From NCBI GenBank assembly GCA_017936665.1, contig JAGBFB010000019.1, positions 1 to 55,315 of the forward strand: 55,315 nt of DNA, in the 5' to 3' direction. Below are positions 1 to 55,315 of this stretch, in pieces. The stretch's first letter is position 1; each line of letters begins with the position of its first letter. The notes beneath the pieces were generated by a model. That model made no database searches, was not told the origin of the DNA, and saw only the letters and a list, made by a program, of their open reading frames with translations. The DNA comes from Spirochaetaceae bacterium. Lineage in GTDB: Bacteria > Spirochaetota > Spirochaetia > Treponematales > Treponemataceae. The translations under genes and the position numbers were made by a program.

Positions 1-601
1 GCCTCTGGAATTTTGTTTTCGATGTTGAATTTCACTTGCTCCATAAATTCTGAATATTCCTTGAGAGCCTCGCAACGATTTAAAACAGGATTTTCTTTAT
101 CTACATTAATATTAATCACTTTTACGCAAATTTCAAGGGGAAAGTTTTTATTTTCATCAAGTTTTATGAAGGCGTCTGATAACTTCATTTCGCTTTCTGA
201 TGGAAAATCTTCTTTTCCGTTGTAGAAAACATAAAATTCTGGAACAGGAAGTTTAACTAGTTTACGCTCAAATTTTTCTTTTGGATTTACGATTTTTCGT
301 AGATTCTTGCGATGTATTCAAGAAAGCGAAAAGGCATATTTTCGTTGATGGTGGACTGATGTTCAATCATCACCACGATTTTTCCATCAACTAACATAGC
401 CACATCATTGTAGTATTTCATATACAAAACTTTTTCAAGCATCACTGGTTGAATTTCCGTAGTTTCAGCGTCAAGATTTGTTCCGTGTAAAGCGTTGTAC
501 AACGAAATAAAATTTTCTTTTGCAGATATGTCGTGAGCGAATAAATCTACAAAAACTGAATCTTTGTAATTGCGACGAGTTTTATTTTGTGAAACGAGCA
601 T
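1..601 (-). pseudogene. Rpn-family nuclease/putative transposase, frameshifted, cut by window edge
   Basis: The first part (601 down to 287) encodes a PD-(D/E)XK-type N-terminus: 'NDVAMLVDGK' followed by 'IEHQS' fits the catalytic D...E-x-Q core of Rpn (YhgA-like) recombination-promoting nucleases. It then hits a TAA at 289-287. In another frame the minus strand stays open from about 297 to the window start and continues the family pattern (LPVPEFYVFYNGKED, LSDAFIKL). The break lies at a run of five T (293-297); one extra base would rejoin the frames. The ATG is preceded by AGGAG. A perfect 14-bp palindrome (622-635) lies just upstream. The gene is therefore either a recently inactivated mobile-type gene or carries a sequencing error. 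Family members nick or cut DNA and promote recombination; activity here is unproven. Confidence 0.75.
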
Positions 602-722
602 AGGTTTTTCTCCTAAAAAATAAGTTATATAACTTTATTATTGTGAAAAAAAGCGATTTTAAATGTATTTTTACAAAAGAAATTGATTTTTTTTAATTTG
701 TAAAATTGAAAATAAATAAATC

Positions 723-965
723 TTACTTTAAAAGATTTTCTAGTGATGTATTTAAAACTTTTGAAAATGCTAGTAGTTCAATGTCTGTGATAAATCTTTT
801 TCCACACTCTATGCGTTGAATTGCGTTTTTATCTAAATCAATTCCTACCAGTTGCATTTTGTCTGCTAATGCTCGTTGAGACATTACAGGTTTAATTTCT
901 TTTCTGATTTTTGCGATATTTTTTCCTGCTATGTTATTTGATAACCCATTTTTATTCTTGTACAT
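723..965 (-). CDS. small XRE-family (HTH_3) transcriptional repressor
   Basis: The 80-residue protein is almost only a helix-turn-helix domain: GKNIAKIRKEIKP, SQRALADKM and NAIQRIECGKRF match the Cro/C1-type fold, ending in a typical SLENLL helix. I chose the ATG at 965 because AGGTG lies 5-6 nt upstream; a longer frame from a TTG at 1001 has no ribosome site and would run through a palindrome. Two related inverted repeats flank the divergent promoter region between this gene and the lipoprotein gene at 1078, one only 17 nt upstream of this ATG. I infer an autoregulated repressor of both genes. It could alternatively be an antitoxin-like regulator, but no toxin is adjacent. Confidence 0.8.
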   Translation of the reverse strand: MYKNKNGLSNNIAGKNIAKIRKEIKPVMSQRALADKMQLVGIDLDKNAIQRIECGKRFITDIELLAFSKVLNTSLENLLK

Positions 966-981
966 AAACACCTGTTTTTTT

Positions 982-1000
982 TGACATTTACTGATTGTCA
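982..1000. promoter_or_regulatory. operator O1 (imperfect palindrome) for the XRE repressor
   Basis: TGACATTTA-C-TGATTGTCA; the left arm is identical to that of O2 and the right arm has two mismatches to a perfect palindrome. It overlaps the -35 (TTGTCA, 995-1000) of the rightward promoter and sits just upstream of the repressor ATG. Assignment to the neighbouring XRE protein is inference. Confidence 0.6.
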
Positions 1001-1023
1001 ATAATAAAAATGTAGTTTATAAT
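995..1023 (+). promoter_or_regulatory. promoter of the 1078 lipoprotein gene
   Basis: TTGTCA (995-1000), 17-bp spacer, perfect TATAAT (1018-1023). It is flanked by O1 over the -35 and O2 just downstream of the expected start site, the arrangement expected for repression by the divergently encoded XRE protein. Confidence 0.65.
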
Positions 1024-1034
1024 GTGAAATATAA

Positions 1035-1053
1035 TGACATTTAGTAAATGTCA
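1035..1053. promoter_or_regulatory. operator O2, perfect 19-bp palindrome
   Basis: TGACATTTAGTAAATGTCA is a perfect inverted repeat around a central G. It lies just downstream of the start expected from the 1018-1023 -10 box. On the minus strand its half-site supplies a TTGACA that could serve as -35 for the repressor gene. It shares its half-site with O1. Confidence 0.65.
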
Positions 1054-1077
1054 AAAATAATTTTTAAAGGGGAATAT

Positions 1078-1479
1078 ATGAAAAAAAGATTTCTTTTGTT
1101 ACATTTTTTTCTTGCTATAAATTTGATTTTTTTATTTTTTTCTTGTAAAGATGTACCTTTATCTTCTGTAATGGTAGAGCCTGATACTTCAAGTTTAACA
1201 TTAAATTTTAATGGTGGTAACTTGTTTGGCGATTCATCTATAAAGTTTAATTATGAAGAGATTGAACTTTTGGTTGGTATGCCTATTGATGATGCTCTTG
1301 TAGAATTAGATTTTGGTATAAATAATTTGGAGAAAAAAGGTTATGAATTTCTTGGTTGGACATTAAAAAGGAACGGAAATAATCTAGTCCAATATCTACC
1401 AGAATATGGTATTTTATATGCAAAATGGTCAAAATTACAGGATGAAAATCCTACAATAAATCACGAAAATTTAGAATAG
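1078..1479 (+). CDS. small surface lipoprotein with one InlB-B/Flg_new-type repeat
   Basis: 133 residues. The ATG at 1078 follows AAAGGGGA; an upstream in-frame ATG at 1048 lies inside operator O2 and is unlikely. The N-terminus is a lysine-rich, strongly hydrophobic signal ending in the lipobox FLFFSC. The mature part is a single Listeria-Bacteroides repeat (NFNGGN ... GWTLKRNG ... LYAKW). It closely parallels the N-terminal repeat of the next gene (shared LDFGI.NL, GWT, LYAKW), so it looks like a one-repeat paralogue of that large protein. Exposure and adhesive role are inferred from the family. It is probably controlled by the divergent XRE repressor. Confidence 0.8.
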   Translation: MKKRFLLLHFFLAINLIFLFFSCKDVPLSSVMVEPDTSSLTLNFNGGNLFGDSSIKFNYEEIELLVGMPIDDALVELDFGINNLEKKGYEFLGWTLKRNGNNLVQYLPEYGILYAKWSKLQDENPTINHENLE

Positions 1480-1570
1480 ATAAAATTATCCATTTTTTAT
1501 GTTCAAAATGTCTAACAGTATGATGTGGCGTTATAAAAATATATTAGTTTAATTAATAGGGGTGATTTTT

Positions 1571-4426
1571 ATGAAATTAAAATTATTTGAGTGTTTTAAA
1601 ATTATGATTCTTCTTTTGATAATTTGTGGTTGTAAAGAACCAGAAGTTCCTAGTGTACAAAGTGGAAATCCTTCTCTCATTTTAGATTTTAATGGTACAT
1701 CACTACGAGATAAAGAATATCAAGTTTTTGAAAGTGAATATATTTCCTCTCATGTAGGGAAACCGATTGAGCAGGCGTTAAATGATTTGGATTTTGGTAT
1801 TAAAAATTTAAATAAAGAAGGATTTGTTCTTATAGGTTGGACAAAAACAAAAGATGGAAATGACTTTGTTCGAAGGCTACCAACTTTTGGAACTCTGTAT
1901 GCTAAGTGGATATCTTTGCCTGACGAAAAAGATCTTACTTTAATATTAGATTTTAATGGTGGAAAGATTGATAATAAAGCTTCTAAAATACTAAGTTCTG
2001 ATGTTTTACATGATTATAGAGGAAATTTAATTTCTGAAACACTTAAATCATTATCTATATCAAATCCAGAAAAATCAAAAGTTATCTTTTTGGGTTGGAC
2101 TTTGAGTAAAAATGGTGAAGATTATTTGGAATATTTACCTGAAAATGGGATTGTTACCTTATATGCAAAATGGGCAGAACCGATAAATGGAACAATAAAT
2201 TTTATATCCCATGATTCTGATTGTGGTTTTTATAATTTAGAAAATATACGAACCGATGAAAGTGTTTTGTCTATTGAATTTAAAGCAGGTGAAACTTTAC
2301 TTGATGTTTTAAAACGCAATGGATATGATTTATCACCCAAATTGACTACTTGGTATGATGATTATTATTCAAGAATGTATGAATTTTCTTTTTTTGAAGA
2401 TAGTAATGGAAATAAAATTAGAGAAGATAAAATACTAAATGGTGATGAAATAAATTTATTTGCTGTTTATTCACCTATACCTCGAATAAGGTTTAATCTC
2501 AACGGTGGATACATTTTTGATAATGATGGGTATAAGATTTATTCAACTATATTAAGTTCTATTCCAATATATGAGTTTTTTGATACATCAATTTCTTTTT
2601 CTCCTCAAAAAGATGATTTTGTTTTTATGGGATGGACTTTAACACAAAATGGTAATGATTTTGTAAATTCTGCAACTGAAGACATAACTGTTTATGCTAG
2701 ATGGGTAAAAGGTGTGGAATATAAAATAGAACATTATCAACAGAATATATATGATGATGAATACACACTAGTTGAAAATGATATTGAATATAAAACTGGT
2801 TTACCCGCATCAAAAACAGAAGCAATTGCAAAAACATACGAAGGTTTTACACCAAACAATATTGAACAACAAACAATTGCAGATGATGGTTCTACTGTAG
2901 TAAAAGTATATTATAATAGAAATTTATATACTGTAACTTTTAATTCTGATGTAGGTATTCTTGAATGTACTACACAAACTGTCAAATATGAAGGATTTGT
3001 TTCTATTGATAAAAATCCTATTGCATCTGATTATATTTTTGGTGGCTGGTACACATCAATCGATTTAGAAACTGAATTTGATTTTGATACTAAAATAACA
3101 AATGATATTGAGTTATATGCAAAATGGCTTGAGGGAGTTGATGCATCCAATGTTGTACAGGTAATAAATAATTTAACATCATCAGAAGAACCTTATGAAA
3201 TAATTGTTTATGGAGTAATTGATGACGCAACTATTACTGAAATTACTAATGCATTACAAAATAAAAATTATCAAAATGTGAATGTGATTTTAGATTTATC
3301 TAATACAACTGGATTAACATCCATACCTTATAGTGCTTTTTCTAATTGTGCTTCATTAGCAAGTATAGAAATCCCAGAAAGTGTAACAAGTATAGGAGCT
3401 CATGCTTTTTCTGATTGTATTTCATTAACAAATATAAAAATCCCAGAAGGTGTAACAAGTATAGGAGATTATGCTTTTTATTATTGTACTTCATTAACAA
3501 GTATAGAAATCCCAGAGGGTGTAACAAGTATAGGAGATAGTGCTTTTTCTAATTGTGGTTGTACATTTGTTGTTTCTAAAGAAAATATGTATTTTTCAAC
3601 AGACAATGATGGTATAGCCTTATATAATTATGATAAAACAGAATTATTATCAGTTTCTAATATGGTTGAATCATTTTTAATTCCAGAAAGTGTAACAAGT
3701 ATAGGAGATAATGCTTTTTCTGATTGTACTTCATTAACAAGTATAGAAATTCCAGAAAGTGTAACAAGTATAGGAGTTTATGCTTTTTCTAATTGTACTT
3801 CATTAACAAGTATAGAAATCCCAGGAAGTGTAACAAGTATAGGAGATTATGCTTTTTATTATTGTACTTCATTAACAAGTATAGAAATCCCAGAAAGTGT
3901 AACAAGTATAGAGTCTGGTGCTTTTTTGGGTTGTAGATCATTAACAAGTATAAAAATCCCAGAAAGTGTAACAAGTATAGGATATAATGCTTTTTCTAAT
4001 TGTACTTCATTAACAAGTATAGAAATCCCAGAGGGTGTAACAAGTATAGAGTCTGGTGCTTTTTCTAATTGTGGTTGTACATTTGTTGTTTCTAAAGAAA
4101 ATATGTATTTTTCAACAGACAATGATGGTATAGCCTTATATAATTATGATAAAACAGAGTTATTATCAGTTTCTAGTGTGGTTGAATCATTTTTAATCCC
4201 AGAAAGTGTAACAAGTATAGGATATAATGCTTTTTCTTATTGTACTTCATTAACAAGTATAGTAATACCAACTAGTGTAGAAGCAATCGCTTCTTATAAT
4301 TTCTCTGGATTAGACAATTTAGAGTTTGTATTTTATTCTGGAACTGAAGATCAGTGGAATGAAATAAATATTGGTATTGAAAATAATTCCTTAGAGACTG
4401 CAAATATAGTGTACAATTATAGATAG
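1571..4426 (+). CDS. large BspA-like lipoprotein: InlB-B/Flg_new repeats plus LRR_5 array
   Basis: 951 residues from the ATG at 1571 (AGGGG eight bases upstream). Signal peptide with lipobox LLLIICGC. Roughly residues 30-520 carry InlB-B/Flg_new-type repeats marked by LDFNG, GWT and LYAKW, including a MucBP-like segment (YKIEHYQQN) and a canonical last copy. From about residue 581 to 905 run about twelve 23-residue leucine-rich repeats of the BspA type, consensus TSIGxxAFxxCTSLTSIEIPESV. Two repeats carry a 32-residue insertion starting CGCTFVVSKEN. Such proteins in oral treponemes and Bacteroidetes bind host proteins or other bacteria; here that is inference. The repeat DNA is so uniform that copy number probably varies between strains. 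Confidence 0.88.
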   Translation: MKLKLFECFKIMILLLIICGCKEPEVPSVQSGNPSLILDFNGTSLRDKEYQVFESEYISSHVGKPIEQALNDLDFGIKNLNKEGFVLIGWTKTKDGNDFVRRLPTFGTLYAKWISLPDEKDLTLILDFNGGKIDNKASKILSSDVLHDYRGNLISETLKSLSISNPEKSKVIFLGWTLSKNGEDYLEYLPENGIVTLYAKWAEPINGTINFISHDSDCGFYNLENIRTDESVLSIEFKAGETLLDVLKRNGYDLSPKLTTWYDDYYSRMYEFSFFEDSNGNKIREDKILNGDEINLFAVYSPIPRIRFNLNGGYIFDNDGYKIYSTILSSIPIYEFFDTSISFSPQKDDFVFMGWTLTQNGNDFVNSATEDITVYARWVKGVEYKIEHYQQNIYDDEYTLVENDIEYKTGLPASKTEAIAKTYEGFTPNNIEQQTIADDGSTVVKVYYNRNLYTVTFNSDVGILECTTQTVKYEGFVSIDKNPIASDYIFGGWYTSIDLETEFDFDTKITNDIELYAKWLEGVDASNVVQVINNLTSSEEPYEIIVYGVIDDATITEITNALQNKNYQNVNVILDLSNTTGLTSIPYSAFSNCASLASIEIPESVTSIGAHAFSDCISLTNIKIPEGVTSIGDYAFYYCTSLTSIEIPEGVTSIGDSAFSNCGCTFVVSKENMYFSTDNDGIALYNYDKTELLSVSNMVESFLIPESVTSIGDNAFSDCTSLTSIEIPESVTSIGVYAFSNCTSLTSIEIPGSVTSIGDYAFYYCTSLTSIEIPESVTSIESGAFLGCRSLTSIKIPESVTSIGYNAFSNCTSLTSIEIPEGVTSIESGAFSNCGCTFVVSKENMYFSTDNDGIALYNYDKTELLSVSSVVESFLIPESVTSIGYNAFSYCTSLTSIVIPTSVEAIASYNFSGLDNLEFVFYSGTEDQWNEINIGIENNSLETANIVYNYR
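3313..4287 (+). repeat. 69-bp tandem repeats encoding the LRR array, with a duplicated 166-bp block
   Basis: Units of 69 bp built on TTAACAAGTATAGAAATCCC and AGTGTAACAAGTATAGGA recur with few changes. Superimposed on them, 3541-3706 and 4057-4222 are the same 166-bp block (insert-bearing repeat plus the start of the next) differing at only four positions by eye. This points to recent duplication or gene conversion. Confidence 0.85.
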
Positions 4427-4435
4427 TTTTTATTC

Positions 4436-4480
4436 GTCAAATCCCCAAGAAAAAATTCTGGGGTTTTTGACTTTATTTTT
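4436..4480 (+). terminator. intrinsic terminator after the BspA-like gene
   Basis: GTCAAA pairs with TTTGAC around CCCCA...TGGGG and GAA/TTC (one bulge), giving a long hairpin 4436-4471 followed by a T-rich run. It lies 10 nt after the stop codon. Confidence 0.8.
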
Positions 4481-4518
4481 ACAACTCAAACTGATTGAAA
4501 GAATTTACTATCTATTTA

Positions 4519-4824
4519 CTTGTCGCAAACAAAGCAAAAAACATTGCGTTAAAAGCAAAATTCAGCAAAAAATCGCAAATACTTGTGAATTAGCAAATCC
4601 AATGAAGAAAACACGTAAGGGAAAATTGACACGCCTGCAAGTTTTGTGAAACAAAACTTGATTGTAAGCCGAAGGCTTACTAAACGACTGAAAGGAGTCT
4701 CGAGCTGACTTTGGGGCATTTTTCTATCGAAAGGATTTTTGTACGAATTATCTAATACACAATTTATACGCGATTTTTGTATCGATTATTCATTTACAAA
4801 ATTTTCTTCTTGCTTTATTTTGTG
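4519..4824. repeat. intergenic repeat copy A, gene-free hairpin-rich region
   Basis: No credible gene lies in 4427-4931. Three short hairpins follow one another: 4638-4660 (CAAGTTTTG/CAAAACTTG), 4664-4680 (GTAAGCC/GGCTTAC) and about 4686-4699 (GACT/AGTC). Several stretches match 16600-16893 in the same order: 4519-4562 resembles 16710-16753, the GGGGCATTTTTC-TCGAAAG stretch near 4713 resembles that near 16821, and 4789-4824 is nearly identical to 16858-16893. Both copies end shortly before the promoter of a downstream gene. Confidence 0.6.
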
Positions 4825-4856
4825 CAAATATTTTCATAGATGTTCTGTAACTTATA

Positions 4857-4897
4857 TTGACTGTTATTGTCATCTGTTCTATTATATACTAGTATAT
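4857..4897 (+). promoter_or_regulatory. promoter of the LolA-like gene with palindrome at the start site
   Basis: TTGACT (4857-4862), 17-bp spacer, TATTAT (4880-4885). A perfect 14-bp palindrome ATATACTAGTATAT (4884-4897) covers the end of the -10 and the predicted start, a possible operator. Confidence 0.6.
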
Positions 4898-4931
4898 CTA
4901 AAATTTTATTTTCCTATTTTTGAGGATTTTA

Positions 4932-5618
4932 ATGAAGAAATTTATTTCAATTTTTATATTTTGTTTGATTTTTTCAACTGTTGCTTTTGCTCAAAGTGAA
5001 ATTCAAACAGCACAAATGTTTTTTCAATCTATTTCTGAATATTATGGAACAATTACAGATTACGAAGCAGATATAGATATCACTGCTGGTAAAAATCAGA
5101 TGAAAGGTAAGGTTTCTTTCAAACGTCCTGATATGCTTAGAATTGATTTTTCAGAGCCTGAATCTCAAGTTATTGTTTTTAATGGGGAACGCCTTGTAAT
5201 TTATCTTCCAAAAGCAGATGCTATTTTGAGTCAGTCTGTAAGTTCAGATTCTGAATCAAGTGGGGCAAATCTTGCAACTCCTCAGGGACTTGCTTTAATG
5301 AGTCGTTATTATTCAATTGGATATGAAAATTCACCTAATCCAGAGCCACTTGATGCAAATAATCCAAAAAGTGAAAAAGTTATAAAACTTATTTTGTCTC
5401 GCAAAAATAGTTCAGAAGGGTTTAGATATATTCGCTTGGCAATTTCTCCAAAGTTAAAATTGATTAGAAGGGTACAAGCAACTTCTGCAACTACAGAAGA
5501 AGATTTTATTTTTAATTTTTCAAATTATACATTAAATAATAGCATTCCGGATACTCGTTTCTTATACGATACTCCATCGGATGCAAATACATATGATAAC
5601 TTTTTATTCTCAGAATAA
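4932..5618 (+). CDS. LolA-like periplasmic lipoprotein carrier / outer-membrane sorting protein
   Basis: 228 residues from the ATG at 4932, preceded by GAGGA. Signal peptide MKKFISIFIFCLIFSTVAFA with likely cleavage after AFA. The mature protein has the LolA/LolB-type half-barrel pattern: a helix (AQMFFQSISEYYGTITDYEADI), then GKVSFKRPDMLRIDFSEP and VFNGERLVIYLPKADAIL strands. LolA proteins shuttle lipoproteins through the periplasm, which suits a lipoprotein-rich spirochaete. The gene heads a run that continues with the RodZ-like gene 16 nt later. The assignment is by fold pattern rather than a catalytic motif. Confidence 0.75.
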   Translation: MKKFISIFIFCLIFSTVAFAQSEIQTAQMFFQSISEYYGTITDYEADIDITAGKNQMKGKVSFKRPDMLRIDFSEPESQVIVFNGERLVIYLPKADAILSQSVSSDSESSGANLATPQGLALMSRYYSIGYENSPNPEPLDANNPKSEKVIKLILSRKNSSEGFRYIRLAISPKLKLIRRVQATSATTEEDFIFNFSNYTLNNSIPDTRFLYDTPSDANTYDNFLFSE

Positions 5619-5634
5619 TATTGAATAAGGAATA

Positions 5635-6735
5635 ATGATGGAAAGTTTTGGCGAAATTTTACGAACAACAAGACAAACTCAAGGAATTGATATTTTAAAA
5701 GCTGAAAGAGAAACTAGTATCTCAAAAGAATATATCGAAGCATTAGAATGCGAAAATGTTACAATTTTTCCCGGTGAACCTTATTTGGTTGGTTTTTTAA
5801 GAAATTACTCAGAATATTTAGGTCTTGATGCAAAATATATGATTTCTCTTTACAAGGCAAAAATGATTCAAGAAGCTCCTATTCCAGAAGGATTATTAAA
5901 AAAAGAGCCACCTCGTTTTCTAAAACCTTTGATTATTTCCCTCGTAAGCGCTTTGGTTGTTGCAGCAATCGTGCTTGTTTGCGTGTTCACTTTTAAAAAA
6001 GAACCTGAATCAGAAAATGAAATTTTAACCGAAGCAAAAAAAGGTGCTGAATATCAATTAACAGCAATGCCAATTCAAAAACGAGTTTACAAAGATGATG
6101 TTTTAAAAGTAATTCTTAATAATGAAACTGTAGAAATGACTGTTGCAGGAACAAAAAATTTCTTATCTTTGAATACACCTGTTGGTTTGCAAATTATTGA
6201 ATTAGGTGAAGAAATCGAACTTAATATTGATGGAAAAGATAAAAATGATATTGTAGTTTTCCTTTCTGATATCTCAAAAAATGACGAACAAAAAGGTGCT
6301 GAGGTTAGAATGTTCACTCTTGATCCAAATCAAGTTGCTAGTGCTGCACCTACAGTTGATGTAAAAGAAATTCCACTTGTTTCAGAAATTGAACAAAAGC
6401 AAACTTCAAATCAGATTGTTTTATTTGAAGGAAATCGTGCTTATCCATTTACAATTGATGCAACTTTCCGTGGAGCTTGTTTGTTCCGATATGCTCCAGA
6501 CCGAAAAGATTCAGTAGAAGATTATTTTACTACTGGCGATAGATTTGTAACAACTGTAAATAATACTATCAGAATTTGGATGTCAAATGCCAATGCTTTA
6601 AAACTTCAAGTTATCGGTGATGGTAGAACAGAAAGTATCGAAGTTGGTCGTCCTGGTCAAGTTTTAGTACAAGATATCAAATGGATCAAAGATTACGACG
6701 GAAAATATAAATTGGTGGTTTTAGAAGTTGACTAA
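5635..6735 (+). CDS. RodZ-like membrane protein with N-terminal HTH
   Basis: 366 residues. Residues 1-70 form a RodZ-type helix-turn-helix (FGEILRTTRQTQGIDILKAE, PGEPYLVGFLRNYSEYLGLD), followed by a proline-rich linker, one transmembrane helix at about 98-118 (IISLVSALVVAAIVLVCVF) and a periplasmic C-terminal part resembling the RodZ DUF4115 beta domain. RodZ couples MreB to the envelope in rod-shaped cells; in spirochaetes a link to cell-cylinder shape is inference. Two tandem ATGs (5635, 5638) follow AAGGA; I kept the first. The 3' end overlaps rimO by 8 nt, implying translational coupling. Confidence 0.78.
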   Translation: MMESFGEILRTTRQTQGIDILKAERETSISKEYIEALECENVTIFPGEPYLVGFLRNYSEYLGLDAKYMISLYKAKMIQEAPIPEGLLKKEPPRFLKPLIISLVSALVVAAIVLVCVFTFKKEPESENEILTEAKKGAEYQLTAMPIQKRVYKDDVLKVILNNETVEMTVAGTKNFLSLNTPVGLQIIELGEEIELNIDGKDKNDIVVFLSDISKNDEQKGAEVRMFTLDPNQVASAAPTVDVKEIPLVSEIEQKQTSNQIVLFEGNRAYPFTIDATFRGACLFRYAPDRKDSVEDYFTTGDRFVTTVNNTIRIWMSNANALKLQVIGDGRTESIEVGRPGQVLVQDIKWIKDYDGKYKLVVLEVD

Positions 6736-8164
6736 AAAAACTGATTTTCAACGAATTTTCTTTTTAGACCAACATGGTTGTGCAAAAAACCAAGTTGACG
6801 GAGAATTAATTATTTCAGAACTTGCAACTAAAGGATGGACTCGTACAGAAAATCCTGAGGAAGCAAGTTTGATAATAGTTAATTCTTGTGGATTTATTGA
6901 AAGTGCTAAACAAGAATCTCTAAATTCAGTATTTGAAGCAAGTAGTTACTATCCCAACGCGAAAATTATTTTAGCAGGTTGCCTTGCAGAGCGTTATCAT
7001 CAAGATTTTGCAGAAAGTTTAACGGAAGTTTCTGGAATTTTTGGTAACGGTAAAATTTCTGCCATCGGCGATTTTGTCGAAAATCTCTTTGAATCTTCAT
7101 TCAATTCTAAAACTCAAAATCCTAAGGTGCAAGTTTTTCCTCAAGAAAATGTCTGTGATGGAAATCGTCTTGAGTTGTTAAATTTGCCTGGGTCTGCCTA
7201 TGTAAAAATCACAGAAGGTTGTAATAATCATTGTAGCTTTTGTGCTATTCCAATAATTCGTGGCGAATTACGCAGTCGTTCAATTTCAACTATTATAGAA
7301 GAAATAAAATCACTTTTATCTAAGGGAATTTTTGAAATAAATCTTATTGGGCAAGATTTAGCTTCTTATGGCAAAGGAAAAAACGAAAATTCTAAAGTTA
7401 TGGCAGGTTTTGAAAAAGAAAAAAGCCCCTTGGCAACTTTGCTTTCTGAAATTTCTAAACTTTCGGGAGATTTTTGGATTCGTCTTTTATATATTCATCC
7501 AGATAATTTTCCACAAGATATTTTGCCAATAATTTCTGCCGATAAACGAATTTTGCCTTATTTTGATATACCTTTTCAAAGTGGAGATGATAAAATCATT
7601 CTTCAAATGAACCGAAAGGGAAGTGCTGAAAAATATATCAATCTTGTTAATATGATTCGGGAATCTCAACAGAATAGTTTTTATTCTGATGTTGCACTAA
7701 GAACAACTTTTTTGTGTGGATTTCCTGGTGAAACTGATGAGCAAGCAAAAAATACTGTAGAATTTTTAACAAATATTCAAAGTGATTGGTCTGGATGTTT
7801 TGCTTACAGTCAAGAAGAAGATACTGTGGCTGGCGAAATGAAACATCAAGTTTCTGCAAAAAAAAGTAAAGCTCGTTGTGATGTTTTGTCAAATTTGCAA
7901 ACACAAATCACTCAAGAAAAATTAAAACGACATGTGGGAAAAATTTATAGAGTTTTAATCGAAGAAGTTATACCAACTGACGAAGAAGAAGGAGGAATTG
8001 CCATCGGACGAACTTGGTTTCAGGCTCCCGAAGTTGATGGAGCAACTGTAATAAATTACGACCTTGATGATGAAGTTTCTTGTAAAAAGATTTATGCAGG
8101 AAATATTGTTGATGTTAAAATTCAAGGTGTAAGTTCTGTAGATGTCTTTGGAGTTTTGGTATAA
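6728..8164 (+). CDS. rimO: ribosomal protein S12 methylthiotransferase RimO
   Basis: 478 residues. The UPF0004 domain carries the RimO-type signature DQHGCAKNQVDGE and NSCGFIESAKQES. The radical-SAM cluster motif is EGCNNHCSFC (Cys165, 169, 172), and a TRAM-like C-terminus follows. RimO thiomethylates an aspartate of ribosomal protein S12 using two Fe-S clusters and SAM; the wording of the N-terminal motifs separates it from the tRNA enzyme MiaB. Translation probably starts at the TTG at 6728, eight bases inside the rodZ-like gene; no in-frame ATG fits the family's N-terminus. Confidence 0.9.
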   Translation: MTKKTDFQRIFFLDQHGCAKNQVDGELIISELATKGWTRTENPEEASLIIVNSCGFIESAKQESLNSVFEASSYYPNAKIILAGCLAERYHQDFAESLTEVSGIFGNGKISAIGDFVENLFESSFNSKTQNPKVQVFPQENVCDGNRLELLNLPGSAYVKITEGCNNHCSFCAIPIIRGELRSRSISTIIEEIKSLLSKGIFEINLIGQDLASYGKGKNENSKVMAGFEKEKSPLATLLSEISKLSGDFWIRLLYIHPDNFPQDILPIISADKRILPYFDIPFQSGDDKIILQMNRKGSAEKYINLVNMIRESQQNSFYSDVALRTTFLCGFPGETDEQAKNTVEFLTNIQSDWSGCFAYSQEEDTVAGEMKHQVSAKKSKARCDVLSNLQTQITQEKLKRHVGKIYRVLIEEVIPTDEEEGGIAIGRTWFQAPEVDGATVINYDLDDEVSCKKIYAGNIVDVKIQGVSSVDVFGVLV

Positions 8165-8166
8165 AA

Positions 8167-10458
8167 ATGGATGCTTTTGAATATCTATCAGTTTTAAATA
8201 AAGAACAAAAAGAAGCTGTAGTTCATTCAGGTTCTCCTTTGTTAATTTTAGCAGGAGCAGGTTCTGGTAAAACTCGTGTAATAACTACAAAAATTGCATA
8301 TATGATTTCGGAATTGGGAATAAATCCTTATTCAATTTTGGCAGTTACATTTACAAAAAAAGCTGCTAACGAAATGCAAGAGAGAGCAATTTTTTTAGAA
8401 CCTCAAGCAGCAAAATCTCAAATTCGTACCTTTCACTCTTTTGGTTCTTGGTTTTTACGACGTTACGCAGAAGAAGCTGGAATTGATAAAAATTTTACAG
8501 TTTACGATGATGATGATATGGTTTCGCTTTTATTGAAAGCAGTTCCAAATATAAATCGTCAGCAAGCAAATGGAATTGCAAGTAAAATTTCTAGAGCAAA
8601 AGATTATTGTCTTTTACCAGAAGATTCTGACAAATTTTCACAATATGATATTGATTCAAGTGCTGAATTTATCGAAATGTACCAAGCTTATCAAAAGCGA
8701 CTTCGTCAAACAGGAAATGTGGATTTTGGAGATTTAATTTTACTTCCTGTGCTTTTACTTCGAAATGATGAAAAAATCCGTTCTGACATTCATTCAAGAT
8801 TTAAAGTTGTAATGGTTGACGAATATCAAGATTCCAATGTTGCTCAGTTTGCTTTGCTTGAACAACTTGCAGGAAAAGACACATATATTTGCGTTGTTGG
8901 TGATGATGACCAATCAATTTATAAATTTCGTGGTGCCGAAGTAGAAAATATATTAACTTTTCAAGATCATTTTGAAGGAACTCAAGTAATTAAACTTGAA
9001 ACAAATTATCGTTCAATTCCGCCTGTGTTAAGTTCTGCAAATTCTGTTATTGCAAATAATAAAAATCGACTTGGAAAAACTCTTGTTGCTCACAGAGATG
9101 GCGAAAAAAAGCCAGTTGTAGCTTTTCTTTCAAATCAAGATGATGAAGTTGAATATGTTTGTGAATTAATAAGAAAATCTCATAAAGATGGTGTTCCTTA
9201 TTCAGATTGGGCTGTTTTATACAGAATGAATGCTCAGTCTTTAGGTTTTGAAACAGAATTTTTGCACAGAAAAATTCCTTACAGTGTTGTAGGTTCTCTA
9301 AAATTTTATCAAAGGGAAGAAATAAAAGATGCTTTATCTTTTTTAGCTTTTCTTTCTAATCCAAAGGATGAAGTTGCATTTTCTCGCATTGTAAATAAAC
9401 CTGCCCGAGGAATTGGAAAAACTAGCCAAGAAAAAGTTTTTGAAACATTTAAATTAAATTCTGGCTCAACTTTAATTGAAAATTATTCTTTAATTGATGC
9501 CAGCCTTGATGCTTTATCAAATCTTCCTAAAAAAGCAAAAGAAGGATTAAGTGATTTTGTTAAAATTGTGCAAGATTTACTTAAAATGTTAAAAGAAAAT
9601 TCTACTGAAAAAGAAGAATCTTCTTTAACAAGCCAACTTGCAGAATCTTCACTTGTTCAAAAAGAAAATGAATCTGAAATTGAAGTGCAAAATGTTTTAG
9701 AAAGTTTTAATAGCAAAAAAAAATTATCAGAGTTTATTGAAAAAATGATAAAAGATTCTGGTTTTCAAGAATATTATGAAAATCAAGATGAAATTGCTCA
9801 TACTCAAAAAGCAAATAACTTGCAAGAATTGATAAATAGTGCTTCCTTGTATAATTTGTCGGTGCAAGGTTTAACTGATTTTTTAGACCACATTGAACTT
9901 GATAGAACTTTAGAGCTAGCAGACGAAGAACAAGAAAATCCAGATAGAGTAACTTTGATTACTTTGCATAACACAAAAGGTTTGGAATTTCCTCGAGTTG
10001 TAATTACAGGAATGGAACATGGTCTTTTTCCTCGAGTTGATAAAGTTGACGAAGAACTTGAAGAAGAAAGGCGTCTTTTTTATGTAGGAATTACTCGAGC
10101 CAGAGATGAACTTTATCTTACTTCTTGTGGATTTAGGCGAATGTATGGAAAAACTGAAATTGCACAACCTAGTCCATTTTTGCTAGAACTTGATAAATCT
10201 AATATTGAATTTAAAGGAAAAGTTCCTCTTGCTTTTAAAAGTGATAAATCTCCAGTTGGAAAATCTTTTAATCAAAATACTTTGGAAGGTCGCTGGAAAC
10301 GAGGCGTAAAAGTTTACCATGATGATTATGGTTACGGATATATCATGAATGGCGATGATTCTGGTGACGAATATTTAATTACAGTTCAGTTTGAAACCGG
10401 AGCTGTAAAAAGATTTATGCCAAAATATCAATCAAACAGATTGACTATAATCAATTAA
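8167..10458 (+). CDS. pcrA: UvrD/PcrA-type superfamily 1A DNA helicase
   Basis: 763 residues, a usual PcrA length. Motifs in order: Walker A GAGSGKT (residues 30-36), FTKKAANEM (Ia), VDEYQDSN (II, about 217), GDDDQSIYKFRGA (III), NYRS (IV), LITLHNTKGLEFP (V) and YVGITRARD (VI). A C-terminal Tudor-like segment (VKVYHDDYGYGYI) is also present. The enzyme unwinds DNA 3'-5' in repair and in removing blocked replication or transcription complexes. The start ATG lies two bases after the rimO stop, so the genes are probably co-transcribed. Rep or UvrD naming is possible; PcrA is the closest architecture. Confidence 0.9.
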   Translation: MDAFEYLSVLNKEQKEAVVHSGSPLLILAGAGSGKTRVITTKIAYMISELGINPYSILAVTFTKKAANEMQERAIFLEPQAAKSQIRTFHSFGSWFLRRYAEEAGIDKNFTVYDDDDMVSLLLKAVPNINRQQANGIASKISRAKDYCLLPEDSDKFSQYDIDSSAEFIEMYQAYQKRLRQTGNVDFGDLILLPVLLLRNDEKIRSDIHSRFKVVMVDEYQDSNVAQFALLEQLAGKDTYICVVGDDDQSIYKFRGAEVENILTFQDHFEGTQVIKLETNYRSIPPVLSSANSVIANNKNRLGKTLVAHRDGEKKPVVAFLSNQDDEVEYVCELIRKSHKDGVPYSDWAVLYRMNAQSLGFETEFLHRKIPYSVVGSLKFYQREEIKDALSFLAFLSNPKDEVAFSRIVNKPARGIGKTSQEKVFETFKLNSGSTLIENYSLIDASLDALSNLPKKAKEGLSDFVKIVQDLLKMLKENSTEKEESSLTSQLAESSLVQKENESEIEVQNVLESFNSKKKLSEFIEKMIKDSGFQEYYENQDEIAHTQKANNLQELINSASLYNLSVQGLTDFLDHIELDRTLELADEEQENPDRVTLITLHNTKGLEFPRVVITGMEHGLFPRVDKVDEELEEERRLFYVGITRARDELYLTSCGFRRMYGKTEIAQPSPFLLELDKSNIEFKGKVPLAFKSDKSPVGKSFNQNTLEGRWKRGVKVYHDDYGYGYIMNGDDSGDEYLITVQFETGAVKRFMPKYQSNRLTIIN

Positions 10459-10475
10459 CAAGATTTTCAAAATTA

Positions 10476-10504
10476 TTGAATAATTACTAAAAATACGATA
10501 ATAT
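10476..10504 (+). promoter_or_regulatory. promoter of gatCAB, predicted leaderless start
   Basis: TTGAAT (10476-10481), 17-bp spacer, TAATAT (10499-10504). Seven bases then separate the -10 from the gatC ATG at 10512, and there is no Shine-Dalgarno, so the predicted transcript starts at or within a base or two of the start codon. Confidence 0.6.
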
Positions 10505-10511
10505 GTAATTC

Positions 10512-10823
10512 ATGAGTACTCACGAAAAAAAAATTGATGAACAAACTTTAGATGCATTATTGTATCTTTCTCGTCTTTCTCCAGAATCTACAAATCTGGA
10601 AGTTTTACGTTCTCAAGTTGATCAAATTGTTGGTTATTTTGATTTGTTATCAGAATATGATGATAGCCAAAATCCTTATGATGCATATCCTGCAACTCAG
10701 GCTGAAAATTTAAGAGAAGATGAAGTTGTAAGTGGATTGGCAATTTCAGATGTAAAAAAAGTTTCAGAAGAATTTATGGACGGATATTTTAGAGTTCCAA
10801 AAGTTCTTGGAGAAGGAGCATAA
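10512..10823 (+). CDS. gatC: Asp-tRNA(Asn)/Glu-tRNA(Gln) amidotransferase subunit C
   Basis: 103 residues with the GatC pattern: an N-terminal helix TLDALLYLSRLS, then QVDQIVGYFDLLSEYD and LREDEVVSGL, ending in FRVPKVLGEGA. GatC belts the GatA-GatB complex that amidates misacylated Glu-tRNA(Gln) (and possibly Asp-tRNA(Asn)). First gene of gatC-gatA-gatB. No ribosome-binding site precedes its ATG, unlike gatA next door, which fits the leaderless promoter described above. Confidence 0.9.
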   Translation: MSTHEKKIDEQTLDALLYLSRLSPESTNLEVLRSQVDQIVGYFDLLSEYDDSQNPYDAYPATQAENLREDEVVSGLAISDVKKVSEEFMDGYFRVPKVLGEGA

Positions 10824-10824
10824 A

Positions 10825-12387
10825 ATGATAAATGAATTATCTATCCAAGAAGTTTTAGAAGGTTTTTCTTCTGGGAAATTTACTTGTAAAGAATTAGTAA
10901 AACAAACTATTGATACATACGAATCAGATAAAAATTCTGAAATCCCTTTGAATGCTTTTTTAGAGATGTATGATGATTCTCTTTCTCTTGCAGAAAAAGC
11001 AGACGAACTTTACCAAAAAGCTCGTAGTGAAGGGGAAGAATCATTAAAAAAATTATTACAAGAAAAACCTCTTTTGGGGGTTCCTTTTGCTGTAAAAGAT
11101 AATATTTCTGTAAAAGGAAAAAAACTTACTTGTTCAAGTAATATTTTAAAAGGTTATGTTGCACCGTATAACGCAACTGTAACACAACGCTTACTTGACG
11201 CAGGTGCTATTCCTCTTGGTCGTTGTAACATGGACGAATTTGCAATGGGTTCTTCTACAGAATATTCTGTTTACGGAGCAACAAGAAATCCTATTGATAG
11301 AGAATATGTTTCTGGCGGTTCTTCTGGTGGCTCAACTGCTGCCGTTGCTGCAAATCAAGCTATTTTTGGTTTAGGTACAGAAACAGGAGGTTCAGTTCGT
11401 TTGCCTGCTTCCTATTGTGGAGTTTACGGATTAAAACCAACTTATGGAGTTCTTAGCCGTTGGGGAGTTGTTGCTTACGGAAGTTCTCTTGACCAAGTAG
11501 GTTTGATTGCTCATACACCAAAAGATATTGCACTTCCTTTATCAGTTTTGTCTGGTGTAGATTTTTATGATGATACTTCTTGTGATTTACCAAATTCAAA
11601 TGAATTACAAAATCTAAAATCATTATCTGATGAAGAATTTAAGAAATTAAAAATTGCTGTTCCTCGTCAATTTGAACAAGCAAAAGGTCTTGATAAAGAT
11701 GTTGCAAAAGTTTTTGAAGATACAAAAAATTGGTTTATTTCAAAAGGGGCAACTATCCAAGTTGTAGATTTACCAATTTTAGACGCTTCTATCGCAAGTT
11801 ATTATATTATTGCTTTATCAGAAGCTGCTTCAAACTTAAGCCGTTTTGATGGAATTCGTTACGGAAATCGTCAGGATCCAGGTCAAGGTTACGATGAATT
11901 TTACACAAAAACTCGTAGCGAAGGATTTGGACCAGAAGTAAAACGCCGTATTGTAATTGGAAATTATGTACTTTCTGAACAGATGTCTGGAAAGTGTTAT
12001 AAGACAGGGATGAGTGTTAGAGCAAGAATTCAAAAAGAAATTGCAAAACTCTTTGAAAGTTTTGATTTGATTTTATCTCCAACATGTCCAACTCCTGCAT
12101 TTAAACTTGGGCAAAAAGTTGATGATCCAATGGAAATGTATTTGTCAGACCTTTTTACAACTTTTGTAAATCTTTCTAGAGTTCCTTCAATTTCTGTTCC
12201 AGCTGGATATACAAATCCAAGTGATAATTCAACAAAACTTCCAATTGGAATTCAGTTTGTAGGAAAGATGTTTTCAGAATCTCTTATCATGAAGATTGCA
12301 CAAAGTTGGGAAGAATCTCATCCTTTGTGTGGTTATCCAATACGGGATGGCAAAAATGCTTTTTCTGGAAATGAGAGTGGGAGATAA
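10825..12387 (+). CDS. gatA: Glu-tRNA(Gln) amidotransferase subunit A
   Basis: 520 residues. The start at 10825 follows AAGGAG inside the end of gatC; a longer frame from 10807 overlaps the ribosome site and is rejected. The amidase signature is complete: the catalytic Lys in FAVKDNIS, the serine-rich SGGSSGGS loop, and TETGGSVRLP with the nucleophilic Ser. GatA hydrolyses glutamine and channels ammonia to GatB. The stop is 3 nt before gatB. Confidence 0.93.
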   Translation: MINELSIQEVLEGFSSGKFTCKELVKQTIDTYESDKNSEIPLNAFLEMYDDSLSLAEKADELYQKARSEGEESLKKLLQEKPLLGVPFAVKDNISVKGKKLTCSSNILKGYVAPYNATVTQRLLDAGAIPLGRCNMDEFAMGSSTEYSVYGATRNPIDREYVSGGSSGGSTAAVAANQAIFGLGTETGGSVRLPASYCGVYGLKPTYGVLSRWGVVAYGSSLDQVGLIAHTPKDIALPLSVLSGVDFYDDTSCDLPNSNELQNLKSLSDEEFKKLKIAVPRQFEQAKGLDKDVAKVFEDTKNWFISKGATIQVVDLPILDASIASYYIIALSEAASNLSRFDGIRYGNRQDPGQGYDEFYTKTRSEGFGPEVKRRIVIGNYVLSEQMSGKCYKTGMSVRARIQKEIAKLFESFDLILSPTCPTPAFKLGQKVDDPMEMYLSDLFTTFVNLSRVPSISVPAGYTNPSDNSTKLPIGIQFVGKMFSESLIMKIAQSWEESHPLCGYPIRDGKNAFSGNESGR

Positions 12388-12390
12388 CAA

Positions 12391-13926
12391 ATGAGTATAG
12401 ATAAATATAAAATTGTAATAGGTTGCGAAATTCACTGTCAGCTTACAACAAAAACAAAGGCTTTCTGTGCTTGCGAAAATCGATATGGAGGAATGCCAGA
12501 TTCTCGTGTTTGTCCAGTTTGTTTAGGACTTCCTGGGGCAATGCCAAGAATCAGTAAAGGATATGTTGAAAAAGGTGCAATTGCAGGTTTGGCTTTAAAC
12601 TGTAAAATTGCTAACTTTACTAAATTTGATAGAAAACACTATTTTTACCCAGACTTAACCAAAGGGTATCAGATTACACAATATGATATTCCTCTTTGTT
12701 CTGATGGATTTATCGATTTGCCTTATACTCATTTACCAGAAACACAGCGTCCTGGTGGAAAAGATTTTATCGGAACAGATTTTACAGGAAAATCTAATGA
12801 TATCGATGGAAAATATAAACGCATTAGAATAGAAAGAATTCACCTTGAAGAAGACGTAGGTAAAAGTTTGCACTTAGAAGGTGCACATAGTTATATCGAT
12901 TACAACCGTTCAGGAACTCCACTTATCGAAATTGTAACTAAACCAGATATGACTTCTCCTGACGAAGCTGCTCTTTTTATGCAAACTGCACAAGAAATTT
13001 TACGATATGTTCAAGTTACAAACGGAAATCTTGAAGAAGGAAATATGAGGTGTGATGCAAATATCAACCTTACAATTTGGGAAGATGGCAAAGAATATCA
13101 CACTCCAATTTCTGAAATTAAGAACTTAAACTCATTTAGAGCAATTAAAGATGCTTGTAGTTACGAAGTTCAGCGTCAACTTGAAGAATTTAAAACAGAC
13201 AGAAAAGAATTTAATCCTGGTTTCAAAAACACAATGGGTTGGGACGAAGTTAATGGAAAAACAGTTGTTCAGCGTACAAAAAATTCTTTTATTGATTATC
13301 GTTTTGTTGTTGAACCTGATATTAAACCATTTTCAGTTTCTGAAGAATTTATTGAAAATGCTAGAAAACAAGTTGGTGAACTTCCAGAAGCAAAACGCAC
13401 AAGATTTAAAAAGGATTTTGGTCTTTCAGATTTTGATGTTGAGACCTTAACTTCTTCAAGAGATTTATCTTTGTGGTTTGAAGAAGCTGCAAGTCAATCA
13501 AAGGATGTAAAGAAAGTTGCAAACTGGATTTTAGCTGAAGTTTTGGCAATTCTTAACGAAAAAAATATTCCAATAACAGAATTTCATCTTACTCCAAAAC
13601 ATATTGCTCAACTTGCTGATTCTGTTGCGGAAGATAAAATTACAAGTAAACAAGCAAAAGATGTTTTTGCAACAATGCTTGAAACATCAAAATATCCAGA
13701 GCAGATTATTTCAGAACTTGGTTTAACTCAAGTTACTGATAATGATGCAATTTTGAATTTTGTAAAAGAAGTTGTTCAAGAAAATCCAAAAGCAGTTGAG
13801 GATTTTAAGAACGGTAAAACAAATGTAGTTGGCTGGCTTATGGGGCAAGTCATGAAAAAATCTGGTGGTAAAGCAAACCCTAAAACTGCCACCGAACTTT
13901 TGAAACAGATTCTTTCAGAGGTATAA
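12391..13926 (+). CDS. gatB: Glu-tRNA(Gln) amidotransferase subunit B
   Basis: 511 residues. The cradle domain begins with VIGCEIHCQLTTKTKAFC and carries CPVCLGLPGAMP, DRKHYFYPDLTKGYQI and YIDYNRSGTPLIEIVT, all hallmarks of GatB. The C-terminal helical tail (AIEDF/GKTNVVGWLMGQVMKKS) binds the tRNA. GatB phosphorylates and amidates the misacylated tRNA. A cysteine set (CACENRYGGMPDSRVCPVC) suggests the zinc-binding form. Confidence 0.95.
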   Translation: MSIDKYKIVIGCEIHCQLTTKTKAFCACENRYGGMPDSRVCPVCLGLPGAMPRISKGYVEKGAIAGLALNCKIANFTKFDRKHYFYPDLTKGYQITQYDIPLCSDGFIDLPYTHLPETQRPGGKDFIGTDFTGKSNDIDGKYKRIRIERIHLEEDVGKSLHLEGAHSYIDYNRSGTPLIEIVTKPDMTSPDEAALFMQTAQEILRYVQVTNGNLEEGNMRCDANINLTIWEDGKEYHTPISEIKNLNSFRAIKDACSYEVQRQLEEFKTDRKEFNPGFKNTMGWDEVNGKTVVQRTKNSFIDYRFVVEPDIKPFSVSEEFIENARKQVGELPEAKRTRFKKDFGLSDFDVETLTSSRDLSLWFEEAASQSKDVKKVANWILAEVLAILNEKNIPITEFHLTPKHIAQLADSVAEDKITSKQAKDVFATMLETSKYPEQIISELGLTQVTDNDAILNFVKEVVQENPKAVEDFKNGKTNVVGWLMGQVMKKSGGKANPKTATELLKQILSEV

Positions 13927-13932
13927 AAGAAA

Positions 13933-14838
13933 ATGTTCGATAAAAACTGGTTCGCAGATGAAATAACCACACGATATGGTTATGTAAAAAGAGCCAGAGG
14001 TTATTTTTTGTACACAGAAAAGCAAGTGCGCCTAACCGATATGTTCCAGGAAGCTGGAAGAGCAATTCTCGGTTGGGGTGGTGGAAAGGCTCGGTTGGAG
14101 TTTAAAAATGCTCTTGAACGAGGCGTTACTGGAAGTTTTAGAACAAAGTATAGTCATCAGTTGGTGAAAGCCATAAATCAGTTTTTGCCAGACTATCCAA
14201 ATGTTCGTTGGTATAATAGTAAAGATTCTTTATACCGAGCCATATCTTCCTATTTTCAAAAGGAATTTGTAGAACCTTTTGTTGAATCACCTGTTTTAGC
14301 AAATTTTGCAGATTTACATGCTGCTTGTTGGATGCGTGTAAATAAAATTTCAAGATGGCGTCCTTGGTTGGAAGATGCTTGGTATTCATCCTTTGTAAAT
14401 ATGCCTGTTGCTTTACAAGAATCGGTTTCCATTCCTCAAACAGCAGTTGTTGTTTCGCCTCCATTCCCTTGGTCTGTAACTTCATTTATTGTTGCTTACA
14501 GTGATGAAAATGAAGAAAGAATCGTTCCTTCTGATTTTGCTCCTCCTCCATTGTTAGCAGCACTAACTCGTTCATTTTATGATTTGTACGCAGAGTTACC
14601 AGTTCGCAGTGAAAAGGATTGGAGACTTTATGATGATATTCTTTTACGATATTTTGATAGACGAGGACCATATTTAATTCCGAAAGTTCCAAAAGAAAAA
14701 TACGAAGAATTTTTCTTACATTGCTTGGATCAGCATCTTGTTATTTCTCCAACTTATGTATTTCCTTCAATTGTACCTTACGGCGTTGATGTTGGAGTTT
14801 TTAACTTATTAAAGAAAAATCCTTTTGTTTGGGAATAG
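13933..14838 (+). CDS. conserved protein of unknown function, N-terminus like class-III aminotransferases
   Basis: 301 residues, no signal peptide or membrane helix. I do not recognise the family as a whole. Residues 14-60 (RARGYFLYTEKQVRLTDMF, AILGWGG, NALERGVTGSF) echo the start of class-III aminotransferases such as glutamate-1-semialdehyde aminomutase. The rest has none of the expected PLP motifs, in particular no recognisable Schiff-base lysine context, and is rich in Trp, Pro and Arg. It follows gatB by 6 nt and precedes the small membrane gene with an overlap, so it belongs to the gat-fliG1 run. It could be a truncated and repurposed aminotransferase fold or an unrelated spirochaete family. 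Confidence 0.6.
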   Translation: MFDKNWFADEITTRYGYVKRARGYFLYTEKQVRLTDMFQEAGRAILGWGGGKARLEFKNALERGVTGSFRTKYSHQLVKAINQFLPDYPNVRWYNSKDSLYRAISSYFQKEFVEPFVESPVLANFADLHAACWMRVNKISRWRPWLEDAWYSSFVNMPVALQESVSIPQTAVVVSPPFPWSVTSFIVAYSDENEERIVPSDFAPPPLLAALTRSFYDLYAELPVRSEKDWRLYDDILLRYFDRRGPYLIPKVPKEKYEEFFLHCLDQHLVISPTYVFPSIVPYGVDVGVFNLLKKNPFVWE

Positions 14839-14857
14839 AGAGTTTAGGAGATGTGTT

Positions 14858-15163
14858 TTGACAGTTGACTCACAGTTAATTTTGCAAATAATTAAATTAG
14901 TTCTTGGTGGTTTTTCTACTCTTTTTGCTATATTGCTGTGGTCAAAAACCAGAGAATTTTCTATTTTATTTCTTGTAATTTCAACAATGGGAATGTATGC
15001 TCTTGTGGTTTATGAAACTCTTGTGCATTTAGGAATTATTATAAATCAAAAAATTTTAATATTTGGAATTCCTTTGATGCAACTTTTTTTTACCATTGTT
15101 CCTTCTGTATTTTTTTTAATTTCTTTGATATTGATTTTCATAAAAATAAATAAACAAATTTAA
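14858..15163 (+). CDS. small membrane protein, three predicted helices
   Basis: 101 residues. I prefer the TTG at 14858, seven bases after AGGAG; a TTG at 14825 would lie inside the previous gene without a ribosome site. Three hydrophobic helices are visible (IIKLVLGGFSTLFAILLW, ILFLVISTMGMYALVVYETL, PLMQLFFTIVPSVFFLISLI) and the tail is lysine-rich. No family recognised. It sits directly before fliG1 (10 nt), so a role near the flagellar motor is possible but only positional. Confidence 0.6.
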   Translation: MTVDSQLILQIIKLVLGGFSTLFAILLWSKTREFSILFLVISTMGMYALVVYETLVHLGIIINQKILIFGIPLMQLFFTIVPSVFFLISLILIFIKINKQI

Positions 15164-15173
15164 GGTTTTAACT

Positions 15174-16319
15174 ATGAAAGAAAATGATAATAGATTAAAT
15201 GCATATATGAAGTCAGCAGGATTATTAAAAGTTACAGAAGATTCTCTAAACGAAAACAGTTCTGATTCTCAAAGTTATATAAAACTTCCATCGAATATTC
15301 GATTAGAAAAAAATGAAAATGTAAATTCTGAAAAAGATTCTATCTATCGTCGTGTTGCAAAATTTTTGCTTTTAATTGGAATTGATGAAGCTGCAAAAAT
15401 AATTCCACATTTAACTCCTGAGCAAACTGAAAAAATCATTCCAGAAATTGCTTCTATTCGAAGTGTTGATCCAGATGAAGCAAATGTGATTTTGGCTGAA
15501 TTTGAAAACCTTGTGCAACGCTCTCGTGAAGATGGAGGAGTTTCTACTGCAAAAACTATTTTGGTAAAAGCCTTTGGCGAAGAGCGAGCAAATGAGATGC
15601 TTCAAAAAACAGTTCCTTTTCCCAATGGAAAGCCTTTTGATTACATGCAAGAAATGGAAGGTGAGAGAGTTTTCTTTTTATTAAAAGAAGAAAGTTCTGC
15701 TGTTCAAGCCTTGGTTTTATCCCACTTAAAACCAAAAGTTGCTGCCGATGTTATTAATCAAATGGAACTTTCTGCAAAAACTGAAGTAGTTCGTCGTTTA
15801 GCTACATTAAAAAAAATTGATCCAGAAGTTTTGCGTCGTGTAGACCAAGCTATGAGCGAAAAAGTAAAAAATTCAAATACATCTAAGTCAGATTCAATTG
15901 ATGGGCGTGGTGCATTGGCGGATATTCTTAAAAAAATGTCCCCAGAAAGCGAAAAAAATATTCTTTCAATGCTATCTGATACAGATCCAGATTTAGGTGT
16001 GGATTTACGCCAAAGATTATTCACAGTTGACGATGTTATTAACTGTGACGATAGAGTTATACAAGAAAAACTTCATCAAATGTCCGAAATTGAAATTGCA
16101 TATCTTATTGCAGGAAAATCCCAAGATTTTAGAGATAAAATTTTTAAGAATATATCTAAGGGTCGTGGTGATATAGTTCTTGAAGAAGAAAATTTGCATA
16201 AACCAATGCTCAAAAAAGATTGCGATGCTATTACAACTGAATTTTTTAGTTTTTTACGTAGAAAATGGGAAAAAGGCGAGTTGAGAATTATTGGCAGAGA
16301 TGATGAACAGTATGTGTAA
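15174..16319 (+). CDS. fliG1: FliG1-type flagellar motor switch protein
   Basis: 381 residues with the three-part FliG layout: an N-terminal domain beginning YRRVAKFLLLIGIDEAAKIIPHL (usual KAAILLLSLG.. position), a middle armadillo domain (EGERVFFLLKEESSAVQALVLSHLKP) and a C-terminal domain ending LRRKWEKGELRIIGRDDE. The usual EHPQ motif of the middle domain reads ESSA here, so this is the divergent FliG1 paralogue found in spirochaetes rather than the canonical rotor FliG2. A charged, disordered stretch of about 60 residues precedes the first domain. In Borrelia, FliG1 is needed for proper motor function at one pole; the same role here is inference. It is the last gene before the gene-free region. 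Confidence 0.85.
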   Translation: MKENDNRLNAYMKSAGLLKVTEDSLNENSSDSQSYIKLPSNIRLEKNENVNSEKDSIYRRVAKFLLLIGIDEAAKIIPHLTPEQTEKIIPEIASIRSVDPDEANVILAEFENLVQRSREDGGVSTAKTILVKAFGEERANEMLQKTVPFPNGKPFDYMQEMEGERVFFLLKEESSAVQALVLSHLKPKVAADVINQMELSAKTEVVRRLATLKKIDPEVLRRVDQAMSEKVKNSNTSKSDSIDGRGALADILKKMSPESEKNILSMLSDTDPDLGVDLRQRLFTVDDVINCDDRVIQEKLHQMSEIEIAYLIAGKSQDFRDKIFKNISKGRGDIVLEEENLHKPMLKKDCDAITTEFFSFLRRKWEKGELRIIGRDDEQYV

Positions 16320-16323
16320 AACA

Positions 16324-16480
16324 AATCTTGCAAATAGATAATTTTTACCAGAAAAAAAACTGGCTTTCGCCGAAAAATCCCCAAACTCGCTAGTGCTGCG
16401 CTACGCTTGCAAGGCTTCGTTTGGTTCTTTTTCGTTTACGCCAGTTTTTTTTTCTGTACTGATTGATTATTTGCAAGATT
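16324..16480. repeat. 157-bp palindromic intergenic element
   Basis: The ends are inverted repeats: AATCTTGCAAATA (16324-16336) against TATTTGCAAGATT (16468-16480), then CAGAAAAAAAACTGGC against GCCAGTTTTTTTTTCTG further in, and weaker pairing continues inward. The centre (GCGCTACGCTTGCAAGGCTT) reappears in inverted orientation at 16787-16840. It could act as the fliG1 terminator (16320 is one base after the stop), or be a MITE/REP-like element, or both. Confidence 0.65.
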
Positions 16481-16599
16481 CTTATATTACGGGAGGGAAA
16501 GGGACATAGTTTTGGGGAAAGTAAATACCATAAAATGCCTATCTCATTTCGACCTTATCTCATACAGCCCTGTCTTTTTTTAACTGTAAATGCAAAATT

Positions 16600-16893
16600 C
16601 GTGAAAAATGGTACGAAAATGTGAACCAGCAAAGTCGGTGAAAAAATGCGTAAGCCACGCAATGCCTTTGACAATTTCGCTTTTACCTAATCTCCGCCCA
16701 TTCTATGCCACTTGCCCAAAACAAAGCAAGAAACAATGCGTAAATGCAAAATTGTAGCCAACGCGTAGACGGAAAATGACACAGTGAAGTCTTGCAAGCG
16801 TAAGCGCAGCACTAACGAACTGGGGTATTTTTCGTCGAAAGCGTTGGCTGAAAATTCTTCATTTACAAAATTTCATCTTGCTTTATTTTCTGT
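16600..16893. repeat. intergenic repeat copy B
   Basis: Gene-free. It shares ordered blocks with copy A at 4519-4824 (see that entry) and a core of about 50 bp (16787-16840) that is the inverted counterpart of 16369-16420. It ends seven bases before the -35 of the rplU promoter. The rest of 16481-16600 shows nothing I can name. Confidence 0.6.
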
Positions 16894-16899
16894 ACTGTC

Positions 16900-16929
16900 T
16901 TGACTTTTTTATCATAAAAAGGATATAAT
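16900..16929 (+). promoter_or_regulatory. promoter of rplU-prp-rpmA
   Basis: TTGACT (16900-16905), 18-bp spacer, perfect TATAAT (16924-16929). The predicted leader is about 80 nt and ends in AGAGGTG before the rplU ATG. Confidence 0.7.
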
Positions 16930-16955
16930 TCCTTACTACTATTATGTAAAGATGG

Positions 16956-16986
16956 CTTTTGGTTCTATCCCCGTTTTGACCAAAAG
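16956..16986 (+). promoter_or_regulatory. leader hairpin before rplU
   Basis: CTTTTGGT (16956-16963) pairs perfectly with ACCAAAAG (16979-16986), loop 15 nt, in the untranslated leader. Structured leaders autoregulating L21 operons are known in other bacteria (L21 leader), but I cannot match this one to that model; the regulatory role is inferred. Confidence 0.4.
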
Positions 16987-17015
16987 TTGTGTAAAAAAAT
17001 TATTAGAGGTGTAAA

Positions 17016-17330
17016 ATGTACGCACTTATTGAGTATAAGGGTAAACAGTACAAGGCTGAAAAAGATGCTCTTATCCAAGTTGATAAAATTGACGCAGAAA
17101 AAGGTCAAACAATTGATATTGACACAGTTGTTCTTGTTAGCGACGGTGATAAAGTGAACGTTGGGACTCCTTATGTAAAAGGAGCTGTGGTAAAAGCTGT
17201 TGTTGAAGAAACATTCAAAGACAAGAAAGTTATTGTTCTTAAATACAAGAGCAAAAAAGATTATCGCAGAACAATTGGTCACAGACAACAGTACACAAAT
17301 ATTCGTGTTACTGATATTGTTATAGCATAA
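17016..17330 (+). CDS. rplU: 50S ribosomal protein L21
   Basis: 104 residues with the L21 pattern: YALIEYKGKQYKAEKDALIQ, VLVSDGDKVNVGTPYV, and the C-terminal KSKKDYRRTIGHRQQYTNIRVTDI. It binds 23S rRNA and L20. Ribosome site AGAGG upstream; first gene of the classic L21-Prp-L27 operon. Confidence 0.95.
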   Translation: MYALIEYKGKQYKAEKDALIQVDKIDAEKGQTIDIDTVVLVSDGDKVNVGTPYVKGAVVKAVVEETFKDKKVIVLKYKSKKDYRRTIGHRQQYTNIRVTDIVIA

Positions 17331-17334
17331 TTTT

Positions 17335-17664
17335 ATGATTAAAGTTCTGCTAGAATGTTCTGAAGAAGGGCTTTTGCAGAATTGTTTAGCTGAAGGTCAT
17401 GCAGATTATGCTCCCAAAGGGAAGGATATAGTCTGTGCAGCGTTAAGTTGTTTGTTAAGAACCGTTTTAGCTCAACTTAAAGCAAAAAAGACCTTGATAG
17501 TAAAAACACAAATTCCTAACAGAGGAATGCTCGCGTTTTCTGTGGAGGAATTTACTAAAGATGATGAGTTTTTATTGAAATATGCATCGGATTTTTTAAT
17601 AACTGGTATAAGTCAGTTGGAAGAAGAGTTTCCAAAGCATATTTCCTTGCGAGTTGATAAGTAA
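17335..17664 (+). CDS. prp: ribosomal-processing cysteine protease Prp (DUF464)
   Basis: 109 residues. The catalytic pair is in the positions known from Staphylococcus: His22 in [15 protein letters not shown] and Cys34 at its end, followed by the AALSCLLRT helix. Prp removes an N-terminal extension from L27 in Firmicutes and relatives, an essential maturation step. It lies between rplU (4 nt) and rpmA (20 nt) as in those bacteria. Here, however, the L27 encoded next door shows no such extension, so its substrate is uncertain. Confidence 0.88.
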
Positions 17665-17684
17665 TTTTTTGCGGAGGCATTAAA

Positions 17685-17942
17685 ATGGGACGAAAAAAAG
17701 GTGGTAGCGGTGCTAAAAACGGCCGTGATTCAAATCCAAAGTATCTTGGAGTAAAAGCATTCGGTGGTGAATTTGTTACTGCTGGTTCTATTCTTGTTCG
17801 TCAACGTGGAACAAAAATTCATCCAGGAAACAATGTTGGAAAAGGTAAAGATGATACACTTTTTGCAACAGAAACTGGAAACGTTGTATATCATGAAAGA
17901 AAAGGAAGAAAACTTGCTTCTATTCAACCTGTTGAAGGTTAA
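17685..17942 (+). CDS. rpmA: 50S ribosomal protein L27
   Basis: 85 residues: [48 protein letters not shown]. The ATG follows GCGGAGG. The protein starts with MGRKKGG, as in E. coli-type L27. There is no upstream in-frame start giving the hydrophobic xxLQFFAxK-type extension that Prp cleaves. The N-terminus reaches the peptidyl-transferase centre. Confidence 0.95.
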
Positions 17943-18003
17943 TTAGCAGTTGTGCTTTTAATTTAACTTTATAAACTTTTTGTTGGTAAAGTTTTGTCTG
18001 AAT

Positions 18004-18049
18004 CCCGGAGCTTGGTGCCTTTTGGCTTATTTGCTTCGGGTTTTTTTTT
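18004..18049 (+). terminator. intrinsic terminator after rpmA
   Basis: CCCGGAGC (18004-18011) pairs with GCTTCGGG (18033-18040) with one G-T wobble, followed by nine T. It ends 13 nt before the obg start, so obg may depend on read-through or on an undetected promoter. Confidence 0.8.
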
Positions 18050-18062
18050 GTGAGGTTAAAAA

Positions 18063-19205
18063 TTGATTCATTTTGCAGATGAAGCATTAATAGAAGTTCG
18101 CTCTGGTAAAGGTGGTAATGGTTGTATTGCTTTTCGCCGAGAAAAATATGTTCCAAATGGTGGTCCAAACGGTGGCGACGGTGGGCGAGGTGGTGATGTA
18201 ATCTTTTGTGTAAAAAAGAATTTACGCACACTTTCACATTTGCGCCATAAACAAGTTTTTAAGGCAAAAAATGGTTCTGATGGTGAAGGTTCTAATCGCT
18301 ACGGACGAGATGGGGAAGATGTTTATGTACCTGTTCCACCTGGAACAACTATTCGTGATGCAGAAACAGGGGAACTTATCTGTGAATTTACTACAGAAAG
18401 TGAAAACGAAACATTTAAATATTTAACTGGTGGAAAAGGTGGTTGGGGAAATACTCATTTTAAAAGTTCTACTAATCAAGCACCAAAATATGCACACGAG
18501 GGTAAACCTGGCGAAACAAAAATGTTGCGGGTTGAATTAAGTATTATGGCTGATGTTGGATTAGTAGGTCTTCCAAATGCTGGAAAATCATCTTTGTTGG
18601 ATTATTTTACAAATGCTCGTCCAAAAATTGCTCCATATCCTTTTACAACAAAAATTCCAAATCTTGGTGTTCTTCATGTAAACGATGAGCGAGATATTAT
18701 TATTGCTGATATTCCAGGAATTATCGAAGGTGCTTCTGAAGGGGCAGGTCTTGGAATACGATTTTTAAAACATATTGCAAGAACTTCTTGTTTGATTTTT
18801 GTTATAGATGTTTCTGATGAAAACTATCTTGAAGCCTTTGATACTCTTTTGCAAGAACTTAAAACTTTCTCTGAGCCTCTTGCACAAAAACAACGCATCA
18901 TTCTTTGTAATAAAATTGATATTGAAGGTGCTTTAGACCGAGCAGAAGAAATAAAAGCAAAATTGCAAGAAAAAAATCCTGACGAGAAAGTTTTATTTAT
19001 GTCAGTTTATGAGAGAAAAGGATTGAAAAACGTAGAACAAGCAATTATTTCTTTGGTTGACTCAATGGAAAATAAAGACAGATTTGAAAATCTTTCTGGC
19101 GAAACTGCTCTAAATCGTGCTGGTAAAACAAAGATTAGTGATTTCTTAAAAGATAAGGCTAATTGTACAACTGACACAGATCAATATCCGGGTTCAGAAT
19201 TATGA
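18063..19205 (+). CDS. obg: Obg/CgtA GTPase
   Basis: 380 residues. The glycine-rich Obg fold fills residues 1-158 (VRSGKGGNGCIAFRREKYVP, GGPNGGDGGRGGDV). The GTPase domain follows with G1 GLPNAGKSS (from residue 169), the switch TTKIPNLGVL, G3 DIPGIIEGA and G4 NKID. A short acidic C-terminal tail ends the protein. Obg is a 50S assembly factor and stress-responsive GTPase. Start is a TTG, seven bases after GAGG. It overlaps nadD by 4 nt. Confidence 0.93.
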   Translation: MIHFADEALIEVRSGKGGNGCIAFRREKYVPNGGPNGGDGGRGGDVIFCVKKNLRTLSHLRHKQVFKAKNGSDGEGSNRYGRDGEDVYVPVPPGTTIRDAETGELICEFTTESENETFKYLTGGKGGWGNTHFKSSTNQAPKYAHEGKPGETKMLRVELSIMADVGLVGLPNAGKSSLLDYFTNARPKIAPYPFTTKIPNLGVLHVNDERDIIIADIPGIIEGASEGAGLGIRFLKHIARTSCLIFVIDVSDENYLEAFDTLLQELKTFSEPLAQKQRIILCNKIDIEGALDRAEEIKAKLQEKNPDEKVLFMSVYERKGLKNVEQAIISLVDSMENKDRFENLSGETALNRAGKTKISDFLKDKANCTTDTDQYPGSEL

Positions 19206-19780
19206 AATTAGCAATTTTAGGCGGAACTTTTAATCCTGTTCATATAGGACATTTAATGTTAGCTGAAGATGTTAGAAAAGAATTTGGTTATGATAAAATT
19301 CTTTTTATTCCAGCCTGTGTTCCTCCTCATAAAGTATATAAGGCTTGTGTTTCTGATTCTGATAGACTTGAAATGTTACGGCTTGCAACGAAGGATAATC
19401 CTTATTTTGAAGTTGACGATTGTGAATTAAAACGAAAGGGAATTTCTTATACAATTGATACAATTTATGATTTAGAATCTCGTTATCAAGAAAAAATTGA
19501 AGGAAAAATTGGTTTGATTATCGGGGATGATTTACTTTCAGGTTTTGAATCTTGGCATTTAGCAGAAACTTTGGCGTTGCGAGTTCGTTTAATTGTTGGC
19601 AGAAGAAATTCGTCTGTTTTGCCTTTAGAAAGTAAATTTCCGTTTTCACCACTATCAAATTCAATTTTGCCAATTTCAAGTTCTGATATTCGTAATCGAA
19701 TAATAAACAAAAAAAGTTGGAGATATTTAGTACCTGAATCAGTTTTTCAGTATATAAACGAAAGGAATCTTTATGAGTGA
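19202..19780 (+). CDS. nadD: nicotinate-nucleotide adenylyltransferase
   Basis: 192 residues; GGTFNPVHIGHLMLAE at residues 7-22 is the nucleotidyltransferase HxGH signature, with SSSDIRNRI near the C-terminus as the ISSTxxR-type motif. It makes nicotinate adenine dinucleotide for NAD synthesis. ATGA overlap with obg and an 8-nt overlap with yqeK show a tightly coupled operon. Confidence 0.92.
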   Translation: MKLAILGGTFNPVHIGHLMLAEDVRKEFGYDKILFIPACVPPHKVYKACVSDSDRLEMLRLATKDNPYFEVDDCELKRKGISYTIDTIYDLESRYQEKIEGKIGLIIGDDLLSGFESWHLAETLALRVRLIVGRRNSSVLPLESKFPFSPLSNSILPISSSDIRNRIINKKSWRYLVPESVFQYINERNLYE

Positions 19781-20354
19781 AGAAAATCAAATTTTGCTTG
19801 AAAAACTAAAAAAATATCTTTCTGTAAGTGTTTGTAAAGAACGATATGACCACTCTATGAGAACTGCTCAGACTGCAAAAGAGTTATGCCTTAGATTCGG
19901 TGAGAATGCTGAACTTGGTGAAATTGCTGGAGTTGCACACGATATTTGTAAAGAAATGAAGTCTGATTTATTGCTGAATCTTGTTTCTGTTTCAGAATAT
20001 GAAATTTCTCAAATAGAAAAAGATAAACCTTCGCTTTTGCATGGAAAAGCTGCAAGTGTGCTTTTAAAAAACGATTTTGGTGTTTCCAACCAAGATTTAT
20101 TAGAAGCAGTAAGTAATCATGTTTTTGGTAAACCTAAAATGTGTAATCTAGCTAAAATTCTTTATGTAGCGGATAAAAGTGAACCTGGTAGACCGTATGT
20201 TAATCACGAATATCTTGAAAAATTACAAAAAATGTCATTAAATGAACTTGTAGAATATGTTTTAGAAAATAATATTGATTATCTAACTAAAAAAGGAAAA
20301 GCAATTTCAAAAGAAACTTATGAATTATTGCGTTCTGTAAAAGGAGAATCTTGA
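19773..20354 (+). CDS. yqeK: YqeK-type HD-domain diadenosine tetraphosphatase
   Basis: 193 residues. The HD-domain metal ligands are visible: RYDHSMRTAQTA (first His), GVAHDICKEM (HD pair), LLHGKAAS, and VADKSEPGRPY, the last typical of YqeK. Family members split Ap4A symmetrically into two ADP, and usually sit between nadD and rsfS, as here. Confidence 0.9.
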   Translation: MSEENQILLEKLKKYLSVSVCKERYDHSMRTAQTAKELCLRFGENAELGEIAGVAHDICKEMKSDLLLNLVSVSEYEISQIEKDKPSLLHGKAASVLLKNDFGVSNQDLLEAVSNHVFGKPKMCNLAKILYVADKSEPGRPYVNHEYLEKLQKMSLNELVEYVLENNIDYLTKKGKAISKETYELLRSVKGES

Positions 20355-20355
20355 T

Positions 20356-21552
20356 ATGGGTAAAAAATCTAAAAGTGAAAATTCAGCATTATTTTTAGTC
20401 TTGATTTTTGCTGTTTTAGCAATTTCTGCTTTTATTTTGTTTTTTTCGCTAAGAACTGATCCTGTAGAAGAAGTTCTTAAAAATGACCAATTGTTAAAAA
20501 TCCTTTTTGTCTTGTCTGATGAAGATTCTGTTATTTCAACTGATGTAATTTTGTATTATCCTGTAACTCAAAGAACTGCAATGTTTGATATCCCAGGAAG
20601 AACAGGTGCAATTTATTCTTCAGTTGGAAGGGTTGATAGGATAGATTCTGTTTACTTGGAAAAAGGAATTCAGTCCTATAAGCAAGAAATTGAAAAATTG
20701 CTAGATACAACTATTCCGTTTACTTTGGAAATAAATTTAGACCAATTTTCTCAGTTAACTGATTTGCTTGGAGGTTTACGAATTTTTATTCCTTCTCCAG
20801 TTGATATAAAAACTGAAACAGATTATTTTCTACTTCCTTCAGGTTCTGTAACTTTAGATGGTGATAAAATAAAAACATATATAAAATATCGTGAAGAAGG
20901 TGAGACTGAATTTGATATTCAAGAACGAATGCAAAATACTGTGTTAGGTTTTTTGAATGCCTTACACGAAAAAAAAGATTTAGTTTTAGGTGATAGAACT
21001 TTTGAGTATTTTACAAAATTGTTAAAAACTGATATGGATAAGGATGGTTTAAAAAGTTTACTATCTGAAATTACTAATATTGATTCTGAACGTTTGTCAC
21101 CACAGACTATTACAGGTTCTATTAGAGATGTTGATGGAAAACAGCTTTTATTTCCGTATTATGATGGTCAGCTTATAAAGGATGCTTGTAAACAGAGTAT
21201 GTCTGCTTTAGTTGCATCTACAAATATGGTTTTTGATAGAACTTATGTTTTGGAAATTCAAAACGGAACTACTGTTCAAGGTTTAGCTAAAAATACAGCA
21301 GCATTGTTACAAAGTATAGGATATGATGTTCTTACAACAACAAATGCAGATAGTAACAACTATGATAAGACAATAATTATTGATCATATTAATAACTCTC
21401 AGGTTGCTTCGTCCTTAGGTGAATTTATTATGTGTGAAAATATAGTTGTTGATGAAGTTCAAAGTGAAGATGCAGGTTTGGACGCAAATTTATTAGTAGA
21501 TTTTACTATAATTCTTGGTAAAGATTTTGACGGTAGATATGTTAGAGATTAA
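20356..21552 (+). CDS. LytR-CpsA-Psr (LCP) family protein with LytR_C domain
   Basis: 398 residues: a membrane anchor at about 11-32 (FLVLIFAVLAISAFILFFSL), an LCP domain (STDVILYYPVTQRTAMFDIP, LGGLRIFIP, GDKIKTYIKYR, QERMQNTVLGFL) and a C-terminal LytR_C domain (VLEIQNGTTVQGLAKNTAALL). LCP enzymes attach glycopolymers to peptidoglycan in Gram-positives. In spirochaetes the substrate is unknown. Several arginines expected around the pyrophosphate pocket are recognisable (YREEGETEFDIQERMQ). It sits between yqeK and rsfS, a common placement. Confidence 0.82.
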   Translation: MGKKSKSENSALFLVLIFAVLAISAFILFFSLRTDPVEEVLKNDQLLKILFVLSDEDSVISTDVILYYPVTQRTAMFDIPGRTGAIYSSVGRVDRIDSVYLEKGIQSYKQEIEKLLDTTIPFTLEINLDQFSQLTDLLGGLRIFIPSPVDIKTETDYFLLPSGSVTLDGDKIKTYIKYREEGETEFDIQERMQNTVLGFLNALHEKKDLVLGDRTFEYFTKLLKTDMDKDGLKSLLSEITNIDSERLSPQTITGSIRDVDGKQLLFPYYDGQLIKDACKQSMSALVASTNMVFDRTYVLEIQNGTTVQGLAKNTAALLQSIGYDVLTTTNADSNNYDKTIIIDHINNSQVASSLGEFIMCENIVVDEVQSEDAGLDANLLVDFTIILGKDFDGRYVRD

Positions 21553-21579
21553 ATCAAATAAAAAGATATTGGAGGAAAA

Positions 21580-21924
21580 ATGAAAACTGCAAAAGAAAAA
21601 GCATTAGAAATTGCTCAGCTAATGATTGATTTTAAAGGTGAAAATGTTAGTGTAATTGATGTTTCTCAATTAAATAGTTGGACAGATTATTTTATTATCG
21701 TAACTATAAATAGTTCTTCTCATTGGAAAGGTTTGTATAAACAAGTAAAGGATTATGTAAAAGAAAATGATTTACAAATTCATGTTCCAAACAGAAAAAC
21801 TCCAGATGGTGATGATTGGAACTTAATTGATGTTGGAAACATTGTAGTGCATTTAATGTCACAAGAGGCTCGTGATTTTTACGATTTAGAAAAATTGTGG
21901 CATGCTGGAGAAAAACTTTTATAA
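21580..21924 (+). CDS. rsfS: ribosomal silencing factor RsfS
   Basis: 114 residues: KGENVSVIDVSQLNSWTDYFII, the R/KTPDGDDWNLIDVGNIVVHLM core and FYDLEKLWHAGEKL end. RsfS binds L14 and blocks 30S/50S joining during starvation. Strong site GGAGG eight bases upstream. Last gene of the ribosome/assembly run, followed by a terminator. Confidence 0.94.
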   Translation: MKTAKEKALEIAQLMIDFKGENVSVIDVSQLNSWTDYFIIVTINSSSHWKGLYKQVKDYVKENDLQIHVPNRKTPDGDDWNLIDVGNIVVHLMSQEARDFYDLEKLWHAGEKLL

Positions 21925-21936
21925 TTAAGCAAAAAA

Positions 21937-21964
21937 ACGGGGCTATAAAGTCCCGTTTTTTTTC
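21937..21964. terminator. bidirectional terminator between rsfS and the acidic gene
   Basis: ACGGGG pairs with TCCCGT (one G-T wobble), eight-base loop, flanked by seven A on the left and nine T on the right, so it can serve both convergent genes. Confidence 0.85.
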
Positions 21965-21972
21965 TTGACTAA

Positions 21973-22212
21973 TTACTCATCATCGAATACGTCATAATCG
22001 AAGTCGTCTTCATCGTCATCATAACCAAAGTCGTCTTCGTCATCGTAATCATCGATGTCGTCTTCAAAATCTTCGTCCATGAATTCATCATCTTCAAAGT
22101 CGTCAAGAGAGTCATCTTCATCAAAATCATCATCAAAGTCATCATTATACGCATAACTAAAGCCGTAGGCAGCCATGGCAGTTTCGTCTAATAATTCTTT
22201 TTCAGTGAACAT
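21973..22212 (-). CDS. hyperacidic small protein
   Basis: 79 residues, of which 43 are Asp or Glu by count; beyond residue 23 almost every non-acidic residue is Phe, Tyr, Ile or Met. There is a single lysine. The N-terminus (MFTEKELLDETAMAAYGFSYAY) looks like a short ordered helix. The ATG has AAGGAAGT upstream and a promoter. It is not a shadow: the complementary frames give only low-complexity Met/Thr/Leu strings. No family recognised. The composition recalls acidic tails that mimic nucleic acid or bind basic proteins (RNA polymerase delta tail, DNA mimics), but that is only analogy. Confidence 0.7.
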   Translation of the reverse strand: MFTEKELLDETAMAAYGFSYAYNDDFDDDFDEDDSLDDFEDDEFMDEDFEDDIDDYDDEDDFGYDDDEDDFDYDVFDDE

Positions 22213-22247
22213 ATGAGTACTTCCTTATATTAAGCTTCAATAATAAA

Positions 22248-22277
22248 ACAATAAAGTAGAGTACATATTTATGTCAA
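22248..22277 (-). promoter_or_regulatory. promoter of the hyperacidic gene
   Basis: On the minus strand TTGACA (22277-22272), 18-bp spacer, TATTGT (22253-22248), then a leader of about 30 nt with AAGGAAGT. Confidence 0.55.
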
Positions 22278-22352
22278 CTAGATAGACATAAAAAAATGTA
22301 AAATTTATAAAAAAAAATTAAAAAAAAATATTAAATAAATATTTAAAAGGGT

Positions 22353-22380
22353 TTGACAAAAGTTTCAATTTCTGTATAAT
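22353..22380 (+). promoter_or_regulatory. promoter of ispE-spoVG, short leader
   Basis: TTGACA (22353-22358), 16-bp spacer, TATAAT (22375-22380). The ispE ATG starts 11 nt after the -10, so the leader is only about five bases and holds no ribosome-binding site. Confidence 0.7.
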
Positions 22381-22391
22381 TAAGAATATCT

Positions 22392-23264
22392 ATGTTAGAT
22401 GTAGTGCGTGAGTATGCACCGGCTAAAATAAATTTGCATCTTCAAGTTTATCCCAAAAGGTCGGATGGATATCACCCTATTGAAAGTATTTTTCAGACTG
22501 TATCTTTGTTTGATGAACTTAAGATAGAGTTTGTGGGAGAGAGTTTTGGTTGTGTTGTGAAATGTGATTCAATGCAACTTCCTGAGGAAAATACACTGAC
22601 AAAGACATATAAGGTATTTTGCCAAGAAACTGGTATAAAGCTTGGGATTAGTGTTGAGCTTACAAAGCAAATTCCTAGTGGAGCTGGTTTGGGAGGTGGT
22701 TCTTCAGATGCCGCATATTTTTTGCGTGCGTTGAATAGAGCTTGTGATTATCCCTTGTCACAGAGTCGATTAGAGTTTGTTGCGAGTTTGGTTGGAAGTG
22801 ATGTACCTTTTTTTCTATTCGATGGTGCTGCTATCGTAACAGGCCGTGGTGAGAAGGTAAAGCCAATTTTACCACGAAAAGACCTTTGTTTTGTTTTGGT
22901 GTATCCTGATGTACATTGTTCAACAGCAGAGTGTTATTCTCTTGTTGATGAATATTATGCTTTGGGAAAAACAGTTGTAGGACCAACTTTACAGGAAATT
23001 GAGGAAATGTACTACAAGCCGATTTCTGAATGGCGGTTTATAAATACTTTTGCAAATCCTGTTATGAAAAAGTATCCGGCAATTTTAGATGCATTAAGAA
23101 GTCTTGAGTTGCAAGGTGCTGAGTTCGTGCAAATGAGTGGTTCTGGTTCTACTGTTTTTGGTGTGTTTTCTGATGATAATCTTGGAAAAGATGCCTGCAC
23201 AAACCTAAGAAAAAAATGGAAGAATGTTTATTTTTTGTCTTCCAGTATTCAGCAAGATATTTAA
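22392..23264 (+). CDS. ispE: 4-diphosphocytidyl-2-C-methyl-D-erythritol kinase
   Basis: 290 residues, a GHMP kinase: APAKINLHLQVYPKRSDGYHP (substrate motif with Lys and the DGYH), and the ATP loop IPSGAGLGGGSSDAA. It phosphorylates CDP-methylerythritol in the non-mevalonate isoprenoid pathway. The C-terminal QMSGSGSTVFGVF glycine motif is intact. First gene of a run with spoVG. Confidence 0.94.
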   Translation: MLDVVREYAPAKINLHLQVYPKRSDGYHPIESIFQTVSLFDELKIEFVGESFGCVVKCDSMQLPEENTLTKTYKVFCQETGIKLGISVELTKQIPSGAGLGGGSSDAAYFLRALNRACDYPLSQSRLEFVASLVGSDVPFFLFDGAAIVTGRGEKVKPILPRKDLCFVLVYPDVHCSTAECYSLVDEYYALGKTVVGPTLQEIEEMYYKPISEWRFINTFANPVMKKYPAILDALRSLELQGAEFVQMSGSGSTVFGVFSDDNLGKDACTNLRKKWKNVYFLSSSIQQDI

Positions 23265-23301
23265 TCTTGAAAAGAAATTGATATTATAGGGTTTGTAGTT
23301 T

Positions 23302-23580
23302 ATGCAGATAACAGAGATTCGCATCCGTAAGGTTGCTGCTGAAGGGAAGTTGAAGGCTTACGTTACAGTTACATTTGATAACTGTTTTGTAGTACACAAC
23401 GTTAAAATTATTGAAGGTAAAACTGGTTTATTCATTGCTATGCCAAGTCGTAAGACAAGTGGTGGTGAATATAAGGATGTTGCTCATCCTATTAGTCCTG
23501 AGTTCCGCACAGAGTTGCAAGATAAAATTCTTGCAGAGTATGAAGCTGGGCATATAGAGGAAGCATCTTCAGACGATTAA
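23302..23580 (+). CDS. spoVG: SpoVG-family regulator
   Basis: 92 residues: [31 protein letters not shown] and the signature [23 protein letters not shown]. SpoVG proteins bind DNA and RNA in spirochaetes (Borrelia) and Gram-positives and regulate many targets. AGGG lies 11 bases before the ATG, a rather distant site. It is downstream of ispE (37 nt), and a weak hairpin (TCAGAC/GTCTGA, 23569-23586) overlaps its stop. Confidence 0.94.
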
Positions 23581-23603
23581 GTCTGACCCGTTTTTCTATA
23601 TTT

Positions 23604-23676
23604 TGGGTCGTCGTCAAGTGGTAAGACAACGGCTTTTGGTGCCGTCATTCCGCAGGTTCGAATCCTGCCGACCCAG
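23604..23676 (+). tRNA. tRNA-Gln (anticodon TTG)
   Basis: Acceptor TGGGTCG pairs with CGACCCA; the anticodon arm ACGGC-TTTTGGT-GCCGT gives anticodon TTG; the T arm is GCAGG-TTCGAAT-CCTGC. CCA is not encoded. The nearest TATATT is too close to the 5' end to be its promoter, so it may be processed from the ispE-spoVG transcript. Confidence 0.93.
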
Positions 23677-23700
23677 TTATTACGGTTTTAACCGACATAA

Positions 23701-23742
23701 AAGTGGTTAAGGGTTATTTGGCTCTTGACCATTTATTTTTTA
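23701..23742 (+). terminator. terminator after tRNA-Gln
   Basis: Thirteen pairs (three wobble) between 23701-23713 and 23722-23734, eight-base loop, followed by a T run. Confidence 0.7.
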
Positions 23743-23839
23743 GGAAGACTCTGGCGTGATGAACGATGGGGTTTGTGCTATTCTTATAATTGTTTTATTT
23801 AGCAAGAGTTTTCCTTATTTTCTTTAAGGAGTTCATAAA

Positions 23840-24391
23840 ATGGAACAATTAGTATTAAAAGCAACAAAAAGAACAGAAACAGGTAAAGCTGCTGCAAAAC
23901 GTTTAAGAGAAACAGGAAACTTGCCAGCTGTAATGTACAATCACCAAGGTGAAGCTACAATGCTTTCTGTTAACGAAAGTGAATTTACAAAAGTTTGGAA
24001 ACAAGCAACAAAAACAACTATCATTTGTCTTGATGTAGATGGAACTAAATATCAAGCATTTATTAAAGACACAGAATACGATATCATTTCAAATCGTAAC
24101 TTACACGTTGATTTCCATGTAATCGAAGATACACAAAAATTGAGAGCAACAATCAAAGTTCAAACATCTGGAACTCCAGTTGGTGTGCGTGAAGGTGGTA
24201 TTCTTATGACAACAGGTATCTCAATTAAAATTGAATGTTTGCCAAAAGATTTACCTGTAAGAATTGTTGCTGATATTGATCCTATTAAAATTGGTGAAAC
24301 TTTCTACGTTAAAGATCTTAAACTTGCAGATGGTATCAAACTTCTTACAAACCCAGATGCAGTTGTAGTTTCTGTACGTTCTGGAAAATAA
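23840..24391 (+). CDS. rplY: 50S ribosomal protein L25 (Ctc/TL5 form)
   Basis: 183 residues, the long two-domain form: 5S-rRNA-binding N-terminal domain (TGKAAAKRLRETGNLPAVMY) and the Ctc-type C-terminal beta domain (GVREGGILMTTGISIKIECLP). The ATG follows AAGGAG. A TATAAT at 23785-23790 may be its -10, but I see no good -35. Followed by a terminator. Confidence 0.93.
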   Translation: MEQLVLKATKRTETGKAAAKRLRETGNLPAVMYNHQGEATMLSVNESEFTKVWKQATKTTIICLDVDGTKYQAFIKDTEYDIISNRNLHVDFHVIEDTQKLRATIKVQTSGTPVGVREGGILMTTGISIKIECLPKDLPVRIVADIDPIKIGETFYVKDLKLADGIKLLTNPDAVVVSVRSGK

Positions 24392-24411
24392 CTTAGATTA
24401 TTTTTATGAAT

Positions 24412-24468
24412 ACTGCTTAATAATGGTTTTGTGTTTTTACATAAAGTCGTTTTAAGCAGTTTTTTTTT
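24412..24468 (+). terminator. terminator between rplY and tilS
   Basis: ACTGCTTAA (24412-24420) pairs perfectly with TTAAGCAGT (24452-24460) across a long loop, followed by eight T. It ends six bases before the tilS ATG. Confidence 0.75.
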
Positions 24469-24473
24469 AGTTT

Positions 24474-25700
24474 ATGTCAGATTTCGTAAATGATTTTGAA
24501 CAAAGATTTGAATCCTCATTACCTAAGGATTTATGTTCTTCAGTACTTTTGTTGGGAGTTTCTGGAGGATCTGATTCTATGGCAATGTTATCTTGTGTAA
24601 TTAGTCTTATTACAAATCCAATTTTTAATGATAAATATAAAAATCTAAAACTGAAAGTTGTTACTGTAAATCACCGCCTTAGAACTGAAAAAGAAAGTTT
24701 AGGGGATTGTTTGTTTGTAAAAAAGTTTTGTGATTCAAAACAAATTCCTTGTTGTATTTCAAATGCTGATGAAAATCAAATTTCTTTTCTTGCTAAAAAA
24801 CGTAATATGGGATTAGAAGAGGCTGCTAGATTTTTTAGATATGATATTTTTGAAAAAATTGCTTTACATGAAAATTCAAATTTTTTCTTTTTGGCTCATA
24901 ATAAAGATGATCAGGTGGAAACTTTAATTCAGCGTTTTTTTCAAGGAGCGTATGGAACTTCTGCCTTAGGTATTCCTCAAAAACGGGAAATTTTTTATAG
25001 ACCTATGATGAATTTTACTAAAGATGAAATTTTAAAATATTTAGACAAAAAAAATATTGAATTTAAAACAGATAAAACTAATTTTCAAAATGATTATTTA
25101 AGAAACAAAATTAGAAATTTATTAATTCCTCAATTAAGTGAAATTTTTGTTGGGTGGAAAACCGCTTTATTAAATGGAGTTGAAAAACGAAAAATTGATG
25201 AAGATTTTTTTGAATCTGAATGTAAAAAATATCAATGGAATTATTCTGAAAATGAATTTTTTATGGATAAATCTATATTTGAAAAATTGCATAAATCTAT
25301 AAAAATTAGATTGGTTTACCAATGTTTAACTAAACTTAAAGCAAATCATCGCATTCCTTTTGAAATAATTGAAAGTTTTTGTGAAGGTAATAATAATTTT
25401 TCTGGTGGAATAAATTTTTTATATACAAACGATAAAGTTTTGATAAATAATAAAAAAAATAGTAGTACAGAATCATATTTTTTTGCTATAATGGAAGAGT
25501 CTAGTGGAATTCCAATTAAACTTTCTACACCTAAAGGGAATTTATGTTTTTCAGAAAAAACTTTTAACATAAAAAATATGGTAGATTTACCTGAAAAGAT
25601 AAAAATTCCTTGTTATATTGAATTAAAAAATGGCAAATTTGTTTTTGAAGAAGTTCCATCTAGAAACCAAAAGACTGTTTTTATTATTTTAGAGGATTGA
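24474..25700 (+). CDS. tilS: tRNA(Ile)-lysidine synthase
   Basis: 408 residues. The PP-loop is LLGVSGGSDSMAML (residues about 26-39), then VNHRLR, FFLAHNKDDQVETLIQRFFQGA and the PMMNFTKDEI stretch, all TilS features. It converts C34 of the AUA-decoding tRNA-Ile to lysidine. The start follows a terminator with no ribosome site visible. tilS-ftsH adjacency (4 nt) is common in bacteria. Confidence 0.92.
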   Translation: MSDFVNDFEQRFESSLPKDLCSSVLLLGVSGGSDSMAMLSCVISLITNPIFNDKYKNLKLKVVTVNHRLRTEKESLGDCLFVKKFCDSKQIPCCISNADENQISFLAKKRNMGLEEAARFFRYDIFEKIALHENSNFFFLAHNKDDQVETLIQRFFQGAYGTSALGIPQKREIFYRPMMNFTKDEILKYLDKKNIEFKTDKTNFQNDYLRNKIRNLLIPQLSEIFVGWKTALLNGVEKRKIDEDFFESECKKYQWNYSENEFFMDKSIFEKLHKSIKIRLVYQCLTKLKANHRIPFEIIESFCEGNNNFSGGINFLYTNDKVLINNKKNSSTESYFFAIMEESSGIPIKLSTPKGNLCFSEKTFNIKNMVDLPEKIKIPCYIELKNGKFVFEEVPSRNQKTVFIILED

Positions 25701-25704
25701 TAAT

Positions 25705-27528
25705 ATGTCTAATTTGAATAGTAAACAACCAAAAGGTAAATTTGGATATTATATTTTTTTCTTACTCATTACTTTGTCTATGATTTTCTTGTTTGTTCAA
25801 ACAGGAGATAATAAAGGTAATTCAATTTCTTATTCAGAATTTCTAACAAAAGTAGAAGAACAAAAAATTTCTGAAGTTTATATTTCAGATAATCAAGAGA
25901 TTTCTGGTTATTTTATAAGTTCAAATAATAAAGGAGTAAAGTTTAATACTGTTATTCCATATTTTGATTCATCTTTGATTGAATTTTTAGAATCTCATAA
26001 TGTTGTTGTTATAGGAGAAAAATCAACAGTTGGTCTGTTTTATTATATAGAAAAAATATTGCCATGGATAATGTTTGTTTTTCTTTTTACCCTTATCATT
26101 AGACAAAATGCGTCAAATAATAGTAAAGGATTTCAATTTGGAAAAAGTCCTGCACGATTATTTGAAGCAAAATCTAATTGTATAACTTTTAAGGATGTTG
26201 CAGGGCAAGTTGAAGCAAAAGAAGAATTAGCCGAAATCGTTGATTATTTGAAAAATCCAGATAAATATACTTCAATGGGGGCTAAAATTCCTAAAGGTGT
26301 GCTTTTGGTAGGTAATCCTGGAACAGGTAAAACTCTTTTAGCAAGAGCAGTTGCAGGTGAATCAGGAGTTGCTTTTTTGCATATTTCTGGAAGTGATTTT
26401 GTAGAAATGTTTGTAGGTGTTGGTGCAAGTAGAGTAAGAGATTTGTTTGAACAAGGTAGAAAAATGGCACCCTGTATAATTTTTATAGATGAAATTGATG
26501 CTGTAGGTAGAGCAAGAGGGGCTGGTCTTGGTGGTGGACATGATGAAAGAGAACAAACTCTTAATCAACTTTTGGTAGAAATGGATGGCTTTGAAAATAA
26601 AACTGGAATTATTGTTTTAGCAGCTACAAACCGACCTGATGTTTTAGATGCGGCGCTTTTACGCCCAGGTAGATTTGATAGACAAGTTACGGTAAATTTA
26701 CCAGATATTAAAGAACGGGAAGCAATTTTACGTGTTCATGCTGAAAAAATTAAAACTGACGAATCAGTTGATTTAGAGCGATTGTCAAGAGCAACACCAG
26801 GAATGAGTGGAGCAGATTTGGCTAATATTTTAAATGAAGCAGCTTTATTTGCTTCTAGAAAAAATTTAAAAGCGGTTTCTAATATTGAAATTGAAGAAGC
26901 CCGCGATAAAGTATTGATGGGAACTGCTAGAAACAGTGTTGTAATGCCTGAAAAAGAAAAACTTATGACAGCTTATCATGAAGCAGGACACGCTTTACAA
27001 TATTATTACTTAAAAAATTCAGATCCTTTACATAAAGTAACAGTAATTCCTAGAGGTAGAGCTTTAGGTGTTACAATAGGTTTGCCAGAAGAAGATACTT
27101 ATTGTCATACAAAGGATTGGTTACTTGATAGACTTGTAATTTTGTATGGTGGTTACACTGCCGAAAAACTTGTGTACGGAACAACCACAACTGGGACTTC
27201 AAATGATATTCAAAAAGCTACAGAACTTGCCAGAAAAATGGTTTGTGAGTGGGGAATGTCTGATGATGTTGGTGCAGTTTCCTTTGGTCAAGAAGATGAA
27301 CCAATTTTTATGGGAAGAGATATTGCTCGTCATAAATCTTTTTCTGAAGAAACTGCTGCAAAAATTGATAAGGCTATTAAGGAAATTCTTGAAAATGCCA
27401 AACAAGAAGCGTATAATAATTTAGTGAAGGGTAGAAAATTTTTAGATACTCTTGCAAAATCTCTTGTAGAAAATGAAACCTTAACTGATGAAGAAATTAG
27501 AGCATTACCTGGTTTTGAGGAACTATAA
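25705..27528 (+). CDS. ftsH: ATP-dependent zinc metalloprotease FtsH
   Basis: 607 residues: two membrane helices (about 14-32 and 108-130), AAA Walker A GNPGTGKT (203-210), Walker [12 protein letters not shown], the SRH region, pore motif [10 protein letters not shown], and the zinc site HEAGH (425-429). It is a membrane-anchored quality-control protease. Confidence 0.95.
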
Positions 27529-27533
27529 TTTTT

Positions 27534-29621
27534 ATGAATAATAAATTTTGTAAAAAAAAATTATCAATAGTTTTCTTTTTGTTTTTTCTCATAAATTTTC
27601 ACTTTTCTATTGATTTGTTTTCCTATGATTTATCAAGTTCAAAAAATGCAAATAGACAAACAGCTTTAAGATGTGCCGAAGTTGCAAAAAGTTTCTTGAT
27701 GGAAGAAAATTATTCTCAAGCAATAATTCAAGTTGAACTTGGATTAGCCTATGATGAAAATATTTCTGATTTGTGGTACATAAAATCTTTGTGTTCAAAA
27801 TGTAAAAAAGACCCTAAAAGTTTTGTATTGGATTTTGCTAAAAAAGCTTATGATTGCAATGATTGGACATATTTTTCAGAAAATCTAGGAATTATTCTTT
27901 ACGCTGAAAGTTTAATTTACACTGGTAATAATGAAAAAGCCTATGAATTGTTAGATGAAAAAAAAGATATTTACTCTAGCGATTCAGAATATTTAAGAGC
28001 TTTGTCATGTTACCGTTTGGGGGATGTTACCAAGGCAAGAAATATTATTACTAGTGGGGTAAATGTTTTTCCTGAGGATATAAGATTTCCAGAATTATTT
28101 TATAAAAATGAATTTTATTCAGTTTATTTTACTGGTGATGAAATTGATTCAGGAGCTTATGCTATTGCATCAAATTTTGCTACAAGGCTTTCTTCTTGGA
28201 AAAAAAAGTCTAATGAATTACTTTTTTATGCTCATTTATTTGAAAAAGACGAAGAATTATCAAATAGAATTTTGCTAGAATATTTTTCAGAATATAAATT
28301 GGTTCCAGAAGCCCTTCCTATTGCCATAGAAAAAAATATTTTGACTCAAGAAGATGCCCGTGTTGCCTTTGAAAAATTTTGTGAAGAAGGAATTGAATTA
28401 AATTTGTTTAAAAAAATTATTTCTTCTTTTACTGATGAAAAACAAAAAATTCTTCTTGTTTCATTTTTATCAAAATTTTCGGGAATCATAACTTACGATA
28501 ACAACGAAGATTTTATTGTTGATATGAACGTAACTTATTCTTCTGGACGACCAAGTTTGATTCAACAAGATTTTAATCAAGATGATGTGATTGATACAGA
28601 AATCCTTTGTGATTTTGGAACTCCATCAATTTTATACGATTTTAAAAATAATTTAGAAATTTCCTATGGCGAGTATCCTTATATTGATTCTGTAAAAATT
28701 TTTGATAACACAAATTATTTTCTTATACAAAATTCATATCAATGGTCAAATGTAAAATTTATTGAAGAAAATCTTTGTATGGATTATAAATTTTACATTC
28801 CAATGCCAATTTTTCAAGAGGAAATTAAAACAAGCGAATTGTTTTCTAAATCCTATAGAATTTCATCAGAAATAATAAAAGAAAATGATGTGTATCAAAA
28901 AAGATTTGTTTTATCAAATGGATTGCCAATTCAATCTACCTATGCTAAAAACGGAATTCCCTATGGTTCTGCAATTTTTGAAGGTGGAAACATTTTATAC
29001 AGATACGTAGATAAAAATTTTGATGGAATATATGAAATTACCGAGTTTTACAATTTTGATACTTTTAACTATGTAAATTACATTGATAAAATCGAAATGA
29101 ATAATTTGTATACTGAATTATTTGGAACAATTGATGCTCTTGAAGGATTATATATTTCTAAAATTGTTGTTGATGATAATTCTGATGGTATTCCTGAATG
29201 TTCTGAAGTATTTCTTCCTACAGGCAAAAAAACTACTTGGTTTGATAAAAATGGAGAAATTTCTGTTGTTTACGAAAAATCAACAGAAAATGATTCTATC
29301 ATTGAGAAATCATTTTTTATAAATCCAATAAATAAAAAACAAATTTCAGTTGAGTTTGAAAACGGTATTCCAAAAAAATTGCAAGATTCAAATTTTTCTT
29401 CAGAAATTTTACAAAATGATGTAACTCCTGTTTATTGGATTGGTTCTATTCCTGATGATAAATTATCAATTTTAGTTTATGAGTCATTAGATAATATTAT
29501 GGAACAAGGAAAAGTGAAGTTGCTTAAATTTTCTGAATTTCCAAACTTAAGAATTATGATAATTAAAATTGGTGATAATCTTTTTGCCGAGAGTTTTGAA
29601 TATGAAGAAGAATATTTTTAA
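27534..29621 (+). CDS. large exported protein, TPR-like N-terminus, unknown function
   Basis: 695 residues. An N-terminal signal (LSIVFFLFFLINFHFSIDLFS) is followed by helical repeats spaced like tetratricopeptide repeats up to about residue 280 (ALRCAEVAKSFLMEENYSQAIIQVELGLAYDENISDLW is the first pair). The C-terminal 400 residues are beta-rich with calcium-loop-like segments (DFNQDDVIDTE, DKNFDGIYE, DDNSDGIPE) spaced as repeats. No enzyme motif. It starts 5 nt after ftsH and overlaps the HtrA-like gene, so a link to envelope proteolysis is plausible. Probably periplasmic or outer-membrane associated; family not recognised. Confidence 0.65.
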   Translation: MNNKFCKKKLSIVFFLFFLINFHFSIDLFSYDLSSSKNANRQTALRCAEVAKSFLMEENYSQAIIQVELGLAYDENISDLWYIKSLCSKCKKDPKSFVLDFAKKAYDCNDWTYFSENLGIILYAESLIYTGNNEKAYELLDEKKDIYSSDSEYLRALSCYRLGDVTKARNIITSGVNVFPEDIRFPELFYKNEFYSVYFTGDEIDSGAYAIASNFATRLSSWKKKSNELLFYAHLFEKDEELSNRILLEYFSEYKLVPEALPIAIEKNILTQEDARVAFEKFCEEGIELNLFKKIISSFTDEKQKILLVSFLSKFSGIITYDNNEDFIVDMNVTYSSGRPSLIQQDFNQDDVIDTEILCDFGTPSILYDFKNNLEISYGEYPYIDSVKIFDNTNYFLIQNSYQWSNVKFIEENLCMDYKFYIPMPIFQEEIKTSELFSKSYRISSEIIKENDVYQKRFVLSNGLPIQSTYAKNGIPYGSAIFEGGNILYRYVDKNFDGIYEITEFYNFDTFNYVNYIDKIEMNNLYTELFGTIDALEGLYISKIVVDDNSDGIPECSEVFLPTGKKTTWFDKNGEISVVYEKSTENDSIIEKSFFINPINKKQISVEFENGIPKKLQDSNFSSEILQNDVTPVYWIGSIPDDKLSILVYESLDNIMEQGKVKLLKFSEFPNLRIMIIKIGDNLFAESFEYEEEYF

Positions 29622-31272
29622 TCTATTTTATTTTGCTGTTCTAGTTCTAATGATTTTTTCATGTAGTACTACAAAGTCTGTTGATACTTTAGAACAAAAG
29701 GGCGAATATTCTTCAGAAGAATTTATTGAAAATAAAATAGAACAAATAGAAAAAATATCTACTACAGATTCTGTTAAAGCATTTTGGTATTCTTATCTTT
29801 TGTATAATGAATATAAAGATTTTGAAAAAGTAACGAAAAATTTTGAATCTAATTTTGATAATGCAATTAATCAAATTTCAAAACTATATGAAAGTCAAAA
29901 TTGGATGGATTTTTGTAGAGATTATGAATCAATAAATAAGATTTTATCTAAATGCGATTTATCAAAAATAAATATTAATTTTGATAAAAATCTTTTTCAA
30001 GAAAAATATTTTTTTGCAAAAAATAATATTGCTTCTTTATATTCTGAAAATATTTTACCAGCAAAAAATTCTTTATCTGAAAAAATTTCTACAGTAATTG
30101 ATGGTACCGTAACAATATGGATAGATTTGGGTGTAAAAATTGAATCAGGTAGAGCGTTTTCTAACAAGGCGATTGGTTCTGGCTTTTTTATTGATTCAAG
30201 AGGATATTTAATAACAAATTACCATGTAATTTCTAGTCAAGTTGATCCTGAATATGAAGGAATCAGTCGACTTTTTATTAAATTAGGTGATGATAAAGAA
30301 ACTAGGATTCCTGCAAAAGTAATAGGATATGATAAATCTTTGGATTTGGCTTTGTTAAAAACTGAAATTCCACCAAAATATGTATTTTCATTAGGTTCTT
30401 CATCTTCTTTGGATATTGGAGATAAAATTTATGCAATTGGTTCTCCAGTAGGGCTTGAAAGAACTTTAACTTCTGGAATTGTTTCAGCTGAAGGAAGACA
30501 ACTTTTTTCATTAGGTACGGTAATGCAAATTGATGCTGCTGTAAATAACGGAAATTCTGGTGGTCCAATAATCGATGAGTTTGGAAATGTTCAAGCCATC
30601 GTTTTTGCTGGAATGTTAGAATATCAAGGTTTGAATTTTGCAATTCCTGTTGAATATTTAAAAATTTTGATTCCACGGCTTTATTATGGTGGTGAAATTA
30701 CACATCCATTTGTAGGTGCTTATGGAAAATCATTTAAAGATAAAGGTGTTGAAGTTTTGTGGGTTCAAAATTCAAGTCCTGCAAAATATGCAGGATTAAA
30801 AGAAGGCTGTATTATCACTAAAATTAATGGAACTAAAATTAATTCTATTAATGATTTACACTTTACTCAAATGTCACTTTTATCTAAATCAATTATCGAA
30901 TATACAATCATTGATGAGTCTGGAACTGAGAAAGAGATTCTTGTTTTGTCAGATGTCCGAAAAGAATACCCAGGCTATGACTTTTACAAAAAAAGTTCTG
31001 TTGCAAATTCAATATATCCTTTATTCGGAATGAAATTAAAAAATGTATCTTCTTTTTTTGGAAATAAATACATAGTTGATTCTGTTGTAAAGGGAAGTAT
31101 TGCTGACGAATCAGGTTTTAGTGAATTAGATCCTGTAAAAATTTATCGAACTTATCTTTCTCCTGATGAAGATATTTTGTTTGCAGAAATTTATTCAAAA
31201 AAGAAATCAAATGGTTATCTTGATGTTTCTTTAGTTTTGGCCACCCCTCTGGACAGTGAAAACTTTTTTTAA
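29602..31272 (+). CDS. HtrA/DegP-like serine protease, lipoprotein, PDZ domain
   Basis: 556 residues from the ATG at 29602, which lies inside the end of the previous gene and follows GAGAG. Lipobox LMIFSCS. After a helical spacer of about 150 residues comes a trypsin-like domain with the full triad: His in ITNYHVISS, Asp in SLDLALLK, Ser in NNGNSGGPI. A PDZ-like domain follows (NSSPAKYAGLKEGCIITKIN), then a second, weaker one. HtrA-type proteases degrade or refold misfolded envelope proteins; the membrane anchor here is lipid rather than a helix. Probably coupled with the upstream exported protein. Confidence 0.85.
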   Translation: MKKNIFNLFYFAVLVLMIFSCSTTKSVDTLEQKGEYSSEEFIENKIEQIEKISTTDSVKAFWYSYLLYNEYKDFEKVTKNFESNFDNAINQISKLYESQNWMDFCRDYESINKILSKCDLSKININFDKNLFQEKYFFAKNNIASLYSENILPAKNSLSEKISTVIDGTVTIWIDLGVKIESGRAFSNKAIGSGFFIDSRGYLITNYHVISSQVDPEYEGISRLFIKLGDDKETRIPAKVIGYDKSLDLALLKTEIPPKYVFSLGSSSSLDIGDKIYAIGSPVGLERTLTSGIVSAEGRQLFSLGTVMQIDAAVNNGNSGGPIIDEFGNVQAIVFAGMLEYQGLNFAIPVEYLKILIPRLYYGGEITHPFVGAYGKSFKDKGVEVLWVQNSSPAKYAGLKEGCIITKINGTKINSINDLHFTQMSLLSKSIIEYTIIDESGTEKEILVLSDVRKEYPGYDFYKKSSVANSIYPLFGMKLKNVSSFFGNKYIVDSVVKGSIADESGFSELDPVKIYRTYLSPDEDILFAEIYSKKKSNGYLDVSLVLATPLDSENFF

Positions 31273-31284
31273 TAGAATATAGAA

Positions 31285-33090
31285 ATGGCAGAATTAAATC
31301 AAATTAGAAATTTTTGTATAGTAGCACATATTGATCACGGAAAATCTACTCTTTCAGATAGATTAATTCAAAAAGCTAAAATTATTGATGATAGACAATT
31401 TCAAAATCAAATTTTAGATTCCATGGAAATTGAGAGAGAACGTGGAATTACAATAAAAAGTCAAGCGGTAACAATTCCTTATAAAGCTCAAGATGGTAAG
31501 GTTTACGAATTAAATTTTGTTGATACACCTGGACACGTGGATTTTTCCTATGAAGTTTCACGAGCAATAGCTTCTTGCGAAGGTGCTTTATTATTGATTG
31601 ATGCGGCACAAGGTGTTGAATCTCAAACTTTGTCAAATATGTATTTGGCACTTGAACAAGATTTGGAAATTATACCTGTTGTAAATAAAATTGATTTACC
31701 AGCAGCGGATATTCCAGCTGTAAAATATCAAATTGAACATGATTTAGGTTTAGATTCTGAAAGTGCAATTTTAGTTTCTGCAAAACAAGGAACAGGAATT
31801 GATGAACTTTTTGAAGCTATTGTAAATAGAATTCCTGCTCCAAAACCTTCTTCGTCTGATAAAACTCGTGCTTTGATTTTTGATTGTCATTACGACCCAT
31901 ATCGTGGTGTAATTGTTCATGTTAGGCTTTTTGGTGGAAAAATAAAACCAGGTCAAACTGTTCGCTTTATGAGTTCTAATACAGATTATAAAGTTGATAG
32001 CGTTGGTATTTTTAAAATAAAATTAGAAGATAAAGCTGAACTTTCTTGTGGTGATGTTGGATATATTATTGCAGGTATTAAAACTGTTTCTGATGTAAAA
32101 GTAGGGGATACTGTTACTTTAGTAGATAATCCTGCTGATGAACCTTTGCCAGGATTCAAAGATGTTAAACCTGTTGTTTTTTCTTCAATTTATCCTATTG
32201 ATTCAAATGATTATGAAGAATTAAAAGATAGTATGGAAAAATTATCTTTAAATGATGCTAGTATCACTTATGAAAAAGACTCTTCAATTGCTTTAGGTCA
32301 CGGATTTAGATGTGGATTTTTAGGTTTGTTACATCTGGAAGTTATTCAAGAAAGACTTGAACGAGATTTTAATCAATCTGTAATATTTACAGCACCTTCT
32401 GTTAGATATAGTATTACACTTACAAATGGCGAAGAAAAATTTATTGATAATCCTGCTGATTATCCAGAAGTTGCAAAAATAGCTTCCGCAAGAGAACCTT
32501 ACATAAAGGCTTCTATTATTACTCCTGCAACGTATTTAGGAAGTATAATGTCTTTATGTACAGAAAAACGTGGTGTTCAAACAAATATGCAATATCTTGA
32601 CCAGAAGCGGGTTGAAATAATTTATGAAATGCCACTTTCTGAAGTTCTATTTGATTTTTACGATAGACTTAAAAGTTACAGTCGAGGTTATGCTTCTTTT
32701 GATTACGAGGTTATCGGTTATCGTGAAACGGACTTGGTTAAAATTGATATTTTGATTAACGGTAAAATGGTGGATGCATTATCTCAATTGTGTTTTAAAG
32801 GAAGTGCTTATGATAAAGCACGTAATGTTTGTGCTCAGTTAAAAGATGAAATTTCAAGACAACAATTTAAGATTGCAATTCAAGGTGCTATTGGAAGTCA
32901 AATTATTGCTAGAGAAACTGTTAGTGCCGTAAGAAAAGATGTTCTTGCAAAGTGTTACGGTGGAGATATTACTCGTAAACGAAAACTTCTTGAAAAACAA
33001 AAAGAAGGTAAAAAGCGAATGAAAATGGTTGGAGATGTTGAACTTCCACAATCAGCTTTCTTGGCAGTATTAAAAACTAAAGAAGAATAA
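31285..33090 (+). CDS. lepA: elongation factor 4
   Basis: 601 residues: G1 AHIDHGKST, G2 RERGITIKSQ, G3 DTPGHVDF, G4 NKIDLP, and the LepA-specific C-terminal domain with CYGGDITRKRKLLEKQKEGK. A GTPase that acts on stalled or back-slipped ribosomes. No clear ribosome site before the ATG. It ends 3 nt from the convergent DUF115 gene. Confidence 0.95.
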   Translation: MAELNQIRNFCIVAHIDHGKSTLSDRLIQKAKIIDDRQFQNQILDSMEIERERGITIKSQAVTIPYKAQDGKVYELNFVDTPGHVDFSYEVSRAIASCEGALLLIDAAQGVESQTLSNMYLALEQDLEIIPVVNKIDLPAADIPAVKYQIEHDLGLDSESAILVSAKQGTGIDELFEAIVNRIPAPKPSSSDKTRALIFDCHYDPYRGVIVHVRLFGGKIKPGQTVRFMSSNTDYKVDSVGIFKIKLEDKAELSCGDVGYIIAGIKTVSDVKVGDTVTLVDNPADEPLPGFKDVKPVVFSSIYPIDSNDYEELKDSMEKLSLNDASITYEKDSSIALGHGFRCGFLGLLHLEVIQERLERDFNQSVIFTAPSVRYSITLTNGEEKFIDNPADYPEVAKIASAREPYIKASIITPATYLGSIMSLCTEKRGVQTNMQYLDQKRVEIIYEMPLSEVLFDFYDRLKSYSRGYASFDYEVIGYRETDLVKIDILINGKMVDALSQLCFKGSAYDKARNVCAQLKDEISRQQFKIAIQGAIGSQIIARETVSAVRKDVLAKCYGGDITRKRKLLEKQKEGKKRMKMVGDVELPQSAFLAVLKTKEE

Positions 33091-33102
33091 AAATTATTCT
33101 TC
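33082..33102. terminator. perfect hairpin spanning both convergent stop codons
   Basis: GAAGAATAA (33082-33090), AAA loop, TTATTCTTC (33094-33102). The TAA stops of lepA and of the opposing gene are part of the two arms. There is no T run on either side, so it may stabilise 3' ends or act only weakly as a terminator. Confidence 0.5.
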
Positions 33103-34773
33103 AAATTGATTTAAGCTTCTGTTTAATATTTTTAGGAAAAAATCAATTTCATTTCTCACTCGTTTTAAAAATGAAATATTTTCGTTTGCTCCAATATTAC
33201 CATCTGGAAAATGAATGAAAAGATAATCATGTTGATTGATTTTTTTTACAAGATTTTCTGTTGAAGTATTACCGTATGTTAATTTATTTTTAATATCATT
33301 TAATGAATCAATTTCATTTATTATAAATTTTTTTATTTGTATTAAATTTTTATCATCAACTTGTTTTGTATAATTTTCTATATTTATTTTTGAAGTTAAA
33401 TTATAAAATTTACTTATTGCAAAAATTTCTTTTGGGAAAATATTTTTTATTTTATTACAATTAAAGTTTTTTTCGTTAAATAAACTTATATCTGATAAGT
33501 TAAATAAATTATCTATTGTAGAAAAAATTTCTTTAAATTGAGTTGCATAATTTATTAATGCTTTATCCGTAAAAATTTGATTTTCATTAATTTTAAAAGT
33601 ACTAGAACCAACTTTAAATGCTGAATTTACATTTATTAATGAGTTTATTCTGTTTGAAGTATTTTGTTTAAAAATTCTTGCTGGTGCATTTTTGCAATGA
33701 GTGTTTTCAACTGTAAATGAAAAATCTAAACCTGTAAAAAAGATAGGAGAGTTTTCTTTTCTTAATTTTATTGCTAAATCTATGGCGTATAAACCCACTG
33801 AACCTAACGGCAAAAAATTTTTTATTGGTAAATTTAATTGATTAATTGAATCTAAGAAGTTTGAATTTGTAAAATTTGTAAAAATATAACTGACATTTTT
33901 ATGATTTTTATTTATGTTGGGTCTTGAAGTTAAATCAGAAATTAATAAATATTCTTTATTTTTTATTCCTATAAAGGCTTTTTCATTTGCAATTTGACTT
34001 TCTACAGCAATTACAATTTGAGGATTTATTCCATACTTTAATAAAGATTTTACAGCCGAATCTACACAAATAATAAAAAAATTATTTATATCAATATTTA
34101 ATAAATTAAATTGATTTAGTGTTGTATCAAGAGATGTTCCTGCTCCAAAAACTAAAATTGGTTTTTGAATGTAATTGTATATTATTTCTTTTGAGTTTGC
34201 TATTTTAGGTAAATTTAATAAAATATTCTTTGAATATAACTTTCCAAGTTTTACAAGAGTAATTCTGTTTTTCCAAAATTGAGAAATATAGTTTGAAAAT
34301 AAAAATTCTGCATCTTGATAAAATTTTTCATATTCAATTGGAATTGCACATAAATTTATTTTTACAACTCTTTTACAGCATGAAATTATTTTAGTAAAAT
34401 TTTTATTAGTTAATAACTCTATAACTTCTTTTTCAGATTGAATATTAAAATAAAATAAATTTTGTAAATTTGTATTTTTATAAAAAAAAGATTTATCTAC
34501 CGTCTTTGAAAATTCAAATAGATTTTTATCCTTTTCTATTGCGATAATGACAGAATTTTTAGGTAATTTTTTTATAAGTATTTCTATTCCATATCCTAAC
34601 ACAGGAGAATTTACTAATATTAATGTTCCTTCTGTAATTTGTAAATTTTCTAATGATTTTTCTACTGTAATTTGTGGATTATATTTAGAATATAGTAATT
34701 TGTTTTTGTATGATACAGAAAAACCTTGCTTAGCTTCAACTAAACAAGGTTTTTCATTTTCTGTAGTATTCAA
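33094..34773 (-). CDS. Maf/DUF115 family protein (MptE-like fold)
   Basis: 559 residues, cytosolic, very rich in Asn, Lys and Ile. The DUF115 core is recognisable: PILVFGAGTSLDTTL, FFIICVDSAVKSLLKYGINPQIVIAVES and IFFTGLDFSFTVENTHCKNA. In Campylobacter, Helicobacter and Clostridium, related motility-accessory factors transfer nonulosonic acid sugars to flagellins. Spirochaete flagellins are also glycosylated, so that role is a reasonable inference. It starts two bases after the PpiD-like gene, with a strong hairpin in its first codons. More AT-rich than its neighbours by eye. Confidence 0.72.
   Translation of the reverse strand: MNTTENEKPCLVEAKQGFSVSYKNKLLYSKYNPQITVEKSLENLQITEGTLILVNSPVLGYGIEILIKKLPKNSVIIAIEKDKNLFEFSKTVDKSFFYKNTNLQNLFYFNIQSEKEVIELLTNKNFTKIISCCKRVVKINLCAIPIEYEKFYQDAEFLFSNYISQFWKNRITLVKLGKLYSKNILLNLPKIANSKEIIYNYIQKPILVFGAGTSLDTTLNQFNLLNIDINNFFIICVDSAVKSLLKYGINPQIVIAVESQIANEKAFIGIKNKEYLLISDLTSRPNINKNHKNVSYIFTNFTNSNFLDSINQLNLPIKNFLPLGSVGLYAIDLAIKLRKENSPIFFTGLDFSFTVENTHCKNAPARIFKQNTSNRINSLINVNSAFKVGSSTFKINENQIFTDKALINYATQFKEIFSTIDNLFNLSDISLFNEKNFNCNKIKNIFPKEIFAISKFYNLTSKINIENYTKQVDDKNLIQIKKFIINEIDSLNDIKNKLTYGNTSTENLVKKINQHDYLFIHFPDGNIGANENISFLKRVRNEIDFFLKILNRSLNQFEE
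34718..34755 (-). terminator. attenuator-like hairpin at the start of the DUF115 gene
   Basis: Arms 34718-34733 and 34740-34755 pair over 16 bases (one G-T wobble on the minus strand) around a six-base loop, ending GGTTTTTC. It lies in codons 7-19 of the DUF115 gene and 20 nt downstream of the PpiD-like stop, so it can reduce expression of the second gene relative to the first. Confidence 0.55.
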
Positions 34774-34775
34774 TT

Positions 34776-36290
34776 TTAGTTATTGCTTACAAAATATTTT
34801 GAATATGTTTTTTCAAAATCGTTTTTAAGTTTTTTGCTATCGTAAATATTTTCCATGATTGTTGATTGATCAACCATTGAAGCATTTTCGATATATGCAA
34901 GTTTTTCAATTTGTTCTGCATTTGATTTTGAATTAACAACTTTTACAACTGCAATATATTTGTTTAGTACAATTGGTTTAGAAATTTCATTTGTTGCAAG
35001 AGAGAATAATGTTTTTAAGAAATTTTCATTTTGATAAGCCGATGCAATTTGACTTACTGAAGTATCTGCATTTCTAATCAAAGATGAGTTCATATAATTA
35101 AGAACATAATCTGAAACAGATTCTTTTGTTAAATCAAATTTTTTACAAGCATTATCAAAACTTGTTGCATTAGACTCTGCAATAAATTTTTCTGCTTCTG
35201 CTTTATAGTAATCTTCGATTCTTCCCATTTCATTTGATTTCATGTAATCAAGAACGTCGTTTATTGTTGTAGAATCTTTTGTGTTAGTTGGTTCTGTTGC
35301 AGCAACACATTGGTAGATTGTATATCCTGTTCCGGTTTTGATTACTTCGCTAATAGAATCAATTTCTAAATTTTTTAATTTAGAGAAATCATCAGAAGAT
35401 GCTAAAGTAGATTTAATTTGATATTCATATTTGTTTTTTAATTCACCTTCTGTTGTTGTGTAATAATTTTTTGAATATTCTTTTAATGCATCTTCAAAAG
35501 TAATTTCTTGGTTGTTTATCTGAGAAAGAATTTTCTTTGCAACTGATTCAGATTCTACTGAAATTGCGTTGAAGTAATATTTATTGAATAAATCTAAATT
35601 TTCATTAGCAAATTCAACTGCTTTTACTGAAGGATATGCATTTGTATCAAAGAATACAATTTCAAAAGTTTTTGATGTGTTATTCATTTTGTTGATAAAT
35701 GCTAACTCTGCTTCTGATGTTTTTAATCCAAATGCAATGTCTGCTAAAGATTGATTTTGATTCATAATTTCATCTGAAAAATAATCAAGAATATATCTTG
35801 TGTATAATAAATCATCTGAAATTTGTTTTCTTAGATTATTTTTTTCATTGTCTGGTGTGTTTCTGTAAAGTTTGTCAGAGTACTTTCCGTTTTCTGAGAA
35901 ATAAGGAATCATTGCTCTATCAACTTTAATATCAGAAAGTGTGTAACCTGTTGAATTAACATAATCAATAAATGCTAATCTGTTTATGCTATCCATAAAC
36001 GAACGATATAAATAATATTGATATACATTTTCATTTATATCTTGATTGCCTAATTTTTCTTGCTCAATATAATCTTCTAATCTGTTGGCAAAATATGAAC
36101 CAGATTCATATTTAACTTGTTCTCCATCCCAAGATCCAAAAACAGGAACTCCAGAGTTTCCTGCTTGTGCCATTCCTGGAATAAAAATAAAAGAAACAGC
36201 TGCTAAAACTAAAATTGCTATTGAACCAATGCTTAAAAGGACTTTTTTTACAGATTTATTTTCCTTTTTCACTTCATCTTTTGTGCTCAT
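34776..36290 (-). CDS. SurA/PpiD-like periplasmic folding factor
   Basis: 504 residues. Lysine-rich start, membrane anchor at about 18-38 (VLLSIGSIAILVLAAVSFIF), then a SurA/PpiD-type helical N-domain (FANRLEDYIEQEKL, VNVYQYYLYRSFMDSINRLAFIDYV). A degenerate parvulin-like segment (AKKILSQINNQEITFEDALKEYSKN, GYTIYQCVAATEPT) follows. The parvulin active-site residues are not obvious, so it may be a chaperone without isomerase activity. The ATG follows GAGGTT. First gene of a two-gene operon with the DUF115 protein. Confidence 0.72.
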   Translation of the reverse strand: MSTKDEVKKENKSVKKVLLSIGSIAILVLAAVSFIFIPGMAQAGNSGVPVFGSWDGEQVKYESGSYFANRLEDYIEQEKLGNQDINENVYQYYLYRSFMDSINRLAFIDYVNSTGYTLSDIKVDRAMIPYFSENGKYSDKLYRNTPDNEKNNLRKQISDDLLYTRYILDYFSDEIMNQNQSLADIAFGLKTSEAELAFINKMNNTSKTFEIVFFDTNAYPSVKAVEFANENLDLFNKYYFNAISVESESVAKKILSQINNQEITFEDALKEYSKNYYTTTEGELKNKYEYQIKSTLASSDDFSKLKNLEIDSISEVIKTGTGYTIYQCVAATEPTNTKDSTTINDVLDYMKSNEMGRIEDYYKAEAEKFIAESNATSFDNACKKFDLTKESVSDYVLNYMNSSLIRNADTSVSQIASAYQNENFLKTLFSLATNEISKPIVLNKYIAVVKVVNSKSNAEQIEKLAYIENASMVDQSTIMENIYDSKKLKNDFEKTYSKYFVSNN

Positions 36291-36343
36291 TTATAACCTC
36301 TTTTGTCGTATAAAATTACAATGTATGTATATTTTAGTGTTTA

Positions 36344-36373
36344 ATTATATCATGATACATTCTATCATGTCAA
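36344..36373 (-). promoter_or_regulatory. promoter of the PpiD-like operon with palindrome in the spacer
   Basis: Minus strand: TTGACA (36373-36368), 18-bp spacer, TATAAT (36349-36344). The spacer holds an inverted repeat, CATGATA (36351-36357) and TATCATG (36363-36369) five bases apart, overlapping the -35: a candidate operator. Confidence 0.65.
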
Positions 36374-36420
36374 TTATATAGAATTTTATACAAATTTTCA
36401 TAATTTTTTTGTTTTTTATA

Positions 36421-36449
36421 TTGACACTTTTTCTACTATTTTGTATATT
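36421..36449 (+). promoter_or_regulatory. promoter of tRNA-Asp
   Basis: TTGACA (36421-36426), 17-bp spacer, TATATT (36444-36449), 11 bases before the tRNA. Confidence 0.75.
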
Positions 36450-36460
36450 AAAAACATCAA

Positions 36461-36534
36461 GGGGGCGTAGCGAAGCTGGTTATCGCGTCGGCCTGTCAAG
36501 CCGAAGATCGCGGGTTCAAGCCCCGTCGCTCCCG
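36461..36534 (+). tRNA. tRNA-Asp (anticodon GTC)
   Basis: 74 nt. Acceptor GGGGGCG pairs with CGCTCCC (one wobble), discriminator G; anticodon loop CTGTCAA gives GTC; T arm CGGGTTCAAGCCCCG. CCA is not encoded. It has its own promoter and terminator. Confidence 0.95.
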
Positions 36535-36538
36535 ATTA

Positions 36539-36568
36539 GACTGACTTTTATAGTCAGTCTTTTTTTTA
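36539..36568 (+). terminator. terminator of tRNA-Asp
   Basis: GACTGAC (36539-36545) pairs perfectly with GTCAGTC (36553-36559), followed by eight T. Its T run merges into a TATAAT (36567-36572) just before the kamA-like gene. Confidence 0.85.
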
Positions 36569-36582
36569 TAATAATTATGTTT

Positions 36583-37590
36583 ATGTCAGATAATCAAATG
36601 AAAAATAACTCGTTGCCCTTTAACCTAACTAAAAATCTTGAAACAATATTGAATAATTTAAAAAAAAATCACCTGGATACCAGTGGTATTGAAAATCAGG
36701 TAATTCCTAAAAATGTAGAATTTAATTTTTTCCCACAAGAAACTGATGATCCATTAGGTGGTGAATGCTATAAAAAAACTCAAAATTTTATTCATCAATA
36801 TAAAAATCGTGGACTAATTTTAACAACTTCAAATTGTTTTTCATATTGCAGATATTGTTTTAGAAAAAATTTTGTTTCCAATAATAATACTATAATTGAT
36901 GAAACTCAATTAAATGCTATTTGTGATTACTTAAAAGATAATCCACAAATAAAAGAACTTTTATTTTCAGGTGGAGATCCTTTAGTTCTTTCTGATAAAA
37001 AAATTGATGAAATGATATTTAAAATAAAAACAATTCGTCCAAATATGATTATAAGAATTTGTTCTCGTGCAATTTTTTTTGCACCTGAACGAATTACAGA
37101 TTCATTAATTTCGATTTTTAAAAAATATTCTGGAATTTGGTTTATTCCACATATAAATCATCCTTACGAAATTGACAGTATTTATGCACAAAATTCTGTA
37201 GACTCAATTTTAAAATTAAGAAATTCTGGAATACCTATTCAAAGTCAAACTGTTTTGTTAAAAAATGTTAATGATAATCTTGATACCTTGGTTTTGTTAT
37301 TTAACAAACTTGTTGAATTAGGAATAAAACCTGGATATTTATTTCAATGTGATTTAGCAAAAGGAATTTCTCATTTTAGAGTTCCTTTAGATGAAGCCTG
37401 TAAGTTATATTCCGACTTGAAAGAAGAATTATCAGGATTGTCTTTACCAAAGTTTGCTGTGGATTTACCTGGTGGTGGTGGAAAATTTAATTTAGATTTT
37501 CTAACTGAAAAAAAATGTGTTGTAACTCAAAATGATGAAGAATACATTTTTACAAAAGATAATTTGCTATACAAATATCCTAAAATTTAA
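36583..37590 (+). CDS. KamA/EpmB-family lysine 2,3-aminomutase
   Basis: 335 residues from the ATG at 36583 (another ATG at 36577). An upstream open frame simply reads through tRNA-Asp and is not coding. The radical-SAM motif is CFSYCRYCFRKNF. The PLP lysine lies in VDLPGGGGKFNL. At this length it lacks the C-terminal zinc region of classical lysine 2,3-aminomutase (about 415 residues) and is nearer EpmB, which makes beta-lysine for elongation factor P. Which role applies cannot be told from this window: no efp or epmA is present. No ribosome site; a TATAAT ends ten bases before the ATG. Confidence 0.82.
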   Translation: MSDNQMKNNSLPFNLTKNLETILNNLKKNHLDTSGIENQVIPKNVEFNFFPQETDDPLGGECYKKTQNFIHQYKNRGLILTTSNCFSYCRYCFRKNFVSNNNTIIDETQLNAICDYLKDNPQIKELLFSGGDPLVLSDKKIDEMIFKIKTIRPNMIIRICSRAIFFAPERITDSLISIFKKYSGIWFIPHINHPYEIDSIYAQNSVDSILKLRNSGIPIQSQTVLLKNVNDNLDTLVLLFNKLVELGIKPGYLFQCDLAKGISHFRVPLDEACKLYSDLKEELSGLSLPKFAVDLPGGGGKFNLDFLTEKKCVVTQNDEEYIFTKDNLLYKYPKI

Positions 37591-37596
37591 TACTAA

Positions 37597-40038
37597 TTAT
37601 TTCTTTTTTATTGCAACCAAAGTTAAATCGTCAGTTTGTTCTTCTTCTTTTATTGAAATGTAATTAATGTATTCATCTTTCAAGTCGATGTTTGTAAGTT
37701 CTTCTTTTGAATTACAAATTGCATCGTATCGATTAAAATGTTGTTGTAAAAACTTATCGATTTTTTTGTCAACTAGACTGTAATCATATTTTGATGTTGT
37801 TTGGTAAAGTCTAAATATCTTTTCTACTGAAACTAAGGCCATAATAACATCTTCTGTAGAACCAGTTAAGGTTGTAAAGTCAAAAATCATTTTTAAGTTT
37901 TTATCTGTAATAGGATTTTCTTTTTTTATTAATTGATATTTTTCTTTTAAAAATACAGACTCTATAATTTTCTTTATTCTTTCTTTTCCAAATTCTTCTC
38001 CATCAATTCCATTTATATCTGTGTTGTTTTCGATGGGTTTATTACTGTTAGGAATAAATTTAATAATTTCATTTTCAGAATTTCTAAAAAATCTTTTGGA
38101 ATCTTCAATTCCGTCTGTGTACAAAAATAAAACATCATTTGTATTTAAATGTATTTTTACTGTTGGAAATCCACCTTTTTGTTCTATGATAGAGGATGAA
38201 AAAATTCCTGTTGCAGGCGTGGAGGGTAATGTGATTGTTTTTTGTATTTTTTCGGAACTATCATAAATGTGAATTATATTATCTCCTGCATTACAAAAAT
38301 AAATATCACCTAAAAGAGTGTCAAATATTCCAAGGGTAAAGGCTGCAAATTTTCCTTTTAAGTTTCTTGATTCTAAATGGTCATTTATTTTATAAACAAG
38401 TTTTTGTAAATTGATTCCGTCTTTTTGATATGTCCAATTTCTAAAATAGTCGCAAAACAAAGTAGAAACTTCTGCCATAATCAATGCAGCTGGAGTTCCT
38501 TTTCCTGAAACGTCACATTTTATTAAAGCAAAATGTCTTTCATCAAGATTTTTGAAATCAAAATAATCTCCTGAAACACCTTTTGCCCCTTCGTAATATC
38601 CAAAAAATTGTACATTTTCGGTTTCAATATGACTAACTGATAATTTTACTTTATTAACATCATCTACTGTGTCTAGTGGCAAAAATGCTCTTTGTATTTC
38701 TTTTCCACCAAGAAGCATTGTTTCATAAACTGCGGCTTTAGCAAGATTTTCTGTCATTTCATTTATATTTGCACTAAGGACACCGATTTCATCTTTTGCT
38801 TTTATATTAATTTTTTTGTTTTGTAGTTCTGCTTTGTTTTCTGTGTTACTAATCATTTCTACATGTTGTTGTAGTGTTTTAATTGGTTTTACGATGTAAA
38901 ATGATAAAATTAATGAAACTATAGTTCCGATTAAAATAACAAGCCCTGAAATTATTAGTGTAGAAAAAATTACTTCTCTACGAGTTGTAATTAGTGCGTT
39001 TATTAAGTTTTCGGTATTTACGTCTAAAAGAATTAAACCATGTACGTATTTATCGTTTGTAAAATCTGTGTATATAATTGGTTGATAAAAAATATAGTTT
39101 GTATTTTTTGTACTGATTGCTGTATTGTCAAAAGGAGGAATTGCTCTTAAATTTTTATTTGCAATTTGATGAAGTTCTAAACCAAGTTTTGTATTTAATT
39201 CTTTTATTAGAATTTCTAAATCGATTTTTTGCGAATTTGTTTTATCATCAGTATTATTATTTAAATTTCTATATTCTTGAAACAAATTAAACATTTGTTT
39301 TGTTGTTTTGTATACTTGTGAAGATGTTTCTTCGTTTAGGGATAAAAAATCATTTGCAATATTTATTATGTTTTTATCAGTAATTTTGGATACACCATAA
39401 ATTAGTTCCTGTGTATCTATTTTTTCATGAATTAGAGGATCGTTTGATGCCCAAACATAATCAATGGATGTATCGTTGCCTTTAAGTCCGTAACTTAAAA
39501 TTGAAATGCTCTGAGCTTCTAAAAGCGTATCAATTTGATTTGTAATAAGATTTAACTCTAAAAAGTTTTGTGATGGTAGATAGTTTTTTACACCGTTAGA
39601 AATACTGTCCATCAAAACAGAAACTCTTCTTTGAAGTCCTGTAGCTAATGTTTGTTCTTGGTTATTTAAAATTATGATACTTAATGGAATTGAAACTAAA
39701 AAAATTACAAGAACAACTAAATTTACAGTAACTATGATGAGTTTGTTTGTTAGACTTATTTTTACTTTATGCTGATTTGTTTTTTTTGATTTTTTTATAA
39801 GTTCTGAACCGTTTGAGCCAATGGATTTTAATTGTCTCTTTATTGTAAGATGCTCTTTTATATATTTATATAAAATTGCAACTGAAATTGTAAAAAAGAT
39901 AAAAAAGAATAAGGATAAAACTAAAAAGACAATATGCTTTATCTCAATATGATTTGAATTATCCGCAAAGAGAGAAGTTGTTGTTAAAAAGATAAAACTA
40001 CAAAAAAGTAGAAATTTAGTTTTTCTTAAGTTCTCCAT
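37597..40038 (-). CDS. membrane SpoIIE/RsbU-type PP2C phosphatase with HAMP
   Basis: 813 residues: an N-terminal signal/TM, a second TM (VFLVLSLFFFIFFTISVAIL), a third at about 95-125, an extracytoplasmic sensor region of about 200 residues, a TM (LIISGLVILIGTIVSLILSF), a HAMP linker (YIVKPIKTLQQHVEMI) and a PP2C domain (SVSHIETENVQFFGYYEGAKGVSGDYFDF, IKCDVSGKGTPAALIM, LFLYTDGIEDSK). Such enzymes dephosphorylate anti-anti-sigma or similar STAS proteins; no partner is encoded nearby. The C-terminus (TDDLTLVAIKKK) is typical. It lies 40 nt after the GH57-like gene. Confidence 0.88.
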   Translation of the reverse strand: MENLRKTKFLLFCSFIFLTTTSLFADNSNHIEIKHIVFLVLSLFFFIFFTISVAILYKYIKEHLTIKRQLKSIGSNGSELIKKSKKTNQHKVKISLTNKLIIVTVNLVVLVIFLVSIPLSIIILNNQEQTLATGLQRRVSVLMDSISNGVKNYLPSQNFLELNLITNQIDTLLEAQSISILSYGLKGNDTSIDYVWASNDPLIHEKIDTQELIYGVSKITDKNIINIANDFLSLNEETSSQVYKTTKQMFNLFQEYRNLNNNTDDKTNSQKIDLEILIKELNTKLGLELHQIANKNLRAIPPFDNTAISTKNTNYIFYQPIIYTDFTNDKYVHGLILLDVNTENLINALITTRREVIFSTLIISGLVILIGTIVSLILSFYIVKPIKTLQQHVEMISNTENKAELQNKKINIKAKDEIGVLSANINEMTENLAKAAVYETMLLGGKEIQRAFLPLDTVDDVNKVKLSVSHIETENVQFFGYYEGAKGVSGDYFDFKNLDERHFALIKCDVSGKGTPAALIMAEVSTLFCDYFRNWTYQKDGINLQKLVYKINDHLESRNLKGKFAAFTLGIFDTLLGDIYFCNAGDNIIHIYDSSEKIQKTITLPSTPATGIFSSSIIEQKGGFPTVKIHLNTNDVLFLYTDGIEDSKRFFRNSENEIIKFIPNSNKPIENNTDINGIDGEEFGKERIKKIIESVFLKEKYQLIKKENPITDKNLKMIFDFTTLTGSTEDVIMALVSVEKIFRLYQTTSKYDYSLVDKKIDKFLQQHFNRYDAICNSKEELTNIDLKDEYINYISIKEEEQTDDLTLVAIKKK

Positions 40039-40078
40039 AAAAATATGCTTTTATTTTATAGAGATTTTTGAGAAAAGT

Positions 40079-41656
40079 CTATTTCTTTTTTGCAAAAACT
40101 TTGTAATTTATCCAAGTAAAAAAGTTATGTTCTCTTTCTAATCTTGTTAGCCATTCTGTACTTATGCTATTTGAACCAAGCGATTCATATACAGTTGAAA
40201 AACCGTTGATTGCTTTTGTAAATTGTTCTTTTGCGTAATCAGGATAAATTTTATCATGAATCATTGCAGGCCAATCACTTGCTTGAGATAGTAAAACTTC
40301 TTTAGCAGCAAGATTTAATGTTCTTGCTTTTAAACCTGTGTCATCTGTGAATCTTACAGCTAAATCAATCATTCTTTCTGTATTTTTTCGTATGTAACGA
40401 ATCATCCAGTCATTGCTGCTATCTAAAAGATTTTCACCAAAACCAACCCCATTTGAAGAACTTGATAGAGGTTCAACTTTTTGAAGGGTAAATTGTTCTT
40501 TTGTAACATCACAACAATTTTCTATTAAAACGTCGTCTATTGATGCTGCTTGTCTAAAAATTTGTTCAAGCCAATCAATTCCTTCAAACCAAACATTCCC
40601 TAATAATTCTGGTTCGATAGCACAAACTAAGGAATAATTTTTATCTCCTAATATTTTTTCTGCTGCTCTCAATTTTTCAACTTTTTTATCTAAAAAATCC
40701 TTTGCATCGATTTTTATCTGTTCTTTGGCTTTCTCTAAATCATAAAATTCTTCTTGAGAAGAGTTAGACCAATATTTAAAAACCGTAGGACATCTTGAAT
40801 TTGATTCATCTAAAAATCCTTCAAGGTCTGACAAATCTGAATCAAATCCGATATCTTTTTGTTGATTTCTGTAAGCAGCTTTTATTATATATCCATCTTT
40901 TCCGCAAATATCATTTGTTGTGTCTGGATCTTTAGCAAAGAAAGCAAATGAATTAGATGCTCTAACTGGTGAAAAAATTCCCATTTCTGGTGCAGGTTGT
41001 CCAAATAGCAATCCTTGTGGTTCTAAAATTGTGTAATTTAAGCCATAAGATTTAAGATTTCGTTCAAATCCCTGTGAATAACCAAAATGAGGTAAGTAAA
41101 ATCCTTCAGGTGCAATTCCAAAATAGTGTTTATGGGATAATAATCCAATTTCAATTTGAGCATTAATTGCTTCGTCAAAATCTGAAATGTGAGGTAAAAA
41201 ACTGAAAGTGGCACTTGTGGCAAATAATTCCAAATTTCCTCTTTTTGCGTAATAAGAAAATTTAGACAAAATATCTTGATTGAATGTTTCTATAAAATCT
41301 CTTTTATCACGTTTTACTGTTTTTAGATAATGTTGAGCTAATTGATATTTTTTTGAGTCTGTTGGATATTTTGAAACTTCTCGTTCACCTAGTAAAATTA
41401 ATTTATCTAACCACTCTATATATTGCTGTTGTAATACAGGATCACTCAATTGAGCACATAGCGTCGGAGTTATTGTCATCCCCATTTTAAAAGGAATCCC
41501 ATCTGATTCTAAGTTTGCAAACATATTTAAAAGAGGTAAGTAAACTTGAGATATAGAAACAAATAAAATTTGATTTTTAGAAATATTTTCTGTTTCTAAA
41601 TTCTTAAAATAACCTTTATGTGCAACTAAATGGAATATCAGAGATTTTTTTGACAT
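40079..41656 (-). CDS. GH57-like protein with altered catalytic motifs
   Basis: 525 residues spanning a GH57 domain (about 1-330) and the helical DUF1957-type C-terminus. Family landmarks are clear, but key residues differ from those of active GH57 branching enzymes. Motif 1, usually HAHLPY, reads VAHKGY. Motif 2 reads GNLELFATSATFSFLP (usual His replaced by Phe). Motif 3, usually WLPECAY with the nucleophile Glu, reads YLPHFGY. Motif 4, usually DAELFGHWWFEG with the acid/base Asp, reads EPELLGNVWFEG. If these alignments are right it is probably not a standard glycosidase. It is 15 nt downstream of DUF4912 in one operon. A structural, sugar-binding or altered-specificity role is inference. 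Confidence 0.75.
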   Translation of the reverse strand: MSKKSLIFHLVAHKGYFKNLETENISKNQILFVSISQVYLPLLNMFANLESDGIPFKMGMTITPTLCAQLSDPVLQQQYIEWLDKLILLGEREVSKYPTDSKKYQLAQHYLKTVKRDKRDFIETFNQDILSKFSYYAKRGNLELFATSATFSFLPHISDFDEAINAQIEIGLLSHKHYFGIAPEGFYLPHFGYSQGFERNLKSYGLNYTILEPQGLLFGQPAPEMGIFSPVRASNSFAFFAKDPDTTNDICGKDGYIIKAAYRNQQKDIGFDSDLSDLEGFLDESNSRCPTVFKYWSNSSQEEFYDLEKAKEQIKIDAKDFLDKKVEKLRAAEKILGDKNYSLVCAIEPELLGNVWFEGIDWLEQIFRQAASIDDVLIENCCDVTKEQFTLQKVEPLSSSSNGVGFGENLLDSSNDWMIRYIRKNTERMIDLAVRFTDDTGLKARTLNLAAKEVLLSQASDWPAMIHDKIYPDYAKEQFTKAINGFSTVYESLGSNSISTEWLTRLEREHNFFTWINYKVFAKKK

Positions 41657-41670
41657 AATAATTCCTTTTT

Positions 41671-42330
41671 TTATGTGAAAGATTGTCTATGATTTTCGTA
41701 ATGTGATTTTAATAATTCCTGCATTCCAGAAAGTTTTAATATTGGAGTTATCGGCTTTTCCAATGATTCTAAACTTATTACGGGTGCTCCTGATGGAATT
41801 TGTACTCTTCTTGAAGTTGTAAGTTTTTTAGGCTCAATACTATTAAATTCAGCAATTAAATCAATCGAAAAACAACTTTTTCCTGATGGCAAGAAAATAT
41901 ATTGAGCCCTATCTTCTTCAGAAATTGTAAGTTCACAAACGTCTTCGATTTTATCTGAAGTTAAAGAACTCCAAAAATTAATTTTTAATAATAATTTTGA
42001 AAAACCTTTGCCACTTATCACATCTTGCAAATCTGAAACACTTATATCCCAATAAACATAAGCCCACGCAGGATTTCTTAAAACAACATCAAGTTGTGTT
42101 TCATTGTATGTTGTAGGAAGATCTTTTATAGTTTCAATTTTTTCCAGATTTTCTTCAAAGTCATCAAAAGATTCTTCATTAAGTTCATCGGCAATTTCTA
42201 AAAGTTCAGCAATAATGAATCTACGATTTAATTGTTCTGGAATATCTAAATCATATTCTTCTGCTAATTCAATTAAATCTGCTGTTGAAAGAGTCTCTAA
42301 ATATGACAATGAAATTGGGATATTTTCCAT
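41671..42330 (-). CDS. DUF4912-domain protein
   Basis: 219 residues from the ATG at 42330. The upstream in-frame TTG at 42369 is part of a -35 box, so the longer form is rejected. The N-terminal 70 residues are an acidic helical region resembling a Rho-N/SAP-type module (LSTADLIELAEEYDLDIPEQL). The DUF4912 domain has the characteristic LPTTYNETQLDVVLRNPAWAYVYWDIS opening, reminiscent of immunoglobulin-like glycan-binding modules. In many bacteria DUF4912 sits next to GH57 branching-enzyme homologues, as here. Function unknown; partnership with the GH57-like protein is inferred from the operon. Confidence 0.8.
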   Translation of the reverse strand: MENIPISLSYLETLSTADLIELAEEYDLDIPEQLNRRFIIAELLEIADELNEESFDDFEENLEKIETIKDLPTTYNETQLDVVLRNPAWAYVYWDISVSDLQDVISGKGFSKLLLKINFWSSLTSDKIEDVCELTISEEDRAQYIFLPSGKSCFSIDLIAEFNSIEPKKLTTSRRVQIPSGAPVISLESLEKPITPILKLSGMQELLKSHYENHRQSFT

Positions 42331-42340
42331 AGTAGTAAAC

Positions 42341-42369
42341 AATATGAACATAAAATTTAGTTTTGTCAA
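42341..42369 (-). promoter_or_regulatory. promoter of the DUF4912-GH57 operon, short leader
   Basis: Minus strand: TTGACA (42369-42364), 17-bp spacer, CATATT (42346-42341), ten bases before the ATG at 42330; no ribosome site. It overlaps the end of the rluA-like gene. Confidence 0.5.
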
Positions 42370-43034
42370 TGGTCTAAAGTTAGTTTTTCTAATGCTTTTT
42401 CAAAATATTCTGGATAAGGAATTTCAATTTTATCCTTTGAATTTATGGTTAATATTTTTGATAATAACATCATCTTTTTTATGTTAAATTCTTTTTTTAT
42501 CAGTTTGTTTAATTTAAAATCTCCGTATTTATCATCTGCTATGATAGGAATTTTATTTTGTGCTAAATGTTTTCTTATTTGGTGCATTCGTCCAGTTTCT
42601 AAAGTAAGTTCGATAAGTGAAAAACTTAGTTTTTGCGAACTGTTTTCTTTTAAAACAATATTTTCTGCTACAGATAAAACTTTGTAAAAAGTAATAGCTT
42701 TCTTTTCAATTCCTTTATCAATTAAGGATAAGTCAAATTTTCCAGACTGATTTTTTAATTTTCCAAAACATATTGCGTGATATTGTTTTTTTACCTGTTT
42801 TGAACTGATTAAATTTGTCCATTTTGTGGCGGCTTTTGAATTTTTTGCTGTAACTAAAATACCAGAAGTTTCTTTATCTAAACGATGGACAGGATAAATT
42901 TTTTCTCCAGTTTGAATTGCAAGTTCTGTATCAACACTGCTTTTTACATCTTTTCCCCCTTGAACTGCAAGTCCATAAGGTTTGTTTATTATGCGAATTT
43001 CGTCATTTTCAAATAATATTTGAAGTTTATCCAT
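42366..43034 (-). CDS. RluA-family rRNA/tRNA pseudouridine synthase
   Basis: 222 residues: INKPYGLAVQGG, the catalytic-Asp motif HRLDKETSG, and ETGRMHQIRKHLA plus ADDKYGD. The short length without an S4 domain resembles the compact RluA/TruC-type enzymes. The exact target uridine cannot be deduced. The start codon follows its -10 box by six bases. Confidence 0.88.
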   Translation of the reverse strand: MDKLQILFENDEIRIINKPYGLAVQGGKDVKSSVDTELAIQTGEKIYPVHRLDKETSGILVTAKNSKAATKWTNLISSKQVKKQYHAICFGKLKNQSGKFDLSLIDKGIEKKAITFYKVLSVAENIVLKENSSQKLSFSLIELTLETGRMHQIRKHLAQNKIPIIADDKYGDFKLNKLIKKEFNIKKMMLLSKILTINSKDKIEIPYPEYFEKALEKLTLDH

Positions 43035-43048
43035 TCGATAATTATATT
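43020..43048 (+). promoter_or_regulatory. divergent promoter of the transglutaminase-like gene
   Basis: TTGAAG (43020-43025), 17-bp spacer, TATATT (43043-43048), overlapping the opposite rluA promoter; only one of the two can be occupied at a time. Confidence 0.4.
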
Positions 43049-43069
43049 GGAGATATGATTATGTGTAAA
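43041..43069 (-). promoter_or_regulatory. promoter of the rluA-like gene, predicted leaderless
   Basis: Minus strand: TTTACA (43069-43064), 17-bp spacer, TATAAT (43046-43041), then TATCGA and the ATG. A start seven bases past the -10 falls on the A of the ATG. Confidence 0.65.
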
Positions 43070-44248
43070 CTATTTAATTTTTATAAACAGAATTTAAATG
43101 TAAATAAATTTATTTGTTGGTTTGTTTTATTTCAGTTTGTTTTTATTTTATCTGTTAATGCTGAGTATCTTTCAAGTGAAATATTTAATTACACAATTGA
43201 TTTACCAGATGGGTTTTACGTTAAAGAATCGAATTCTACAGGGTATTTTTTAGAAAGTGATTTTATTCCAATAGAAATAATTGTAAATGTTTATGATAAT
43301 TCAAGATTTGGTTCTACAAGTGAATGTCTTGAATATTGTTCTTCAAAATTGCAAGGTCAAATTGAAATTGAAGACTACACTTGGCGAAACAGGCAAACTT
43401 CCTTAGGAGCAATGTCGTTTTATTTTAATAATGTTTTGTGCGAATCTTGGGCATTGGCTGTAAATTTACCTGATAAAAATAAGATTTTTACAATTATTGC
43501 ATATACGGCAAAGGAATCTGATGAAATATTTAAACAAATGATTCTTTCTATTTTGGATAGTGTTTTTGTTGATAGAGGAAGTTACTTTTCACCTGGAGCA
43601 ATTACTACTTTTGCTTTTCCTTCAGAAGGGCAGGAAAAACATACATTTGATTTTAATGGAAAGTCCTATGAAGTTGCTTTTGATAAATCTGATGAAAAGG
43701 CAAATAATTATCTTATAGAACGAGAATATCAAATTTTAGAATTATATTCTCAAACTGATTTTTGGCTTTCTGCTTGGAATAGATATTACAGATTAATTTA
43801 CCGAGATGGTTATGATAGGATTAAAAAATCTTGTTTTTCTTTTTGTTCAGATTTGTTTGTTTCGGGTTTCGGTTCTGAAAAACCTGAAGTAAATTATGCT
43901 CAAAAGGTTTTACAATTTGTTCAAGAAAAAGAATATGGCAGAAGTCAAGATTCAACAGATTTTACAGATTTATGTAGTACTTTTTTAGGGAAAAAATCAG
44001 ACTGTGATAGTCGTTCAATTCTTGTTGCAATTTTGCTTAATCAAATGAATATAAAATCAACTTTGTTTGTATCTACAGAATATTCCCATGCCATAGTGGG
44101 AGCTGTTTTAGATAAAAATGGTGCAAAAATTGATGTTGCAGGAAACTCTTATTTGCTAGGCGAAACTACAGCAAAAGTAGATTTTGGCTTAATTGCTTCT
44201 AATTTGAACGACACTTCAAAATGGATAAATATTCAGTTACCAGAATAA
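43061..44248 (+). CDS. exported transglutaminase-like protein
   Basis: 395 residues from the ATG at 43061 (GGAG eight bases upstream; another ATG at 43055). Signal peptide FICWFVLFQFVFILSVNA. The N-terminal 150 residues look like a periplasmic beta domain (SEIFNYTIDLPDGFYV, SFYFNNVLCESWALAVNLP). The C-terminal part has a papain-fold transglutaminase-like core: Cys in KKSDCDSRSILVAILLNQM, His in EYSHAIVGAV, Asp in KIDVAG. Substrate and reaction (crosslinking or proteolysis) unknown. Confidence 0.7.
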   Translation: MCKLFNFYKQNLNVNKFICWFVLFQFVFILSVNAEYLSSEIFNYTIDLPDGFYVKESNSTGYFLESDFIPIEIIVNVYDNSRFGSTSECLEYCSSKLQGQIEIEDYTWRNRQTSLGAMSFYFNNVLCESWALAVNLPDKNKIFTIIAYTAKESDEIFKQMILSILDSVFVDRGSYFSPGAITTFAFPSEGQEKHTFDFNGKSYEVAFDKSDEKANNYLIEREYQILELYSQTDFWLSAWNRYYRLIYRDGYDRIKKSCFSFCSDLFVSGFGSEKPEVNYAQKVLQFVQEKEYGRSQDSTDFTDLCSTFLGKKSDCDSRSILVAILLNQMNIKSTLFVSTEYSHAIVGAVLDKNGAKIDVAGNSYLLGETTAKVDFGLIASNLNDTSKWINIQLPE

Positions 44249-44250
44249 AA

Positions 44251-44299
44251 AAAATGCACCTCTTAAAAAATGATTTGTTCATCTTAAGGGGTGCATTTT
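44251..44299. terminator. bidirectional terminator
   Basis: AAAATGCACCTCTTAA (44251-44266) pairs with TTAAGGGGTGCATTTT (44284-44299) over 16 bases (one mismatch or wobble), flanked by A and T runs; shared by the convergent genes on both sides. Confidence 0.88.
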
Positions 44300-44316
44300 C
44301 AAAAAACGAAAAAAAT

Positions 44317-44964
44317 TTATTTTGTCAAAAGATTATATGCTTCCATTGGAGTTTGAGCATTTAATAAACCTTCTCTAAGTTCTTTATCTTTTAATTTAGA
44401 ACTAATAAAGGAAAGTGTTTGTAAATAATAAGCATGTTGATTATAAGACGCAGCAATCATTACAAGAATTCTAACTGGTGTATCATCAATTGCTTGAAAG
44501 TCGATAATATCATTTTTGCAAATTCCAACACTCATAACTAAATCAGTAACAGATGAAAGCCTAACATGTGGAATTGCAATTCCTCTACCAATTGCTGTTG
44601 ACATTAAATCTTCTCTTTTGAGAATTTCTACTGTAAGTTCTGAAGCATTTTTAACTTGTGGAGCTGTTGCAAGATTATTTGCTAATTCTACAAGAGCATC
44701 TCTTTTTGTTGAATGGTTCAAAAAAATAATTCTATCTGGTGATAAAATATTTTTTACTTGAACTTGTAAATTTTGTGTTACAGGTTTTGTTCCTGATGAA
44801 AGTCTCTCGTTTACCCATTTTTCGATTTCAGATTTTTTGAATCTCCAAACAGTTCCAATTTTACCTGATGGAATTTCACCTTTCTGAGCCCAATCGTAAA
44901 CAGTTCTTTCTGAAACTCTTAGATACTTTGCAACTTCTTCAATAGTTAAAATATCATCTTCCAT
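44317..44964 (-). CDS. HTH-EIIA(Ntr/Fru) fusion regulator
   Basis: 215 residues. Residues 1-55 are an excisionase/MerR-like winged helix (LTIEEVAKYLRVSERTVYDWAQKGEIPSGKIG, WRFKKSEIEKWV). Residues about 70-215 are a PTS EIIA domain of the fructose/nitrogen type, with the phosphorylatable His133 in GIAIPHVR. The combination suggests a transcription factor whose DNA binding is set by phosphorylation through EI/HPr. Many treponemes keep such PTS remnants for regulation rather than sugar uptake; that is family knowledge, not shown here. GGGAG precedes the ATG. A TTGACA (45092-45087) lies about 120 nt upstream without a clear -10. Confidence 0.86.
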   Translation of the reverse strand: MEDDILTIEEVAKYLRVSERTVYDWAQKGEIPSGKIGTVWRFKKSEIEKWVNERLSSGTKPVTQNLQVQVKNILSPDRIIFLNHSTKRDALVELANNLATAPQVKNASELTVEILKREDLMSTAIGRGIAIPHVRLSSVTDLVMSVGICKNDIIDFQAIDDTPVRILVMIAASYNQHAYYLQTLSFISSKLKDKELREGLLNAQTPMEAYNLLTK

Positions 44965-45126
44965 AAAAAAATTACTCCCAAAATAAAGATTAAAATATTA
45001 AATCGTTGTTGAGTTTTATGCAAAAAATTTGTAAAACTTTATAACAATGTATTACTTTGTATTATTTTGCATATTTTACACTTTCTTGTCAATCCTTGCA
45101 AATATAAATAATATCACAGAAAATGA

Positions 45127-45525
45127 TTATTTAGCTAACTCGTGCAAGGAATCTTGAGGATAAAGATTCAAAATTGTTGTTTCAATGTGACTTTCCCAAG
45201 AATTTCCGTAAATTATGGGAAAATTTTCTGAAGTAAATTCTGAAATCACTTGTCTACAGATTCCACAAGGCGGTACAGGATAATCAGATTTTGGGGTTGC
45301 AATTGCCAAGGCTTTGAAATTTCTTTTTCCCTGTGAAATTGCAGTAAAAATAGCAGTCCTTTCTGCACAATTTGTAGCACCATAGGAACGATTTTCAACA
45401 TTTACGCCTACAATAATAGAATCATCATCTAAAAGCAAAGCTGCTCCAACAGGAAAATCAGAATAAACGCACCATGCATTTTTTGAAGTTTCAAGAGCTT
45501 TTTCAAATAAAAATCTATAATCCAT
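45127..45525 (-). CDS. cdd: cytidine deaminase
   Basis: 132 residues with the zinc site NCAERTAIFTA and PPCGICRQVISEF, plus the substrate motif VGAALLLDDDSIIVGVNVEN. It deaminates cytidine and deoxycytidine to the uridine forms (salvage). AAGGAAA precedes the ATG. Minus promoter TTGTTT (45588-45583), 16 bp, TATAAT (45566-45561) overlaps the divergent promoter. Confidence 0.95.
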   Translation of the reverse strand: MDYRFLFEKALETSKNAWCVYSDFPVGAALLLDDDSIIVGVNVENRSYGATNCAERTAIFTAISQGKRNFKALAIATPKSDYPVPPCGICRQVISEFTSENFPIIYGNSWESHIETTILNLYPQDSLHELAK

Positions 45526-45541
45526 AAAATGTTTCCTTATC

Positions 45542-45570
45542 TTGACATCAGTTTTACTATATTATACCAT
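45542..45570 (+). promoter_or_regulatory. promoter of the 45578 gene, predicted leaderless
   Basis: TTGACA (45542-45547), 17-bp spacer, TACCAT (45565-45570), then seven bases to the ATG; no ribosome site. The -10 region is shared on the opposite strand with the cdd TATAAT. Confidence 0.5.
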
Positions 45571-45577
45571 ATTATTT

Positions 45578-46663
45578 ATGAAAAACAAGAAAAACGTAGT
45601 AGCGCTTTTATTAGTTGCTTTAATTATACTTATAGTTTACACATTTATTTCTTTTAGACTTTCTAAAAATGAAATTCAATTTTTATCAAAATGGACAATT
45701 TCTCTAGATGAAGAAGCTTTAAAAACTGAAACTGAATCAAGTTTAATTGGGTTTAGGTTAGGCGATACTTTAGGATATTTTTCCACAGCAGGAAATCTTC
45801 ATCATAAATATACACTTCCAACTTTAAAAAATGGCAAATTAGCAAACGCCACATTATCATCTGATTGTTGGACAATTTTTGATGGGGAATCTTCAGAGTT
45901 TACAGTAAAAAATCCTGAAGGAAGTGTACTTTGTAAAATAAATCAGGCTGGAAATCCTTTTATTGACGAAAATCGACTGTTTTTATTTACTCCAAGTGGG
46001 AGTTCTTTTGTTAGTTATGATTTTGATGGAAATGAAATATGGCGAGCAGAAGGATATTCTCCAATAATTAGTTTTGCATCATCAGAAAATTCTACCGTTG
46101 TAGGTTATGCTGATGGGGAAGTTCGCTGTCTTTCAAATTCTGGTGACCAAATTTTTTCAATGTATCCAGGAGGAAGTTCTTATCCAATTATTTTGGGTGT
46201 AGATACATCAAATTCAGGTGAATACGTTGGTTGCGTTTCTGGAATTGATTCTCAAAGATTTGTTCTTATCCGAAGAACAGGTAATCAGCAAAAAATTGTT
46301 TTTCATGAATATCTTGAAGGTAACATAAAAGAAAATGTAAATGTTTATTTTACTCAAGATTCAAATTATGTTTATTATAATTTTGCAAATAATCTTGGCA
46401 TTTTAGATTGCAAAAAACTTACTTCAAAACATTTGCCATTGACAGGAAAAGTTCTTAAAATTGCAGAGATTCCTGAACTAAATGTAATTTTTGTGTTGTC
46501 AAAACAAGGTTCAGATTGTACTATCACCATTATCGAAGGAATGAAAAACGTTTTAGGTGTATACGAATATCAAGCAGAAACAACTTTTATTACTTCATTA
46601 AATGATAATTTATTTATTGGTGCAGATGACAAAATTTCTTGTATTCAAGTTGTAAAAAAATAA
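45578..46663 (+). CDS. membrane-anchored propeller-like protein, unknown function
   Basis: 361 residues from the ATG at 45578. One N-terminal membrane helix (VVALLLVALIILIVYTFI), then a beta-rich periplasmic part with repeated strand-turn units (GNEIWRAEGYSPIISFASS, STVVGYADGEVRCLSNSG, GEYVGCVSGIDSQRFVLIRR) like a WD40/PQQ propeller. No catalytic motif. It is followed 21 nt later by the degenerate M23 gene, so both may act on the cell wall or periplasm together. Confidence 0.65.
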   Translation: MKNKKNVVALLLVALIILIVYTFISFRLSKNEIQFLSKWTISLDEEALKTETESSLIGFRLGDTLGYFSTAGNLHHKYTLPTLKNGKLANATLSSDCWTIFDGESSEFTVKNPEGSVLCKINQAGNPFIDENRLFLFTPSGSSFVSYDFDGNEIWRAEGYSPIISFASSENSTVVGYADGEVRCLSNSGDQIFSMYPGGSSYPIILGVDTSNSGEYVGCVSGIDSQRFVLIRRTGNQQKIVFHEYLEGNIKENVNVYFTQDSNYVYYNFANNLGILDCKKLTSKHLPLTGKVLKIAEIPELNVIFVLSKQGSDCTITIIEGMKNVLGVYEYQAETTFITSLNDNLFIGADDKISCIQVVKK

Positions 46664-46684
46664 GCTTTGTTTGTGAGGATTTTT

Positions 46685-47581
46685 ATGAAATTTTCAAAAA
46701 AAATTAGTTTTATATCATTTATTATTTTTATATCATCTTTTTTATTTGCTTTTGATTGGCCTGTAGACGTTTCTTCTGGGGAATCTCAAATAAAAACTAA
46801 TTTTGCAGAAAATAGGGGAAATGCTTTTTCTAAAGGCTTTGTTTTTTCTTCCTCTGAAGATGTAAAAGCCAGTGAAGACGGAGTTGTTCTTGTTCATATT
46901 AATCCAGAAAATAATTATTACGAAAATTTTACTTCAACTTTGGGAAATTCTTTAATTTTAATTCACAAAGATGAAATGATTTCGGTTTATTCTGGTTTTG
47001 AAGAAATTAATGAAACTTGCTTAAATGGTGAGGTTGCAAAAGGATCAATTTTGGGTTCATTAAATAAAAAATCTACTGAAATCGAAGAAGATTCTACCAA
47101 AAAACAAGTTTTACCAAAAAAAGATTTTGAATTTCAAATTATAGATATAAGAAATACAGTTGTTATAAATCCATTTTTGCTTTTATCTAAATTAGAAAAA
47201 ATTTCTCCTGTTTTTCCTGGAAAAATTTTTGTGGTTAATAAAAAAGGAACAGAATATTCACTAGAAGAAAAAAAATCTTTGGCTTCAGGAGTTTATTCAA
47301 TCTACAGGGAATATTTCCCTTCAAGAATGCCTTTAAAAACTTCTGTTTTTGTAAATGGTGAAGAATCTTCTACAATAAATTTTGATACAATTTTATATAA
47401 AGAAAATCGAATATGCGTTTCTGGAAAAGATTTTTTTCCTATAGAAAAAATTTATCCAAACAATAAGCGTCAGTTTTTAGGAGAAATTGAAATTTCTAGA
47501 GGAAAAAACTTAATTTCAGTTATTGTTACAGATTGTCTTGGAGTTGAAAGAAGAATTAATCATACTATTGAGGCTTGGTAA
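46685..47581 (+). CDS. M23/LytM-like periplasmic protein lacking zinc ligands
   Basis: 298 residues from the ATG at 46685 (GAGGA upstream). Signal peptide ending FLFAFD. The LytM-type frame is recognisable: NRGNAFSKGFVFSSSEDVKASEDGVVLVH, SLILIHKDEMISVYSGFEEI, GEVAKGSILGSL. The usual HxxxD and HxH zinc motifs read SKGFVF and VYSGF. It is therefore probably non-catalytic, like the EnvC/NlpD-type activators of amidases. The C-terminal half is beta-rich, unassigned. Confidence 0.68.
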   Translation: MKFSKKISFISFIIFISSFLFAFDWPVDVSSGESQIKTNFAENRGNAFSKGFVFSSSEDVKASEDGVVLVHINPENNYYENFTSTLGNSLILIHKDEMISVYSGFEEINETCLNGEVAKGSILGSLNKKSTEIEEDSTKKQVLPKKDFEFQIIDIRNTVVINPFLLLSKLEKISPVFPGKIFVVNKKGTEYSLEEKKSLASGVYSIYREYFPSRMPLKTSVFVNGEESSTINFDTILYKENRICVSGKDFFPIEKIYPNNKRQFLGEIEISRGKNLISVIVTDCLGVERRINHTIEAW

Positions 47582-47591
47582 TTTTTTCTTC

Positions 47592-48803
47592 CTAAAAAGC
47601 TTTTTCTATAATTCCACCACCAACAGTTACTCCATTGATGTAAACTACGGCTGATTGCCCTGGAGCTATGGCTCTTTGTTTTTCATCAAATGTAATTTTG
47701 TAACTTCCTTCTGGGTACTCGCTGGATGCTCTTTCTATTAATGCTAAAACTGGTTTTGATGCAAGTCTAATTTTTACAAGGCCTTTAAACGCTTTTTCCG
47801 GGGCAAAGTTTCCTGCCCAAACCCAGTTTGTTGCAATTAGACCTTCTGCTAAAAGACCGTCATTTTCTGATAAAACAACAGTATTTTTTTCTTTGTTTAT
47901 TTCTTTTACATAAAGAGGATTTTTTGCACTTACACCTAAACCACGTCGTTGTCCAATGGTGTAAAATTCTATTCCTCGATGTTTACCTAAAACTTTTCCA
48001 TTTTCATCAGTGATGTTTCCGGGAATTGATTTTACATCAGCAAAGATTTTTTCAAAAATTTCTGGTGGAACAAAATCTTGACTTTCACTTTTTTCGGCTG
48101 CTTGCAAATTTCGTTTGCGTGCTTCTTCGTAAACTTCTTTTTTTGTCATTTTGCTTAAAGGAAATCGAACTTTTTCAAGAACTTCAGATTTTATTCTATT
48201 TAAAAAATAGGCTTGATCTTTTGTTCCGTCTTCAGCTTGACTTATAAAAATAGGGTAGAGGTTTACATCATTTGATTTAGAAGAATTTTCACTTCCTTCT
48301 TCAGTTTTTAAAATTTCATTTATTGGAGAATTACATTTTACAAGTTTTGCGTAGTGTCCCGTACAAAAATAATCAAATTTAATCCCTAGTTTTTCTACAC
48401 CTTGCAATAATGCACCAAATTTTACAGTTGGATTGCACATAATACAAGGATTTGGTGTTCTTCCATTTCTATATTCTGATTTGAAGTATTCTAAAACATT
48501 TTTTCTGTATTCATCTTTTACAGAAATAACATGATATTCAATATCGTTTTCTGCACAAAATTTTCTGCAAGTTTCAATATCTATTTTTTCATCTGGTCCA
48601 TAACAAGAATGTCTTAATCCGTCAGGTGATGGCTCTATTGGTAAATCATTATTCCAAGTTGACATTGTAACCCCAATTACTTTACAACCTTGTTCTTTTA
48701 AAAGCATCGTAACAAGTGTAGAGTCAACTCCACCAGACATTCCGATTAAAACTGTATCACCTTTTTCTGGCTGATTTATTTCGTAAAATTCTAAATCTTG
48801 CAT
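47592..48803 (-). CDS. mnmA: tRNA-specific 2-thiouridylase MnmA
   Basis: 403 residues from the ATG at 48803 (longer TTG start rejected: it overlaps the -10 box). PP-loop GMSGGVDSTLV, GVTMSTWNND, the NPCIMCNPTVKFG motif with the active cysteine, TGHYAK, QAYFLNRI and GQRRGLGVS. It sulfurates U34 of Lys, Glu and Gln tRNAs. Odd: the usual SQDICFVPDG, which carries the second catalytic cysteine (Cys199 in E. coli), reads SQDFVPPEIF. Instead there is a CxxC (CIMC). Confidence 0.93.
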   Translation of the reverse strand: MQDLEFYEINQPEKGDTVLIGMSGGVDSTLVTMLLKEQGCKVIGVTMSTWNNDLPIEPSPDGLRHSCYGPDEKIDIETCRKFCAENDIEYHVISVKDEYRKNVLEYFKSEYRNGRTPNPCIMCNPTVKFGALLQGVEKLGIKFDYFCTGHYAKLVKCNSPINEILKTEEGSENSSKSNDVNLYPIFISQAEDGTKDQAYFLNRIKSEVLEKVRFPLSKMTKKEVYEEARKRNLQAAEKSESQDFVPPEIFEKIFADVKSIPGNITDENGKVLGKHRGIEFYTIGQRRGLGVSAKNPLYVKEINKEKNTVVLSENDGLLAEGLIATNWVWAGNFAPEKAFKGLVKIRLASKPVLALIERASSEYPEGSYKITFDEKQRAIAPGQSAVVYINGVTVGGGIIEKAF

Positions 48804-48809
48804 AATTTT

Positions 48810-48838
48810 AATATACAATTTTACATTGCTATTCTCAA
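48810..48838 (-). promoter_or_regulatory. promoter of mnmA, predicted leaderless
   Basis: Minus strand: TTGAGA (48838-48833), 17-bp spacer, TATATT (48815-48810), then six bases to the ATG at 48803; no ribosome site. Confidence 0.6.
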
Positions 48839-48854
48839 GATGTTTTGATATAAT
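48826..48854 (+). promoter_or_regulatory. promoter of the acyltransferase gene, short leader
   Basis: TTGCTA (48826-48831), 17-bp spacer, TATAAT (48849-48854), eight bases before the ATG at 48863. It interleaves with the divergent mnmA promoter. Confidence 0.6.
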
Positions 48855-48862
48855 ATTCTTGT

Positions 48863-49696
48863 ATGGAATACGAAAAATTAGAGCAAATAAATAACAATGA
48901 GGTTTTTGTTCCTCAAATTGATATTGATTATCCAGCAGAACCTGATAAACGAATTTTATCTGTAGTTCCAGAGTGCGAAGTTGTTTTGGATGAAAATTAT
49001 CCTTATCTTGATAAAAGTTTTAAATTCAACTTTATGATGAATTTACAATATCTAGGAATTTTTGTTTTAGTTTTTATTTTGAATCCTTTAAAATATGGAT
49101 TAAAAATTAAGGGAAAGAAAAACTTAAAACCTTACAAAAAGATTTTGAAAAAACAAGGGGCAATTACTGTTTCAAATCATGTTTACAGATGGGATTTTCT
49201 TGGGGTTTTGCAAGCGGTGAAATATCGCAAAATGTATTTTCCTACATTACATGATAATGTAATTGGTTCAGATAGATTTATGGTACGATATGCTGGTGGA
49301 ATTCCTTTGCCAGAGAGTTTTAGTGCAATGAAAAAATTTAATGAAGCCTTAGATGAAGTTGTTGCGAAAGGTCATTGGTTACATGTATTTCCTGAAAGTT
49401 GCCGTTGGGATTATTATCAACCAATTAGACCTTTTAAAAGAGGTGCTTTTACATTTGCACAAAAGTATAATCGTCCTGTAATTCCTATGGCTTATTCTTA
49501 TAGAGAGCCAAAAGGTTTAGAAAAATTTTTTACAGGTGGAAAACCTTGCTTTACATTAAATATTGGAACACCGATTTTTCCAGATACAAGTCTTTCAAGA
49601 AAAGAATGTGTTAGTAAATTACGTTCTGAATGTCATAAAGCCATGGTGGAACTTGCAGGAATAAAACAAAACTGCTGGCAAGCTGAAGGGGATTAA
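48863..49696 (+). CDS. PlsC-like 1-acylglycerol-3-phosphate O-acyltransferase
   Basis: 277 residues with one hydrophobic segment at about 58-75 (YLGIFVLVFILNPLKYGL). The acyltransferase blocks are present: block I NHVYRWD (HxxxxD), block II GGIPLP, block III VFPESCRW (FPEG-like with Ser), block IV IPMAYSYREP. It probably makes phosphatidate for membrane lipids. The N-terminal 50 acidic residues are unusual for PlsC. Confidence 0.85.
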   Translation: MEYEKLEQINNNEVFVPQIDIDYPAEPDKRILSVVPECEVVLDENYPYLDKSFKFNFMMNLQYLGIFVLVFILNPLKYGLKIKGKKNLKPYKKILKKQGAITVSNHVYRWDFLGVLQAVKYRKMYFPTLHDNVIGSDRFMVRYAGGIPLPESFSAMKKFNEALDEVVAKGHWLHVFPESCRWDYYQPIRPFKRGAFTFAQKYNRPVIPMAYSYREPKGLEKFFTGGKPCFTLNIGTPIFPDTSLSRKECVSKLRSECHKAMVELAGIKQNCWQAEGD

Positions 49697-49703
49697 AAAA
49701 AAA

Positions 49704-49790
49704 GGATGACTTTCTGTCATGCTGAACTGGTTTCAGCATCTCCTTTTCATGTAGTGAAGAAATCCCGAAATAAATTCGGGATGACACTAT
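49704..49790. repeat. REP-like intergenic double hairpin
   Basis: Two clean hairpins in the 137-bp gap: ATGCTGAA/TTCAGCAT (49719-49739) and ATCCCGAA/TTCGGGAT (49762-49782), bracketed by ATGAC/GTCAT motifs. The wording (GTCATGCTGAAC...GGGATGACA) is like intergenic repeats common in many bacterial genomes. It may also terminate the two convergent genes. Confidence 0.6.
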
Positions 49791-49833
49791 GATTAATTTT
49801 TTAGGCATTCTCTTTTTTCAGAATTAAAAATAC

Positions 49834-50535
49834 TTAATCTTCTAAAGGTTCCATTCCATCTAAAACCCAAGTTGCAAAATCTTCCCAAGACCAAACTGGA
49901 TGATTTGCTTCTTTTATCTTAGTCTTGTGAGTTTCAATCTGGATAAATTCCATATTTGTTTGTCTTGCCCCATCTCCATCTGTATCATCTCTATCACCAA
50001 TTACAAGACATTTTTCTGGTTCTACTTCAAGATGTTGTGCAATTTCTAAAAATGGACGGATTGCTGGTTTTTGGCTTCCAAAATCTTCTGCAGAGTAAAT
50101 ACCACTGATTTGGCTAATTGTTTCATCAGAAAAGTCTAAAGCTCTAATTCGTTGTCTTACTCTAGGATAATCAGAGAAAACTGCAATCTTTATTCCTCTT
50201 TTGTGTAATTCTTCAAAAACTTCAGCCAACTCTGGACGTTTTGAATAGTATCTTTTGAGTAAAAAGCACATCGTTCCCATGTAACGATTAGAATACCAGT
50301 TTAAAGCATCTTCTTGTTTAAAATTAAGCATTTTTGACATTCTTCTAGAATATTCTGCTTTGTATGCATCTGGAGTTCCATAATCGCAACCTTTTAATTT
50401 TCTACGAACATCTCTATCGGCTTTTATTCTAAAAAAATCTGTAGGAAGAGACCAAATAAGTCTTAAGGGCATCCATTTAAAATTATACAAAGTGCCATCT
50501 AGGTCAAAAATTACAGCTTTTACATCAGAAAACAT
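49834..50535 (-). CDS. HAD-superfamily hydrolase (phosphoglycolate phosphatase-like)
   Basis: 233 residues: motif I FDLDGTLYNF, a helical cap from about 20 to 110, motif II VFSDYP, motif III lysine in GSQKPAIRPF, motif IV IGDRDDTDGDGA. The substrate is not deducible. A gene of the same strand encoding the GH3-family enzyme lies 68 nt upstream. Confidence 0.87.
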   Translation of the reverse strand: MFSDVKAVIFDLDGTLYNFKWMPLRLIWSLPTDFFRIKADRDVRRKLKGCDYGTPDAYKAEYSRRMSKMLNFKQEDALNWYSNRYMGTMCFLLKRYYSKRPELAEVFEELHKRGIKIAVFSDYPRVRQRIRALDFSDETISQISGIYSAEDFGSQKPAIRPFLEIAQHLEVEPEKCLVIGDRDDTDGDGARQTNMEFIQIETHKTKIKEANHPVWSWEDFATWVLDGMEPLED

Positions 50536-50603
50536 AAGTTTGTTCCTAAAATAAAATTAAGTTGCAAAAGTAAAAACCTTCACAACTTAATTTTTTATTT
50601 AAT

Positions 50604-52310
50604 TTATTTTTTAATCAAATCTTTGAACATTGCATGGCGTTTTTCATCTTGCATAAGAAGATTTAATTTAAACTGCCCATCTCTTGAACCTTGATCGATA
50701 CAACGTGCTTTGTATGTTTCAAATGATTCTTTCTGCATAACATAAGAAAGAGGATCTTTCAAGCGTAAAGAATCTCTTTTTACTTCATACTCACAGTTAA
50801 TTTCTTTTAGTTTTTTATCAACGATTTTTGTAAAATCATCTGCTTGTTTTTGAAGTTCTGCAAGAGGTTTATCATTATCAGCAAATTCATAATAGAACTT
50901 ATAAACTGAATTTTCAATATCTGCAAAACCTACAAAGAATCTTACTTCAATTCCAGTATCTTTTTGTGTTTCTTTTACAGCTTCGATAAATTGTTTTTCA
51001 TGAAGTTTTTCACCTGTCATTGAAATAATACCATTGATTTTTTGGATAAATTGAATTGTAGGAATTTTTCCAAAGAAACCTGTTACTTCAACAAGGTCGT
51101 TCATGTTGTAGCGATAAAGACCTGCGTATGTTGTTACGAAAATTGAATAGCGTTTTCCTTTTTCAAGTTCGTGAAGTTGTAAGAATTTAGGATTAGGATT
51201 TTCCAAATCATCTGCACTGATAAATTCAAAATAGTGCATGTGAGGGAATAATACTGTATCATCTTGACCATTAAGAACAAGACCTGCACGACATTCTGAA
51301 GCAAAGTATCCAAATTCTTGGTGATTCATGTGTTCTGGGAATGAATCTTTGAATTTATCCATGTAAACATGTGTGTTTCCACATTTCCAAGTTGTTAAAA
51401 CTTGAATATTTGGCCAATAGTGTTTTGGTAAAATTACAGGATATTTTTCTTTTAATGCTCTAAGTTCAGCAGCACGAGCTGGATTTGGTTTATATGTGGC
51501 TTCAATTACTGCTCTAATTTCTGGTTCAATGTTCAAATCTTTGTTCAATGTTCCGTTTTCAATATCTGTTACGTATGAATCAAAAAATTCGTTTACATTG
51601 TTTTGCATTTCAACAATTGTTGAAGGGTTTGCTGTTACAAGAAGGTGAACATCTTGTTCGATACCTGTTCTCATGATTGTATAGTAACGAGCTTTATAAT
51701 CTTTGATTGCAAAAACTTCATTATTTTCTGCGTAAAGTCCTTTGATAAATTCAGGGCAGTCACGACGAGTAACACCAGAAACTGAACCATAAACAGTTCC
51801 GTCTGGAGCATTTCCTTCGATAGCTTTTCCTACGATAGAAGTACATTTGTTTTCAAAAACTTTTGGTCTGTGCATTTGGAAAGAGTGAAGCCAAAGTTTT
51901 GTCATTTTACTATAACAGTTTGAATAATATTCATTTGTAATAGGAATCCATTTTGGTTCTTTTGTTGTACCAGATGTTGTTGCATACATCATTGGTTTTC
52001 CAGGGAAAAGGATGTTTTCTTCTCCGTTTTTATGTCGTTCAATCATTGGTCGCAAATCTTCGTAGTCTGTAGGTGGAACGTTTTTTTGCCAAAGAGCAAA
52101 TAATTCATCTGCGTTTTTTGCTTTAAGAATTTCTGCATAGTTATGAGATTTTCCCCATTCACTATCTTTTGCATACTCTAGAATACCACGCAAAGTTTTT
52201 TCTGCAGACTTTTTACAGTTGCGTGATGCTTTTTTTACCTTGTTGTACTGAATTTTTCCAACAAGACCTAAAGCTAATTTGATTTTAGTAGAGCCTTTTA
52301 GTTTTGCCAT
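50604..52310 (-). CDS. GH3-family acyl-acid adenylating enzyme
   Basis: 568 residues of the GH3 auxin-responsive-promoter family within the ANL superfamily: N-terminal RGILEYAKDSEWGK, phosphate loop YATTSGTTKEPKWIP, AGLYRYNMNDLVEV (hinge-side motif) and SMTGEKLHEKQF. Plant GH3 enzymes join acyl acids to amino acids through an adenylate. Bacterial homologues are mostly uncharacterised, so the substrate here is unknown. AAGGATGG precedes the ATG. A leader of about 130 nt carries a nine-G tract and hairpins. Confidence 0.88.
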   Translation of the reverse strand: MAKLKGSTKIKLALGLVGKIQYNKVKKASRNCKKSAEKTLRGILEYAKDSEWGKSHNYAEILKAKNADELFALWQKNVPPTDYEDLRPMIERHKNGEENILFPGKPMMYATTSGTTKEPKWIPITNEYYSNCYSKMTKLWLHSFQMHRPKVFENKCTSIVGKAIEGNAPDGTVYGSVSGVTRRDCPEFIKGLYAENNEVFAIKDYKARYYTIMRTGIEQDVHLLVTANPSTIVEMQNNVNEFFDSYVTDIENGTLNKDLNIEPEIRAVIEATYKPNPARAAELRALKEKYPVILPKHYWPNIQVLTTWKCGNTHVYMDKFKDSFPEHMNHQEFGYFASECRAGLVLNGQDDTVLFPHMHYFEFISADDLENPNPKFLQLHELEKGKRYSIFVTTYAGLYRYNMNDLVEVTGFFGKIPTIQFIQKINGIISMTGEKLHEKQFIEAVKETQKDTGIEVRFFVGFADIENSVYKFYYEFADNDKPLAELQKQADDFTKIVDKKLKEINCEYEVKRDSLRLKDPLSYVMQKESFETYKARCIDQGSRDGQFKLNLLMQDEKRHAMFKDLIKK

Positions 52311-52367
52311 AAAATACCATCCTTAATTTTCACATTTAGTTTTTTTTCCTAATAAAATTTGGGGTCA

Positions 52368-52396
52368 GTTCACTCAGTGAACATTTACCCCCCCCC
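52368..52396 (-). promoter_or_regulatory. leader hairpin and nine-G tract upstream of the GH3-family gene
   Basis: Plus-strand C9 (52388-52396) is G9 in the mRNA. Just after it comes a perfect palindrome, GTTCACT-C-AGTGAAC (52368-52382 on the plus strand), and a GGGGT at 52361-52365 can pair with the tract, extending the stem. Homopolymer length could alter this structure or promoter activity. Confidence 0.55.
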
Positions 52397-52447
52397 ACTA
52401 GGAAATATGTTGACATCTTACCCTTAAAATGTCATTTTATAATTCCT

Positions 52448-52476
52448 ATTGTATTCTTCTTATTGTTAAAAGTCAA
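52448..52476 (-). promoter_or_regulatory. promoter of the GH3-family gene
   Basis: Minus strand: TTGACT (52476-52471), 17-bp spacer, TACAAT (52453-52448). A perfect palindrome TAAAATGTCATTTTA (52425-52439) lies just after the predicted start, a possible operator. Confidence 0.6.
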
Positions 52477-52527
52477 TACGACATTTTTATATAGATTTGT
52501 CATTCATTTTAGAGTTTTTTTAGTAAA

Positions 52528-52556
52528 TTGACATTTTACCTATTAGTTTCTATTAT
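52528..52556 (+). promoter_or_regulatory. promoter of the phosphohexomutase gene, predicted leaderless
   Basis: TTGACA (52528-52533), 17-bp spacer, TATTAT (52551-52556), then TAGGTT and the ATG at 52563: a start seven bases past the -10 is the A of ATG. Confidence 0.7.
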
Positions 52557-52562
52557 TAGGTT

Positions 52563-54449
52563 ATGAATAATTTATTAGAACTTTCAAATGAACAACTTAC
52601 ATCTTCGCTTTCAAAAATGATTTTATCAGCTTCTGGCTGGCGGACAATTTTTGCAAAATCTGGTGAAGAACAGGATAATACAACTGAAATAACAGATGGT
52701 CTTGCAGGAATTTCACTTTTAATAGGAAAATCCTTTTGTGATTGGTTTTCAAAAGAATTTTCACAGATTAAAAACAAACGCATAGTTTTAGCTTGTGATA
52801 CTCGTCCAACAGGAAAAACAATTGCAGATTATGTTTTGCGTTCTGTAATAGCTTCTGGATTTGACATTCGTTATGTAGGAGTTGCTTCTGCACCAGAAGT
52901 TATGGCTTATGCTCGTAAACTTGATGGATTTATCTATATATCTGCAAGTCATAATCCAATCGGACATAATGGAATTAAGTTTGGCTTAAATGACGGTGGC
53001 GTAATCGACGGTGAAAAATCAAAAGTTCTAATAGAAAGTTTTAAAAATCTTTGTAATCAAGATGATGCAAGTGAAATTGCAAAAAATCTTTTTTCTTCTT
53101 GTAATCAAGATTTATTAAAAGAAGTTTATCAAAAGACAGAATTTTATAAAAAAGAATGTTTACAAAGTTATTCTGAATTTTTTTATGAAATAACAGCGGC
53201 ATCAAAGGATGATGGAATTATAAAACCAATTTTTTCTTCAATAAAGAAATCTATAAAAGAAAATCCAATTTCAGTTGCTTGCGATTTAAATGGAAGTGCA
53301 AGATGTCTTTCTATTGATTCAAAAATTTTTGCAGAAAATGAAATTCCATTTTTTACTATAAATGATGAAGCCTTCAAAATTGCTCATGAAATTATTCCAG
53401 AACCAGAAAATTTGATTTACTGTGCAGACTTTATGAAAAAACTTCATTCTGAAGGTAATAATTCTGTCAAATTAGGATATATGCCCGATTGTGATGGGGA
53501 CAGAGGAAATATCGTTTATTGGAGTGATGATGAAAATCAGCCTAAAATATTAAAAGCACAAGAAGTTTTTTCTTTGTCAGTTTTATCAGAACTTGCTTTT
53601 ATGGATTATTTGGCAGATAAATTTCCTCAATTCAATAGCGAAAAAAAAGCAATTTCTGTAAATGATCCAACTTCCATGAGAATTGAAGAAATTGCAAAAT
53701 GTTTTAATGTTGAAGTTCACCGAGCAGAAGTAGGGGAAGCTAATGTTGTAAATCTTGCTCGAGAATTACGAAATCAAAATTATCAGGTGAGAATTTTAGG
53801 TGAAGGTTCTAACGGAGGAACAATTACAAATCCTGCGGCAGTTCGAGATCCTATAAATACAATTTTTGCTTTATTAAAATTACTTTGCTTAAAAGATGAA
53901 GTTTTACCTAACGGAAAAGTCGTGTTAGGTTTATTTCATCGTTGGTGTAAATTTTCAGGGAATGAATCACTTTACAGAGAAAATTTTACTCTTGATGATG
54001 TTACTAAAACTTTACCAAAATATATTACAACTGGAGTATCAGAACCTAGAGCAATTCTCCATATTCAAAATTCAAATCACAGTGACTTAAAATCAAAATA
54101 TCAAAAGAATTTTGAAAAATTTTGGCAAGAAAAAAAATCTTATCTTTTTGAACGATATGGAATTTCTTCTTGGCAAGCAGTTTGTAATAATGGAACAAAG
54201 CAAACAAACGGTTTGACTGATTTTTCCGTTTCTGCAAGAGGTGGATTGAAAATTATCTTCTATAACGAAGAAAAAAATCCAATTTCATTTATTTGGATGA
54301 GAGGAAGTGGAACTGAAAGTGCTTTTAGAGTTATGTGTGATGTAAAAGTTTTGGATAATTCTGAAATATCTTTAACTAAAGCTACAGAATTTGAAAAAGA
54401 ACTTTTAGAGTATCATTCTAATCTTATAAAACTTTCGGATAGCATTTAA
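52563..54449 (+). CDS. phosphoglucomutase/phosphomannomutase family enzyme
   Basis: 628 residues. Phosphoserine loop YISASHNPIGHNGIKFG, metal loop PDCDGDRGNIV, sugar-binding loop GEGSNGGTITNP and a C-terminal phosphate-binding RGSGTESAFRVM. It is about 50-80 residues longer than typical members, mostly in inserts between the second and third domains. It interconverts hexose 1- and 6-phosphates; glucose versus mannose specificity is undetermined. Confidence 0.9.
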   Translation: MNNLLELSNEQLTSSLSKMILSASGWRTIFAKSGEEQDNTTEITDGLAGISLLIGKSFCDWFSKEFSQIKNKRIVLACDTRPTGKTIADYVLRSVIASGFDIRYVGVASAPEVMAYARKLDGFIYISASHNPIGHNGIKFGLNDGGVIDGEKSKVLIESFKNLCNQDDASEIAKNLFSSCNQDLLKEVYQKTEFYKKECLQSYSEFFYEITAASKDDGIIKPIFSSIKKSIKENPISVACDLNGSARCLSIDSKIFAENEIPFFTINDEAFKIAHEIIPEPENLIYCADFMKKLHSEGNNSVKLGYMPDCDGDRGNIVYWSDDENQPKILKAQEVFSLSVLSELAFMDYLADKFPQFNSEKKAISVNDPTSMRIEEIAKCFNVEVHRAEVGEANVVNLARELRNQNYQVRILGEGSNGGTITNPAAVRDPINTIFALLKLLCLKDEVLPNGKVVLGLFHRWCKFSGNESLYRENFTLDDVTKTLPKYITTGVSEPRAILHIQNSNHSDLKSKYQKNFEKFWQEKKSYLFERYGISSWQAVCNNGTKQTNGLTDFSVSARGGLKIIFYNEEKNPISFIWMRGSGTESAFRVMCDVKVLDNSEISLTKATEFEKELLEYHSNLIKLSDSI

Positions 54450-54476
54450 TTTGTTTTTTACTTGCTTTTTAATCCA

Positions 54477-54505
54477 TTGTCAAATATTTTAAAATATGGT
54501 AAGAT
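54477..54505 (+). promoter_or_regulatory. promoter of the DUF3276 gene
   Basis: TTGTCA (54477-54482), 17-bp spacer, TAAGAT (54500-54505); leader of about 25 nt with AAGAGG. Confidence 0.55.
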
Positions 54506-54536
54506 TTTTGTAAAATAACTGTTTAAGAGGTTTCAG

Positions 54537-54947
54537 ATGGGAGTTCGCGGAGAATTATATACTACACAAGTTGTTCTTGATAATAGAACCTATTTTTTTA
54601 ATGTAAAAGAAAACCGCACCGGTGATGTCTTTTTACAGGTTGTAGAAAGTAAAAGTAAAAATGGTGAAGATTTTGATCGCCATGCTATTGTTATTTTTGC
54701 AGAAGAAATGCAAAAGTTTTGCAAAGGATTTGAAAATTCCCTTGCTTTTATAGAAAAAAATCAAAAAGAACAAAAGAAAAAAGCAGCTGAAAAGAAAGCA
54801 AGTAAGTCATCAAAATCAGGAGATGCATCTGGAAGAAAAAAGATAATGAAAAAGAAATCAACTGAAGATGATAGAAAACTTGAGGATGATGGAATCAAAC
54901 GTTCTGGAAAAATTCATGTTGTTTCAAAAAGAACAACAAAAGAATAA
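54537..54947 (+). CDS. Pur-alpha-like DUF3276 nucleic-acid-binding protein
   Basis: 136 residues: a PUR domain at about 1-80 (RGELYTTQVVLDNRTYFFNVKEN, DVFLQVVESK, AIVIFAEEMQKFCKGFENSL) followed by a lysine-rich tail (QKEQKKKAAEKK, GRKKIMKKK). Homologues such as Borrelia BpuR bind single-stranded nucleic acids and regulate lipoprotein expression and their own mRNA. A similar RNA-binding regulator role is inferred. Confidence 0.85.
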   Translation: MGVRGELYTTQVVLDNRTYFFNVKENRTGDVFLQVVESKSKNGEDFDRHAIVIFAEEMQKFCKGFENSLAFIEKNQKEQKKKAAEKKASKSSKSGDASGRKKIMKKKSTEDDRKLEDDGIKRSGKIHVVSKRTTKE

Positions 54948-54977
54948 TTAATAATTTTTGTTACGGAGGATAAGTTT

Positions 54978-55286
54978 ATGGCATTTATGGATAAAGTAAA
55001 AGATTTTATGGACAAAGGTGTTGAAGTTTCAAAAAGTGCTTTGTCAAAGGCAGGAGAAGCTGTTCAAGATTTTGGCGATAAGAGTGTTACAAAAATAGAA
55101 ATAAAAAAACTTGAAAATAAACTTGAAAAACTTATCTGTGAATTAGGTTCTTATGTTTTTGATAAATTTGATGCAGAAAAAGTTGATATTTTGTCATCTT
55201 CTGATGATAAAGTTCAATCAATTATTACAAGCATTAACGAAATTAAGAACCAAATAGCATCTAAAAATGAAGAATTAGAAAAATAA
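54978..55286 (+). CDS. small helical/coiled-coil protein, unknown function
   Basis: 102 residues, no signal. An amphipathic start (MAFMDKVKDFMDKGVEVSKSALSKAGEAVQDFGDKS) is followed by a coiled coil (IEIKKLENKLEKLICELGSYVFDKF) and a second helix near the end. Strong site CGGAGGATAAG upstream. No family recognised. It probably follows the DUF3276 gene on the same transcript (30-nt gap). Confidence 0.65.
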   Translation: MAFMDKVKDFMDKGVEVSKSALSKAGEAVQDFGDKSVTKIEIKKLENKLEKLICELGSYVFDKFDAEKVDILSSSDDKVQSIITSINEIKNQIASKNEELEK

Positions 55287-55315
55287 ATTAAAAAAAAGTG
55301 AAAAAAAAATAAAAA

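Follow-up and report, generated by a model that had tools for sequence, protein, structure and literature searches.

Putative leaderless or near-leaderless transcription units at sigma-70-type promoters in a Treponemataceae genome

Bacteria, some spirochaetes among them, are already known to possess leaderless genes, and the class described here adds a further case. Genes termed TA-led, in which a TANNNT box has its first T about 10-12 nt before the start codon and no Shine-Dalgarno (SD) sequence is present, were reported from 6 of 18 spirochaete genomes, where they made up 1.8-6.9% of genes (Zheng et al. 2011, PMC3160421). Zhukova et al. 2017 (PMC5243855) counted ~440 mRNAs with a UTR of <10 nt in Leptospira interrogans by dRNA-seq, with fewer leaderless genes than expected in motility at 37°C. 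Outside the phylum, in the leaderless transcriptomes of Mycobacterium and Deinococcus, the start codon is the first part of the transcript in a large minority of units (cited in PMC5243855). No transcription-start map for any Treponema was found in the literature searched, which is part of the whole literature.

The window analysed here is a 55,315-nt stretch of a Treponemataceae genome (GCA_017936665.1, contig JAGBFB010000019.1, forward strand). In this genome, ordinary sigma-70-type promoters (TTGACA-17-TATAAT) placed at the ATG very probably drive a distinct class of leaderless or near-leaderless transcription units, the remaining heads having a leader and an SD. In the mechanism proposed, RNA polymerase would begin transcription with the A of the start codon or 1-5 nt ahead of it, the resulting mRNAs would be leaderless or nearly so, and their translation would begin without SD contact, like that of other leaderless mRNAs. 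We infer the actual 5' ends and translation without a leader from sequence.

Distance from -10 box to start codon across the genome

The assembly holding the window comprises 2.58 Mb at 31% GC, of which a sample of 1.08 Mb was tested. Gene starts were taken from a purpose-made hexamer caller blind to SD and promoter signals. A TATAAT-like box ended 6-8 nt before the start codon in 64 of 365 ATG operon heads, compared with 14.6 ± 4.0 in dinucleotide shuffles; the spacers of 6, 7 and 8 nt were held by 37, 16 and 11 genes respectively, over a background of ~6 per position. The same peak was sought in operon-internal genes and was absent. Six nucleotides is the usual discriminator length in sigma-70 geometry, and with the mode at 6 nt the +1 would thus fall on the A of the ATG; T occupied position -1 in 49 of the 64 leaderless-like genes. 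When both boxes were demanded, 69 heads were obtained at 5-8 nt versus 4.0 ± 2.0 in dinucleotide shuffles, with a modest excess at 9-11 nt (10 versus 3.4 ± 1.6). The two-box heads at 5-8 nt amounted to ~18% of 386 ATG/GTG heads, a percentage that refers to operon heads of the sampled part and not to all genes, with a false fraction of ~6%. The mRNAs of about one in six transcription units appear to begin with the start codon itself or only a few bases ahead of it.

In a genome of 31% GC the pattern TAnnnT is common, and -10-like hexamers could fall ahead of start codons by chance; random expectation in AT-rich DNA was the outcome against which the preliminary description had set its proposal. 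The two-box heads depart from that expectation by the margin given above, inner genes lack the peak, and the -35 box, which played no part in choosing the 64 leaderless-like genes, matched TTGACA at a mean of 3.38/6 when placed exactly 17 nt away versus ~1.7 at other spacings. The peak was also present at 51% GC, in the independent treponeme-family genome G006 of 3.06 Mb (11 of 76 heads against 1.1 expected, mode at exactly 6), so AT-richness is not its cause. Chance is refuted for the class, where we give it next to no probability, although it may account for individual cases, gatC for instance.

A second rival account is that the starts were mis-called, with the true start lying downstream and the leaders therefore ordinary. 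The start codons used here are predicted, and the N-termini of phosphohexomutase orthologues differ. Of 63 leaderless-class genes, however, only 1 has an in-frame alternative start with an SD 15-90 nt downstream (and 1 has one upstream), wrong starts are not expected to give so sharp a mode 6 nt from the called ATG, and we judge this account improbable. The peak survived where the called ATG was the first possible start (49 of 223 heads versus 9.0 ± 2.7). As regards a preference for AUG as start codon, the box stood at 6-8 nt in 2 of 41 non-ATG heads, a small number, and in 64 of 365 ATG heads.

When each head was represented by its best promoter, the -10-to-start distance was bimodal, as had been proposed, with 79 heads at 5-11 nt, 102 at ≥16 nt and a valley of 4 heads at 12-15 nt. 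The anticipated anticorrelation with the SD was likewise borne out (odds ratio 22, Fisher p 2e-18): an SD was absent from 69 and present in 10 of the 79 short-class heads, versus absent from 24 and present in 78 of the 102 long-class heads. SD matches of ≥4 nt were rare in the leaderless-like genes (8%) and frequent in other heads (68%) and inner genes (81%). The SD was scored without the host anti-SD, the 16S rRNA gene having been sought by its 3'-end pattern and by Rfam and being absent from the 99%-complete assembly. This gene is often missing from metagenome-derived or collapsed assemblies.

It has further to be considered that the ATG-adjacent promoter is secondary and that the main transcript comes from further upstream, with SD-free translation by way of, for example, ribosomal protein S1 and an A/U-rich leader. 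Both S1 and leaderless mRNA have been linked with an AT-rich bias at -20 to -10 (PMC5397173), and some heads, gatC among them, have a second box upstream. The 12-15 nt valley parting the short and long classes speaks against such an arrangement, as do the many divergent gaps that are too short to fit leaders; we hold it to be improbable too. In 10 of 16 divergent pairs with a gap of <70 nt, at least one partner was of the leaderless-like class.

Promoters at eight operon heads of the window

The preliminary description had cited eight heads in the window with a -10 box ending 6-11 nt before an ATG that has no SD. Sequence reading and scoring agreed with it at all eight: each has a sigma-70-type promoter (Table 1), with a box-to-box spacing of 17 nt in seven, the phosphohexomutase included, and 16 nt in ispE, and an SD match of ≥4 nt was sought and found in none of them. 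The phosphohexomutase had been singled out as the most exact case, and positions 52528-52565 read TTGACA-17-TATTAT-TAGGTT-ATG letter for letter, with the ATG at 52563, no SD match of ≥4 nt before it and a -10-to-ATG distance of 6 nt that equals the mode across the sampled genome. The weakest of the eight is gatC, where a higher-scoring box sits 27 nt away; its 7-nt spacing is retained in both same-genus genomes. The products of the DUF4912 and acyltransferase genes match Pfam PF16258 and PF01553, respectively.

Table 1. Putative promoter elements of the eight heads and the phosphohexomutase coding sequence; positions are those of the window.
Feature	Position	Strand	Sequence and description
phosphohexomutase -35 box	52528..52533	+	TTGACA
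phosphohexomutase -10 box	52551..52556	+	TATTAT; 17 nt past -35, 6 nt ahead of ATG
phosphohexomutase CDS	52563..54449	+	PGM/PMM domains I and III (Pfam PF02878, PF02880); predicted leaderless
gatC candidate -35	10476..10481	+	TTGAAT, weak
gatC candidate -10	10499..10504	+	TAATAT; 17 nt past -35, 7 nt before ATG 10512
ispE -35	22353..22358	+	TTGACA
ispE -10	22375..22380	+	TATAAT; 16 nt past -35, 11 nt before ATG 22392; predicted leader 4-5 nt
DUF4912 gene -35	42364..42369	-	TTGACA; overlaps end of RluA-like gene
DUF4912 gene -10	42341..42346	-	CATATT; 17 nt past -35, 10 nt before ATG 42330
RluA-like gene -35	43064..43069	-	TTTACA
RluA-like gene -10	43041..43046	-	TATAAT; 17 nt past -35, 6 nt before ATG 43034
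gene 45578 -35	45542..45547	+	TTGACA
gene 45578 -10	45565..45570	+	TACCAT; 17 nt past -35, 7 nt before ATG 45578
mnmA -35	48833..48838	-	TTGAGA
mnmA -10	48810..48815	-	TATATT; 17 nt past -35, 6 nt before ATG 48803
acyltransferase -35	48826..48831	+	TTGCTA
acyltransferase -10	48849..48854	+	TATAAT, extended (TGA ahead); 17 nt past -35, 8 nt before ATG 48863

An upstream TTG at 48818 offers a second possible start for the mnmA open reading frame (47592-48818, minus strand). By promoter geometry ATG 48803 is the likelier of the two, and gene callers may pick the wrong one.

The RluA-like gene (43034, minus strand) diverges from an unannotated 397-aa gene (43055, plus strand) for which a Pfam scan returned no match, the two start codons being 20 nt apart. 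This divergent pair recurs in ~20 Treponema loci, mostly with gaps of 28-32 nt. There a -10-like box lies 6-7 nt before the ATG on the RluA side, and the opposite gene is usually preceded by a GGAGG-like SD.

Recurrence in other genomes and among orthologues

Escherichia coli K-12, run through the identical pipeline, showed no such peak (0 of 78 heads). In G090, which has a Borrelia-sized chromosome of 917 kb, the box was found in 8 of 53 heads versus 2.7. No clear genome-level peak was seen in the 200 kb samples, which are of low power, from G021 (1.14 Mb, Treponema pallidum-sized), G016, G092 and G042. Pooled Treponema loci gave a strong peak (68 of 404 versus 12.4), which is not counted as independent evidence because all of them come from one shared neighbourhood.

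In 25 of 30 genomes of the order, G021 and G016 among them, ispE is preceded by TTGACA-16/17/18-TATAAT-like boxes at a distance of 5-12 nt from the start, and the proteins sharing this layout are 35-55% identical. The ispE of G021 (locus L283) has a candidate GTG start 5 nt past a TTGACA-18-TAGAAT promoter. For mnmA a box at 6-8 nt was present in many relatives, TATATT or TATAxT at 6-7 nt recurring.

Under strict labels, 51 phosphohexomutase orthologues were leaderless-like and 35 SD-led, with spacers mostly of 6-7 nt, and their tree required 12 parsimony changes between the two states, at least 8 of them forced by supported branches; the labels were assigned by rule and the tree was a fast one, which makes these figures approximate. 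A tree needing 12 changes implies that the mode of initiation switches repeatedly within one gene, and it offers a natural series of switches between two initiation modes.

Class membership and comparison with known leaderless systems

The preliminary description had proposed two translation-initiation classes that might separate regulated from housekeeping operons. The two classes stand, on the bimodal distances and their anticorrelation with the SD; the division along regulated and housekeeping lines does not, since core genes (ribosomal proteins, FtsZ, DnaK, NusG) are SD-led and metabolic and regulatory genes occur together in the leaderless class. Pfam was scanned with 30 leaderless and 30 SD-led heads taken from shuffled lists. 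The SD-led sample held ribosomal proteins L11 and L15, NusG, DnaK, FtsZ, PEPCK, LDH, IMPDH, an EngA-type GTPase, two MCPs and CheW. The leaderless sample held an rRNA methyltransferase, AIR carboxylase (PurE), a Mur ligase and radical SAM enzymes, all of them low-abundance enzymes, together with a PFL-like enzyme, an S41 protease, an RnfC-like protein, one response regulator and one HTH regulator.

By a codon index based on the ribosomal protein operon, leaderless genes scored below heads with SD≥5 (p 3e-5), below weak-SD heads (p 0.001) and below all other heads (p 8e-4), and not below other no-SD heads or inner genes. The top 15% of the index took in 3 of 62 leaderless genes versus 32 of 124 SD≥5 heads, a contrast by which strongly expressed heads have an SD. 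Judged by codon usage, leaderless genes look weakly expressed, and the axis dividing the classes looks like expression level rather than regulated versus housekeeping function. SD strength correlates with expression in many bacteria, so part of the contrast may stem from selection for an SD where expression is high, rather than from a property of the leaderless genes. A wider reading, in which treponemes run two parallel initiation systems, with a weakly expressed set (ispE most deeply) kept leaderless by selection, its translation tuned separately and single genes switching repeatedly, is speculative and in our estimate rather unlikely.

Treponemes are hard to work with. If ~18% of transcription units are leaderless, then anyone annotating start codons, predicting promoters or designing reporters in these organisms must allow for the class, because SD-based gene callers may misplace such starts.

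Compared with the systems described above, Mycobacterium and Deinococcus are high-GC and have a larger leaderless fraction; their 5' ends are mapped and those of Leptospira, which belongs to another class of the phylum, are experimental (PMC5243855), whereas the present class is known from sequence alone. Leptospira is likewise a spirochaete, and the chemotaxis genes are SD-led here, in likeness to the low share of motility genes in its leaderless set (PMC5243855). The TA-led genes (PMC3160421), like the present class, have a TANNNT box near the start codon and no SD. In that survey all genes were counted and no Treponema was named in the text, whereas the present analysis addresses operon heads, both promoter boxes, the anticorrelation with the SD, and orthologues.
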